Shown here: positions 1 to 42,425 of the stretch, one piece after another
Numbering within the stretch: position 1 is the first letter of the stretch
How the letters are laid out: every line of letters begins with the position of its first letter
DNA from: a virus
Virus record (IMG/VR): IMGVR_UViG_3300046683_000310
Location: 1 to 42,425 of that record
DNA length: 42,425 bases
Strand: one strand, 5' to 3'
The notes under the pieces: generated by a model
Told to the model about the DNA's origin: nothing
Database searches by the model: none
What the model saw: only the letters and a program-made list of their open reading frames with translations
Position numbers and translations under genes: made by a program

Positions 1-143
1 CCATGAGGCTCAATCGAAAACCGCGGCTCCCGAAGGATCTGGTCAAGTCCCCGCTCAGCACCTCGATCCCGCAGAAGTATGTCCGTCAGCTGGAGAGGCT
101 GGCGGCGGCGGCCAAGACGAATCTAGCTGCCTACGTGCGCGAC
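1..143. repeat. Left copy of the imperfect 143-bp terminal repeat
   Basis: Bases 1-143 match 42283-42425 except at five positions: 68 (C/T), 71 (G/C), 80 (T/C), 104 (G/C) and 131 (C/G). The repeat holds the first 47 codons of the RHH gene. All five differences are third codon positions and silent. This is best read as overlap of a circular or circularly permuted genome assembled from a mixed population. Confidence 0.9.
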
Positions 144-176
144 GTGCTGGTAGAGCACGTGGACAGCAAGCCATGA
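3..176 (+). CDS. Small ribbon-helix-helix DNA-binding protein, likely autoregulatory repressor
   Basis: A 57-residue protein. A basic N-terminus (about 1-15) is followed by a strand-like segment STSIPQKYVRQLERLA and a second helix NLAAYVRDVLVEHV, the usual ribbon-helix-helix plan of Arc/CopG-type repressors, which dimerise and bind palindromic operators. It opens the early operon and its stop overlaps the next start (ATGA). The promoter is visible at the other end of the circular sequence: TTGACT and TATTCT with 16 bp between them, just ahead of a second copy of this start codon, and with a palindrome in the spacer. The start falls about where transcription should begin, so translation may be leaderless. 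RHH class is inferred from pattern; regulatory role from context. Confidence 0.8.
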   Translation: MRLNRKPRLPKDLVKSPLSTSIPQKYVRQLERLAAAAKTNLAAYVRDVLVEHVDSKP

Positions 177-325
177 CAACCCGTCGCCCGCCCGCGAAGC
201 GGAAGGAAATGCGGATGTGCAAGTGCGGAGTGTGCGTGCTTCCGCATCTGCGAGAGGCGCTCTGCAATTCAAGGGAGTGCTTCAAGCTCCCCACGCGCAC
301 GGCCAAACGGAAGAAGAAGTCATGA
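173..325 (+). CDS. Small basic cysteine-rich protein
   Basis: A 50-residue protein with many Arg and Lys residues at both ends and a central cysteine cluster (C16, C18, C21, C31, C36, with H25). The cluster could bind one zinc ion. The start overlaps the preceding stop and its own stop overlaps the next start, so it appears translationally coupled within the early operon. No family was recognised. The reading frame is supported mainly by the two ATGA junctions and the ordered cysteine spacing. Confidence 0.6.
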   Translation: MTTRRPPAKRKEMRMCKCGVCVLPHLREALCNSRECFKLPTRTAKRKKKS

Positions 326-615
326 CGACCCCTCCCGACCGCCCCGCGCCGGGATCGTGCGGGTGTTCTTCGATAGTCAGGTATGCCGCCTATCAGCACT
401 ACGTGGACCGATCCGCCTGCAACTATCCGGCGACGGTGGAGGCGCTGTCCGCTTCGCGGAAAGCACTCACCAAGGCCGGGTACGACCTCAGCGAGTGCCG
501 GGAGGCGCTGAAGGAGGTTCGTAAGACGATCGCGGCCTTCCGATTCAGCAAGGGCCATAAGGAGGCGGCGCTAAACGTTATCGATCGCGCCCTCGCCACG
601 GAGAAAGCGAAATGA
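322..615 (+). CDS. Hypothetical early protein, helical
   Basis: A 97-residue protein of unknown function. The N-terminal third is Pro/Cys-rich with a C-G-C motif. The remainder (about 40-97) is charged and predicted helical, with the heptad-like stretch SECREALKEVRKTIAAF. It sits between two overlapping genes (ATGA at 322-325, and its stop at 613-615 overlaps the next ATG), consistent with one coupled transcript. I chose the ATG at 322 over internal starts because of the overlap with the preceding stop. Confidence 0.65.
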   Translation: MTTPPDRPAPGSCGCSSIVRYAAYQHYVDRSACNYPATVEALSASRKALTKAGYDLSECREALKEVRKTIAAFRFSKGHKEAALNVIDRALATEKAK

Positions 616-980
616 GCGACAAGCCGGAGAGCGTGGCAGAAGGGGCGTGCCCGAATTGTCGCGACTGCGATTGCGCCGAAACACATGTGGCCGAAGCCGC
701 CGCGCTCCGCAAGGCCGAGGAGGAGCGGGACGCGGCAATCCGCGCCGTCGAGGCCGCGAAGATCATGGATCAGGAACACTTCTCGTCCGATGAGGGCGCG
801 AACGATCGGTGGCTCGACGCGGTTCAGAGATTTCGCGCCGCCCTCGCGTCCGCCCCGCAGGAGAAATGTTCGGTCTGCGGATACACCTACCGGATCAAGG
901 ACGGCATTTGCACGCACTGCCTGAGCGCGCAGGACGCCCCGCAGGAGAAGTCGGGTCTGGCAATCGAGGGGGAGAAGTGA
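612..980 (+). CDS. Zinc-ribbon and coiled-coil protein
   Basis: A 122-residue protein with two cysteine clusters around a charged helix. The first is C13, C16, C19, C21. The second is C86-x2-C89 and C100-x2-C103, a standard zinc-ribbon spacing with the sequence CSVCGYTYRIKDGICTHC. The middle (about 27-80) is Ala/Glu/Arg-rich and likely coiled coil. The start overlaps the upstream stop. Phage proteins of this type are often small regulators or host-protein inhibitors, but nothing here fixes the function. Confidence 0.75.
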   Translation: MSDKPESVAEGACPNCRDCDCAETHVAEAAALRKAEEERDAAIRAVEAAKIMDQEHFSSDEGANDRWLDAVQRFRAALASAPQEKCSVCGYTYRIKDGICTHCLSAQDAPQEKSGLAIEGEK

Positions 981-1162
981 CCGAGTCCGGCTTCCCGAGT
1001 AGCGGAATCGCGCTGAAGGATCTGGCGATCTGTCCGGGATGCGAGCTGGCCTTCAAGGCGTCTGACCTGCAGTGTCCGGGGTGCGCGACCACGACGGCCT
1101 TCATGCTGCTCCCCAGAAAATTCTTCGAGGTAGGACCACAAGAGTCTGAGCGGAAGGGGTAG
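977..1162 (+). CDS. Small zinc-ribbon protein
   Basis: A 61-residue protein read from a GTG that overlaps the preceding stop (GTGA). It has two identical C-P-G-C knuckles, C19-x2-C22 and C33-x2-C36, spaced as in a rubredoxin-like or zinc-ribbon fold. It is the last member of the first early block: a strong hairpin lies directly downstream and the next gene has its own ribosome-binding site. Partner or target unknown. Confidence 0.7.
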   Translation: MTESGFPSSGIALKDLAICPGCELAFKASDLQCPGCATTTAFMLLPRKFFEVGPQESERKG

Positions 1163-1170
1163 AAAATGGT

Positions 1171-1198
1171 GAAGCCCCGGCGGCCAAACCGGGGCTTC
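1171..1198. terminator. Strong 10-bp hairpin between early gene blocks
   Basis: GAAGCCCCGG and CCGGGGCTTC form a perfect 10-bp stem with an 8-nt loop (CGGCCAAA). No T-run follows, so it is not a classical intrinsic terminator. It could pause polymerase, protect the 3' end of the upstream message or separate the two early blocks. Confidence 0.5.
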
Positions 1199-1224
1199 GG
1201 AAAGCGGGAGGTAAACCGAACGAC

Positions 1225-1410
1225 ATGAAAATTCTAGACGATCTCTTGGGCTGGGTCAACCGTAGGCTAAATGCGCCTGCGAAGACCCGTATCTGGGGCA
1301 TCTGCATGGGTTGCGGGGGCCGCTACGACGTGGCCAACAAGCACGGGCGCCAGCCGGGCTTCTGCTCGACCAGCTGTGCAGATCAGCACGACGAATGGAG
1401 GCGAGGATGA
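1225..1410 (+). CDS. FCS-type zinc-finger protein
   Basis: A 61-residue protein with C27-x2-C30 and C47-x3-C51 in the context GFCSTSCADQH, resembling the FCS and treble-clef small zinc fingers. The N-terminal 20 residues are amphipathic. A GGGAGG sequence about 15 nt upstream serves as ribosome-binding site. The stop overlaps the start of the exonuclease gene (ATGA), so it may be coupled to recombination functions. Function unknown. Confidence 0.7.
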   Translation: MKILDDLLGWVNRRLNAPAKTRIWGICMGCGGRYDVANKHGRQPGFCSTSCADQHDEWRRG

Positions 1411-2279
1411 GCGCACCCTTGGATATGGAGATCCGCAAGCACGGCATCGGCAGCTCCGAGGTTGCCGCTGTGGTGGGGCTCAATCCGTGGACGAGCCCGT
1501 ACGATGTGTGGCTGGAGAAGACGGAGCAGATGGAGCCATTCCGCGGCAACGAGGCTACGGAATGGGGCAAGATCTTGGAGCCGGAGATCCTGAAGAGGTA
1601 CGAAGCGCGGACTGGCAAGCTGCTCAACTTCCCCGACAGGACGTTCCAGCACAAGGACCGGGACTGGCAGCTGGCAACCCCGGACGCCACGATTCCGGCC
1701 GAGTCCACCGTAGTAGAAGCGAAGGATGTGGGATTCCGCATGGCCGGCGGCTGGGGTGATGAGGGTACGGATCAGGTGCCGCCGTACTACTTGACGCAGG
1801 TCACGTGGCAGCTCTCGACGCTGGACTGGGATCTTGCCCACGTGGCGGCGCTGATCGACCGGAAGCTGGGGCTCTACGTGGTCCCGCGGGATCGTGAGCT
1901 GGAGGCGATCTTGCTCGAACGGGTAGAGAGATTCTGGACCAAGCATGTGCTCGCGGACATCCCGCCCGAGATCACGTACACGGATCGGACCCAAGAGTGG
2001 ATCAGGAAGACGTTCGCCAGCCACAACGATCTTCTGCGTCCGGCTAGCGAGGAAGAGACGATCATGATGGGGATGCTCAAGGCTGCTCGGCTGCGCAAGG
2101 AGGAGTACGAGAGCGTCGAGGATTCGCTGAAGCTGCGTCTGCAGGTCGCGATCGGGCACGATCAGGGGATCGCTGGCGACGGGTTCAAGGCGACGTGGAA
2201 GATGGACAACGGCAAGAAGACGTACGTCGTCGCTGCCCAGCCGCCCAAGAGGGTGTTCAGGCCGACATGGACAGACTGA
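1407..2279 (+). CDS. YqaJ-type viral recombinase / alkaline exonuclease
   Basis: A 290-residue protein with the N-terminal signature GIGSSEVAAVVGLNPW, typical of YqaJ-family phage nucleases related to lambda Exo. These degrade one strand of duplex DNA 5'-3' and load an annealase. The PD-(D/E)XK active site can be seen as D93 (TPDAT), then E104-A-K106 (VVEAK), with a supporting Q131 in YYLTQVTWQL. Length is normal for the family. It lies four small genes upstream of the recT gene in the same transcript, the usual pairing of exonuclease and annealase. Start chosen at the ATG overlapping the previous stop. Family assignment is strong; polarity is inferred from relatives. Confidence 0.9.
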   Translation: MSAPLDMEIRKHGIGSSEVAAVVGLNPWTSPYDVWLEKTEQMEPFRGNEATEWGKILEPEILKRYEARTGKLLNFPDRTFQHKDRDWQLATPDATIPAESTVVEAKDVGFRMAGGWGDEGTDQVPPYYLTQVTWQLSTLDWDLAHVAALIDRKLGLYVVPRDRELEAILLERVERFWTKHVLADIPPEITYTDRTQEWIRKTFASHNDLLRPASEEETIMMGMLKAARLRKEEYESVEDSLKLRLQVAIGHDQGIAGDGFKATWKMDNGKKTYVVAAQPPKRVFRPTWTD

Positions 2280-2530
2280 AAAATACAAGGCTGAAGGACT
2301 TCAAGATCGAGCACGGCGACGTGCTGGTCAGCGAGCATCGCCGCGTCTTTTCGCTGATGTTGGATTGCGAGATGCGCCCGGTATCGAAGAAGACGGCCGC
2401 CCTTGGTGTCGTGGGGGAGGCAGCGGTGGCATTCTGGGAACATGTCGGAAGCTGCCGGGCCGACCCCTGCGACTCGGATGAAGCGGTTGAGCTGCAGCGG
2501 GCGATTCGGAAATGGCGGAGAACCAAGTGA
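2267..2530 (+). CDS. Hypothetical early protein between exonuclease and recT
   Basis: An 87-residue protein whose start overlaps the end of the exonuclease gene by 13 bases. The sequence is basic at the N-terminus and mixed helical, with two cysteines (SCRADPC) near residue 65. The phrase KKTAALGVVGEAAVAFWEHV suggests a helical core. It overlaps the next gene by 19 bases. No family recognised; a role in recombination is only suggested by position. Confidence 0.6.
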   Translation: MDRLKNTRLKDFKIEHGDVLVSEHRRVFSLMLDCEMRPVSKKTAALGVVGEAAVAFWEHVGSCRADPCDSDEAVELQRAIRKWRRTK

Positions 2531-2799
2531 GGGGCACGAGAGCGGACAGACTGAAGCCAACGTCGGTGTGCGGTTGCTGTAGCTGCACGTGCGGGAAACT
2601 GAATTCGATGTGCGATGAGATCAACAAGTTGCGCGCCGGCTCCGAGTCGGCCTTGATGCTTCTCGACGCGGTGGCCAAGGCGTCGATGGAATTGCTCGAC
2701 ATTATCGAGGCATTCCCAATCAAGCTACCGCCGTTTATGAGTAGTCGCATCGCGGACGCCATCGTCGTCCTGAGTGCTTGGAAGGAGACGACGAAATGA
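2512..2799 (+). CDS. Hypothetical cysteine-cluster protein
   Basis: A 95-residue protein with a dense cysteine group (C20, C22, C23, C25, C27, C34) near the N-terminus, possibly a metal site, followed by a hydrophobic helical region. The first residues (VRGTRADRL) resemble the start of the next protein (MRGTRAKRL), and the DNA there (ggggcacgagag) is repeated at both junctions, hinting at a small local duplication. Its stop overlaps the next start. Confidence 0.6.
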   Translation: MAENQVRGTRADRLKPTSVCGCCSCTCGKLNSMCDEINKLRAGSESALMLLDAVAKASMELLDIIEAFPIKLPPFMSSRIADAIVVLSAWKETTK

Positions 2800-2957
2800 G
2801 GGGCACGAGAGCCAAGCGGCTGCGCCGGGAGTTCCGCGAGCGGTACGGCAACGCGCCGCAGAAGACGCTCTGGACGAAGGCGGAGAAGGGCTGGACGGTG
2901 AACCTCTCCGTCTGGCGGATGCTTAAGAAACTCTACAAGCGAGGGGAGCTGCGATGA
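2796..2957 (+). CDS. Small basic protein upstream of recT
   Basis: A 53-residue, strongly basic protein (many Arg and Lys), likely nucleic-acid binding. It is framed by ATGA overlaps on both sides, at 2796-2799 and 2954-2957, so it appears coupled to recT. Similar small basic genes are common next to phage annealases, but no named family was recognised. Confidence 0.65.
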   Translation: MRGTRAKRLRREFRERYGNAPQKTLWTKAEKGWTVNLSVWRMLKKLYKRGELR

Positions 2958-3826
2958 GCGACGAGAAGCCGGCCCAGCTGCCGGCGCTGAAGGATCGGAT
3001 GGCCAATCTGCGAGGGATGCTCGAACGGGCCAAGGGCTCGATGGCGATGATCATCCCCAAGCACGTGACGCCTGAGCGGATGATCAAGCTGGCGCTGGTG
3101 GCTGCTAGCCGGACGCCGAGGCTGCTCGAATGCACGCCTGAGTCGATCGTTCAGGGCGTCATGACATCGAGCCAGCTGGGGCTGGACATCGGGGGACCGC
3201 TGGGCGCCGCGTACCTCGTGCCGTACAAGAACAAGAACGGCAAGATGGAGGCTCAGTTCATCCCCGGCTACCGTGGTCTTATTGATCTGGCCAGAAGGAG
3301 CGGGCAGATCATGTCGATCGAGGCTCGCGTGGTCCACGAGAAAGACATCTTCGAGTTCGAGTACGGGCTGGCGCCGCGGCTGCGCCACGTGCCAACGCCG
3401 GATGCGGAGCCGGGCAAGGTGATGTACGCCTACGCCGTGGCGAGGCTGAAGGATTCCGATCCGCAGGTGGAGGTCATGACGACGCGCCAGCTGGACGGCA
3501 TCCGCAAGAGGAGCCGCGCAGCGAATGACGGTCCGTGGGTGACGGATACCGAGGAGATGTACCGCAAGACGGTGGTGCGCCGGCTGGTCAAGTACCTGCC
3601 GATGAGCGTGGAGCTGGCGACGGCGCTGGAGCTAGAGGATCGCGCAGAGACCGGGGAGCCGACCGCGATCGACGTGGATCTGGTGCCGGAGCAGACCGAG
3701 CCCGAGAGCCGCGTGGCGGAGCTGAAGGATCGGCTGAAGGATATCCCCACCTCGGCGCCGTTCCCAACCGTTGCGCAGATGAGTTTGGCGAGTGACGCGG
3801 CGCGCGAGGTCGGGGAGGAAGGGTGA
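2954..3826 (+). CDS. recT: RecT-family single-strand annealing protein
   Basis: A 290-residue protein, normal length for RecT. The core runs from about 40 to 230, with the diagnostic LGLDIGGPLGAAYLVPY (75-91), then PGYRGLIDLARRSG (104-117), EARVVHEKD (123-131) and a basic C-terminal helix YRKTVVRRLVKYLP (203-216). RecT coats single-stranded DNA and promotes annealing and strand exchange, working with the exonuclease encoded upstream. The start overlaps the previous stop. A second, much more divergent RecT-like protein is encoded at 41496-42233. Confidence 0.95.
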   Translation: MSDEKPAQLPALKDRMANLRGMLERAKGSMAMIIPKHVTPERMIKLALVAASRTPRLLECTPESIVQGVMTSSQLGLDIGGPLGAAYLVPYKNKNGKMEAQFIPGYRGLIDLARRSGQIMSIEARVVHEKDIFEFEYGLAPRLRHVPTPDAEPGKVMYAYAVARLKDSDPQVEVMTTRQLDGIRKRSRAANDGPWVTDTEEMYRKTVVRRLVKYLPMSVELATALELEDRAETGEPTAIDVDLVPEQTEPESRVAELKDRLKDIPTSAPFPTVAQMSLASDAAREVGEEG

Positions 3827-3915
3827 GCCGGTTCGCGCGCATATCCTTCGCCGTCTGCGTAGGGTTCCTGATCCTGATCGCGCTCGTCACGCTCTACGCA
3901 TTGGGTGCGCCATGA
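3823..3915 (+). CDS. 30-residue single-span membrane peptide
   Basis: A GTG start overlaps the recT stop and the stop overlaps the next ATG. The 30-residue product has a basic start (SRFAR) and one hydrophobic helix (about 7-27), the plan of a small membrane peptide. Function unknown. The two exact overlaps with neighbours and the clean membrane span are the support; it is otherwise small enough to be fortuitous. Confidence 0.5.
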   Translation: MSRFARISFAVCVGFLILIALVTLYALGAP

Positions 3916-4148
3916 CGGTGCCGCGCGGCCACAGCTCCAAGGACAAGTGCGAGCTTAAGGGTCCGTGCAGGAAGTGCGGCCGCAAGGCATGGCGGCATGA
4001 GCATTTCTGCGGGATGCGCGTCTGCCCCAGCTGCAAGAGTCTCGACCTAACCCGGCGTGGCTCGGCCAGTTACAAATGCAACAACTGCGGCGCCTTGGGC
4101 TACGCCGACAAGATGAGCGTGGCCGAGCGCCTGACGTGGGGGGCATGA
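3912..4148 (+). CDS. Zinc-ribbon protein with three Cys knuckles
   Basis: A 78-residue protein with C19-x2-C22, C38-x2-C41 and C56-x2-C59, plus nearby C13, C33 and histidines. The last two pairs form a typical zinc ribbon (CPSC...CNNC). It may bind nucleic acid or a host protein. The start overlaps the membrane peptide's stop and the stop overlaps the following ATG, so it belongs to the same coupled run. Confidence 0.75.
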   Translation: MTVPRGHSSKDKCELKGPCRKCGRKAWRHEHFCGMRVCPSCKSLDLTRRGSASYKCNNCGALGYADKMSVAERLTWGA

Positions 4149-4459
4149 TGGAAACCCGTTACGATGCGCCGCCATTCGGCGGCCCGGACGTGCTAGAGTC
4201 GGACGTTCCACGTCTCCAAGGCCAGCTGGACAAGGTACGGGGGTTGATGAGTGACGGCGGATGGCGCTCGCTCGAAACCATCGCGAAGCACGTCGGATGC
4301 ACGACGCAAAGCGCGTCAGCCCGCCTCAGAGATCTGCGCAAGCCCAAGTTCGGCGGCCGAGATGTTCAGCGGATGCGCATCGGGATGGGCGTCAACGGCG
4401 CCGGCAGTCTCTTCCTCTACCGCCTCGCGTTCCCCGATGAAATCGAGGGAGGATCGTAA
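4145..4459 (+). CDS. Winged-helix DNA-binding protein
   Basis: A 104-residue protein with a helix-turn-helix core MSDGGWRSLETIAKHVGC followed by TQSASARLRDLRKPKFGG (about 34-71) and a beta-wing-like end (GSLFLYRLAF). This pattern is frequent in small phage proteins encoded beside nucleases. Two in-frame ATGs (4145, 4148) are possible; 4145 overlaps the upstream stop. It overlaps the downstream endonuclease gene by 23 bases. Role likely DNA binding; target unknown. Confidence 0.75.
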   Translation: MMETRYDAPPFGGPDVLESDVPRLQGQLDKVRGLMSDGGWRSLETIAKHVGCTTQSASARLRDLRKPKFGGRDVQRMRIGMGVNGAGSLFLYRLAFPDEIEGGS

Positions 4460-4847
4460 GGCCAAGCAGGCGCTGCGCCAGCTGGAGTTCGTGCGCGCCT
4501 GCGCCTCTTACGGAATCCCCCAGCCCGCCTGCGAATACAAGTTTCTCTCGTCTCGCCGTTTCTGCTTCGACTACGCATGGCCAGATCTCCAGATCGCGAT
4601 CGAACAGGAGGGCGGCATATGGATTATGGGTAGGCACTCCCGCGGCTCAGGATTCCTCAAGGATGCTGAGAAGTACAACCTTGCCGCGCTCGCCGGCTGG
4701 ATGGTGCTCCGGTATACGCCGCAGCAGATCAAGGCCGGTCTCTGGGTTGCGGACTTCGAGACGGCGGAAGCCTACCGCCGCGGGGGAGAACGACATGGGA
4801 TTCATTCCTTGGGCCAAGGCAGCAGAGATGAGTCGCCAGCTGGATAA
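4437..4847 (+). CDS. PD-(D/E)XK-type small endonuclease (DUF559/Vsr-like)
   Basis: A 136-residue protein. The core RRFCFDYAWPDLQIAIEQEGG resembles phage-borne DUF559/Vsr-type nucleases, where the Asp of FD(Y/F)AWP and the Glu residues of the following E-x-EGG strand form the metal site. The next conserved part (GRHSRGSGFLKDAEKYN) and the LRYTPQQI strand also fit. It may be a resolvase or nicking enzyme, consistent with its place downstream of recT and the exonuclease. The ATG at 4437 is chosen; longer extensions upstream overlap the winged-helix gene. The C-terminal 20 residues overlap the next gene. Confidence 0.75.
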   Translation: MKSREDRKAKQALRQLEFVRACASYGIPQPACEYKFLSSRRFCFDYAWPDLQIAIEQEGGIWIMGRHSRGSGFLKDAEKYNLAALAGWMVLRYTPQQIKAGLWVADFETAEAYRRGGERHGIHSLGQGSRDESPAG

Positions 4848-5082
4848 CTTGGTCGGGGCTTCATGCGGGATGGTCAACAACCTGATTCGATCCGGATTCT
4901 GGAAGCGGGTTCCGGGAGGATTTCAGGTTGCGGCTCTTGCCAAGATCGGGACGAGAACGCCGCGAGAGATCGAAGCGGAGCGACAGCGACTCAACGCCGA
5001 GCTGGCCAATCTCCCGGAGCTGCAACGAGAGAAGGAACGAAACTTCCGGCTCGCCAACTACATCTACGGAATCGGATGCTGA
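4795..5082 (+). CDS. Hypothetical early protein
   Basis: A 95-residue protein with a GGGGGAG-type ribosome-binding site just upstream. The first half (SRQLDNLVGASCGMVNNLIR) looks like a short helical DNA-binding module. The second half (TPREIEAERQRLNAELANLP) is likely coiled coil. It overlaps the endonuclease gene by 53 bases and the next gene by 7. No family recognised. Confidence 0.65.
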   Translation: MGFIPWAKAAEMSRQLDNLVGASCGMVNNLIRSGFWKRVPGGFQVAALAKIGTRTPREIEAERQRLNAELANLPELQREKERNFRLANYIYGIGC

Positions 5083-5363
5083 CCCCTCTAATGCCCATCC
5101 CGAAAGCGCCGGCGTGCAGGATCTGCCACAAGCCGATGCGGCCGATCGGGGAGAAATTTCAGAGCTGGGTTTTCTACGGATGCGACGACGGCCGCTGCGA
5201 TTTCGCCACGATGGTCTCGGCGCCCGTGTCACCCCCTATCCCTGCTATGTCCCGCGTGCCGATCGGGCTTCCTGCGCCATCCCAGCGCGTCGAAAAGGAG
5301 CGAGATGAGCCGAAAAACCCTGTTTCTCCTGATTCCTCTTCTCTTGAGCTTTTGTTCGACTAG
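5076..5363 (+). CDS. Zinc-ribbon protein with disordered tail
   Basis: A 95-residue protein. C14-x2-C17 and C36-x4-C41 with an aromatic strand between them (WVFYGCDD) form a probable single zinc ribbon. The Pro/Ser-rich tail (50-95) is probably disordered and overlaps the start of the secreted-protein gene by 59 bases. The ATG at 5091 is an alternative start that keeps the zinc site. Confidence 0.6.
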   Translation: MLTPLMPIPKAPACRICHKPMRPIGEKFQSWVFYGCDDGRCDFATMVSAPVSPPIPAMSRVPIGLPAPSQRVEKERDEPKNPVSPDSSSLELLFD

Positions 5364-6192
5364 CCGTGCGGATGTCTACACGACACGGGATTTTCGGACC
5401 GTGCTCAACGTCACGACGGGCCAGCAGTCGATCGCGCTCTGCGGACCGAACGGTCTGGGCGTCTTCGTAAACTCGACCGACACCGGGGGCGTCTCGTGCA
5501 TCGACGCGAACGGCCCGGTTCAGAGCGGAACCCTTGTCTGGATTCACATGAACAGCTCGATCTACGTCGAGAGCACGTGCGCGATCGGCGCCTACGCGCT
5601 CTGCGGCGTTCTTCCCGGCAACACCACCAGTCAATGCGACGTGGCCTTGGGCTTCCAAGCCTTCCGTGCTACTGATCTGGCCTACATGGGAGAGTCGGAC
5701 AGCTTCGGCGGCCCGCTTCGCTTCCCGATCGTCAAGGAGTACATATGCGCAACTGCAACCCCTTTGCCGCCGACAAGCACGCCTACGGCGAGGACTACAT
5801 CTGTTGCAACCTCGACTGCCACACCCATGTTTACGGCGGTCCCGACTTCCACACCCCCAACTGCAACGCGGACGCCTACGCCTTTCTGCTTCCCGCCGTT
5901 CTGTGTGAGCCCGTCTCCCACCAGATCCCCGCTCACTACTTCGACACCGACCCCTACTTTAGCGCCGTCTTCCGTCTCGACCGCAACGCCGGCCCCGTCC
6001 GGGACACCGGTGTACATCTGTGTAACGACAACACCGGTGCCGCCAGCTCCAGCTCCGGCCGGCATCCCGTTGAGGACGCCGAGCCCTAGGCCCGCGGGTG
6101 GCTCTGGGGGAGGATGTGGAGGAGGGGCCGGCGCCTACGCCGGGCTACCGCTTGCGGGGCTTCTCTTTGGGCGTTGGAAGGGGCGGCGGTAG
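5305..6192 (+). CDS. Secreted Thr/Pro-rich protein with CTERM-like sorting tail
   Basis: A 295-residue exported protein. Residues 1-22 are a clear signal peptide ending near SRA|D. A globular domain (about 23-148) holds several cysteines, probably disulphide-bonded. Residues 150-262 are a low-complexity Thr/Pro linker. The C-terminus has GGSGGGCGGG (265-274), a short hydrophobic span, then RWKGRR at the end. This three-part tail resembles Synerg-, JDVT- or MYXO-CTERM sorting signals, in which a protease processes the protein at the envelope. A phage-encoded version would place the protein on the host surface, for example for exclusion or altered adsorption; that is inference. GGAG precedes the ATG. 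Its end overlaps the convergent gene by 48 bases. Confidence 0.75.
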   Translation: MSRKTLFLLIPLLLSFCSTSRADVYTTRDFRTVLNVTTGQQSIALCGPNGLGVFVNSTDTGGVSCIDANGPVQSGTLVWIHMNSSIYVESTCAIGAYALCGVLPGNTTSQCDVALGFQAFRATDLAYMGESDSFGGPLRFPIVKEYICATATPLPPTSTPTARTTSVATSTATPMFTAVPTSTPPTATRTPTPFCFPPFCVSPSPTRSPLTTSTPTPTLAPSSVSTATPAPSGTPVYICVTTTPVPPAPAPAGIPLRTPSPRPAGGSGGGCGGGAGAYAGLPLAGLLFGRWKGRR

Positions 6193-6426
6193 CGCCGGCG
6201 AGGGCTGGCGGATGTGCTTCTTGCCGAAATAGGTAACGGCCTCGGCGTATTGCCGGATGAGGTCCAGAAGGATTTCTTCCTGATTCAGCCAGCGGCCGAC
6301 TTTCTCGCTATCGGCCAGCTGGCGCCTCTTGACGGTCTCCCAGAGGTCCGAGGGTATCCGGCGCAGCGTGATGCTCGCCGGACCCCTCCCGCGGACCCGA
6401 GGGCGGCCGATACCCATCAGATTCAT
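6145..6426 (-). CDS. RHH-like DNA-binding protein
   Basis: A 93-residue protein, last gene of the leftward operon. ASITLRRIPSDLWETVKRR gives the beta-strand and first helix, and LNQEEILLDLIRQYAEAV the second helix of a probable ribbon-helix-helix fold. The Pro/Lys-rich tail (75-93) is likely flexible. The ATG overlaps the stop of the lipoprotein gene, so the two are translationally coupled. Candidate regulator of the operon. Confidence 0.65.
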   Translation of the reverse strand: MNLMGIGRPRVRGRGPASITLRRIPSDLWETVKRRQLADSEKVGRWLNQEEILLDLIRQYAEAVTYFGKKHIRQPSPALPPPLPTPKEKPRKR

Positions 6427-6743
6427 CTGTGTACCATCGCGCACGGGAACGGCTTCCCGTTCGAGTCGAGGCAGACGATCGTCCAGCCGGGCGGGAACGT
6501 GCAGGTTGCTTGCCCATCTGTGCAGGCTGGGCACGGCTCGGGCGGCCCGCCTTGGAAGCTGCAAGCGATCGCGCCGTCCCAGTAGACGGCCGGGGTCGGC
6601 GTAGGGCTGGGCGCCGGCGTGGCCGTGGCGGCCGCCTGAGCCCTTACGGGCTCGGACGGCAGCTCATGACACCCCAGAGCCCAGCAGAGCGCCAGAGCGA
6701 GCCAGAAGAGCAGGAAGACGCGGAGGGCTCGGGCGGCGCTCAT
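6423..6743 (-). CDS. Small lipoprotein with Pro/Thr linker
   Basis: A 106-residue protein with a hydrophobic signal and lipobox ALGC (lipidation at C25), then a TPAPSPTPTP linker and a cysteine-rich end with five cysteines. It should be anchored at the outer or inner membrane with its C-terminal domain outside the cytoplasm. Superinfection exclusion is a common role for phage lipoproteins in early or lysogenic operons, but there is no direct evidence here. Its stop overlaps the start of the RHH-like gene. Confidence 0.7.
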   Translation of the reverse strand: MSAARALRVFLLFWLALALCWALGCHELPSEPVRAQAAATATPAPSPTPTPAVYWDGAIACSFQGGPPEPCPACTDGQATCTFPPGWTIVCLDSNGKPFPCAMVHR

Positions 6744-7180
6744 ACGCCCTTCGCTTTCCTGCTCATCCAGCTATCGGGCTCGCCCGTGTATTCGATCTCC
6801 AGCTCTCGCTTCAGCACCTCGCGAACCTTCGCCGTGATATCTCGGAATTTTGGATTCCCGTCTGCATTACCTTCGCGACACCGGGCGTAAATACTTTCAG
6901 CTCGGTACTCGTCTGGGAGGTCGCCGGGCTCCGCGTAGTCTCCGACGATCGCGATACGATCTCCCGCCCAGCGGCCGATAATCTCCTTGGCGCCGGCCGG
7001 CTCGTCGTCGAAATCTCCGCCGCCTCGGCCGTTAGAAGCGGCGAGCAAGACGATCAAGGCGGACCCGACTCCGCCGTCGTCGGAAGCGGCTTGCTCCCAG
7101 AGCTTGAGTCCGTCGCCCAGTCCGTGCGGGTGGATGAATTCGTTCTTGTCGAGGTTGACCGTCAAATGATACTGGCCCAT
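6740..7180 (-). CDS. Conserved phage/plasmid protein of unknown function
   Basis: A 146-residue protein beginning MGQYHLTVNLDKNEFIHPH, with a central SNGRGGGDF motif and GRWAGDRIAIVGDYAEPGD. From memory these are hallmarks of a family found in phages and actinobacterial plasmids, without known function. The start overlaps the upstream stop (TAATG) and its stop overlaps the lipoprotein start. Cytoplasmic, no membrane span seen. Confidence 0.75.
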   Translation of the reverse strand: MGQYHLTVNLDKNEFIHPHGLGDGLKLWEQAASDDGGVGSALIVLLAASNGRGGGDFDDEPAGAKEIIGRWAGDRIAIVGDYAEPGDLPDEYRAESIYARCREGNADGNPKFRDITAKVREVLKRELEIEYTGEPDSWMSRKAKGV

Positions 7181-7713
7181 TACTCACCTCCGCAAAGGTT
7201 CCGGAGAACCTTGATAGCCGATTCCACAGCGTTGTTGGCTTCTTCCTCTGCGCACTCGTCCAGATAGCTCTGGTCGGAATCCGACTCGACTCCCCAGACT
7301 CCGGACGAAGCGAGCTTGACTCCCGCCTTGTACACGTCGGCAACGATCCCGACGAAACTCCAGTCGCCGCGGTTCAACGCTTCCGCCCGTGCGTAGTCCT
7401 GCAGCCCGTAGGTTTTGTAATCCGGGGTGCCGGGCTTTTCCCCGGCCGCGTAGGGGCGAAACCCCCGGTACTCCCGCCCACGCTTGGGAAGCTCCTGATC
7501 TTCCGGCCAGTCTTCGAAAAAGATTCCGGCCGATCGGACGATCACTCCTTCGCGGAGTTCATCTGTGTAGGTTCCGAGATGATCGAATAATTCCGCGTCC
7601 CTGTCGTACATGGTCCGGACGATCACGTCGAAACCCTTGCGCCGTAGGTGTGTCGTCGGTCCTTCTTTGCCATCCGCCCAAATGAGTCCCTGATTTTTGG
7701 CCGTGTCGTTCAT
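7180..7713 (-). CDS. Conserved hypothetical protein
   Basis: A 177-residue acidic protein with mixed alpha/beta character and no recognised motif. An AGCGAGGG ribosome-binding site lies upstream of the ATG. The sequence DYKTYGLQDYARAEALNRGDWSFVGI is well formed and coding-like. It sits in the leftward operon between the small zinc-finger gene and the MGQYHL family gene. Function unknown. Confidence 0.7.
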   Translation of the reverse strand: MNDTAKNQGLIWADGKEGPTTHLRRKGFDVIVRTMYDRDAELFDHLGTYTDELREGVIVRSAGIFFEDWPEDQELPKRGREYRGFRPYAAGEKPGTPDYKTYGLQDYARAEALNRGDWSFVGIVADVYKAGVKLASSGVWGVESDSDQSYLDECAEEEANNAVESAIKVLRNLCGGE

Positions 7714-7731
7714 GTGTACCCTCGCTTTCCT

Positions 7732-7881
7732 TTATTCGATCGCAGAAAGAATTTCCCGAATTTCCGCCCGGTCGCTTCGGTGCCTCAAAATCATGTGCAG
7801 AACGAGCATGACCATCGGCAACCGTTCGTCGCCGTAGCAGAATGGGCATGTGTAGGTGAAGCGTGGCCGTGGCCCGCTCAT
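7732..7881 (-). CDS. 49-residue C2H2-type zinc-finger protein
   Basis: Its ATG overlaps the stop of the upstream gene (ATGA at 7878-7881). The product has C12-x2-C15-x13-H29-x4-H34, a C2H2 finger followed by a short helical tail (RAEIREILSAIE). The spacing equals that of the first finger in the protein at 23640. It fills an otherwise empty stretch between two clear genes. Probably binds DNA or RNA. Confidence 0.65.
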   Translation of the reverse strand: MSGPRPRFTYTCPFCYGDERLPMVMLVLHMILRHRSDRAEIREILSAIE

Positions 7882-8159
7882 ACGGGCCACGGCTCGAGGA
7901 TTCTGATGATCGGACAGTCTTCCGGAACGTGAAACCCGGCCGCGTTAACCCGAGTGATCTCGCCCGATTCGTACATGCCGTATTTCACGGGAACGCGGAA
8001 GTCTTCCGGGCGAGTCTTCCAGACCTGAGTACGGCCCGACCGCCGGCATTCCCGGATCGTTTCCTTCACTCCGCCGCGCGGCCCTATCACCCGCTTGCAG
8101 TCGCCGTGTAGCGTGATGTGGAACCTGTCCGCTGTAAGGGCTTGCTCTTTCGTTACCAT
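7878..8159 (-). CDS. Hypothetical small protein
   Basis: A 93-residue protein with KEQALTADRFHITLHGDCKRVIGPRGGVKE at its N-terminus, written here across two likely strands, and a KTRPEDFRVPVKYGMYESGEI segment. It is probably a small beta-rich fold. It is coupled to the downstream zinc-finger gene by the ATGA overlap. A pyrimidine-rich stretch on the plus strand (8165-8196) gives a purine-rich leader with a usable ribosome-binding site on this strand. Function unknown. Confidence 0.65.
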   Translation of the reverse strand: MVTKEQALTADRFHITLHGDCKRVIGPRGGVKETIRECRRSGRTQVWKTRPEDFRVPVKYGMYESGEITRVNAAGFHVPEDCPIIRILEPWPV

Positions 8160-8252
8160 GTCGTTCGTCCCTTTCTCCCCTCTCCCTCTCCCCTCTGAGA
8201 AGCTTCCCCGGATACGAGCGGGTTAATGTTTTGGTGTGCTCGACTCCGTGTT

Positions 8253-8268
8253 AGCTAGACACCTAGCT
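8253..8268 (-). terminator. Short hairpin at the end of the DUF932 gene
   Basis: AGCTAG and CTAGCT pair around ACAC, straddling the stop codon of the DUF932 gene. The stem is only 6 bp and no T-run follows, so it may pause or partly attenuate transcription into the downstream genes of the operon rather than terminate it. Confidence 0.3.
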
Positions 8269-9393
8269 GAGGATCGAGTCCAGAAGCGCCGCCCCAACTG
8301 CCTGATGACCACCGCGCGGGCTGAGTACCGGGATTTCGATCTCGCGACCGTCCGTGGTCTGGTAGATCGCCGTGAAGATCGCTTGCTTGATTTCGTCGCC
8401 GCGACCGTCGAGGATGCTATCCATCCGCTTTTCGGCTTTGCTGCCACCCGTCGTTTCCCGTTGCCTGTAGGCGAGATCGTGATCCGTCCACTGAGAGACC
8501 GCGTTGTAGAGACCCCATTTGCCCATGTCCTTGTTCTCGTCAAGCCCAAGGGCCGCCAGCATGTACTGCGCGGCGCCCTTAGCGTCTTCCGCCCGCTTAT
8601 CGGCCGCCCGTTTGGTGTCGGAAGACTTGGTCTCGCCAAACGCTTTGACCACAGCTGCCTTGACGATCGTTCCAACCAAGTCCGGAGTCGCTTCTTCGTT
8701 CGCGAGCTTCTCCGCCTTACCAGCGAACGCCTCGATCGCCTTCTGGGCCGTTCCGACCGACGCCAACACGTCCTTGATCCGATCCGCGGACGCTTTGGTA
8801 TGCCGGAAGGAATAATCGAAACTGGTACCGGTTTCGCGCAGCGCGATCTTCGTCGTATTGCTGCAGACCACGCGCGTGTTTACCGCCTTGGCCTTGGTAG
8901 GGCTGGTCCCGTCGTAGGAAGTCCGAAAGAACACGTAGTTCTCCGTCAGATCCTTCCCTTTGACCTTGAACTGCCCAGCCTGTACCAGAGCGAAAACCTC
9001 ACGACCGTTCCGAAGAACGCCGGCCGTTTCGAATTTCGCACCGCCCAGAGCAACGTCAACATCCCGGAAGAAATCCGTGTGTTGCGTGATCTCATACCGG
9101 TTGCCAACGATCGCCAGAGGATTCCCGGTGTCTTCCCGAATAATCGCCCGTGCGAAATCAATCGGCCGGCCGTTCGCTTGAAGCGAATCCGAGAACGCCA
9201 CCCGATAATTGATCCCATTGGACATTAAATCCGAGAAGGTAAGAGAATCGCCCTGCAGTTGCTTTCCGAGACCATGCCACGCGGTAACGCGGCCGCCGTG
9301 TGTTGCCTCGACAAATCGCGCAGCCGTCTTATCAGCACCAGCCGCCGCACCTTCGAGACCGACACGCCCGAAAATCTCAATATCGTCGCTCAT
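8263..9393 (-). CDS. DUF932 phage/plasmid-like protein
   Basis: A 376-residue protein with AWHGLGKQL (38-46) and later blocks NPLAIVGNRYEI and NTRVVCSNTT, characteristic of the DUF932 (phage/plasmid-like TIGR03299) family. Members occur in phages and conjugative elements and their role is not established; a DNA-related function is often assumed. It is the first gene of the leftward operon. A long structured leader precedes it, and a 13-bp stem covers its ribosome-binding site (GGAGAAG), so its translation is likely regulated. Confidence 0.85.
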   Translation of the reverse strand: MSDDIEIFGRVGLEGAAAGADKTAARFVEATHGGRVTAWHGLGKQLQGDSLTFSDLMSNGINYRVAFSDSLQANGRPIDFARAIIREDTGNPLAIVGNRYEITQHTDFFRDVDVALGGAKFETAGVLRNGREVFALVQAGQFKVKGKDLTENYVFFRTSYDGTSPTKAKAVNTRVVCSNTTKIALRETGTSFDYSFRHTKASADRIKDVLASVGTAQKAIEAFAGKAEKLANEEATPDLVGTIVKAAVVKAFGETKSSDTKRAADKRAEDAKGAAQYMLAALGLDENKDMGKWGLYNAVSQWTDHDLAYRQRETTGGSKAEKRMDSILDGRGDEIKQAIFTAIYQTTDGREIEIPVLSPRGGHQAVGAALLDSILS

Positions 9394-9598
9394 GTTCTTC
9401 TCCGATTTCGTTGGCCCGAAACGGAGAAGCTTTTCAGAAGGGAGAGAGAAAGGGGCCTATTCGCTTCTTAGACTCTTGCGCAAGTCCGGGTGGGTGGCGA
9501 GTTGCCCTATTCCCGGTTGGCTTAATGCCGCTTGCGCGTCCGTGTAAGAGATCGTCGTCGGTTCGTCCTCCCTTCTCTCACGTTGGCCCGTGAGGGTT
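9394..9598 (-). promoter_or_regulatory. Structured 5' leader RNA of the leftward operon
   Basis: The leftward promoter should start transcription near 9598, leaving about 205 nt before the DUF932 start. Visible pairings: 9577-9582 with 9589-9594 (hairpin 1, loop TTGGCC on the plus strand), 9436-9444 with 9568-9576 (9-bp long-range helix), 9478-9484 with 9531-9537 (7 bp), 9486-9490 with 9512-9516 (5 bp), and the 13-bp hairpin 9397-9429 whose loop is again TTGGCC. No known riboswitch class was recognised. Confidence 0.6.
9397..9429 (-). promoter_or_regulatory. Hairpin sequestering the DUF932 ribosome-binding site
   Basis: CTTCTCCG (9397-9404) pairs with CGGAGAAG (9422-9429), and TTTCG (9406-9410) with CGAAA (9417-9421), leaving one bulged base and a 6-nt loop. 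On the transcript the 3' arm contains GGAGAAG, the Shine-Dalgarno sequence, ending 3 nt before the AUG. No U-run follows, so it is not a terminator. Confidence 0.7.
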
Positions 9599-9613
9599 AG
9601 ATACAATATCTAA
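9597..9613. promoter_or_regulatory. Operator palindrome over the leftward -10
   Basis: TTAGATACAATATCTAA is a perfect inverted repeat with 7-bp arms and a 3-bp centre. It covers the leftward -10 hexamer and the expected start point, so a bound protein would block the leftward promoter. Candidate ligands are the phage's own RHH proteins. Confidence 0.65.
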
Positions 9614-9634
9614 TAAGCCCACAGGCAGTGTCAA
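9605..9634 (-). promoter_or_regulatory. Leftward sigma70-type promoter
   Basis: On the minus strand: a consensus -35 TTGACA (9629-9634), an 18-bp spacer and -10 GATATT (9605-9610). It should drive the DUF932 operon. It is overlapped by the operator palindrome. Confidence 0.65.
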
Positions 9635-9690
9635 CACCTTTCTCATATTTGTTAGAAACGCTTACTATCCAAAGGACTTAGTATAGGGAT

Positions 9691-9717
9691 TTCCACAGCT
9701 TCCACAGATTTCCACAG
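9691..9717 (+). repeat. Three tandem DnaA-box-like repeats
   Basis: TTCCACAG occurs at 9691-9698, 9700-9707 and 9710-9717, with periods of 9 and 10 bp. With its preceding bases the motif is close to the DnaA box TTATCCACA (about 7 of 9 for the outer copies). It lies in the most AT-rich stretch of the window between divergent promoters. Candidate replication origin element or iteron set. Confidence 0.5.
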
Positions 9718-9775
9718 GTACTCTGCTGATTCTGTTCAGGAATGTAAAATAATCAACGGCATAGATGTTGCTCTC

Positions 9776-9803
9776 TTGACAAGGGCTCGCGGCCGCCTAT
9801 AGT
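9776..9803 (+). promoter_or_regulatory. Rightward sigma70-type promoter
   Basis: Consensus -35 TTGACA (9776-9781), a 16-bp spacer and -10 TATAGT (9798-9803). It fires away from the leftward promoter and should read the gene at 9927. An ATG lies 5 nt past the -10 (9809) but opens a frame that does not look coding. Confidence 0.65.
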
Positions 9804-9926
9804 CACAGATGGGCTTAAGGCACAGCTCCGAAGAGTCAGAGAGAGGCAAAAAACATTCTCCCTCACTCACTGAAACAGACGAATGGAAGGTGACTATTGA
9901 GAGAGGGACAGAGAGACAGAGAACAA

Positions 9927-10229
9927 ATGAACCGCTCTGCCTATCTCGACGCCTACACGCAAGCTCGATCAGCCGGACTGCCTCACGAAGACGCGCGACG
10001 GCTAGGTCAGACTGCAGGGCTCGGACACCCGAAGCGAAGGACTAAGACACCCGCCCAGCCCATCCCAGCCGCCGACCAGCCCAGCCAGCCGGCAACCGAC
10101 AACGGGAACGGGAGAGGTTTGGGAGTAGTTCACTCGCCGCGCGATCTCGCCGGCCGTCCGGCTTGCTACACGGCGGAGGAATGGTCCTACGGTTGCACGC
10201 CCGGACAGTTCCGACCCCGCGCGATTTAA
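9927..10229 (+). CDS. Hypothetical protein downstream of the rightward control promoter
   Basis: A 100-residue protein. The first 45 residues (MNRSAYLDAYTQARSAGLPH...) look helical and basic. The middle is Pro/Gln-rich and the end (PACYTAEEWSYGCTP) has two cysteines. It is the only good frame after the rightward promoter, by analogy with the first rightward gene of a phage switch. No DNA-binding motif is certain. The ribosome-binding site is weak (GAGAGACAGAGAAC). A TTG start 30 bases upstream is possible. Confidence 0.5.
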   Translation: MNRSAYLDAYTQARSAGLPHEDARRLGQTAGLGHPKRRTKTPAQPIPAADQPSQPATDNGNGRGLGVVHSPRDLAGRPACYTAEEWSYGCTPGQFRPRAI

Positions 10230-10548
10230 CACTCTACACATTATCGGACGCTGTAGACAGGTCAACGGGTTACGCCGTCGCCATCCGCCCCTTTCGCCAA
10301 TACCACAACCCCTAGTGGCTATCCAGTAAGAGAGTCCCTTACCTGTCCCTGTAAGAGTCAGTGGGGCTGCAGGGAGAGACGAGGACAAGGGACTACTGAC
10401 GCGGGGGGGTCGGTCGCCGCCGCAGCGACGATTTATCGCCAGTAATCCCCAGCAGGATCTTGAGCCTCGAAAGGTTTTTCTCTCTCTGAATAATTCATTT
10501 TGAATTATTGAATATTGGTGGGAGAGTAAATGGTGGAGGTGGGCCGAG
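10230..10548. other. Non-coding stretch with nested inverted repeats
   Basis: No convincing gene lies in these 319 bases on either strand. AGTCCCTT (10333-10340) pairs with AAGGGACT (10387-10394), and inside it TCCCTG (10346-10351) with CAGGGA (10370-10375). A GTCGC/GCGAC hairpin follows near 10414-10430. A 21-bp perfect inverted repeat sits at 10489-10509. The stretch could hold a small RNA, a terminator for the 9927 gene, or operator sites. Confidence 0.5.
10489..10509. promoter_or_regulatory. 21-bp perfect inverted repeat, likely operator
   Basis: AATAATTCA, TTT, TGAATTATT: 9-bp arms, all A/T except one pair, 40 bases upstream of the gene at 10549. An AT-only stem is a poor terminator, so a protein-binding site is more likely. 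Confidence 0.5.
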
Positions 10549-10836
10549 ATGATGTTGAGTGAGGCGGTGAAGGCGGCGGGGATCGGGGGGCAGATCTACA
10601 GGATCGGGAATATGGACCCCGTCAGCGTTTGGAAGGACGGCTTGGGGGGGACGGTCGGATACCTGAACTACGCGGGCCTGACCGCCGACGACTGGCAGGT
10701 GGTGCAGCGGGCTCCGAGGGAGTGGCTGGTCTGTCCGGGTTGCGGTGTCGCCAGCGTTCAAGGGCGTCTCGTTCGCGGGCATCTGCCGCACGCCTGTCAC
10801 GAAAAGGCCATCCGCGTCCGCGAGGTGGTGGAGTGA
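10549..10836 (+). CDS. Small protein with Cys/His zinc site
   Basis: A 95-residue protein. The first 55 residues form a compact alpha/beta region (GIGGQIYRIGNMDPVSVWKDG). The C-terminal part has C62-x2-C65 and H78, H81, C83, H84, a likely zinc site. A GGAGG ribosome-binding site precedes the ATG. The stop overlaps the next GTG start. Function unknown. Confidence 0.65.
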   Translation: MMLSEAVKAAGIGGQIYRIGNMDPVSVWKDGLGGTVGYLNYAGLTADDWQVVQRAPREWLVCPGCGVASVQGRLVRGHLPHACHEKAIRVREVVE

Positions 10837-11120
10837 ATAAGCACACGTCCGACCGCGACGGCTCAGCGTGCGGGCCGGCCACGCAGGCGTTAGTCGGCAT
10901 CGAGGAACTTCAAGCCCTCCGCGCCGTGGCCGAGGCGGCGGAGGCGTACGCCGAGTCCGAAACCACCGCGGCAGACTTGGCGCGGATGCGCAACGAGTGG
11001 GGAACTCTGGACTACAGCCAGCAGGCGAACGCGCGGGCCGTCGAGCATCTGATCGCCGCCCTGCGCGCGTGGAAGGAGGCGAGCGTTCCACGTGGAACAT
11101 CTGAGCCGGCGGTGAGGTAG
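10833..11120 (+). CDS. Hypothetical helical protein carrying a parS-like site in its gene
   Basis: A 95-residue protein from a GTG overlapping the previous stop (GTGA). The body (EELQALRAVAEAAEAYAESE and on) is alanine-rich and helical. The codons for A-S-V-P-R-G-T-S near the C-terminus contain the parS-like palindrome at 11084-11099. No family recognised. Confidence 0.6.
   Translation: MNKHTSDRDGSACGPATQALVGIEELQALRAVAEAAEAYAESETTAADLARMRNEWGTLDYSQQANARAVEHLIAALRAWKEASVPRGTSEPAVR
11084..11099. promoter_or_regulatory. parS-like ParB-binding palindrome
   Basis: CGTTCCACGTGGAACA matches 15 of 16 bases of the bacterial centromere site TGTTCCACGTGGAACA, and its inner 14 bases are a perfect palindrome. 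No ParA or ParB gene is seen in the window, so the ligand would be the host ParB. It ends 33 bp before the start of the three-repeat structural gene and could alternatively be an operator. Confidence 0.6.
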
Positions 11121-11132
11121 AATCAGCGGAGG

Positions 11133-12143
11133 ATGGCAGGCGGCCGAGCGGGGTACGATTTCGACATCATCCAGAACGCTTCTCCCAGTAGTGGGAGTGC
11201 GTTGCCGCCGCCGATTTGGGTGGAGTCGAACCAGACGGGGTTGAAGGTGGTGAACACGAACTACCAGAACACGTCTGGCAAGGACATGCTGGTGTTCGTC
11301 AGTTATACGCAGACGGGGACGACGACGGTGCAGGCGTTGAGTGATGGGAGCACGCCTCCGACGACGGTGGTCTCGTCGGTGTCGGCGCCCAATGCGAACG
11401 GGATGTACCTTGAGTTCTGGGTGAAGGCTGGGGATTTCTACCGAGTGCCTTCGGCCGGGATTGCGACGGTTTCCAACTGGATCGAGCTGACGTTGACGAA
11501 GGGTTCGATCACGGATTCCGGGGACATCGTGGGGAGCAAGGCGCTTTCGACGGTGTACCAGAATCTGACGGGGTCGGCGTTGTGGGTGGCGGTGCAGTTT
11601 GGGACGGCTGGGACGGCGCAGTTTTTGACGGACGCGTCTCCGACGCCGGCAACGCAGGTGTGGTCGAGCAAGACCTCCGGCGGGCTGAACATGACGGCGA
11701 TGGTACCCGTGTTGGCGGGGCATTACTACCAAGTGACGGCGACGACGGCGACGTTGCTGCATTGGCACGAGTACACGTTGAACGGGTTTGTGGTGACGCG
11801 CTCAGCGAGCATCGGGCCGGGGCTGTTGATCCGGTTGGTCAACAACAATCAGGTGGCGTACTACAACAATCAGGCCGGGGCGATCTACGGGATCTGCGGT
11901 CTCCATACGACGGGGACGACGAGCAGCATCTTGGTGAAGATGCGGCCGACGCTGGCCGGGACGGGTTCGATGGCTGGTCCGTTTTTCACGACGATTGATC
12001 CGGTGCCGGCGTTCATGTCCTCGACGACGACGGACGTGCGGACGGTGAATTACACGGTCAACCCCGGCGAGTTCTACGTGGTCTACATCGACAACGGGGC
12101 GGTGGCTGCGTACGACAACTGGTACGAGTGGACGATCGTCTAG
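11133..12143 (+). CDS. Probable structural protein with three tandem beta repeats
   Basis: A 336-residue protein rich in Thr, Ser, Val and aromatic residues. Three repeats can be seen, at about 37-127, 133-216 and 222-336. Each starts with a Y-(Q/N)-N-x-(S/T/A)-G type motif (YQNTSG, YQNLTG, YNNQAG), has a PG/AG-x-(F/Y)-Y-x-V turn near its end (AGDFYRV, AGHYYQV, PGEFYVV), and closes with W-x-E-(L/Y/W)-T (WIELT, WHEYT, WYEWT). Beta-sandwich repeats like this are typical of virion decoration or fibre proteins. The SD sequence (CGGAGG) abuts the ATG, and a TAGAAT hexamer lies at 11118-11123. Confidence 0.65.
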   Translation: MAGGRAGYDFDIIQNASPSSGSALPPPIWVESNQTGLKVVNTNYQNTSGKDMLVFVSYTQTGTTTVQALSDGSTPPTTVVSSVSAPNANGMYLEFWVKAGDFYRVPSAGIATVSNWIELTLTKGSITDSGDIVGSKALSTVYQNLTGSALWVAVQFGTAGTAQFLTDASPTPATQVWSSKTSGGLNMTAMVPVLAGHYYQVTATTATLLHWHEYTLNGFVVTRSASIGPGLLIRLVNNNQVAYYNNQAGAIYGICGLHTTGTTSSILVKMRPTLAGTGSMAGPFFTTIDPVPAFMSSTTTDVRTVNYTVNPGEFYVVYIDNGAVAAYDNWYEWTIV

Positions 12144-12167
12144 CCGTGCTACGATAGGAGCAAGTCA

Positions 12168-12515
12168 ATGACACCCACCGAAGAGGTAGGCGCCAAGCCC
12201 TGCGCGTTTCCCGGCGGGCGCGCGGTCGTGATCGACACGGTCCAATCCATCGTGGTTCCGACCACGGCGCAGCGCACGCCCAAGGCGGGCATCCTGACCG
12301 TTGTGATTTCGGTGGAGGGGGCGGCGACCTTTCGCTATTCCTATTCGACCACGGCGCCGACCGCGGCGGTGGGGCTCTTGGGCCCGGCGCCGACCGCTAC
12401 CCAGCCGGTGACGATCCCGATTCGAGGCGAGGCGCTGATCGCGGCGTTTCGGATCATCGGGACGGCGGCCGGAGACACGATCTCCTACGACTTCTATTTT
12501 GGGGATATCGCTTAG
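12168..12515 (+). CDS. Small beta-rich protein, possible virion component
   Basis: A 115-residue protein. The Val/Thr/Ala-rich body (GILTVVISVEGAATFRYSYS and on) is all-beta in character and ends in SYDFYFGDIA. It resembles in style the small proteins encoded at 36370-38268 near the tailspike. An AGGAG ribosome-binding site precedes the ATG, and TGCTACGAT upstream resembles an extended -10. The gene is followed by an intrinsic terminator. Confidence 0.6.
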   Translation: MTPTEEVGAKPCAFPGGRAVVIDTVQSIVVPTTAQRTPKAGILTVVISVEGAATFRYSYSTTAPTAAVGLLGPAPTATQPVTIPIRGEALIAAFRIIGTAAGDTISYDFYFGDIA

Positions 12516-12571
12516 GGTCGGACCCACCTTCCCGGCGCCTTCGCGCCAAATGGCTTGATCCTCACCGAACA

Positions 12572-12599
12572 GGGGGCGCTGCAACGCCCCCGCCCTTTT
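12572..12599 (+). terminator. Intrinsic terminator
   Basis: GGGGGCG and CGCCCCC form a 7-bp GC stem around CTGCAA, followed by GCCCTTTT. It ends the rightward 10549-12515 unit and separates it from the convergent leftward genes. Confidence 0.75.
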
Positions 12600-12602
12600 C
12601 CT

Positions 12603-12785
12603 CTAACGTAAGACGGGATGCGGTGTCGGCAGCGCGAGCACGCCGAAGCTCTGAAGCAGGAAGAGCACGAGGATCAGAATCGCGACCCCGAAGACGATCT
12701 TCTTCACGGTGGGGTCCATCGGGATCAGGCTGACGAGCCAGAGAATGAATCCGAAGACGACGAGCCAGATCAAGAGCTGGAGCAT
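12603..12785 (-). CDS. Two-span membrane protein, Thivi_2564-like
   Basis: A 60-residue protein with two hydrophobic helices (about 2-22 and 30-51) joined by a short SLIPMDPTVKK loop, a plan matching the small Thivi_2564-type membrane proteins found in bacteria and phages. GAGGAACC lies upstream of the ATG as ribosome-binding site. It could act as an accessory holin, but the main lysis genes lie elsewhere (40045-41465). Last gene of the leftward block. Confidence 0.65.
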   Translation of the reverse strand: MLQLLIWLVVFGFILWLVSLIPMDPTVKKIVFGVAILILVLFLLQSFGVLALPTPHPVLR

Positions 12786-13381
12786 GGTTCCTCCTTAGTG
12801 ACGGCGACCTCCTCCGTTACCCGGTCCGGGGATGAGGGTTCCGGGGACGATCCCTCCACCGGCTGCGGCTCGGAGCTGCTTGACGTTGAAGGCGTTGATC
12901 TCGTGGGCGGGCTCGGCAAGTTCGTTGGCGCGTTCAAGGGCAGAGGCGATGCGTTCGAGAGCGGTCGCGATTCTCTCGGGGGGTAGGCCGAGCCGGGGGG
13001 CGAAATCATCCGATGCGTTATCAAGGATGGGCATTCGTCTTCCTCCTCCCTGTCGTTGGCTTCTTCTTCCGCGGTTGCGTGGTTGTCTTCGACCATCTGG
13101 TCCATGCAGGACGGACAGAGCAGCTGCGCGCGCGATGCGCTTTGCTGCGGCCCGTGCTCCGGACAGATGAGCGAGAGCGACGCGGTGGTCGGGATCTGAA
13201 CGCTGACGCCGTCCCCGACCTTGGCCGAGTTCGTGGCGTTGGGGTTGGGGAACGTCAGGCACGCGGTGCAGAAGCGATCCACCTGCCGATGATCGGTCAG
13301 CTCCCCGTGCTCATGGGCAGCACGGGGATACCGACCGGGACACAGAAACGAGGGGTGCAGATTCGCGAACGGATTCGTCAC
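12770..13381 (-). CDS. Zinc-binding hypothetical protein with a long overlapping C-terminus
   Basis: A 203-residue frame from GTG. Residues 1-115 look genuinely coding: cysteines in FCTACLTF, LICPEHG and LLCPSCMDQM suggest one or two zinc sites, followed by an acidic region. From about residue 116 the frame runs on the same strand across the whole of the gene at 12795-13034, and its sequence becomes Ser/Pro-rich and low in complexity. The tail may be real overlap coding, or the true product may end earlier through a frameshift. No recognised family. Confidence 0.5.
   Translation of the reverse strand: MTNPFANLHPSFLCPGRYPRAAHEHGELTDHRQVDRFCTACLTFPNPNATNSAKVGDGVSVQIPTTASLSLICPEHGPQQSASRAQLLCPSCMDQMVEDNHATAEEEANDREEEDECPSLITHRMISPPGSAYPPRESRPLSNASPLPLNAPTNLPSPPTRSTPSTSSSSEPQPVEGSSPEPSSPDRVTEEVAVTKEEPCSSS
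12795..13034 (-). CDS. Small hypothetical protein
   Basis: A 79-residue protein. The central helix RIATALERIASALERANEL is amphipathic and probably oligomerises. The tail is Gly-rich and ends GNGGGRRH. The ATG lies inside the upstream zinc-protein frame, with GGAGGAAG just before it as ribosome-binding site. The pattern of a short helix pair with a Gly-rich tail is common in small phage proteins of unknown role. Confidence 0.6.
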   Translation of the reverse strand: MPILDNASDDFAPRLGLPPERIATALERIASALERANELAEPAHEINAFNVKQLRAAAGGGIVPGTLIPGPGNGGGRRH

Positions 13382-13384
13382 AGG

Positions 13385-13645
13385 CTACGGGCGCTCGGCG
13401 TCCGCCTCGGTCTTGATCGCCGCGGCGTCGGTCTGACCCTGAGCGAGCGTCGTAGAGGCGGCGGTCAAGCCGTCAGCGATTTCCTGAAGATCCGCGGGAG
13501 AGACGGAGCCGGCGGCGATCAGCGCCTCGACGCGCTGAATTTCTGCTTCTAGGGCGGCCTTCCCCTCGGTGATGGCGGTATCGAGTGCCGTGGCCTGAGC
13601 TTGGAGAGCCGCGACCTGAGCCTTGATGGCGGTGACATCTGCCAT
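13385..13645 (-). CDS. Coiled-coil hypothetical protein
   Basis: An 86-residue, almost wholly helical protein with an alanine- and glutamine-rich heptad pattern from the start (AIKAQVAALQAQATALDTAI). A short loop SVSPADLQEIADGL is also seen in other phage coiled-coil proteins. A clear AGGAGAAAATC ribosome-binding site precedes the ATG. Likely a small oligomeric protein; role unknown. Confidence 0.7.
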   Translation of the reverse strand: MADVTAIKAQVAALQAQATALDTAITEGKAALEAEIQRVEALIAAGSVSPADLQEIADGLTAASTTLAQGQTDAAAIKTEADAERP

Positions 13646-13744
13646 GATTTTCTCCTGTCCTTTTAAGATCCGAATTAAAATCTCCCGAATTTCGTGGTCG
13701 AAGTGGTTGTGGTTGTGAATTTCTATTTTCGTGGGCCACCTCCA

Positions 13745-14038
13745 TCAGTGGTTCGTTGTGGTCGGCGCCTGCAGGATGCGGCTGATTTCCGCATTCTGTT
13801 GCACTTCCTTCATCCGATCCTTGGAGAGTCGCAGCTGGACGCCCTTCAGCATCCCCTCCCAGAAGATCATGTTGTCTCGCTGCCGGCCGGTCGCGCCGGA
13901 CGTGTCCAGCGCCCGGAAGATGTTCTCCGACATGATCTCCAAGAATTCGATCGCGTCCTCGGATGGGTCCGCGATCCCCTCGATGCGGGTTGCTTCGTTG
14001 ATGGCGAAGAAGAATTTCCTCGCGGTGTCGATGGCCAT
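13745..14038 (-). CDS. Hypothetical helical protein
   Basis: A 97-residue protein starting MAIDTARKFFFAINEAT, all helical with many charged residues and no recognised motif. A GGGAGGAAAACCG ribosome-binding site supports the ATG at 14038. It heads the leftward block and is divergent from the terminase genes, with only 40 bp between the two starts. Confidence 0.7.
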   Translation of the reverse strand: MAIDTARKFFFAINEATRIEGIADPSEDAIEFLEIMSENIFRALDTSGATGRQRDNMIFWEGMLKGVQLRLSKDRMKEVQQNAEISRILQAPTTTNH

Positions 14039-14058
14039 CGGTTTTCCTCCCTTTCTGT

Positions 14059-14064
14059 TAGACT
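14059..14064 (+). promoter_or_regulatory. Possible extended -10 before the terminase genes
   Basis: TGTTAGACT (14056-14064) fits the extended -10 pattern TGn-TAnnnT, 14 bp before the start of the small terminase gene. No -35 was seen. It is the only candidate for the start of the packaging operon. Confidence 0.3.
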
Positions 14065-14078
14065 CGAATGTAAACCCG

Positions 14079-14690
14079 ATGGCCGAGAACCAGCAAGCGG
14101 AAAGCGTTGCCACGACGGCTGATCCGTCCAAGCCGAACAAGCATCGCCGTATCCCCATGACCAAGGAGCAGCTGGAGGCTCGTCGCCAGTACCTCGCTCA
14201 GATTCGGGAAGAAATCGCGCTCGAAGCCGAGGAAGAGACGTTGCAAGGCGCGCGCCTCGCTGTGCGAACGCTCAAGGCGCTGGCCAAGAACGGGCGGGAT
14301 GAACGCGCCAAGTACAGCGCCGCGGCGAAGATCTTGGACATCGTGCTGCCCAAGTCCACCGGGCCGCTGGTCAACCTGTCCTTCGGCGGCAATTTCATCT
14401 CGCATCTGGGCCTGCCGCCACCACCCGACCGGCCCAACGCCTTGCCGGGCCCCATACGACGCGACCTTCTTCCCGAGCCGCAGATCATGCCGCGCCGGAT
14501 TGCCGCCGAAGAGACGGTGAGTGTGACGAAAATTGCTCCGGAGAGTGACAAACGAGGGCGGTTTTCCACGCAGGCGTCCATGATCGACGCGGGTTTCCGG
14601 ACCGTCGAGGATCCGCCGGCGCCCCGTGAGGCGCCCGTGCAGCCTCCGCGGGAGATCCCGGCGCTGCCTCCGATCGAGAAGTTGCCGTGA
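14079..14690 (+). CDS. Putative terminase small subunit
   Basis: A 203-residue protein directly upstream of the large terminase, overlapping it by 4 bases. Residues 25-90 are helical and charged (MTKEQLEARRQYLAQIREE), compatible with the DNA-recognition and oligomerisation parts of small terminases. The C-terminal third is Pro-rich, a likely contact for the large subunit. No sequence signature is decisive and the call rests on position. The weak ribosome-binding site leaves a later ATG (14158) possible. Confidence 0.55.
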   Translation: MAENQQAESVATTADPSKPNKHRRIPMTKEQLEARRQYLAQIREEIALEAEEETLQGARLAVRTLKALAKNGRDERAKYSAAAKILDIVLPKSTGPLVNLSFGGNFISHLGLPPPPDRPNALPGPIRRDLLPEPQIMPRRIAAEETVSVTKIAPESDKRGRFSTQASMIDAGFRTVEDPPAPREAPVQPPREIPALPPIEKLP

Positions 14691-16099
14691 AGTTCCGGGG
14701 GGCGATGGGCCCGTACGAGACCTACGTCCCCACGGCCCGGCAGCAGCTTTTTCACCAGATTCCAGCCGTCTCCGGGTGGCTCGTGAAGGGCTATATCGGG
14801 GCTCTGGGAGGCGGGAAATCGACCGCCTGCGAGCAGGAATTCATCGAATTGTGCCATCGGTTCCCCGGTGGGAGATCGGTCGCTACCCGGAAATCGGCTC
14901 AGGGGCGCGTCGAGCTGTCGGTGCTGGCGGATTTGAAGCGGCTGTTGCTGCCCGGCGGCCATGCGAAGTGGGTGGCCACCGACAACCTCTTCCTCTTCCC
15001 CAACGGGCACGAGGCGCACGTGATCCCCTCGGACAACCCCGAGCGCATCGGCTCGATGGAGATCACCCACTACTTCGTGCAGGAGGCGCAGGAGGTCACG
15101 GGCTCGATCTTCAAGACGCTGAATGCTCGTCTGCGCCACCCGGCCGGGCAGGTCAACGGGCAGCCGTATTACCGCGGGCTCTTCGACGCGCGCGGTGTGT
15201 CCCGCGGCCACTGGATCGTGGAAGATTTCATCAAGAAGGCGTGGGACGTGGACGCGCCCGCGCTGCAGCGGCCGCACGCAGAGAACCCTGACTGGGTCTA
15301 CATCAAGAGCCGGTCCGCGGACAACACCGAGCATCTTCCCGAGGGCTATATCGAGAGCCAGATCGAGCAGAACAAGGACAACCCGGCGTGGATCGACGTG
15401 TTCATCAAGGGCGAGATCGGAATCGAAGTAGAAGGGAGAGCCGTCTATGGAGATTCGTTCGATCCCGTCAAGCACGTGGCTGAGATCGCTGAAGACCCGA
15501 GTCTGCGGATCATGCGGGGGTGGGACTTCGGATACCGCGCCCCTGCCGTCCTCTGGTGCCAGTGGACTCGGTCTGGCCGTCTGTTGGTGCTTCGCGAGCT
15601 ATGCCCCAAGAACGTCTCGACCGATGGGCTCGTGGATCTGGCGCTGGCTCTTCAGGCAAACGAGTTCCCGCGGCGTGCGCCCGAGTTCTACGTGGACTAC
15701 GCCGATGCGGCCGGTGAAGCGGTCCAGTCCACCTCGTCCATGCGCGACCTCGAAATCCTCGAAGAACGTCTCGGCACCGCCGTCTACACCCGCAAGGCGT
15801 CCATCGAGTCGGGCTTGAACGTCGTGCGCTCGCTCATGACCAAGACGGTCAAGGAGCGCGGCGGCCTCGTGCCGCGGTTCGCCGTGGACATCAGCTGCAC
15901 CACCACGACCTCGGCGCTCAAGGGCTCCTATTCCTACCCTGAAGACAAGTTGAACGCGCCACCCCAGAAGGGCGGCCATTACGCGGCGACCTCCGACTGC
16001 CTGCGCTACATCGCGCAGCAGGTGGTCGAGGACGGGATGCAGGAAAGCTATACGGGCTACGGTTCCGGGCGTAGAGTAGGGGCGATCGGCAAATGGTAG
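14687..16099 (+). CDS. terL: Terminase large subunit
   Basis: A 470-residue packaging ATPase-nuclease. Walker A GALGGGKST at 38-46 (K44), Walker B-like THYFVQEAQEV with catalytic E133, then the RNase H-type nuclease with D280 (WDFGYRAP), D337/D340 (YVDYADAAGE) and D437 (HYAATSDCL). It powers DNA translocation into the prohead and cuts genome units. Length and motif order are normal. The start overlaps the small-subunit stop. Confidence 0.95.
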   Translation: MKFRGAMGPYETYVPTARQQLFHQIPAVSGWLVKGYIGALGGGKSTACEQEFIELCHRFPGGRSVATRKSAQGRVELSVLADLKRLLLPGGHAKWVATDNLFLFPNGHEAHVIPSDNPERIGSMEITHYFVQEAQEVTGSIFKTLNARLRHPAGQVNGQPYYRGLFDARGVSRGHWIVEDFIKKAWDVDAPALQRPHAENPDWVYIKSRSADNTEHLPEGYIESQIEQNKDNPAWIDVFIKGEIGIEVEGRAVYGDSFDPVKHVAEIAEDPSLRIMRGWDFGYRAPAVLWCQWTRSGRLLVLRELCPKNVSTDGLVDLALALQANEFPRRAPEFYVDYADAAGEAVQSTSSMRDLEILEERLGTAVYTRKASIESGLNVVRSLMTKTVKERGGLVPRFAVDISCTTTTSALKGSYSYPEDKLNAPPQKGGHYAATSDCLRYIAQQVVEDGMQESYTGYGSGRRVGAIGKW

Positions 16100-16419
16100 A
16101 GCCCATCTCGCGCGAGACCAAGCCCGAGCACTTCTCGGAACTGTCCGGCATCCGAACGCCGGCGGAGAGGATTCCTCTCTGCTACAGCTGCCCGAAACCT
16201 TCCGCGGGCGCGCAGATCTTGGACATGCTGCCCTACGCCAAGCAGGGCAACACGCTTATGACCGCGCGCTTCTTCTGCTCCGACTGCCACCCCGATCCCT
16301 TCTCCGTCATGTCCTCCGCGCTCTATCCGCACTATCAGGTGACGGAGCAAGGCGGCGGGACCTACCGGCTGATGCGCCTGACGCGAGAGCAGGCGATCGC
16401 CCGCGTGAAGAGAGGCTGA
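16093..16419 (+). CDS. Zinc-binding protein between terminase and portal
   Basis: A 108-residue protein with C30-x2-C33 (CYSC) and C62-x2-C65 (CSDC) forming a likely zinc site, and a beta-rich end. It overlaps the terminase stop by 7 bases and lies 4 bases before the portal gene, so it belongs to the packaging operon. Possibly an assembly or packaging accessory; function unknown. Confidence 0.7.
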   Translation: MVEPISRETKPEHFSELSGIRTPAERIPLCYSCPKPSAGAQILDMLPYAKQGNTLMTARFFCSDCHPDPFSVMSSALYPHYQVTEQGGGTYRLMRLTREQAIARVKRG

Positions 16420-16423
16420 ACCG

Positions 16424-18496
16424 ATGGCCCAGCCCGAGAGATTCTCCACCGACACCCCGCAAGACGTTTCGGTCCGCGGCCCGCGCGCGATGCCCGAACG
16501 CGGGCAAGGCGCCACCTTCGACCAGCCGGGCGATCTGGCCGGCGCGCGGCGGCGCGAGAACATCACGGCGATCTTCCAGAGCAACTTCCAGCTCGCGGAC
16601 CGCTACCGCGTCCCGGTCGAGGCGTTGTGGATTCCCAACTACCAGCAGTACCACGGCATGACGGAAGACTCCGGCAAGGCGCCGTGGCAGTCTCAGGTGC
16701 ATGTGCCGATGTCGGCGCAGGCGGTCGATCTGGCAGCCTCGCGCATCTGCTCGGTCATGTTCAATTCCGAGGACTGGTTCTCTACGCGCTCGCGCTCGCG
16801 CATGACGGATCGCCGGGCCGAGCGGGCCAAGAAGATCGTCCTCTGGCAATTCGACAAGGCGATGGCCGAAGATCCCGTGAATCAGGCGGTCAAGGACGCG
16901 ATGATCTGCGGCAACGGGATCATCAAGATCCACATCGCGTCCGAGGTCGATACCGTCACGGATACCGAGTGGACGCCGAATCCTTCGGCGGATCTTCTGG
17001 GGACGAAGATCGACATGGGCGGCCGGTGGGACTTCGTGGACAAGAGGGTGGAAGCCAAGAGGCTTCGGCTGGAGTCTCTGGTCCCGACCGACTTCTGGCT
17101 CGATCCCTCGGGCTTGAATCGCTGGGTGATCCAGCGCATCCGCCGCTCGCTCTCCGACGTGTGGGCGATGGCGAAGGATCAGTACGCCAGCGACGGCAAG
17201 ACGATCTTGCGCAAGGCGATCTACGACCCCGACGTTGTGCGGATGTGTACCGCGGGCGCGCGCGATCAGCGGCTGGATACGCAGGCGGCGATCATTCGCA
17301 ACGAGGTCTACAACGCGGTCGGGGATCAGACCGTGGACGTGTACGAGTTCTGGGGTGATCTGGTCGATCCGGCCAACGGCGTCACGCTCTACACCAACGT
17401 CTTCGCGACCTTCGTGAACAAGCAGTGGTGCGTGCGGATGCCCCAGAGGAACCCCTTCTACCACCGCTCCAACCCCTACATCTTCATCCGGGCGAAGGTG
17501 CTGCCCCACCAGCTCTACGGCTACGGCCTGCTTGGCCAGACGGTCAAGCTGCAGGCGGAGATGGACCGGGTGCTGCAGGCCATCATCGACAAGATCCATC
17601 TCTCCGTCTCGATGCTGGAGGCGGACGACACCGCGATGCGCAACCCCGAAGAGATCATGGGGGACCACCCGCGGATCGTGCCGGGGAAGATCTGGAGGAA
17701 GAAGGGCGGGCCTGATCGGCAGATCTTCCGCCGCGTCGAGGGCTTCGAGCCCCCGAACGAGTGGGAGCTGCAGGCGTACCAGCTTCTCCAGACGGCTTTC
17801 CAGATGTTCGCCCAGAACAACGAGTTCGCCTCCGGCCAGACGCTGACCACCAACCGGAAGACGAAGGAAGAGGTTCAGGCGCGGACCTCCGCAGCGCAGC
17901 AGAATTTCAACGACGCCGCGCAGTACATCGAGAAGACGGCGCTGACCCCGCTGGTCAATCGGATCTACCAGCTCACGATGCAGTTCGAGGAGGACTTCAA
18001 CGATCCGGGGCTGATGGATCTCTTGTCGGATTCGCCCGAGGATCAGCAGGCGGTGTCGTCGCTCTCCAACATGAGCGCCGCGGAGCGGTGGAACGCGATG
18101 CGGCTGGATACGGAGTTCGAGGTCAACGGCGTCACGCGCGAGGTCACGCGGCAGAACCTGCTCTCCAGCCTCCAGTCCTTCTTGGCCATGATCCAGAACG
18201 ATCAATCTCTGGCGATGCTCTTGGATAAGCGGTGGGAGCTGCGGCAGATCCTGCAGGCGTTCGAGTTCGGTCAGGAGGCGGTGCTTCCGGAGGCCGACGC
18301 GATGCTGCAGGCGCAGCAGACCGCGATGTTGAACCAGATCCAGAACCCGCAGCCGCAGGGCGAAGCACCGGGCGGCGCACCGCAGCCGGGGCAGGAGGGC
18401 GTGCCCGGAATGCCCGGTCAACAGATGGCCGGGCAGAACCCCCACAACGGCCGGCAGGCTCTGGCAGCGCAGGCCCGCCGACCGCCGCAGGGATGA
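16424..18496 (+). CDS. Portal protein
   Basis: A 690-residue protein of the size and position of podovirus portals, which form the dodecameric ring at the head vertex through which DNA passes. The body shows portal-like features: long helices, the GYGLLGQTVKLQAEMDRVL stem segment, and a Gln/Pro/Gly-rich C-terminus (from about 640). It follows the terminase and precedes the scaffold and capsid genes. The assignment relies on length, context and overall pattern. Confidence 0.85.
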   Translation: MAQPERFSTDTPQDVSVRGPRAMPERGQGATFDQPGDLAGARRRENITAIFQSNFQLADRYRVPVEALWIPNYQQYHGMTEDSGKAPWQSQVHVPMSAQAVDLAASRICSVMFNSEDWFSTRSRSRMTDRRAERAKKIVLWQFDKAMAEDPVNQAVKDAMICGNGIIKIHIASEVDTVTDTEWTPNPSADLLGTKIDMGGRWDFVDKRVEAKRLRLESLVPTDFWLDPSGLNRWVIQRIRRSLSDVWAMAKDQYASDGKTILRKAIYDPDVVRMCTAGARDQRLDTQAAIIRNEVYNAVGDQTVDVYEFWGDLVDPANGVTLYTNVFATFVNKQWCVRMPQRNPFYHRSNPYIFIRAKVLPHQLYGYGLLGQTVKLQAEMDRVLQAIIDKIHLSVSMLEADDTAMRNPEEIMGDHPRIVPGKIWRKKGGPDRQIFRRVEGFEPPNEWELQAYQLLQTAFQMFAQNNEFASGQTLTTNRKTKEEVQARTSAAQQNFNDAAQYIEKTALTPLVNRIYQLTMQFEEDFNDPGLMDLLSDSPEDQQAVSSLSNMSAAERWNAMRLDTEFEVNGVTREVTRQNLLSSLQSFLAMIQNDQSLAMLLDKRWELRQILQAFEFGQEAVLPEADAMLQAQQTAMLNQIQNPQPQGEAPGGAPQPGQEGVPGMPGQQMAGQNPHNGRQALAAQARRPPQG

Positions 18497-18631
18497 TCAG
18501 ACCCGCCCGGCCACGTAGAGACGGAGCAGCCGCAGGACCACCGCCCGGATGGTCTGTCGGTCTCGCGCCGCCCGCACCTTCACCTTCGCCCAGAGGTCGG
18601 GGTCGATCCCTCGAATCAGGAACGTCTTCAT
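18497..18631 (-). CDS. 44-residue ribbon-helix-helix protein
   Basis: The short product MKTFLIRGIDPDLWAKVKVR plus RQTIRAVVLRLLRLYVAGRV has the strand, helix and helix of a minimal RHH repressor, similar to FitA/antitoxin-type N-terminal domains. Its stop is directly adjacent to the portal stop on the other strand. The start overlaps the upstream gene's stop. Candidate regulator of this inserted cassette or of the surrounding virion operon. Confidence 0.7.
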   Translation of the reverse strand: MKTFLIRGIDPDLWAKVKVRAARDRQTIRAVVLRLLRLYVAGRV

Positions 18632-19068
18632 GGTTTGCTCCAGTAGCCGTAGACGCAGCGGGTACCGCCGCGCGACGGGTTGCTGAGATCGTGGATCGCG
18701 CCGTAGATCACGGCGACCATGTGCTTCGAGAGCTGGACGATCAGCGGTTTGTTGGGCAGCTCGCCGGCCTTCAGGTGGACCTTCGTTCCTTGGCCGATGA
18801 ACATGGTCGGGGTCCACTTCCACCCGAGTTCGGTCAGATAGGCTCGCGTCGTCTTCTTGTGCATCCCGGTCCGGGCGGAGGACCGGGAACGTGCCCGACG
18901 CGGCACGCGCTCCTTTTTCGACACTTCGTTCAGCTCGTTGTAGACCTCGGTGTAGGGACGCTGCGTAGCGATCGCGATGGCTCGACACACGCAGTCTCCA
19001 GTGGTGCCCTTGAAGCCGGCGGCCTTCCGGCCGCCGTCGTCGTAGACGAAATGAAGGGCGGGGCTCAT
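18628..19068 (-). CDS. Papain-fold cysteine-peptidase-like conserved protein
   Basis: A 146-residue protein. GTTGDCVCRAIAIAT with a candidate nucleophile Cys, LSKHMVAVIYGAIHDL with His and Asp, and the end GGTRCVYGYW are features of a conserved bacterial/phage family that looks like a small papain-type peptidase. The activity is not established. It is the middle gene of the leftward cassette between portal and scaffold, and both ends overlap its neighbours. Confidence 0.7.
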   Translation of the reverse strand: MSPALHFVYDDGGRKAAGFKGTTGDCVCRAIAIATQRPYTEVYNELNEVSKKERVPRRARSRSSARTGMHKKTTRAYLTELGWKWTPTMFIGQGTKVHLKAGELPNKPLIVQLSKHMVAVIYGAIHDLSNPSRGGTRCVYGYWSKP

Positions 19069-19454
19069 CGCCCCGCCTCCTTCTTCTTCAGCATGAAGCC
19101 CGGCTTGATCCCTCGCTCCTTCAGGCTCTGGGCGACCTCCTTGCCGTGCCTGCTCCGCGACTTCGCCGTGAGCGCGTCCCGCTGTCTCGCGATCACGTTG
19201 GCGACCTGCGGCGGGATCACCAGTCTCACGTGCTCTCCGGCGCCGGTCATTTCCAAGAAGATCGTGTCTCCCCTCTCGCTCTGGCGGAACGTCCGGACGA
19301 TGAAGGTCCTAGCTCCCCCGACGCCCATCAGCGGGATCGTCTGAGTGATGGAAGGGCTGGTCCTGATAACGTCCGGCAGATCGTGAAGAGAGCCGAGGGA
19401 GCGATCGTAATGATCCGGCATCTGACCCGAGGGTTGATCCGTGTTTCCGTTCAT
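19065..19454 (-). CDS. Conserved hypothetical protein
   Basis: A 129-residue protein. The central part (GGARTFIVRTFRQSERGD, then FLEMTGAGEHVRLVIPP) followed by VIARQRDALTAKSR and a basic tail is recalled from a conserved protein of bacteria, plasmids and phages without known function. A GGAGGTAGG ribosome-binding site lies upstream. First gene of the leftward cassette, so a promoter should lie in 19455-19500. Confidence 0.65.
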   Translation of the reverse strand: MNGNTDQPSGQMPDHYDRSLGSLHDLPDVIRTSPSITQTIPLMGVGGARTFIVRTFRQSERGDTIFLEMTGAGEHVRLVIPPQVANVIARQRDALTAKSRSRHGKEVAQSLKERGIKPGFMLKKKEAGR

Positions 19455-19481
19455 GGCCTACCTCCTGATTATCATCATATC

Positions 19482-19489
19482 ACACGTGT
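19482..19489. promoter_or_regulatory. Palindrome in the divergent gap upstream of the inserted cassette
   Basis: ACACGTGT is a perfect 8-bp palindrome that overlaps TTGACA (minus strand, 19486-19491), a possible -35. A GATAAT hexamer follows after only 13 bp, which is short for a standard promoter. The gap (19455-19516) is AT-rich and must hold the signals for the leftward cassette and perhaps the rightward gene. Confidence 0.4.
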
Positions 19490-19516
19490 CAAGTGCCATC
19501 ATTTGGGGGTGATCTC

Positions 19517-19855
19517 ATGATCAAGGTCTACAAGGTCTGGGGGATCAAGAGGCTGCACAGCGGAGCCCCGATTCGGGCGGTGGTGCTTGCCGATAGCGTT
19601 GCGGAGGCTTTGGACCGCATCCGTTTGGTCGGGGCGGTAGACGCGACCGACGCGCACACGGATGAGAGCCACAGCCTCGATCTGGAGAAGGCGCCGCACT
19701 GGATCTTGATCGAGGACGAGTGCTCCTATTCGGCCTGCCAAACGCAGGCGGTCCCGACGACGCCGGCCACCCTTGAACCCGACGCCGCGCCGCCCGCACC
19801 GACCCGCGCCCGCACCTCGCGGGTTTCGCGTGCGGCGGTCAAGAAGCGGAAATGA
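19517..19855 (+). CDS. Hypothetical protein with basic tail
   Basis: A 112-residue protein starting MIKVYKVWGIKRLHSG, an alpha/beta N-terminal domain (1-75), then a Pro/Thr-rich linker and a strongly basic end (SRVSRAAVKKRK). GGGGGTGATCTC before the ATG is the ribosome-binding site. The stop overlaps the next start. It resumes the rightward virion operon after the reverse cassette. Function unknown. Confidence 0.65.
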   Translation: MIKVYKVWGIKRLHSGAPIRAVVLADSVAEALDRIRLVGAVDATDAHTDESHSLDLEKAPHWILIEDECSYSACQTQAVPTTPATLEPDAAPPAPTRARTSRVSRAAVKKRK

Positions 19856-20475
19856 CGCCGCAACGCGCCGCCGAGCTGGCCGCCGAGCTGGGGCTGGACG
19901 CTCCGCCCCCGCCGCGGTACGACGATCTGCCCGAAGAGAACCCGGAGACGCCCAACTGGGTGCGGCCGAAGTTCTTAAAGGCTCTCCAGCTGGTCGATCA
20001 GATCGAGACGTGGGCCTTCGAGAAGTTCATCCCGTCCGTTTGCGAGATCGACCACAACATCGACGCCCACGTGCAAGGGCCGCCGGAGCTGCATTTCGCC
20101 GTCTGCATTCGGACGGATCGGCCGCCCCCATCGAATAAGCGGATCGCCAACGCCACGAAAATCAAGCCCGACGACACCGGGGTGGACAATTTCTACCGCT
20201 GGCTGGGGGTGGAAATCGCCAACCAGTACCGCGGTCTGGGCGCCCGGAAGATGGGGGTGCCGCTGATCTTCCGAACCAAGGGCAGCCGGTTCAAGCCGTG
20301 GATCGTTCCCTACGTCGGCGCGATCGTGAAATTCGACCGGACGCCCGCTGCCGGGCTGAAAATGGACGATATGGTGGCTGACGTGGGGGTCATGGTCCCT
20401 GCCGGGACGCACGTGAAACCCTCGCACGTCTTCGTGCCGATGAACCCTTCCCCGGTAGAAAACCCCGAGGACTGA
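19852..20475 (+). CDS. Hypothetical protein in the virion operon
   Basis: A 207-residue protein. The N-terminal 30 residues are Pro-rich; the remainder is a mixed alpha/beta domain with no motif recognised (for example FEKFIPSVCEIDHNIDAHVQ). Overlaps the previous gene (ATGA). It might be a head assembly or virion component, judging only from its position upstream of the scaffold. Confidence 0.65.
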   Translation: MTPQRAAELAAELGLDAPPPPRYDDLPEENPETPNWVRPKFLKALQLVDQIETWAFEKFIPSVCEIDHNIDAHVQGPPELHFAVCIRTDRPPPSNKRIANATKIKPDDTGVDNFYRWLGVEIANQYRGLGARKMGVPLIFRTKGSRFKPWIVPYVGAIVKFDRTPAAGLKMDDMVADVGVMVPAGTHVKPSHVFVPMNPSPVENPED

Positions 20476-20551
20476 CGAAAACTGCTTGCAACGGTGACAG
20501 AAAAGCGTACCCTGATGCCGAGAACATCTGAAAAACTGACAGGAGGCAGCG

Positions 20552-20830
20552 ATGTCGCTCCCGACCGCGCGTAAAGACTCCAACGCTCCCGACTCCAACA
20601 CCGACAATTCGCCGTCCACTGGCGAGCTGGGCATGGTCGGGTTTACCAAGGTGGACTACTCGAAGTTCAAGCCGGCAACGTCCAACGACGACATCGGCTC
20701 GACCGGCTCCAACGGTGCGTGGAGCATGGGCAACGACGGGACCAGCGCCTCCGCCTACAAGCTGCAGGCGAAGGTATGGGACAGCGAGACGCCGGACCTC
20801 GGGCCCGCGGTGAAGGGGCAGGGAAAGTAG
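20552..20830 (+). CDS. Small hydrophilic virion-operon protein
   Basis: A 92-residue Ser/Asn/Asp-rich, probably disordered protein with several short repeats of the type N-D-(D/G)-x-(G/T). A clear GGAGG ribosome-binding site precedes it. In the 76-bp gap upstream, TTGCAA and TACCCT (16 bp apart) could form a weak promoter. Function unknown. Confidence 0.65.
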   Translation: MSLPTARKDSNAPDSNTDNSPSTGELGMVGFTKVDYSKFKPATSNDDIGSTGSNGAWSMGNDGTSASAYKLQAKVWDSETPDLGPAVKGQGK

Positions 20831-21127
20831 ATGTCCGGATTCGATCCGGACGCTTCCAAGGACGCCTGCGTCCGCGGATTCACTTCCTGCGACCCGGACG
20901 ATCTTCCTGCGGAGATTCCATCGCGTGCGCTCGCGGACAACCTCGACAACAAGAAAGAGGTCACTGGCGCGATGCGCACCGGACGATTCGGCACATTCCA
21001 AGAGAAGAACGAGAATTCGCGAGTCTCGGCGTACAAGAGCGTCCAGTTCGGCAACAAGGCCGCCTCTCAGGACGCGGAAGACGACAACGTGCCCGACGTT
21101 GGGGACTACACCGACAATGGAGAGTAA
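20831..21127 (+). CDS. Small hydrophilic virion-operon protein
   Basis: A 98-residue acidic protein (many Asp, Asn and Glu) beginning MSGFDPDASKDACVRGF. Its style resembles the preceding protein, including a shared V-(S/T)-A-Y-K segment (SRVSAYKSVQFGNKA against ASAYKLQAK). The start codon directly follows the previous stop. Possibly a pair of related small proteins. Confidence 0.6.
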   Translation: MSGFDPDASKDACVRGFTSCDPDDLPAEIPSRALADNLDNKKEVTGAMRTGRFGTFQEKNENSRVSAYKSVQFGNKAASQDAEDDNVPDVGDYTDNGE

Positions 21128-21374
21128 ATATCCGGTCGGGACCCCGAAGTGGGTGATGTCCGCCTGCGAGGAATTGCACGAGCAGGCCGACCAGAACATG
21201 ACCAACGAGGCGCTGAATTCAGACTTCGTGCGCGGCTACTACGCCGCGGCGCATCGGCTCAAAGAGCTGACGGAGCATGAGGCGAGGCTGGAGTCTGCGC
21301 GGGATGCTCAGGCGCTGAAAGAGGCCGGGCAGCGCATTCTAGAAAAGGAGCAGCGGCTTGCCGAACCTTCTTAG
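21117..21374 (+). CDS. Small helical protein upstream of the scaffold
   Basis: An 85-residue protein, helical and charged throughout (AACHR-like core: YYAAAHRLKELTEHEARLES). It overlaps the preceding gene by 11 bases and the scaffold gene by 17. Probably an assembly factor by position; no family recognised. Confidence 0.6.
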   Translation: MESKYPVGTPKWVMSACEELHEQADQNMTNEALNSDFVRGYYAAAHRLKELTEHEARLESARDAQALKEAGQRILEKEQRLAEPS

Positions 21375-22176
21375 CGACCCTGCCAAGCCCGCCGCGCCGG
21401 CGGAGCGGACGTTCAGCGAGGCCGACATGCGCGCGGCGCAGGCGGAGACCGCGGCCCGGTTTCTGGCCGAGCAGAATCGCGAGCTGCAGATGCGGGCCCG
21501 TTTCGGGCCCGGCATGAATGGTCCTCCGCGCCCGGCTGGCCCGGACCCTCTGGCCGTCTTCGCAGAGAAGGGCCTGACGCTCCAGCCCGAAGAGAATGCG
21601 CGCCTGCTCGATGCGGGCTTGCGCGGCCGGGCGCAGCAGGAAGCCGGCCGGGCATTCGCCGCAGCCCGGCAGGAGTTCGATCAGAAGCTGGAAGCCACAA
21701 AGAACGAGATGGCGATCAACAACCTGCGGGCCGCCAACCCGGATATCGAGCAGGATCAGGAAGGCTTTGCGGCTGCGCTGGCGAAGGCCCAGTTCCGGGC
21801 GCAGGGCCGCGGCATTGATCTGGACGGACCCGCCTTGGTTCGGGACGCGGTCGCGATCTACCGCAAGGAAAAGGCGCCGGGGTCCGACGCCCCGACCCTC
21901 GAAGGCGTCTCTCGCGCGGATGGCGGCGGCGTTCCTCTCGCGGCGCCGGCCAAGCCGGCTGGCAAGTCTCTCTACGAGAAGCTGTACGGCAAGGCGGCCG
22001 ACGACACGCTTCACGAGGAAGAGCTTCCCGAGGAAGAGATGCTGTTCGCCTACTCGGACATGAAGAACGGCTACTTGGAAAAGATGGGCGTCCCGGTGGA
22101 ATTCTCGGAGATCCGCCAAGTGCAGGGCGAGACATCAGAACGAAAAGAACGCATGGCTCGGCGGGGAGCCGCCTAA
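21358..22176 (+). CDS. Capsid scaffolding protein (putative)
   Basis: A 272-residue, Ala/Glu/Arg-rich, mostly helical protein directly upstream of the major capsid gene, the usual place and composition of a scaffolding protein that shapes the prohead and is then removed. AAGGAG, seven bases ahead of a TTG at 21358, supports that start; the next ATG is at 21427. The C-terminus (QGETSERKERMARRG) is basic, as in scaffolds that bind the capsid protein by their C-terminal helix. Confidence 0.7.
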   Translation: MPNLLSDPAKPAAPAERTFSEADMRAAQAETAARFLAEQNRELQMRARFGPGMNGPPRPAGPDPLAVFAEKGLTLQPEENARLLDAGLRGRAQQEAGRAFAAARQEFDQKLEATKNEMAINNLRAANPDIEQDQEGFAAALAKAQFRAQGRGIDLDGPALVRDAVAIYRKEKAPGSDAPTLEGVSRADGGGVPLAAPAKPAGKSLYEKLYGKAADDTLHEEELPEEEMLFAYSDMKNGYLEKMGVPVEFSEIRQVQGETSERKERMARRGAA

Positions 22177-22188
22177 CAAGGAGAGGTT

Positions 22189-23133
22189 ATGTCTCAAGTC
22201 TGGGGCGTCAACAGCTTCGGCGGTTTCTCCGCATCAGCCTCGATCGACTACACGCTTCGGCAGCGCGCGACGAAGACGACGTTCTTCCACCAGTCAGCTC
22301 TGGGCCTGACGAGTTACGGGAAGCATCGGTCGGACCGGCTCCTGATCGACAAGATCGGGCGCATGGGCACGCCGCTCAACACGGCGGGCATCGGAGAGTC
22401 GGACCCGGTTCCGGAGTCCAACTTCCCGATCGTCCAGACGCAGGTGGTCACGGGCGAGTTCGCCAACAGCGTCTCGTGGACAGAGAAGCTGGACACCTAC
22501 TCGCAGTTCCCCATCGGCCAGATGGTCGCGATGGTGCTGCGTCAGGACCAGATCGAGGGTCTGGACAAGGTCGCGTTTGCGGCCTATTCCTTGGGTCGCG
22601 TGGTCTACACGCCGCTCACGTCTTCGACCGGGACCTTCGCCACGGGCGGCACGGCGGGCGCGACGGCCGGCGCGGCGATGGGCGTTCCTCACGTCCGCGA
22701 CATCTCCGACTTCATGCGGACCAACGCTATCCCGCCGCTGGTGGACGGCGACTACATGTGCATCGCGCACACGGACCATGCCCGCGGCATCAAGGATTCG
22801 TCCGAGTTCGTGGAGGTCTCCAAGTACGCGCAGCCGGACCGGATGTTCCGCTCTGAGATCGGCCGGTACGCCGGCGTTCGTTTCGTGGAAGAGAACAACG
22901 CGCTGGCTTCGCCGGCAGGGACCAACACCGCGGGCTTCGCGCAGGGCGACTACGTCGGCGCGGACAACGTGGTCGAGGCGGTCGCGCAGGCGCCGCATCT
23001 TCGCTACGGCATCCCGGTGGACTTCGGCCGCGACCGGCGCGAGGCGAGCTTCTATCAGGGTGGATTCGCTCTGGTGTGGCGCTTCGACACGGATGGCGGC
23101 GAAGAGCATCAGGTTCGGGCCGACTCGCTCTGA
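22189..23133 (+). CDS. Major capsid protein
   Basis: A 314-residue protein beginning with a strong AAGGAGAGG ribosome-binding site. It is large, well expressed in appearance and follows the scaffold. The N-terminal region FGGFSASASIDYTLRQRATK and the body with VEENNALASP and an open alpha/beta pattern fit HK97-fold capsid proteins of podoviruses. Assignment based on size, position and general pattern. Confidence 0.85.
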   Translation: MSQVWGVNSFGGFSASASIDYTLRQRATKTTFFHQSALGLTSYGKHRSDRLLIDKIGRMGTPLNTAGIGESDPVPESNFPIVQTQVVTGEFANSVSWTEKLDTYSQFPIGQMVAMVLRQDQIEGLDKVAFAAYSLGRVVYTPLTSSTGTFATGGTAGATAGAAMGVPHVRDISDFMRTNAIPPLVDGDYMCIAHTDHARGIKDSSEFVEVSKYAQPDRMFRSEIGRYAGVRFVEENNALASPAGTNTAGFAQGDYVGADNVVEAVAQAPHLRYGIPVDFGRDRREASFYQGGFALVWRFDTDGGEEHQVRADSL

Positions 23134-23166
23134 TCGAAAAGACGAAACAAAAAAGGAGAGACCCAG

Positions 23167-23640
23167 ATGGGCGCTCAGGACCAGTTCAACGGCTACTTTT
23201 GGTACGGGCCTGTCAGCGCCTCGCTGACGACCAGCGCCGGCAACGAGACGATCAAGGTCCCGGCCCCTTCGGCGTTGGTGCCCACGTTGCAGACCACCGC
23301 GAAACTCTCCGCCGGCTATTCGACCGCGGACGTTTGGCGACCGGTTGGAGTTCTCTGGACCGTTGTCACGACGATCACCGTCAACAACGTCGTCCTGACG
23401 CTGCGCAAGAACGGCGTCTCGGCCGCGACAGGCGGGACTGTCACGGTCCCGTTCATCGCCGCCGACGCCACGCAGATGTTCTACGCGCCCTTCACCGCCT
23501 ACACCTTCGCGGCCGGCGATGCGGTCGGAGACAAGTGGTCGGTGCTGGTTACGACGACATCCGGTGCTGGAGCCATCACGGTCCAGCTCGCTCTGGCGAC
23601 CATCCGGGTGCTCGGAGTCAATGAGGGAGTGGCGCTCTGA
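23167..23640 (+). CDS. Probable capsid decoration or head protein
   Basis: A 157-residue, all-beta type protein (TITVNNVVLTLRKNGVSAAT and similar strands) with a strong AAGGAGAG ribosome-binding site, directly after the major capsid gene. Decoration and cementing proteins are usually encoded there. A head or fibre beta-sandwich is likely. Its stop overlaps the next start (TGATG). Confidence 0.65.
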   Translation: MGAQDQFNGYFWYGPVSASLTTSAGNETIKVPAPSALVPTLQTTAKLSAGYSTADVWRPVGVLWTVVTTITVNNVVLTLRKNGVSAATGGTVTVPFIAADATQMFYAPFTAYTFAAGDAVGDKWSVLVTTTSGAGAITVQLALATIRVLGVNEGVAL

Positions 23641-24356
23641 TGGATTTCTTGGGAGTGAAGATCGCGGACGGTCGGCTTGGCCAGTCGCTCAAGGCGGTGA
23701 CTGGCAAGCCGGGCGTGGACGACGTGAAGATGGAAGTAACGGCGCTCGAAGCGATGATGCGCCGCGTCTATCAGGACGAGTACAAGCGGGGCCGCAAGAG
23801 CAAGCTGACGTGGAACACGCGGCCCGACGCGGAGCTGATGGACGAGACGAAGCTGGTCGGCAACTGGCGGCTGGACTGGCCGTATGTGCGGCTGGGCAAC
23901 TACGCCGTCATTCAGAATCGGCAGCTGATGAACATCGGTGGCCAGCCGATCACGCTGGAGGACCTGTCCGACGTTCGCCACAAGTGGCAGACGAAGACGG
24001 GCGAGGTCAAGGACGCTCCTTCCGACAGGGAGACGGCGACCGCGGCGTGGAAGAAGCACATGTCCGACGCGATCGCGACCGATCCGATGGTCTGCGAGCT
24101 GTGCGGAACCTACCGGGCCAAGGGCGGCGACGATCGGATGCGGCACCTCTACAACGCGCACCCGGTGGAGTTCGCGCAGCGTGTCGGGCTCGAAGAGCAG
24201 GAGACCTCCGGCGAAGTCATGGTCTCCGCGATTCCGGACGATGAGGTGAGCCCGGCCAATGAGGACGGGACGTTCTCTTGTTGCGGACGGACCTACAGTT
24301 CCTTGGGGCGGCTGAACCAGCACAGGACGGTTTCGAAGGCCCACAGAACGGAGTAG
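23640..24356 (+). CDS. Virion-operon protein with two C-terminal C2H2 zinc fingers
   Basis: A 238-residue protein. The N-terminal 145 residues are charged alpha/beta with no recognised motif. The C-terminal part has C152-x2-C155-x13-H169-x4-H174, an acidic linker, and a second finger with C214, C215, H228 and H235. C2H2 fingers of this kind are unusual in phage structural operons. It lies between the decoration gene and the head-tail adaptor and might contact DNA at the portal or in the cell. Confidence 0.7.
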   Translation: MDFLGVKIADGRLGQSLKAVTGKPGVDDVKMEVTALEAMMRRVYQDEYKRGRKSKLTWNTRPDAELMDETKLVGNWRLDWPYVRLGNYAVIQNRQLMNIGGQPITLEDLSDVRHKWQTKTGEVKDAPSDRETATAAWKKHMSDAIATDPMVCELCGTYRAKGGDDRMRHLYNAHPVEFAQRVGLEEQETSGEVMVSAIPDDEVSPANEDGTFSCCGRTYSSLGRLNQHRTVSKAHRTE

Positions 24357-24361
24357 GTCAG

Positions 24362-25339
24362 ATGGCGAGGGATTACCTCGACCTCGTCTCGGACCTTGAG
24401 GCGTACTACGCGAGGGCGATTGGCGGCTCGTCGCATGATGAGCCGCTTCGTCTTCAGCTGGTCCGGTACGCGGGTAACTGCTTCAAGGAGATCGAGCGCA
24501 TCCGGCGCTGGTCGCTCGCTTACGGAACCGCGCAGCAGGTTACGGTGCAGGGCACGGCGACATACGCGATCCCCGCTGGCATCCTGACGATCACTGACCT
24601 CTACTACTTGGATTCGACGGGCACGCCGCACGTGCTGGAAGACTACGCGGCGCGCGAGCTGCGGCAGGTCTACGGCGAGGGCTCGGCATCCACGCAGGGG
24701 CCGCCGGTAGGCTTCTCCATCCTCGGGACGAACGTCCAGCTCTTCCCGGTTCCTGACGGATCGGGACCCAGCGCGGGCAACTACACGCTGATCTTCGAGG
24801 GCTACCAGACCCTCCAGCCCGTTATCGAGACGACGGGGACGGTCAACAATTCGACTTCGCTGACCGTCCCCTCGACGCCCTACTTGACAGCCAAGGGGCT
24901 CGGCGTCAGCGGCTCGACGGGCGTCTCGATCCGCGGCGCCGGCTACGTCCAGTCCGCGGCGGTGACGGACAACTGGATCACCAACTGGTCGGCCTTCCCC
25001 AACGCCACCACGGTGACGTTGACCGCTGCAGCGCCGGGCAATGTGTCGGTCGCTCAGACCTTCTTCAATTCGGTCAACTGGCTGATCACGGACTACCCCA
25101 AGACGGTCGAGTTCGCGATGATGCGCGAGGTGGCGAGCTATCTGAAATCGGACGCCGACTACAAGATGTGGGAGGCTCGCTACCAGCACGAGCTGGACAT
25201 CATGGCCGAGTTCCATTTCGATCGGCTGCGGACGCTGGAGACGCTGGCGACGGCGACGATGGGCCAGCGGCAGAATCAGCTCCGCCGGCTGGATTATCCG
25301 CTGGGCTACGAGGTGCGCGGCGGTCTGATCTCGGCATGA
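24362..25339 (+). CDS. Head-tail adaptor (P22 tail accessory/gp4-like)
   Basis: A 325-residue protein. The N-terminal helical part (DYLDLVSDLEAYYARAIGG, then RLQLVRYAGNCFKEIERIRR) and the C-terminal helices match the plan of podovirus adaptor proteins that plug onto the portal ring. A central Thr/Ser-rich beta domain (about 130-245) is an insertion. It is followed directly by the hub gene with an ATGA overlap. Confidence 0.75.
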   Translation: MARDYLDLVSDLEAYYARAIGGSSHDEPLRLQLVRYAGNCFKEIERIRRWSLAYGTAQQVTVQGTATYAIPAGILTITDLYYLDSTGTPHVLEDYAARELRQVYGEGSASTQGPPVGFSILGTNVQLFPVPDGSGPSAGNYTLIFEGYQTLQPVIETTGTVNNSTSLTVPSTPYLTAKGLGVSGSTGVSIRGAGYVQSAAVTDNWITNWSAFPNATTVTLTAAAPGNVSVAQTFFNSVNWLITDYPKTVEFAMMREVASYLKSDADYKMWEARYQHELDIMAEFHFDRLRTLETLATATMGQRQNQLRRLDYPLGYEVRGGLISA

Positions 25340-27351
25340 AGAAGCAGTCTTCCGGGTACGGTCAGGCCGGCGGCGTCGGTCAGGGCCAGCCGTACAGCCG
25401 CTTCCAGATCGAAGGCGATCCGACCCCGTACATCCCGCTCTGGGCTGCGGGCTCGATGATCACCGCGGTGCCGGCTCACATGAGCGGCGGCGAGGGCGGC
25501 GCCTACTACTACGGCTCGACCAAGGTCGGCGGCATCACCAACATGACCTCCAACGGGGATGTCCTGCGGCCGATCATTAACGTGGCCGGGAAGGCCGGCC
25601 TCGACGGTCCCTTCTCGCTCTACCTCGGCGGAGCCAACTTCTACGACGTGATCGCCAACGCCATCCCTGTTTCGATCTTCGCGGACGGCCTGACGGCCAA
25701 CAGCCGGATCAACGTGAATGGGGAACTGTGTCGCAACGCGACGACCAACCTCGTCTGGGGCGGAGCGAAGGAGACCTTCACAACCGCGGTGACGGCCACG
25801 ACCGTGAACGGCAGCCAGACGGTGACGTTCTCCGGAAGCATCGCAGCGGCCACGTTGCCCGGCTACGCCTACACGCCCTGCAAGAACGCTCCGCAGGTTG
25901 GGGATCTGGTCGAGATCCAGCAGGCCGGCATCCACTACTTCCACCGGCTTATCGGCGGCAGCGGTTCGGTCTGGACGATGTACCCGGCGTATCAGGGTGC
26001 GGGGGGCGCCGGCCTTCTGGCCAACATCCACCGCACGGGCTTCGGCTCCTGCTCGCGCGTCCTTCACTTCTTCTCGGGCTCCTCGGAGGTCTACTACTAC
26101 GTCGGGAACACGCGGGACGTGCGGGCGGGGTTCTCGGCCACGCCAACGAATTACGGGACGATCGAATGCGCTGTCGGCGGCCTTTCTCATTTTATGGCGC
26201 CGGTGACGACGCCAGCGGCCGCGCAGGTCAACGCGGTGGACCTCGCCTATTACAAGGGCTTCCTGCTCTACATGGCGGGCGGCTCGATTAGCTGGAGCGT
26301 GGCCGGCTTCCCGACCGGCGGCACCGCCGGTTTCTCCACGGGCGACTTCCCGGATCTGAACACGACCGTGGTGGACACGCAGGACGTGGGGCTGGCGTTC
26401 GAGTTCTTGGGAGACCAGCTGATCGCTCTCTTCCAGAACGGCGCGTGGCTGGTGCAGGCCACGGGAATCGTGCCGGAGTTCAACTTCTACCGGCTGCCCG
26501 AGGTGCCGGGCATCTACGCCCCGGTCCCGGCGGTGGCCTCGCCCGACAGCGTCGGCATCGGTCCCGGCGGCGCCGGCCTAGCCTTCGGTCGCCACGCGAC
26601 ACGCTCGGCGGGTTCCGTCTTCTACCTGAGCGAGCAGGGGCTGGCCGTGATCGAGGGCTCCCCGCCGCACAAGATCATCTCCGAGGCGGTGGACAACTAC
26701 GACTTCCCCTCGGAGACGATGCCGAATCGCGCATCCTCCTATTGGCTCTCGTGGGATCAGGGCTCTGACAGCCTGATCTGGCGCGACTCGTCAGATGGTC
26801 GCGGCCTGATGCGGCGCAACGGCAACTGGGCGCAGCTGGACCAGACGGCGATCGGGGCCATCCGGGCGACGACGGCCGCCGACGCAACCGGCTACCTGAC
26901 GGCGTCGGGCACCTTCGGGCGTGGTGTCGCCTATCGGCCGATGGGCGTCATGTATTGGAATCCGTCGGATCAGAAGGTCTACCACGTCGGGCAGCTCGAC
27001 GCGGAGACCACGAATACCTCCGCGATCCCGTGGATATGGGCCAGCCAGATTCAGAGTCTCGGGCAGGTCTACAACGGCTTCCGTGTTGGCGGCTTCGAGA
27101 TCTGGTGTCGGGCGGCCGCGGGCGTCACGACGGCCAATCTTCAGTGGTCGATCTACGGCGGTTCCGACCCGTACCATCTGAATCTCCGGCAGGGGCCGAC
27201 GACGTTCAACTACGCCGCGGGGCTGGTGGATGGCCGGGCGAAGCTCGGCAACACGCTGGACGACGCCTTCGTGGGTTTGGTGCTCACGGGCAGCCAGTGG
27301 ATCGAGCTGGCCGGCGCCGTGATCTACCCGTCCGATAGCGAGGCGGTCTGA
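25336..27351 (+). CDS. Tail hub / nozzle protein
   Basis: A 671-residue protein, Gly- and aromatic-rich and beta in character throughout, of the size and position of the P22 gp10-type packaged-DNA stabilisation protein or T7-type nozzle, which form the short tail tube with a beta-propeller. Strong conservation-like blocks such as EFLGDQLIALFQNGAWLVQ and GSDSLIWRDSSDGRG are seen. The assignment is based on order (portal, capsid, adaptor, hub) and composition. Confidence 0.75.
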   Translation: MKKQSSGYGQAGGVGQGQPYSRFQIEGDPTPYIPLWAAGSMITAVPAHMSGGEGGAYYYGSTKVGGITNMTSNGDVLRPIINVAGKAGLDGPFSLYLGGANFYDVIANAIPVSIFADGLTANSRINVNGELCRNATTNLVWGGAKETFTTAVTATTVNGSQTVTFSGSIAAATLPGYAYTPCKNAPQVGDLVEIQQAGIHYFHRLIGGSGSVWTMYPAYQGAGGAGLLANIHRTGFGSCSRVLHFFSGSSEVYYYVGNTRDVRAGFSATPTNYGTIECAVGGLSHFMAPVTTPAAAQVNAVDLAYYKGFLLYMAGGSISWSVAGFPTGGTAGFSTGDFPDLNTTVVDTQDVGLAFEFLGDQLIALFQNGAWLVQATGIVPEFNFYRLPEVPGIYAPVPAVASPDSVGIGPGGAGLAFGRHATRSAGSVFYLSEQGLAVIEGSPPHKIISEAVDNYDFPSETMPNRASSYWLSWDQGSDSLIWRDSSDGRGLMRRNGNWAQLDQTAIGAIRATTAADATGYLTASGTFGRGVAYRPMGVMYWNPSDQKVYHVGQLDAETTNTSAIPWIWASQIQSLGQVYNGFRVGGFEIWCRAAAGVTTANLQWSIYGGSDPYHLNLRQGPTTFNYAAGLVDGRAKLGNTLDDAFVGLVLTGSQWIELAGAVIYPSDSEAV

Positions 27352-27695
27352 TGTCGGTCCAGCAGATCAAGCGGGCCAAGACCTACCCGAGCGTCCCGTC
27401 CGAGGCCGAGGACTGGTTCCGCTCCTTCCTGCTCGCGGACTACCTCCAGCTGGCCCAGCAGACCAACGCCCTGCAGACCGTCTTCCAAGAGTTCCAGCTG
27501 ACAACGACTGTCGGCAATGTGACGAAAGCCGTCACCTTCACGTTCCCCTACTCGGACACGCTCTACGCGCTCTCCGCGATGGCCGATTGGCAGACAATCA
27601 TCTGGTTCTCGGCCAAGGCCAAGGGCAGCGTCACGCTGAATTTCGGCACCGCTTCGCCCGGAAATAACAACGTCACCCTGATCACCGTGCGCTAG
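27351..27695 (+). CDS. Small tail or receptor-binding protein
   Basis: A 114-residue protein. The C-terminal half (TFTFPYSDTLYALSAMADWQ and KGSVTLNFGTASPGNNNVT) resembles the beta-rich end domains of tail fibres that bind receptors. The N-terminal helix (YLQLAQQTNALQTVFQEF) could be a trimeric coiled coil. It starts directly at the end of the hub gene. Likely a small fibre or fibre-tip. Confidence 0.55.
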   Translation: MSVQQIKRAKTYPSVPSEAEDWFRSFLLADYLQLAQQTNALQTVFQEFQLTTTVGNVTKAVTFTFPYSDTLYALSAMADWQTIIWFSAKAKGSVTLNFGTASPGNNNVTLITVR

Positions 27696-27733
27696 AATAG
27701 CCTGACAAATCACGTCATTCGGAGGGCCAGAAA

Positions 27734-30505
27734 ATGCCCAACTTCTTCGACTCGCCGCAGATCAATCAGACGGGCAACTACGAGCCGGCGGGGTACGACA
27801 CCCTCCGAAACTGGATGATGAACCAGATCGGCGGCCGGTCGATCAACCCCTACGGAATCTCGCCGCAGGGCGGCCAGAGCAGCCCGTACATGCCGTACGG
27901 CGGCCGCGGCCGGTTCGATCCGTATGGCGGGGGCGGCGGCTACGGCCGCGGGAGCTACGGCGGTGGCGGGATGTACAACCCCGGCATGGGGCGCAGCATG
28001 GGCCCCGGTCGCGGCTGGGGCGGGCAGCAGCCGATGGGCGGCCAGAACGACATGAACATGGGTCCCTCCAACCCGATGCCCGGCGGTCCTCCCGGTCCCG
28101 CTGGGCAGGGGGACCCTTCGCAGGGTGGGCAGGGCGGCGCGCTCCAGATGCTGCTTGACCAGATCCGCAAAAAGCGGATGGGCGGCATGGGCGGCGGCGG
28201 AATGATGGGGCCCGGCGGATGGGGCGCGATGGGTGGCGGCGACAAGAGCGGCCTCGCCGCGGCCATGCCGGGCGGTGGCGGCGCCGGCGGCGGTTTCTGG
28301 AGCAGCCCCAACTTCCAGAATCCCCCGATGCCGAATGAGCAGCCCAACGATCCTTCTGGCGGAGGCATGGCCCCGGCGGCTCCGAACCCGGCCAACCTCG
28401 GCAGCTCGAAGGGCTTCGATGGCGTCGAGTACAGCGGCCTGATCCAGAATGACGGCACACAATACAGCGGCCTCATTCAGAACGATGGCACGCAGTACAG
28501 CGGGCTGATTCAGAACGACGGCGTTCAGTACGACGCGCCCTATAGCGGCCCGGCTTACGGGGTCGGCGGCTACGGCGGCTACTACTTGGGCGGCGGTGGA
28601 TACCAGCCCGGCTTCCAGTCCTTCGGGACACCGACCTCGTCCTACCCGACCGCCGGCGGTGGCGCTGGGGGCGGAGCTGGTGCGGGTGGATCGGGGATCT
28701 CGCCACAGGGCGCGACCCCTTCCCCCTCGCCGCAGAGCATGGCCGCGGGACTGCAGAAGCCGCCCGGTCCGGTCAATTCGAGCTACGACTGGCAGTGGCA
28801 CCGGGACCACGACAACCAGCCGCCCGGTGGAGGGCCGCCACCCGGAGGCGGCAGTCCGACCCCTCCGACGCCCCCGGTCCGCACCGGCGGCGGCCGGCGG
28901 GACTTCTGGAACTACGACGGCGCGGGGCCCGGCATGGGCATGGCGGCTCCGTCCGGCGGCGGGCAGAGCCTCGTCGGTGGCGGTGGGATGGGCCGCATGG
29001 ACGGCTCGGTCAGGTTCGACGGAGCCGGGGCGGACCCCGGTCTCCTGATGAAGCTCATGGCTCTTCTCCATCTGGCACAGGCGGTGCCGTCAAGCCCTAA
29101 GCCGGCGGCGCCCCCGCCTACCCCAACGCCCGTCCCCACGCCTTCTGCCGAGCAGAAGCGTGAGGGCCAGAAGGGGATGAACCTTAACGATATCCAGAAG
29201 CGCGCAGAGGACATCACCGACCATGATGGTCTCGTGCCTTATCCCGGCGAGTCGGCTCCAATGCCGGACGGGACCAAGGTCGGGCATCTGCACGCCCCGG
29301 CACCTCCGCGGATTCCGCACGCGGCCAAGCCTCCGTCCGCGATCGCCGGGCTCGGCGCCGCGAACCATCGGGGCCAGATGGCGGCCGTGCGAGCCGGACA
29401 GAAGGGCGTCGTCTTCGACGGCTACGAGTACGACGGTGGTGACGGGATGGCGAGTCCCTATCCGACCGGCGCCCAGACGGCCGGCGCTCCGATGTACCCG
29501 TGGATGAGTTCGTACCAAGGCAACTTCACGGCGCCGATGAGCGGCGCTCAGAATCAAGGGCTCTCTGCGGCCCAGAACTACGTCGGCAACAACCCGATGT
29601 CCTCGGCCCAGAGCTACAACGACCAGCTCTTGAACGGCGGCTTCATGGGCTCGGCCGACCCCTACTTGACGCAGATCCGGCAGGGGATGCAGGGAACGAA
29701 GAGTCAACAGGATGCGGATGCCCGGCAGCAGATTGCTTCCGCGATGTCGGCCGGTGGCAACGCTCTTTCCGGCGCGCGACTGGCGGCGGAAGGGCGCTAC
29801 CAGAATCAGTCCGACAACAACTTCAACACGACGATGGGCAATCTGGAGTACGGCAATCTCGCGCGCGAAGAGGCGCTGCGCAATCAGGGAGTCGGGCAGT
29901 CCATCGGGCTGAACAACGCGAGCATGGGCAACTACGAGAACCTGATGGGCATGGGCGCGGTGCCGCAGCAGCTGGAGCAGCACGACCTGAATTCGCAGTA
30001 CGCGGACTGGGTGCGTCAGATCGGCGCGATGCAGCAGGGCGACCAGCAGAACATGAGCAACGCGCAGGCGCTTCTGCGCACCAACCCCGGCGGCCACAAC
30101 CCAAACTACGGAACCAGCCAAGCTTCCGGTGTCGCGGCGCTTCTCTCCGGGCTCTTCGGCAACGGCGGCGGCAACGGGATCTTGGGCGGTCTCTTCGGCA
30201 ACGGTCAGGACGGGCAGGGTGGCGGCGGCGGTCTCGGAGGTCTCCTGAACAGCCTCTTCGGAGGCGGCGGCGGACGCAACGGCAGCGGCAACTACCCCAC
30301 GCCGGACTCCGGCTATCCGGACATGTCCGGAGGCGGCGGATCGTACTGGGCGAACAACTACGATCCGACGATGTCGCAGGACTCGAACATGGATTACGGC
30401 GACTTCTCGTCGCTCTGGGATTCCTATTTCGGCGGAGGCGACTACGGCGGCGATCAGTACGGGCAGTACGATCCGTGGGGTCTCGATCCGAGCAGCTACA
30501 CGTAG
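27734..30505 (+). CDS. Large Gly/Gln/Pro-rich virion protein, possibly ejected
   Basis: A 923-residue protein with long Gly-, Pro- and Gln-rich stretches and few hydrophobic segments, of a type that looks like an internal or tail-associated virion protein. Residues 233-265 are three exact 11-residue repeats (YSGLIQNDGTQ and variants). The last 130 residues are Gly-rich with GILGGLFGNGQ and GGLGGLLNSLFGG, a possible amphipathic, membrane-interacting end. A good GGAGGGCC ribosome-binding site is present. Function inferred from context (short-tailed phage between hub and ejection genes). Confidence 0.65.
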   Translation: MPNFFDSPQINQTGNYEPAGYDTLRNWMMNQIGGRSINPYGISPQGGQSSPYMPYGGRGRFDPYGGGGGYGRGSYGGGGMYNPGMGRSMGPGRGWGGQQPMGGQNDMNMGPSNPMPGGPPGPAGQGDPSQGGQGGALQMLLDQIRKKRMGGMGGGGMMGPGGWGAMGGGDKSGLAAAMPGGGGAGGGFWSSPNFQNPPMPNEQPNDPSGGGMAPAAPNPANLGSSKGFDGVEYSGLIQNDGTQYSGLIQNDGTQYSGLIQNDGVQYDAPYSGPAYGVGGYGGYYLGGGGYQPGFQSFGTPTSSYPTAGGGAGGGAGAGGSGISPQGATPSPSPQSMAAGLQKPPGPVNSSYDWQWHRDHDNQPPGGGPPPGGGSPTPPTPPVRTGGGRRDFWNYDGAGPGMGMAAPSGGGQSLVGGGGMGRMDGSVRFDGAGADPGLLMKLMALLHLAQAVPSSPKPAAPPPTPTPVPTPSAEQKREGQKGMNLNDIQKRAEDITDHDGLVPYPGESAPMPDGTKVGHLHAPAPPRIPHAAKPPSAIAGLGAANHRGQMAAVRAGQKGVVFDGYEYDGGDGMASPYPTGAQTAGAPMYPWMSSYQGNFTAPMSGAQNQGLSAAQNYVGNNPMSSAQSYNDQLLNGGFMGSADPYLTQIRQGMQGTKSQQDADARQQIASAMSAGGNALSGARLAAEGRYQNQSDNNFNTTMGNLEYGNLAREEALRNQGVGQSIGLNNASMGNYENLMGMGAVPQQLEQHDLNSQYADWVRQIGAMQQGDQQNMSNAQALLRTNPGGHNPNYGTSQASGVAALLSGLFGNGGGNGILGGLFGNGQDGQGGGGGLGGLLNSLFGGGGGRNGSGNYPTPDSGYPDMSGGGGSYWANNYDPTMSQDSNMDYGDFSSLWDSYFGGGDYGGDQYGQYDPWGLDPSSYT
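28430..28528 (+). repeat. Three 33-bp repeats encoding YSGLIQNDG(T/V)Q
   Basis: Tandem copies at 28430-28462, 28463-28495 and 28496-28528 encode the same 11 residues, apart from Thr/Val at the tenth position. Codons differ at several silent positions between copies, so the copies are old and the protein sequence has been kept. Confidence 0.9.
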
Positions 30506-31075
30506 ATGCCGCAGCAGCAGCCCAATCCGCTCCTGATGATCCTGATGGCTCTGGCCCAGCGCCAGAGGCAGGGGCAGCAGCAGGGGCAACCGCAGCAGCA
30601 GCGGGGCATGAGGCCGATCGCCGCGCAGAATCGAGCGCGCACGATGGGCAACTATCAGCGCATGATGTTCGGACCCGGCGGCGAGCTGCGGCAGGGCGGC
30701 CCGACTTCCAATTCTGCCTACACGCCCGACACGTGGAAGATGATGAACTACCTGCAGCAGCGGTACTGGAATCCGGGCATCATGGGCAACGACACGTCGC
30801 CGGGGATGGACGTGTTTGCCGGCTTCAACCGCGGCACCAACTGGGACCCCAACGCCACGCGCGCGGAGAACAGCGCGACCAACCCGGTCAACGTCGGCAA
30901 CAACACGAACATGCGTGGCGGCGATCCCGGCAATCAGCCGAACATGCCGCGGCAGAGCGACCCGGCGCTTGATCGGTTCCTCGGCCAGCGCGGCGAGGGC
31001 GGCATGGGAGAATTCCTCCACGGCGGATGGGGCGGTGGTGGCGGCGGCAGCTACATCGGGCCCTACGAAACGTAG
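30506..31075 (+). CDS. Gln-rich virion-associated protein
   Basis: A 189-residue protein. The N-terminal helix is hydrophobic (LLMILMALAQRQRQG), followed by a Gln-rich stretch and a Met/Asn/Gly-rich body ending in a Gly tract (WGGGGGGSYIGPYET). The ATG follows the previous stop directly. Probably an internal or ejected virion protein paired with the 923-residue protein before it. Confidence 0.6.
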   Translation: MPQQQPNPLLMILMALAQRQRQGQQQGQPQQQRGMRPIAAQNRARTMGNYQRMMFGPGGELRQGGPTSNSAYTPDTWKMMNYLQQRYWNPGIMGNDTSPGMDVFAGFNRGTNWDPNATRAENSATNPVNVGNNTNMRGGDPGNQPNMPRQSDPALDRFLGQRGEGGMGEFLHGGWGGGGGGSYIGPYET

Positions 31076-31083
31076 GAGAAGCC

Positions 31084-32214
31084 ATGTTCGATGATCAGGG
31101 CATCTGGCATGAAGAGGTCTACAACCAGCCGCAGGGCGGCGCGTTGGGGGCGCTCAACATTCTCAACCAGTTCCAGTCCTTCAACAACTACCGCAAGAAC
31201 ACGGCGCGGCAGACGCTGGCGGATCTCTCCAATCAGGCGACCTTGGGAGAGAAGCACGGGCAGGACTTCTCTCAGTACCCCGAGGGCGAGGGCGCGGATA
31301 CGCAGCTGGGGATCTCGCATGGGACGGCGCAGACCATCTTCGGAAACGTCCCGCAGGAGAAGCTGAAGCAGGCGATCGCGGCTGCGCAGGCAGAGAACCC
31401 GGACGAGCCGCTGTCGGCGGAGAGGCTATCCACCATCTACTCGTCGCAGGGCATCACGCCGCCGGCCAATGTCGTGCGCTCGCAGGCGGAGAGCCGGAAG
31501 GCGGCGGCGACTCGGCTGACGACGATGAACAAGGCGATGGACCAGATCGCCAAGACGTACGTGACTCAGGGTCTGCCGGATAACGAGGTCCGCAAGAACG
31601 TCGTGGACAACCTCCACGTTATGAACTACGGCGGCGGCGAGCGCCCGGAAGAAGAGCAGCGGCTGCAGGAATACTTGCAGGCAGCGGGAACGGCCGCCGG
31701 CCCAAAGGTCACAGCCCAGATCGGGTTGACGACGGCGAAGACGGAGACCGAGGGCGAGAAGAAGGCCCACATCGCCGCCCAGACGGAAACCCTCGACGCG
31801 CTGCGAGATCCGCAGGTCCAGAAGACGCTGGCGCAGGCCGGGCTCGACCGCGAGCGGCGCGTTCTGCTCGGGATCAAAGAGGGGATCGAACGCGACAAGG
31901 CGGCCAACGGCGGCCTGACGGCAGCGGGACGCGTGACCGCGAAGGCGAAGCTGGCGCAGTTTGCTGTTCAGATGGCCGCGCAGCAGAAAGATGCCAACTA
32001 CTCGGTAGGGGCGGAGCAGGCGAGGCACAGGCAGGCGATCAAGACGCTGCAGGAGATGTCGGACAGCGTGCGCGCCGACCTCGATCGGGGCACGGCCGAC
32101 AAGGCGTATCCTCCCAACAGCAAGATCAAGCTGAAGACGGGCGAGGTCATTCAGACCGACGCCAACGGGAAGCCGATTGCCCAGCCCAACGCTGACGCCA
32201 ACAGCCCCTTCTGA
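31084..32214 (+). CDS. Helical virion protein, possibly ejected
   Basis: A 376-residue, charged, mostly helical protein with Ala/Gln/Lys-rich segments (KAAATRLTTMNKAMDQIAKT and on). Podoviruses encode two or three such helical ejection proteins together. It starts with GAGAAGCC before the ATG and overlaps the giant downstream gene by 38 bases. Assignment from composition and position. Confidence 0.65.
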   Translation: MFDDQGIWHEEVYNQPQGGALGALNILNQFQSFNNYRKNTARQTLADLSNQATLGEKHGQDFSQYPEGEGADTQLGISHGTAQTIFGNVPQEKLKQAIAAAQAENPDEPLSAERLSTIYSSQGITPPANVVRSQAESRKAAATRLTTMNKAMDQIAKTYVTQGLPDNEVRKNVVDNLHVMNYGGGERPEEEQRLQEYLQAAGTAAGPKVTAQIGLTTAKTETEGEKKAHIAAQTETLDALRDPQVQKTLAQAGLDRERRVLLGIKEGIERDKAANGGLTAAGRVTAKAKLAQFAVQMAAQQKDANYSVGAEQARHRQAIKTLQEMSDSVRADLDRGTADKAYPPNSKIKLKTGEVIQTDANGKPIAQPNADANSPF

Positions 32215-35200
32215 CGACTTCGAAGTCCTTGGCCCGGCGGACCATGCTGGGGAAGACTACGAGGTAATCGGTCCGGCGGATCACGTCCCCGCCCCCCAGC
32301 TGCCCATCACCAAGGCGGCGGCCGAAGCGACGGCGCGGCCCGACCTGCGCACGCAGATCGAGGTCCGCAATGCTGAGCAGCGTGCTGCCCAGCTGATCGG
32401 GAGCGCCCCGCCCAAGCGCGAGGAGGTCGCGAGCCAGCTCGGAGGTATCGGGGACCCGCGCGAGCCGATCAACGTGGCCGCGGCGCTGACGAGCGGGCTT
32501 CTGCCGACCACGACGCCCCAGACCGAACGGACCCTCCGGAACACCTACGGGCAGGTCGCCGGCGGAGCCTTGGGCGGCATCCAGAACACCGCATCCGCCT
32601 TCTCGTCGCCATCAAATCTGGCGTTGGGCGCTGGCATCGGCATGGCGCCGAAGATCGTTGGGAGGCTGGCTGCCACCGTCTTTTCTTCCGACATGCTCTC
32701 CAGCGTCTACCGGCAATCGCCGCAGCTGGTGGAGCTTCTGGTGGCCGGGCAATGGGGGGACGCTTCTCAGCTGGCGACACAGCTGGGTCTGACATCGATT
32801 GCCGCGATTGCGGCCGCGAAGCACGCCAAGCTCGGAGACGAGCCCAAACCTCCGCCGCCCAAGCCGGTCGAGCCGACCGTGGATGTCCCGAGTCAGGCGG
32901 CCGTCAAGGCGAAGCTCGCCATCCCGCCGGGTGCCTCCGATGCCCTGAAGACGAAGATCGAGGTGCAGACTGCCACGCAGGAGATTGCCCAGCGGATGCA
33001 GCAGGGCATCGCTTCCGTGGATGAGCAGAAGGCGGTCCAAGATCCGCTGCAGGGCGGTCCGGATTGGTCTCCCTTCGGGCTCTCCGAGGAGGAGCTGAAC
33101 AAGACGCGGCCGCCCAGCGGGACGATGGCGGATCAGGTAGAGGCGGCGCTACGAGCCCAGCGGGAGAAGCAAACCGGCCTTGTCGTCAGCCCGGCCGGGG
33201 ACGAGGTGGTCCCGAACAAGCCCGTGGACCCGACCTTGGAGCAGGGCGTCAAGGAGAAGCTGGTCCGGATGGGAGCCGATCCGGAGGACCCGCAGTCCAT
33301 CGCCAACGTGCTCGCGGACGCCAAGGGCATCCCACGGCCGGACGTGACGGTCGATCCCAAGCTGGCGGTCAGCCAGACGGAGGGCGACCAGATCTCCGTC
33401 CCCGTGGACGCCCCGGCTACCGCGATCGTGCATGAGATGGAGCACGCCGGCGAGAAGGCCGGCGCCAACCCGCCGCCGCCCGAGGGCGACCAGAGCACGA
33501 CGGCGGCTGGCTTCATGTTCGGGCAGGAGCCGCCTCGGGACATGGTGCTCGCGGAGAAGCATCTGCCGGGCTTCTCGGAGTGGGCGGAGACGCCGGCGGG
33601 CGCCGTCGATTACAAGCCGGAGTTCGTCAAGCAGCTTGGCGAGCGGCTGTCGGATCTGCGCGACATGGTGGCGCCCACGGTCGGCGTCTCGGACAAGGTC
33701 ATGGACACGATGGGCAAGGCCCGCGGTCCCGAGCTGCAGGCCGAGTTCCTGATGGCGCACAACGCGATCCTGAAGGCGGCGCGCGCGAAGTTCCGCGGGC
33801 TCTCGTCGCAGGAGAACGTCGCGTTCATCGACCGCATGAAGGCGAACATCGACCAGCCCACGCCGGAGCTGCAGGAGATCGCCAAGTTCTACAAGTCCGT
33901 GATGGACAGCTACCACGAGCGGGCGGACGCGGTTAAGGAGCTGGCCTATCGCGGCAGCCCCGGCGAATACGCAGACGATCCGGAGGCCGAGGGCTACTTC
34001 CGGGCCATCTGGGACGGTCGCTGGACGGGCGGCGCTCCCGAGGTCGGGATGTACGAGAAGTTCAAGCCCGATGTGGAGACGCGCAAGCCCGGCGGAGATC
34101 AGGGATTCTTCAAGCAGGCGAGCGGCCTGCCCATGCAGACGTTGATCGACATGGGCTATATCCCGCGGACGTGGGACGCCGCGGAGATGCTGAAGCTCGG
34201 GATCGCCTCCAAGGCCCGGTTCATTGGGCTGGGCGAATCCATGCTCTCTGCCTTCGAGAAGAAGGGGATCGTGAAGGTCCAGAGGGGCGAGGCGCCCCCG
34301 GCCGGCTTCGAGCCTTGGGAGCATCCGCAGCTGACCCGGTTTGCAGATTCGATCAAGGCGGCGCAGCGATTCCCGCAGGAGGCTGTCGAGCACGGCGACT
34401 ACTGGATCGACCCGCAGCTGGAGAATCTGCTCGGCAACTACTACTCGAAGAACTGGATTCGCGCCACGCAGCCGGCCTCGACGCTCTTGGCGCTGAAGGG
34501 CTTCACGACGGCGCAGGAGCTGATGTTCGCGCTTCCCCATTTGCAGAACACCACGATGGCGACCTCCGCGATGGAGATCGCGAGCGGCCTGACGGAGCTG
34601 TACAACCAAGGCATCCGGGGAGTGGATGCGGACAACATCCCGCCGCTGAAGTTCCAGATCGGCAAAAGCGAGGTCGAGGTGACGGGACGACAGGCGGCTC
34701 TGGCGCGCGGCGCCGCAAAGGTCATGGAGGGGATGTTGCCGGCGGTCAGCGCCGGGCGGTACATCGAGAAGTCCGGCCGCATATATCGCGTCCTTTCGAC
34801 GCCCGAGGAATTCTGGACGCGCGCCGATGCGAAATATATGGCGGACAACCCCTACATGAAAGAGGCGGCGGAAGTCCTCTTCGAGTCTGGCGGCCACATC
34901 CCGTGGGACGAGACGCAAACGCAGGACCTAATGCAGCAGAGCAAGGATGCGTGGCGCAACGACCAGAACGGCCGCTCGATTGCCAAAATCCTTGGCTGGG
35001 GCGGCGAGCTGCCGGGCCGCGTGCTGGGATCTCGGGCGATCTTCTCGGCCATCTCCCGGATGAAGGCAACGGCCTACTTCGAGACCTACGTTTCCCTGCG
35101 CGCCAAGTACGCGGAGGAGGTCGCGACCGGGCAGATGTCAAAGGGGCGGGTTGGACGGATGGCTTGGGACCACGTGGACAACGTCTACGGGATGATCGAC

Positions 35201-36319
35201 TACACGCGCACGTGGTTCTGGAATCGGACCTTCGGCAGCACCGTCATGGGTCTGGTCCGGGCGCCCGGCTGGACGATCGGCGGCCTGCAGTCTGTTGGCC
35301 GGGGGGCCATCGAGGGAGCGAAGGATCTGGCGGCGCCCCTGAAGCTGATCGGCTCCGGTGACGAGGGGCTGAATGTCAAGAACGCCACCCCCGATCTGGA
35401 CATCCGGACGGCTTGGCCGATCGCCTACCTTCTGCCGATGGCGGCGATGGCGACCGTCTACCAGCTGGCCAAGACGGGCACGACGCCGCAGGAGCCGCTG
35501 GATATCGCCTACCCGAAGTCCGGCGGCGTCAACGACCGCGGGCACGCCAACCGTCGCTCCGTCTTCGGCTACGGCCCCGACTGGTACAACTGGGCCCACC
35601 ATCCCGGCACGACGGCATGGCACAAGATGGCCGGCATCCTGTCTCGGACGGGCGAATCCCTGCAGAACAGGGACTACTACGGCCAGCGCATCTATGATCC
35701 GACAGCGGATTCCTCGACCAAGTTCCTGCTCGGAGCGGGGCACGTTGTGCTGCCTTCCCCGTTCGCCTACGCCGGCGTGAAGCAGACCATGCAGGAGGAC
35801 GAGGGCAAGCCGACAGCCGAGCAGATTCAGGACCAGCTCTTGACGCTGACCGGCAACAAGCCGGCGCCGTCGTCTCTGGAGAACACGTCAGCCGAAGACG
35901 TGATGGACAAGATCTTCGTGGCCAAGCGGGCCGAGCAGGGCATCGAGGCGGACGTTTTTGACGACCGCCAGAAGATGCGGCAGTGGGTCCGGAAGATTCG
36001 CGAGGGTGGCAAGGAAGCCCAGCAGGGCGTGATCAACGACATTGTCGCGGCCGGCGGTGGTAATCGGATCGTGGCCGGGGTCCTGAAGCGGGCTCAAATG
36101 CCGCCCGAAGACAGCCTCTTCTCCATGCTCACATGGAAGGAAGCCAATCAGGTCTGGGACCACACCTCGGATGCGGAGAAGAAGCGGTGGACGCCGATCT
36201 TCCTGCAGAAGCTGGGAAGGGTTGACCCCTCCAAGTCCAACTACCCGGCGCGCGAGCAGAAACTGCTTCAGGAAGCACAGGCGAAACTCGGCCTTCAGCC
36301 AAATTCTGTCAGTGAGTAG
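32177..36319 (+). CDS. Giant ejection-type virion protein with HExxH motif
   Basis: A 1380-residue protein. It begins from a TTG inside the previous gene and has a duplicated N-terminal motif (DDFEVLGPADH, EDYEVIGPADH). Residues 60-400 are Ala/Pro-rich and helical. HEMEH (419-423) in ATAIVHEMEHAGEKAG is a zincin-type zinc-binding motif. The remaining 950 residues are long helices, with hydrophobic stretches near 1080-1100 that could insert into a membrane. Size and position match internal proteins such as T7 gp16 or P22 gp16/gp20 that are ejected to open a DNA channel. The first in-frame ATG is far downstream, so the TTG, with GGGAAG ahead, is preferred. Confidence 0.75.
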   Translation: MPSPTLTPTAPSDDFEVLGPADHAGEDYEVIGPADHVPAPQLPITKAAAEATARPDLRTQIEVRNAEQRAAQLIGSAPPKREEVASQLGGIGDPREPINVAAALTSGLLPTTTPQTERTLRNTYGQVAGGALGGIQNTASAFSSPSNLALGAGIGMAPKIVGRLAATVFSSDMLSSVYRQSPQLVELLVAGQWGDASQLATQLGLTSIAAIAAAKHAKLGDEPKPPPPKPVEPTVDVPSQAAVKAKLAIPPGASDALKTKIEVQTATQEIAQRMQQGIASVDEQKAVQDPLQGGPDWSPFGLSEEELNKTRPPSGTMADQVEAALRAQREKQTGLVVSPAGDEVVPNKPVDPTLEQGVKEKLVRMGADPEDPQSIANVLADAKGIPRPDVTVDPKLAVSQTEGDQISVPVDAPATAIVHEMEHAGEKAGANPPPPEGDQSTTAAGFMFGQEPPRDMVLAEKHLPGFSEWAETPAGAVDYKPEFVKQLGERLSDLRDMVAPTVGVSDKVMDTMGKARGPELQAEFLMAHNAILKAARAKFRGLSSQENVAFIDRMKANIDQPTPELQEIAKFYKSVMDSYHERADAVKELAYRGSPGEYADDPEAEGYFRAIWDGRWTGGAPEVGMYEKFKPDVETRKPGGDQGFFKQASGLPMQTLIDMGYIPRTWDAAEMLKLGIASKARFIGLGESMLSAFEKKGIVKVQRGEAPPAGFEPWEHPQLTRFADSIKAAQRFPQEAVEHGDYWIDPQLENLLGNYYSKNWIRATQPASTLLALKGFTTAQELMFALPHLQNTTMATSAMEIASGLTELYNQGIRGVDADNIPPLKFQIGKSEVEVTGRQAALARGAAKVMEGMLPAVSAGRYIEKSGRIYRVLSTPEEFWTRADAKYMADNPYMKEAAEVLFESGGHIPWDETQTQDLMQQSKDAWRNDQNGRSIAKILGWGGELPGRVLGSRAIFSAISRMKATAYFETYVSLRAKYAEEVATGQMSKGRVGRMAWDHVDNVYGMIDYTRTWFWNRTFGSTVMGLVRAPGWTIGGLQSVGRGAIEGAKDLAAPLKLIGSGDEGLNVKNATPDLDIRTAWPIAYLLPMAAMATVYQLAKTGTTPQEPLDIAYPKSGGVNDRGHANRRSVFGYGPDWYNWAHHPGTTAWHKMAGILSRTGESLQNRDYYGQRIYDPTADSSTKFLLGAGHVVLPSPFAYAGVKQTMQEDEGKPTAEQIQDQLLTLTGNKPAPSSLENTSAEDVMDKIFVAKRAEQGIEADVFDDRQKMRQWVRKIREGGKEAQQGVINDIVAAGGGNRIVAGVLKRAQMPPEDSLFSMLTWKEANQVWDHTSDAEKKRWTPIFLQKLGRVDPSKSNYPAREQKLLQEAQAKLGLQPNSVSE

Positions 36320-36369
36320 GCCGAAAACTGTTACCATTGGCGGAAGACAATCAAAAATAGGAGACGACG

Positions 36370-36762
36370 ATGGCCATCACTCAGCAGGACATCGAGGGTC
36401 GGCTTATCATGTTTCTGGGCGCCGCGCGAACGGTCAACCTCAACGTGGTGGCCGTGACCAACGTCGTGACGCCGGGCTCGATCTGGCTCCGGTGGCTGCC
36501 GCTCTATATGGTGCTGACCAATTTCTCGACGGGCTCCGGCTTGGTGCCGACCGCCACGGTCTCCGCCGGCGCGATCACGGCCGCGGCTCCGACCGACTTC
36601 AAGGCGGCCGCGGCGCTCTCGGGCAGCGGGCCGACGCAGGTCATTCCGGCGCTCTCCACGATCTCCGCCTACACGCCTTCACAGGCGTTCCTCTTCGCGG
36701 TGACGGCCGGCGCGGCCGGCACGTGCGACGTTCTTTGCTACGGCGTGGTCGAAGGCGGCTAA
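36370..36762 (+). CDS. Small beta-rich virion protein
   Basis: A 130-residue, Ala/Thr/Val-rich protein with a GGAGACGACG ribosome-binding site. It begins MAITQQDIEGRLIMFLGAAR and is mostly beta. It is the first of a run of small structural genes between the ejection protein and tailspike. Possibly a head or tail fibre element. A TACCAT hexamer lies at 36332-36337 in the preceding 50-bp gap. Confidence 0.6.
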   Translation: MAITQQDIEGRLIMFLGAARTVNLNVVAVTNVVTPGSIWLRWLPLYMVLTNFSTGSGLVPTATVSAGAITAAAPTDFKAAAALSGSGPTQVIPALSTISAYTPSQAFLFAVTAGAAGTCDVLCYGVVEGG

Positions 36763-37200
36763 GTGGCAGGTCTCGTCCTTAAGGATTTGGAAGGGAAGAA
36801 CCTTGATGCGCCGCCTTGGGGCTTCGCCATTCTCACGGTGCCGATGTCTCCGATGTCCGTACTCACGACCTACAACTTCACGGTTGCGGGCAGATTGGAG
36901 ACGTTCTGCTCGAACAAGACTGTCATCTTGGCGATCAACTTCGGAAATTACTCGGGCGCTCCGGGGTCTTTCAACTGGTCCATCGGTTCCGCGCCGGGGT
37001 ACAACGATTTCGGCGCCGCCACGACCACATGGAGCGCAGCGTCACAGGCTCCGACTCTTGTCATGCTGGGTCTTGTCGGGACGCCGTTCAATCCGCTCAT
37101 CTATTCGTCGGTCGGATTGACGTTTGGGATACAGGTGACTCCGACCAGTGGGGCTACGACCAACACGGTAGAAGTCACGCCGGTAGGCTACTTGATTTGA
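36763..37200 (+). CDS. Small beta-rich virion protein
   Basis: A 145-residue protein from a GTG placed directly after the previous stop. Sequence rich in Thr, Ser, Asn and aromatic residues (TFCSNKTVILAINFGNYSGA), typical of fibre or spike domains. No specific family recognised. Confidence 0.6.
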   Translation: MAGLVLKDLEGKNLDAPPWGFAILTVPMSPMSVLTTYNFTVAGRLETFCSNKTVILAINFGNYSGAPGSFNWSIGSAPGYNDFGAATTTWSAASQAPTLVMLGLVGTPFNPLIYSSVGLTFGIQVTPTSGATTNTVEVTPVGYLI

Positions 37201-37213
37201 AGAGGGACGACCG

Positions 37214-37357
37214 ATGCCAGCAAAAAGCAAGGCCCAGCTTCGGTGGGTGAATTCTCCGTCCGGCCACAAGGCGCTCGGAGAAGCAGGCGTGAAGGAATGG
37301 GATCAGGCAACGAAGGGCAAGAAGCTGCCCGAAAAGGTCAGCAAGCCCAAGAAGTAG
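37214..37357 (+). CDS. DUF3008-like small basic protein
   Basis: A 47-residue, Lys-rich protein starting MPAKSKAQLRWVNSPSGHKA and ending GKKLPEKVSKPKK. This matches the general form of the small basic DUF3008-type proteins seen in many phages, here in a shortened version. GAGGGACG ahead of the ATG is the ribosome-binding site. Function unknown; probably nucleic acid associated. Confidence 0.65.
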   Translation: MPAKSKAQLRWVNSPSGHKALGEAGVKEWDQATKGKKLPEKVSKPKK

Positions 37358-37404
37358 AAACGACCGGTAAGAGACCGGGCGGGCCATAAACAGGAGGAAC
37401 GCTC

Positions 37405-37905
37405 ATGGCGGCACCGACACGGCAGATCATTGTCGATCTCGATTTCACGTATCCGCAGCGGTGGAAGGCCAATGGCGCGGCCTTCATCTGGACCCGGCGC
37501 GTCTACTTCCGCGACTTCGCGGCCGCGGCGGTGACAGGCGACCTCGATGTGGTCGGCTTCCCCGGCGCGGTGCTGGTCGAGGGCGCGTACGCGATGGTGA
37601 ACACCCCGTTCACCGGTGGCGCCGCGGCGACGGCTACCCTCTCCGCCGGCACGACCGGTTCGCCCGCGCTCTACATGGCCGCGCAGGACGTGTTCTCCAC
37701 GACCGCGGCCACGCCGACCGCCCCGAAGGCGCTGGTCGGCCTGACGCTGGTTCCCGGTACGTATCTGGGCACGGCGGCGACCCCGCTGGCTACGTCCACG
37801 GTTCGCTTCCGTCTGACGACAACGGTTGGAAACACCAACGTGCTGACGGCGGGTGTCGCGGACGTGTTCCTGCGGTTGAGGGCGACGGCTTACAGGGCGA
37901 AGTAA
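37405..37905 (+). CDS. Beta-rich virion protein
   Basis: A 166-residue, Ala/Thr/Val-rich protein with an AGGAGGAACGC ribosome-binding site. It has regular beta-strand segments (for example TATPTAPKALVGLTLVPGTYLG) and is likely a minor structural or tail protein. It follows a 47-bp gap with a short CCGGT/ACCGG hairpin. Confidence 0.6.
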   Translation: MAAPTRQIIVDLDFTYPQRWKANGAAFIWTRRVYFRDFAAAAVTGDLDVVGFPGAVLVEGAYAMVNTPFTGGAAATATLSAGTTGSPALYMAAQDVFSTTAATPTAPKALVGLTLVPGTYLGTAATPLATSTVRFRLTTTVGNTNVLTAGVADVFLRLRATAYRAK

Positions 37906-38268
37906 GTGGCTCAGATCCCCGGTCCCAACAGCGACTGGCTGCCGCTGGCGGCAACGCAGTACATCGTGGGCGCGGCCTCTACCGCGCTCACGATTCCCAA
38001 CCCGGCCACCCAGACGCCGCCGGTCAAGAACAGCGGCAACATGGTCATTGCCGCCTTCCTGATTCCGCAGGGGGCGGCCTACTGGATGCGTGGCGACGGC
38101 ACAGCCGCGGTGGCCACCGTCACGGGCGGTCTGAAGATCAACATCGGGGACTACCGGATCGTCTACGGCTTCCCCGCGCTCATCAAGATCCGCGTCATTC
38201 AGGACGGGGCTGGTGGTGCGCTGCAGGTCGAATACTTCCTGTATCGGAACCAGCCGGTAGGACCGTAA
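37906..38268 (+). CDS. Small beta-rich virion protein
   Basis: A 120-residue protein from GTG after the previous stop. Sequence is beta-rich (GGLKINIGDYRIVYGFPALIK) and similar in style to the protein at 12168-12515. Placed directly before the tailspike gene, so it may be a spike-attachment or fibre component. Confidence 0.6.
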   Translation: MAQIPGPNSDWLPLAATQYIVGAASTALTIPNPATQTPPVKNSGNMVIAAFLIPQGAAYWMRGDGTAAVATVTGGLKINIGDYRIVYGFPALIKIRVIQDGAGGALQVEYFLYRNQPVGP

Positions 38269-38269
38269 C

Positions 38270-40048
38270 GTGCCGGCCGGCAATCGCTTCGGCATTGACA
38301 CGCCGGACGGGATTCGGCAGGGCTCCGGCTTGGCCTCGGGCAGCGCCCCGAGCGGCACGGCCACGCCCAACTGGATCAACGTCAAGAGTCAGGGCGCGCA
38401 GGGCAACGGCGTGGCGGACGACACGGCCGCCATCCAGCGAGCGATCAACGCCATCCCGGCACAGGGCGGCACCGTCTACTTCCCGGCCGGCCAGTACAAG
38501 ATCAGCTCCACGCTGACGATCGGCAACGGCTCGTCCGGCGCCATCTCTACGATCGGGAACAATCTGCGTCTGCTTGGGCAGGGCGGCCCGACCAACATTG
38601 CGTTCGGGGATTCCAAGGCCGGCGTGGCGCTGGTCTGGGCCGGCGGTGCCTCGATCATGCTCAACGTCTTGGGCCCGATCTCCGGCGTGGGGATCGACGG
38701 TTTCTATTTCGACGCTGCCGGTCTGGCCAACACGTGCCTCCGCGTCGATCATTCCGACCGCTCCAACTACACGAAGATCGAGTGCATCAACTTCCTGACG
38801 GAGGGGATTATCCAGACGGCGTACCCGGCGCCTACTGGATTCAACAACGGCTCGAACGGGAACCTCTTCAAGTTCGTCTACGTCACGCAGATCACCTCCG
38901 TGGTGACGGGCATGAGGATCGGGGAGAACACGCTGGGCAGTTTTCCGAACCTCGATCCGGCCAGCAACTTTTATGAGGACTTGGCCATCTTCTGCTCGGT
39001 CGGCGGCTCGATCGCTCTGCAGACGCGCTACTGCGACTCGGAGATGTTCGTCAACTGCTCGCTCAACGCGACCATCCCGCACGACGTGGTTGTGGTTGGG
39101 AGCGTCTTCCCTCAGAACCTCGTCTTCACCAACGGCAACAACCTTCCCCGTCTGGACACGATCACGGGCGCGGCCAACAACGGCGGCGGCCTGATCCGGA
39201 TCACGACAACCCCGGCGCATGGCCGGCGGACGGGGGACTGGGTTTCCGTGATCAGCGTCGGAGGCGTGCCCAACGCCACGGGTGTCTGGAAGATCACGGT
39301 GATCAGCGGCACGACCTACGACCTGCAAGGCTCGACGTTCGGCGGCGCGTACACCTCCGGCGGAACGGCGCAGGGCAACCCGATTCAGGAGACGACGGGG
39401 ACGTGGGCCCCGATCGTTCAGGCGTCCGGCGGCGTCCGGTGGGACGGCGTCAACATGGCCAATTCGCTTGGCTACTGGAGCTGTCCTCAGCCGGCGATCA
39501 CGTCCGTGGCGGGGACGACATCCTCGAACGTCAACTTCGGACCGCAGCCGCGCGACGTGGTGCTCGCGACCGCGGCAGCCGGAACGCTGGTCAATTCCGC
39601 AGCCTCTGACGTAGCGACCTACACCTACACGCTGCCTGCCGGCATCCTCAACTTCGTGGGCGCGGAGCTGCGCGTGCGCTGCAACGGGATCTACACGTCC
39701 ACGACCGCGGTCACGTGGGTATTCCGCCTGAAGGTCGGTGGCACCAACTTCGTCAGCGCGTCGATCGCCGGCCCGCTGACGGCGACCAATCTGCCCTTCG
39801 TGGTCATTGGCGGCTTGCTCACCCGCACAACGGGCGCCTCCGGCGTGGTGGCGATCTCGAATGAGATGGCGGCTATGGCGCTCGTCTCTCCGACCATCGG
39901 GGCCTCTGGCAACACGACGCTCACGCTCGACCTCACCGGCAAGCTGGTGATCGAGGCGGACCTGAACATCGCCAGCGGCACGCCGGCGAACAACGGGACT
40001 GGGCAGGCGTTCATCCTCGAAGTGGCGTATGCACGCGCGACGGCATGA
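38270..40048 (+). CDS. Tailspike with pectate-lyase-type beta-helix
   Basis: A 592-residue protein. The segment GVADDTAAIQRAINAIPAQGGTVYFPAGQYKI, split here at residues 47-78, is the classic start of a pectate-lyase-superfamily beta-helix, as in phage tailspikes that bind and cleave surface polysaccharide. Central repeats follow (about 80-330) and the C-terminal domain (430-592) is a beta-sandwich-like knob. Start is GTG at 38270. It determines host range and ends the virion operon; the endolysin gene overlaps its stop. Confidence 0.85.
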   Translation: MPAGNRFGIDTPDGIRQGSGLASGSAPSGTATPNWINVKSQGAQGNGVADDTAAIQRAINAIPAQGGTVYFPAGQYKISSTLTIGNGSSGAISTIGNNLRLLGQGGPTNIAFGDSKAGVALVWAGGASIMLNVLGPISGVGIDGFYFDAAGLANTCLRVDHSDRSNYTKIECINFLTEGIIQTAYPAPTGFNNGSNGNLFKFVYVTQITSVVTGMRIGENTLGSFPNLDPASNFYEDLAIFCSVGGSIALQTRYCDSEMFVNCSLNATIPHDVVVVGSVFPQNLVFTNGNNLPRLDTITGAANNGGGLIRITTTPAHGRRTGDWVSVISVGGVPNATGVWKITVISGTTYDLQGSTFGGAYTSGGTAQGNPIQETTGTWAPIVQASGGVRWDGVNMANSLGYWSCPQPAITSVAGTTSSNVNFGPQPRDVVLATAAAGTLVNSAASDVATYTYTLPAGILNFVGAELRVRCNGIYTSTTAVTWVFRLKVGGTNFVSASIAGPLTATNLPFVVIGGLLTRTTGASGVVAISNEMAAMALVSPTIGASGNTTLTLDLTGKLVIEADLNIASGTPANNGTGQAFILEVAYARATA

Positions 40049-40377
40049 TGCGGACGCTCAGGCAGCAGCAGAGCCTGTTCGCCAAGTTACTCGCGTGGCA
40101 CATCGCGTGGATCTACGAAGTGGACGGCTGGGCCGTCACCTTTGCGGATGTCTACCGCCCGGACAAGAGTGGGCACATGGATGGATCGCTCCACTACATT
40201 CGCCTTGCCGCGGATCTGAATCTCTTCGTGGACGGGATCTGGCAGACTGAGGACTGTCCGCAGTGGCGGCTGATCGGCTCCCACTGGAAAAGCCTCGATC
40301 CGGACGCGCGGTGGGGCGGGGATTTCAAGACACTGGATCTGGATCATTTCAGCCTCGAATGGGGAGGGAAGCAGTGA
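40045..40377 (+). CDS. Peptidase M15-type endolysin
   Basis: A 110-residue protein. SLHYIRLAAD (48-57) provides H50 and D57, and LDLDHFSLEW provides H101, the zinc ligands of M15 (VanY-type) D-Ala-D-Ala peptidases; the usual Gly of the SxHxxGxAxD motif is Arg53 here. The group of small phage M15 endolysins has this size. It cuts peptide bridges of the host cell wall at lysis. It overlaps the tailspike stop and the following lipoprotein gene. Confidence 0.8.
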   Translation: MMRTLRQQQSLFAKLLAWHIAWIYEVDGWAVTFADVYRPDKSGHMDGSLHYIRLAADLNLFVDGIWQTEDCPQWRLIGSHWKSLDPDARWGGDFKTLDLDHFSLEWGGKQ

Positions 40378-40700
40378 GACGACACTCGACGGTCGCGGTC
40401 CTCGTGCTGGCGCTGGCCCTGACGGCTTGCCCAGCCAGTCAACAGCTGACGGCCTACAAGACGCTCGGGGCTCTGGTGACGGCTGTCTACACGGGCATGG
40501 AGGTCTACGGGGCTGAGGTGCGCGCCGGGCACATCTCGCAGGCCGATCAGGACAAGGTCCGGAAAGCCTACGTGACCTACCAGCAGGCGATCGGGCCGGT
40601 GATCCAGACCAAGGGGCTGACCGGGCCAGTCCCGGACAGCGTAGCGGGCGCCGCCGGCGCTCTTCTGGGATTGCTCAACGGGCTGGGGGTGCTCAAATGA
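40374..40700 (+). CDS. Lysis-cassette lipoprotein (outer spanin-like)
   Basis: A 108-residue protein from a GTG overlapping the endolysin stop. A signal with lipobox LTAC (C19) predicts lipidation. The rest is Ala/Gly/Val-rich with a short helical part. Lipoproteins in this place are often outer-membrane spanins that complete lysis in Gram-negative hosts, though the second half differs from classic o-spanins. Confidence 0.65.
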   Translation: MRRHSTVAVLVLALALTACPASQQLTAYKTLGALVTAVYTGMEVYGAEVRAGHISQADQDKVRKAYVTYQQAIGPVIQTKGLTGPVPDSVAGAAGALLGLLNGLGVLK

Positions 40701-40870
40701 GCGAGGCAGTCATTCTCGCGATCGTCCAGTACGCGATTCGCTACGGCCCGGATGCTGCCAAGGCACTGAAGGAGATCTTCTCCGCCAAGGACCCCACGGA
40801 CGCGCAGTGGCAGGCGCTGTGGGATAAATCCCAGATCTCCTACGACGCCATCGTGACGGGAGGAAAGTGA
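40697..40870 (+). CDS. Small lysis-cassette protein
   Basis: A 57-residue protein between the lipoprotein and holin-like genes, with ATGA and GTGA overlaps on both sides. The sequence (SEAVILAIVQYAIRYGPDAAKALKEIFSAK) is helical and mildly amphipathic. It may be a holin regulator or antiholin; nothing specific was recognised. Confidence 0.6.
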   Translation: MSEAVILAIVQYAIRYGPDAAKALKEIFSAKDPTDAQWQALWDKSQISYDAIVTGGK

Positions 40871-41193
40871 GCGAAGATCCCACCGGTCCGGGGCCCGTCT
40901 CGCCGCTGTCGGTCGGCGGCATTCGTCGCGGAATTTGCTCCCTGATTTCTTTCGGCGTGCTGGCGTTCGCCTTTGTCCACAAGCTGAAGACGGACCCGAA
41001 ATCCGTCACCAGCGTGGATATCGAAGTCTTGGTGGAAAATACCGCGCTGGCGTTCGCGACCCTGACATCCCTCTACGTCGGGGTGATGAATATCTGGAAA
41101 AGGATTCGGGTGGGCCAAGATCCCACCAACACGGCACCGCCCGTGAAGGTGCCCGACATCGTCAACACGGTGGTGTCAAGGCTGTCCCGATGA
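40867..41193 (+). CDS. Holin-like two-span membrane protein
   Basis: A 108-residue protein from a GTG overlapping the previous stop. Two hydrophobic helices (about 21-40 and 57-77) are joined by a charged loop (KTDPKSVTSVDIEVLVEN), with a hydrophilic C-terminal tail. Two-span proteins of this length next to an endolysin are usually class II holins that form the lysis pore. Confidence 0.7.
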   Translation: MSEDPTGPGPVSPLSVGGIRRGICSLISFGVLAFAFVHKLKTDPKSVTSVDIEVLVENTALAFATLTSLYVGVMNIWKRIRVGQDPTNTAPPVKVPDIVNTVVSRLSR

Positions 41194-41465
41194 ACCCGGC
41201 CATGACCTCGGTCAACTGGTTCCTGATTCTCCAGAGCGTGATTGCGGGGGTTCTGGTGGTCGGCACGCTGGGCGTGTTCAAGTTCGCCCGAGCCGTCGAG
41301 CAGTGGTACCACACCAACGAAACCCGCATGACGCAGCTGGAGAGAGCCCGAGTCCGGCACGCGCTCCGGCTGGAGCGAGCCGAGGGATTTCTGGAAGAGA
41401 CTTATCCGGGGAAATTCCTCCGGCGCCGGGTGGAGGATTTAATGAATATTGACCCCGATAAATAG
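41190..41465 (+). CDS. Single-span membrane protein, inner spanin-like
   Basis: A 91-residue protein with one N-terminal transmembrane helix (about 8-30) and a charged, helical C-terminal region (MTQLERARVRHALRLERAEG). This is the layout of an inner-membrane spanin, which would pair with the lipoprotein at 40374. It overlaps the holin-like gene by 4 bases. Confidence 0.65.
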   Translation: MNPAMTSVNWFLILQSVIAGVLVVGTLGVFKFARAVEQWYHTNETRMTQLERARVRHALRLERAEGFLEETYPGKFLRRRVEDLMNIDPDK

Positions 41466-41495
41466 GGTACCCTCCGGGGCAGGAGGCTTCCCTTC

Positions 41496-42233
41496 ATGCC
41501 CGAAATTAATCTAGCCGACGACTCGCCCCAGCCCGTCAAGCGCGGCCGTGGCCGACCCCGGAAAAATCCCGAGCCGATCCCCGAAAATCCCGAGCCCCGA
41601 ATTTCCCTCGCAGAGCCAGAGCCGGAGGTCGCTCCGGTTCCGGTCGCTCCGCCGCCGGCCAAGGACGCCGTGGACATCACGCTGGCGGCCGCGGCGCAGC
41701 AGGTGATCCACCTCTCGTCGTGGCTCAAGGGCGTCCAGCCAGCCAGTCTCTACGACGCCATCCGGGCAGCCTTCCGTCTCGGTCTCGATCCCAGCGGCGT
41801 CGGCAGCTTCGCGCGCGTGGTCATGCGCAACGGTTCGTCCGTGCTCGTCTTGGGAGACAACGGCATTCTCCGTCTGGCGATGCAGAGCGGCGAGTTCGCC
41901 TTTCTGGAAGCGCGGCCGGTCTTCGAGAAGGACACCTTCGCGCTGGACTACGCCCAGCAGATCCTGCAGCACGCGCCGCACGCGGGCGAGGATGGGCCCG
42001 GCGCGATCCACGGTGCTTACGCGGTCTACTTGGACCGTAACGGGATTCGCCACATGCAGTTCGTCAGCGGGCGCGAGATCAAGGAAGGGTCCGACCGGAT
42101 GCTGATCTCTGGCATGACGGCTGAGGAGGTCTGCCGGAAGGTGGCGCTCTGCGCGCTGCTAGCGATGGCTCCCATCCCTCTCTCGGAGCTGCGGCACGCT
42201 CTGGACTTCGAGACGCGGTCGGCAGCTCAATAA
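41496..42233 (+). CDS. Second, divergent RecT-like protein with N-terminal AT-hook
   Basis: A 245-residue protein. Residues 15-23 (KRGRGRPRK) are a typical AT-hook that binds the minor groove of AT-rich DNA, in a Pro/Glu-rich, disordered leader (1-60). Residues 84-240 align with the RecT at 2954: LGLDPSG with LGLDIGG, GDNGILRLAMQSG with GYRGLIDLARRSG, EARPVFEKD with EARVVHEKD, GAYAVYL with YAYAVARL, and a final EEVCRKVALCALLAMAP with EEMYRKTVVRRLVKYLP. Several basic residues of the canonical protein are missing. AGGAGG lies upstream. It is read just before the RHH gene. Homology is clear from the pattern; function unknown. Confidence 0.8.
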   Translation: MPEINLADDSPQPVKRGRGRPRKNPEPIPENPEPRISLAEPEPEVAPVPVAPPPAKDAVDITLAAAAQQVIHLSSWLKGVQPASLYDAIRAAFRLGLDPSGVGSFARVVMRNGSSVLVLGDNGILRLAMQSGEFAFLEARPVFEKDTFALDYAQQILQHAPHAGEDGPGAIHGAYAVYLDRNGIRHMQFVSGREIKEGSDRMLISGMTAEEVCRKVALCALLAMAPIPLSELRHALDFETRSAAQ

Positions 42234-42249
42234 TAATATAAAATAATCC

Positions 42250-42277
42250 TTGACTCTCCGGGAGTCGCGCGTATTCT
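42250..42277 (+). promoter_or_regulatory. Early promoter of the RHH gene
   Basis: TTGACT (42250-42255), a 16-bp spacer and TATTCT (42272-42277), followed 7 nt later by the ATG of the RHH gene (42285). The distance suggests that transcription starts at or next to the ATG, so the message is likely leaderless, as for the lambda cI message from PRM. Confidence 0.65.
42252..42266. promoter_or_regulatory. Operator palindrome in the promoter spacer
   Basis: GACTCTCCGGGAGTC is a 15-bp inverted repeat with one mismatched pair, lying between -35 and -10. A repressor bound here would block RNA polymerase. The RHH product of the same transcript is the obvious candidate ligand. Confidence 0.55.
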
Positions 42278-42282
42278 TGGGC

Positions 42283-42425
42283 CCATGAGGCTCAATCGAA
42301 AACCGCGGCTCCCGAAGGATCTGGTCAAGTCCCCGCTCAGCACCTCGATTCCCCAGAAGTACGTCCGTCAGCTGGAGAGGCTGGCCGCGGCGGCCAAGAC
42401 GAATCTAGCTGCGTACGTGCGCGAC
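42283..42425. repeat. Right copy of the imperfect 143-bp terminal repeat
   Basis: It matches 1-143 except at five positions, all silent in the RHH gene. The ATG at 42285 restarts that gene, which runs off the end of the window after 47 codons. Confidence 0.9.
42285..42425 (+). CDS. Second, truncated copy of the RHH regulator gene
   Basis: 47 codons that encode exactly the same residues as the first 47 codons at 3-143, with five synonymous changes. It is cut by the end of the sequence. The promoter at 42250-42277 lies in front of this copy, so it defines the regulatory region for the gene in the circular genome. Confidence 0.8.
   Translation, partial: MRLNRKPRLPKDLVKSPLSTSIPQKYVRQLERLAAAAKTNLAAYVRD

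Follow-up and report, generated by a model that had tools for sequence, protein, structure and literature searches.

Background

Annealing proteins with the RecT/RAD52 fold are known for their catalytic role. In the structure of LiRecT bound to DNA, the inner strand is contacted by Y110, K111, K206, R210, N211 and K215; single alanine changes in LiRecT were mostly tolerated, and after the double changes K206A/R210A, K206A/K215A, K111A/K215A and R210A/K215A DNA binding was slight or undetectable (PMC9772228). AT-hooks have been described on a DNA-repair protein in the phages Omega and Corndog, whose Ku-Lsr2 fusions carry an RGR AT-hook, and phage lsr2 genes are adjoined by AT-rich drops (PMC8612146).

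Here we analyze a viral record, IMGVR_UViG_3300046683_000310 (42,425 bases, positions 1-42,425; hereafter the window), that encodes a second RecT-family protein, RecT2, in addition to a canonical one, RecT1. RecT2 has in common with RecT and Redbeta (LiRecT 7ub2, PF03837, phrog_148) the fold, the motif order, the glycine/hydrophobic scaffold and the alpha3 lysine. Unlike them, it has replaced groove residues, a deleted GPW outer wall, no acidic C-terminal domain and a disordered AT-hook tail in place of the first N-terminal helix, and it fails the NCBIfam RecT cut-off. It also shares the core fold of single-strand annealing proteins with RAD52, although this similarity is very weak and RecT is clearly nearer. 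The Ku-Lsr2 fusions resemble RecT2 in that a repair or recombination protein is joined to an AT-hook in a phage, but the protein is Ku rather than RecT, and the hook is C-terminal and of the Lsr2 type. A common principle is conceivable with the Lsr2/H-NS xenogeneic silencers, in which a multimerising domain is combined with a minor-groove hook and an AT-rich drop lies by the gene, although these have no sequence relation to RecT2, which gave no Lsr2/H-NS family match in Pfam, PHROGs and NCBIfam scans. In the open literature searched, we found no paper on a RecT or annealing protein with an AT-hook, which agrees with a preliminary description of this DNA, made from the sequence, whose author knew of no phage protein with this architecture.

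Genome context of recT2

The genome has a GC content of 64%. Bases 1-143 are repeated at 42283-42425 with five mismatches, and since this overlap spans the very first to the very last base, the ends look like those of a circular or permuted genome. All five mismatches are synonymous within the 57-aa gene encoded there, which suggests strain variants within the assembly. The record probably represents an entire genome, either circular or permuted, in which strains differ at the join. Because the contig ends overlap, recT2 lies about 3.0 kb upstream of recT1 on the circular map, and not at the opposite end from it, with the gene for a YqaJ-type exonuclease between the two (Table 1). Upstream of recT2 there is a tightly packed late block that encodes terminase, portal and head proteins together with pectate-lyase-like, endolysin-like and small membrane proteins; recT2 is the final gene of this late/lysis block, 30 bases past its neighbour, and recT1 is located in the early block. 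Searches with the portal and terminase proteins returned a single near-identical partial contig (L003, a viral contig of 26 kb whose portal protein is 100% identical, but which stops short of the recT2 region) and otherwise distant podoviruses. Defence-system models gave no match to this phage.

Table 1. Coordinates of recT2 and of the associated features within the window
Feature	Position	Strand	Basis
YqaJ/RecE-like exonuclease	1407..2279	+	Pfam YqaJ 2.2e-28, phrog_434 3.2e-63
RecT1, canonical RecT annealing protein	2954..3826	+	Pfam RecT 1.6e-48, phrog_148 8.5e-79
recT2 ribosome binding site AGGAGG	41480..41486	+	sequence read directly
RecT2, 245-aa RecT-family protein with N-terminal AT-hook tail	41496..42233	+	Pfam RecT 1.5e-10, phrog_148 1.8e-15
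AT-hook KRGRGRPRK, residues 16-24, in disordered Pro/Glu-rich tail (residues 1-55)	41541..41567	+	sequence; pLDDT
RecT-fold core, residues 56-245, groove residues replaced, GPW segment deleted	41661..42230	+	alignment of 64 RecTs and LiRecT contacts
Longest pure A/T run of the genome, AATAATAATATAAAATAAT, 19 nt, overlapping the recT2 stop codon	42229..42247	.	run count
Promoter-like TTGACT-16-TATTCT of the early gene block	42250..42277	+	consensus match only
First early gene, 57 aa, ribbon-helix-helix-like by eye	42285..42425, continuing 3-176	+	terminal overlap

RecT2 belongs to the RecT family

The recT2 reading frame begins at the first ATG past the upstream stop. RecT2 scored 41.4 bits against Pfam RecT (PF03837), above the cut-off of 24, and missed the cut-off of the NCBIfam RecT model TIGR00616 (38.1 vs 52.65 bits), against which RecT1 reached 210.6 bits. 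In BLASTP comparison, the two proteins were 28% identical over 172 aa (E 3e-13). Judged by these sequence matches, which lie far beyond chance, RecT2 is a genuine RecT homologue. The ordered blocks LGLD, LxLAxxSG, EARxVxEKD, AYAV and EExxRK, to which the preliminary description had drawn attention, are all present in the same order, and the resemblance to RecT that it reported is borne out by the Pfam RecT and phrog_148 profiles. It was also correct in noting that RKTVVRRLVK of the end helix has become RKVALCALLA and that basic residues are fewer after AYAV, where we count ten lysines and arginines in RecT1 (residues 171-214) and six in RecT2 (residues 185-224). Furthermore, the codon use of the recT2 core (GC3 0.86) equals that of recT1, which fits a maintained gene.

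An AlphaFold model of RecT2, for which 64 aligned RecTs served as the input and thereby favour the RecT fold, had a pLDDT of 82, with most of the core above 90 and residues 1-50 below 60, indicating disorder. The best solved match of this model in a fold search was the RecT LiRecT 7ub2 (E 2.1e-9), followed by LiRecT with ssDNA; viral RecT models were matched down to E 6.3e-12, and the RAD52 entries 8bjm and 8rjw were weak matches (E 0.09 and higher). RecT1, modelled on a separate alignment from which RecT2 was left out, also matched 7ub2, as well as Redbeta 7ujl. Structure prediction for both proteins, which had been proposed as a check, thus led to the same solved fold, and a non-RecT fold for the RecT2 core did not emerge from a model whose input was itself a RecT alignment. 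The N-terminal helices of RecT1 (H9-33) correspond to a disordered region in RecT2, in which they are replaced by the Pro/Glu-rich tail bearing KRGRGRPRK. The RecT2 model has no helix matching alphaA, the first N-terminal helix, which forms part of the LiRecT subunit interface, and this counts against normal filaments. RecT2 likewise lacks the acidic C-terminal region found in RecT1.

The DNA-binding groove is extensively altered

Alignment to LiRecT placed D121, N122, K215, C219, A220 and A223 of RecT2 at the positions of Y110, K111, K206, R210, N211 and K215. Five of the six inner-strand contacts are therefore altered (Y110D, K111N, R210C, N211A and K215A, in LiRecT numbering), with an acid where the LiRecT tyrosine touched the DNA backbone, and the sole retained contact is the invariant alpha3 lysine (RecT2 K215, equivalent to LiRecT K206). 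W96 of LiRecT and its hairpin residues Y100 and K101 are R107, R111 and N112 in RecT2. The near-invariant GPW segment, located in the alphaD-alphaE outer-strand wall, has its tryptophan in 63 of the 63 other aligned RecTs and is deleted in RecT2, and part of that wall is lost along with it. The net charge of the RecT2 core is -3, the lowest of the 64 aligned proteins (mean +3.1 and minimum -1 for the others), and that of the alpha3 segment is 0, compared with a minimum of +2 in the others. The structural glycines, LGL, LA.SG, V142, D146, F148, H159, P161, Y175 and P226 are kept.

We examined RecT2 among 225 RecT reading frames in 232 loci, a set with some redundancy. RecT2 alone has lost all eight diagnostic residues, and 220 entries lose two or fewer. 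The weakened RecT core with an AT-hook that had been described thus stands in outline, but "weakened" gives way to a more specific picture, in which almost all of the groove residues are replaced and the fold is kept, a combination unique among the 225 frames. Its sequence makes it improbable that RecT2 anneals DNA by way of the RecT groove. The loss of nearly all DNA-holding residues, together with the gain of an AT-hook tail, makes it probably an accessory or regulatory protein and not a second annealing protein, although the retained K215 and the hairpin arginines R107 and R111 could possibly make some new DNA contact.

The AT-hook and the A/T run beside the early promoter

The AT-hook proposed in the preliminary description is confirmed as a motif: KRGRGRPRK has a textbook, perfect core (R-G-R-P with flanking basic residues), is the top GRP-type basic motif over all frames of the window, and has no AT-hook-like counterpart in the rest of the 225 RecT frames. 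Its Pfam AT_hook score of 11.3 bits is below the cut-off of 17.4, for a model of 13 positions and a motif present in a single copy. A lone AT-hook binds only weakly; that of RecT2 would be expected to bind A/T-rich duplex.

The run of 19 A/T bases that overlaps the recT2 stop codon stands apart in this genome, where the next longest pure A/T run is 9 nt and the expected number of runs of at least 19 nt is 3e-5 under a first-order (dinucleotide) model. The promoter-like TTGACT-16-TATTCT, which has a single occurrence in the window, starts two bases past the run and contains within its spacer an imperfect palindrome, GACTCTCCGGGAGTC, at 42252-42266. The 57-aa early gene directly follows this promoter-like site with its near-palindrome (42250-42285) and is apparently leaderless. 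Promoter and ribbon-helix-helix-like gene together look like an autoregulated promoter. Judged by its position, the A/T run could be an UP element of the promoter, a target of the hook, or both.

RecT2 has a single occurrence so far

This record is the only one of the 232 loci with two RecTs, and the 107 other records or genomes in which family searches found a RecT gene have one apiece; a search of GenBank phages with RecT1 hit 900 records at 901 places. Scanning viral and genome contigs with single proteins revealed no orthologue of RecT2, and searches with RecT alignments returned canonical RecTs only. A motif pattern from the NGILRLAMQSGE block of RecT2 matched 16 stretches, of which 11 were canonical RecTs and none was an orthologue. 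A weak second-type RecT in another record (G106) turned out to be of another kind.

In the RecT tree, the RecT2 branch is the longest by far, with 7.9 changes per column. Recent duplication of RecT1 is not favoured as its origin, since its scores with RecT1 are no higher than those with other RecTs; in AU tests, a sister position was rejected neither for RecT1 (p 0.25) nor for the L021/L112 group (p 0.45). On the sequences compared, RecT2 is a new form within the known RecT family.

Possible roles of RecT2

The proposal that we prefer, and for which we consider belief and doubt to be evenly balanced, is that RecT2 is a groove-inactivated RecT, or "pseudo-annealase", that acts on A/T-rich duplex. 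It would keep the RecT fold and no longer hold ssDNA in the RecT groove, and hence would not itself anneal; the AT-hook tail would attach it to A/T-rich double-stranded DNA, and the fold would serve as a protein-contact module, with RecT2 itself or with RecT1 as the partner. Its most likely site would be the A/T run at the 3′ end of its own gene, just upstream of the early promoter, from where the DNA-bound protein could have an accessory part in regulating either the early/recombination block or the assembly of RecT1. We also put forward, more tentatively, the narrower suggestion that an annealing RecT has been turned into a composition-directed regulator, in which the groove is dead, the fold multimerises and the hook reads A/T tracts at the early promoter. 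The preferred proposal is suggested by the retention of the RecT fold, the loss of the groove contacts, the unique hook and the A/T run beside the early promoter, and the Ku-Lsr2 fusions offer a precedent. It is weakened by the consideration that the A/T run may be merely an UP element whose closeness to recT2 is coincidental. A working site-directed annealase looks, among the roles suggested earlier, the least likely on sequence grounds because the groove is lost.

It is rather doubtful that RecT2 is chiefly a modulator of RecT1, joining or capping its filaments through the fold while the hook only anchors it on duplex, as a decoy, capper or loader would. The two genes are about 3 kb apart in one phage, and the lower-interface positions are still hydrophobic (LiRecT I114, L118, I126 and W216 are L125, M129, L137 and M224 in RecT2); moreover, a protein whose model lacks the RecT1-type N-terminal helices could receive the upper-rim contact without being able to offer it, much as a capper would. 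However, RecT1 and RecT2 are only 28% identical, and with recT2 ending the late block and recT1 in the early block, the two products may not be made together.

It seems unlikely to us that recT2 is a residual RecT copy in decay that has no function at present. Such decay would accord with the longest branch in the tree, the missing C-terminal domain and GPW segment, and the failure to find an orthologue, but the frame is intact, the ribosome site strong and the codons typical of the phage, the hydrophobic core is kept in a confidently predicted fold, and the selective removal of groove charges alongside a perfect AT-hook core would not be expected from random decay. Least probable of these explanations is that RecT2 is a very divergent but still active annealing protein with an altered DNA path and duplex affinity added by the hook: it scores above the Pfam RecT threshold, retains both the beta-hairpin and the invariant K215, has new hairpin arginines (R107, R111), and belongs to a family in which LiRecT tolerates most single alanine changes, but all 8 of 8 diagnostic residues are changed jointly, no other protein of the set has core and alpha3 charges as low, and the NCBIfam cut-off is missed.

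A groove-dead paralogue beside an active RecT would suggest that the RecT/RAD52 fold lends itself to a second use, in regulation or in the modulation of assembly; it would also extend the theme, seen in phage Ku-Lsr2, of repair proteins joined to AT-hooks. If RecT2 is both groove-dead and kept, it would be a natural separation-of-function variant for the study of RecT filaments.

Other features of the phage

The gene at 5305-6192 encodes a secreted-type phage protein that has a signal-like start, a long Thr/Pro repeat region and no family match; its C-terminus, with a glycine-rich segment, a hydrophobic stretch and a basic tail, resembles the sorting signals of host surface proteins. A DUF932 protein (Pfam 4.4e-39, phrog_1221) is encoded in the early region on the opposite strand (8263-9393, -); next to its gene, at about 9.6-9.8 kb, lies an AT-rich regulatory region whose two strands both have promoter-like sites. 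A second AT-rich island, at 10475-10516, contains the inverted repeat AATAATTCA..TGAATTATT.
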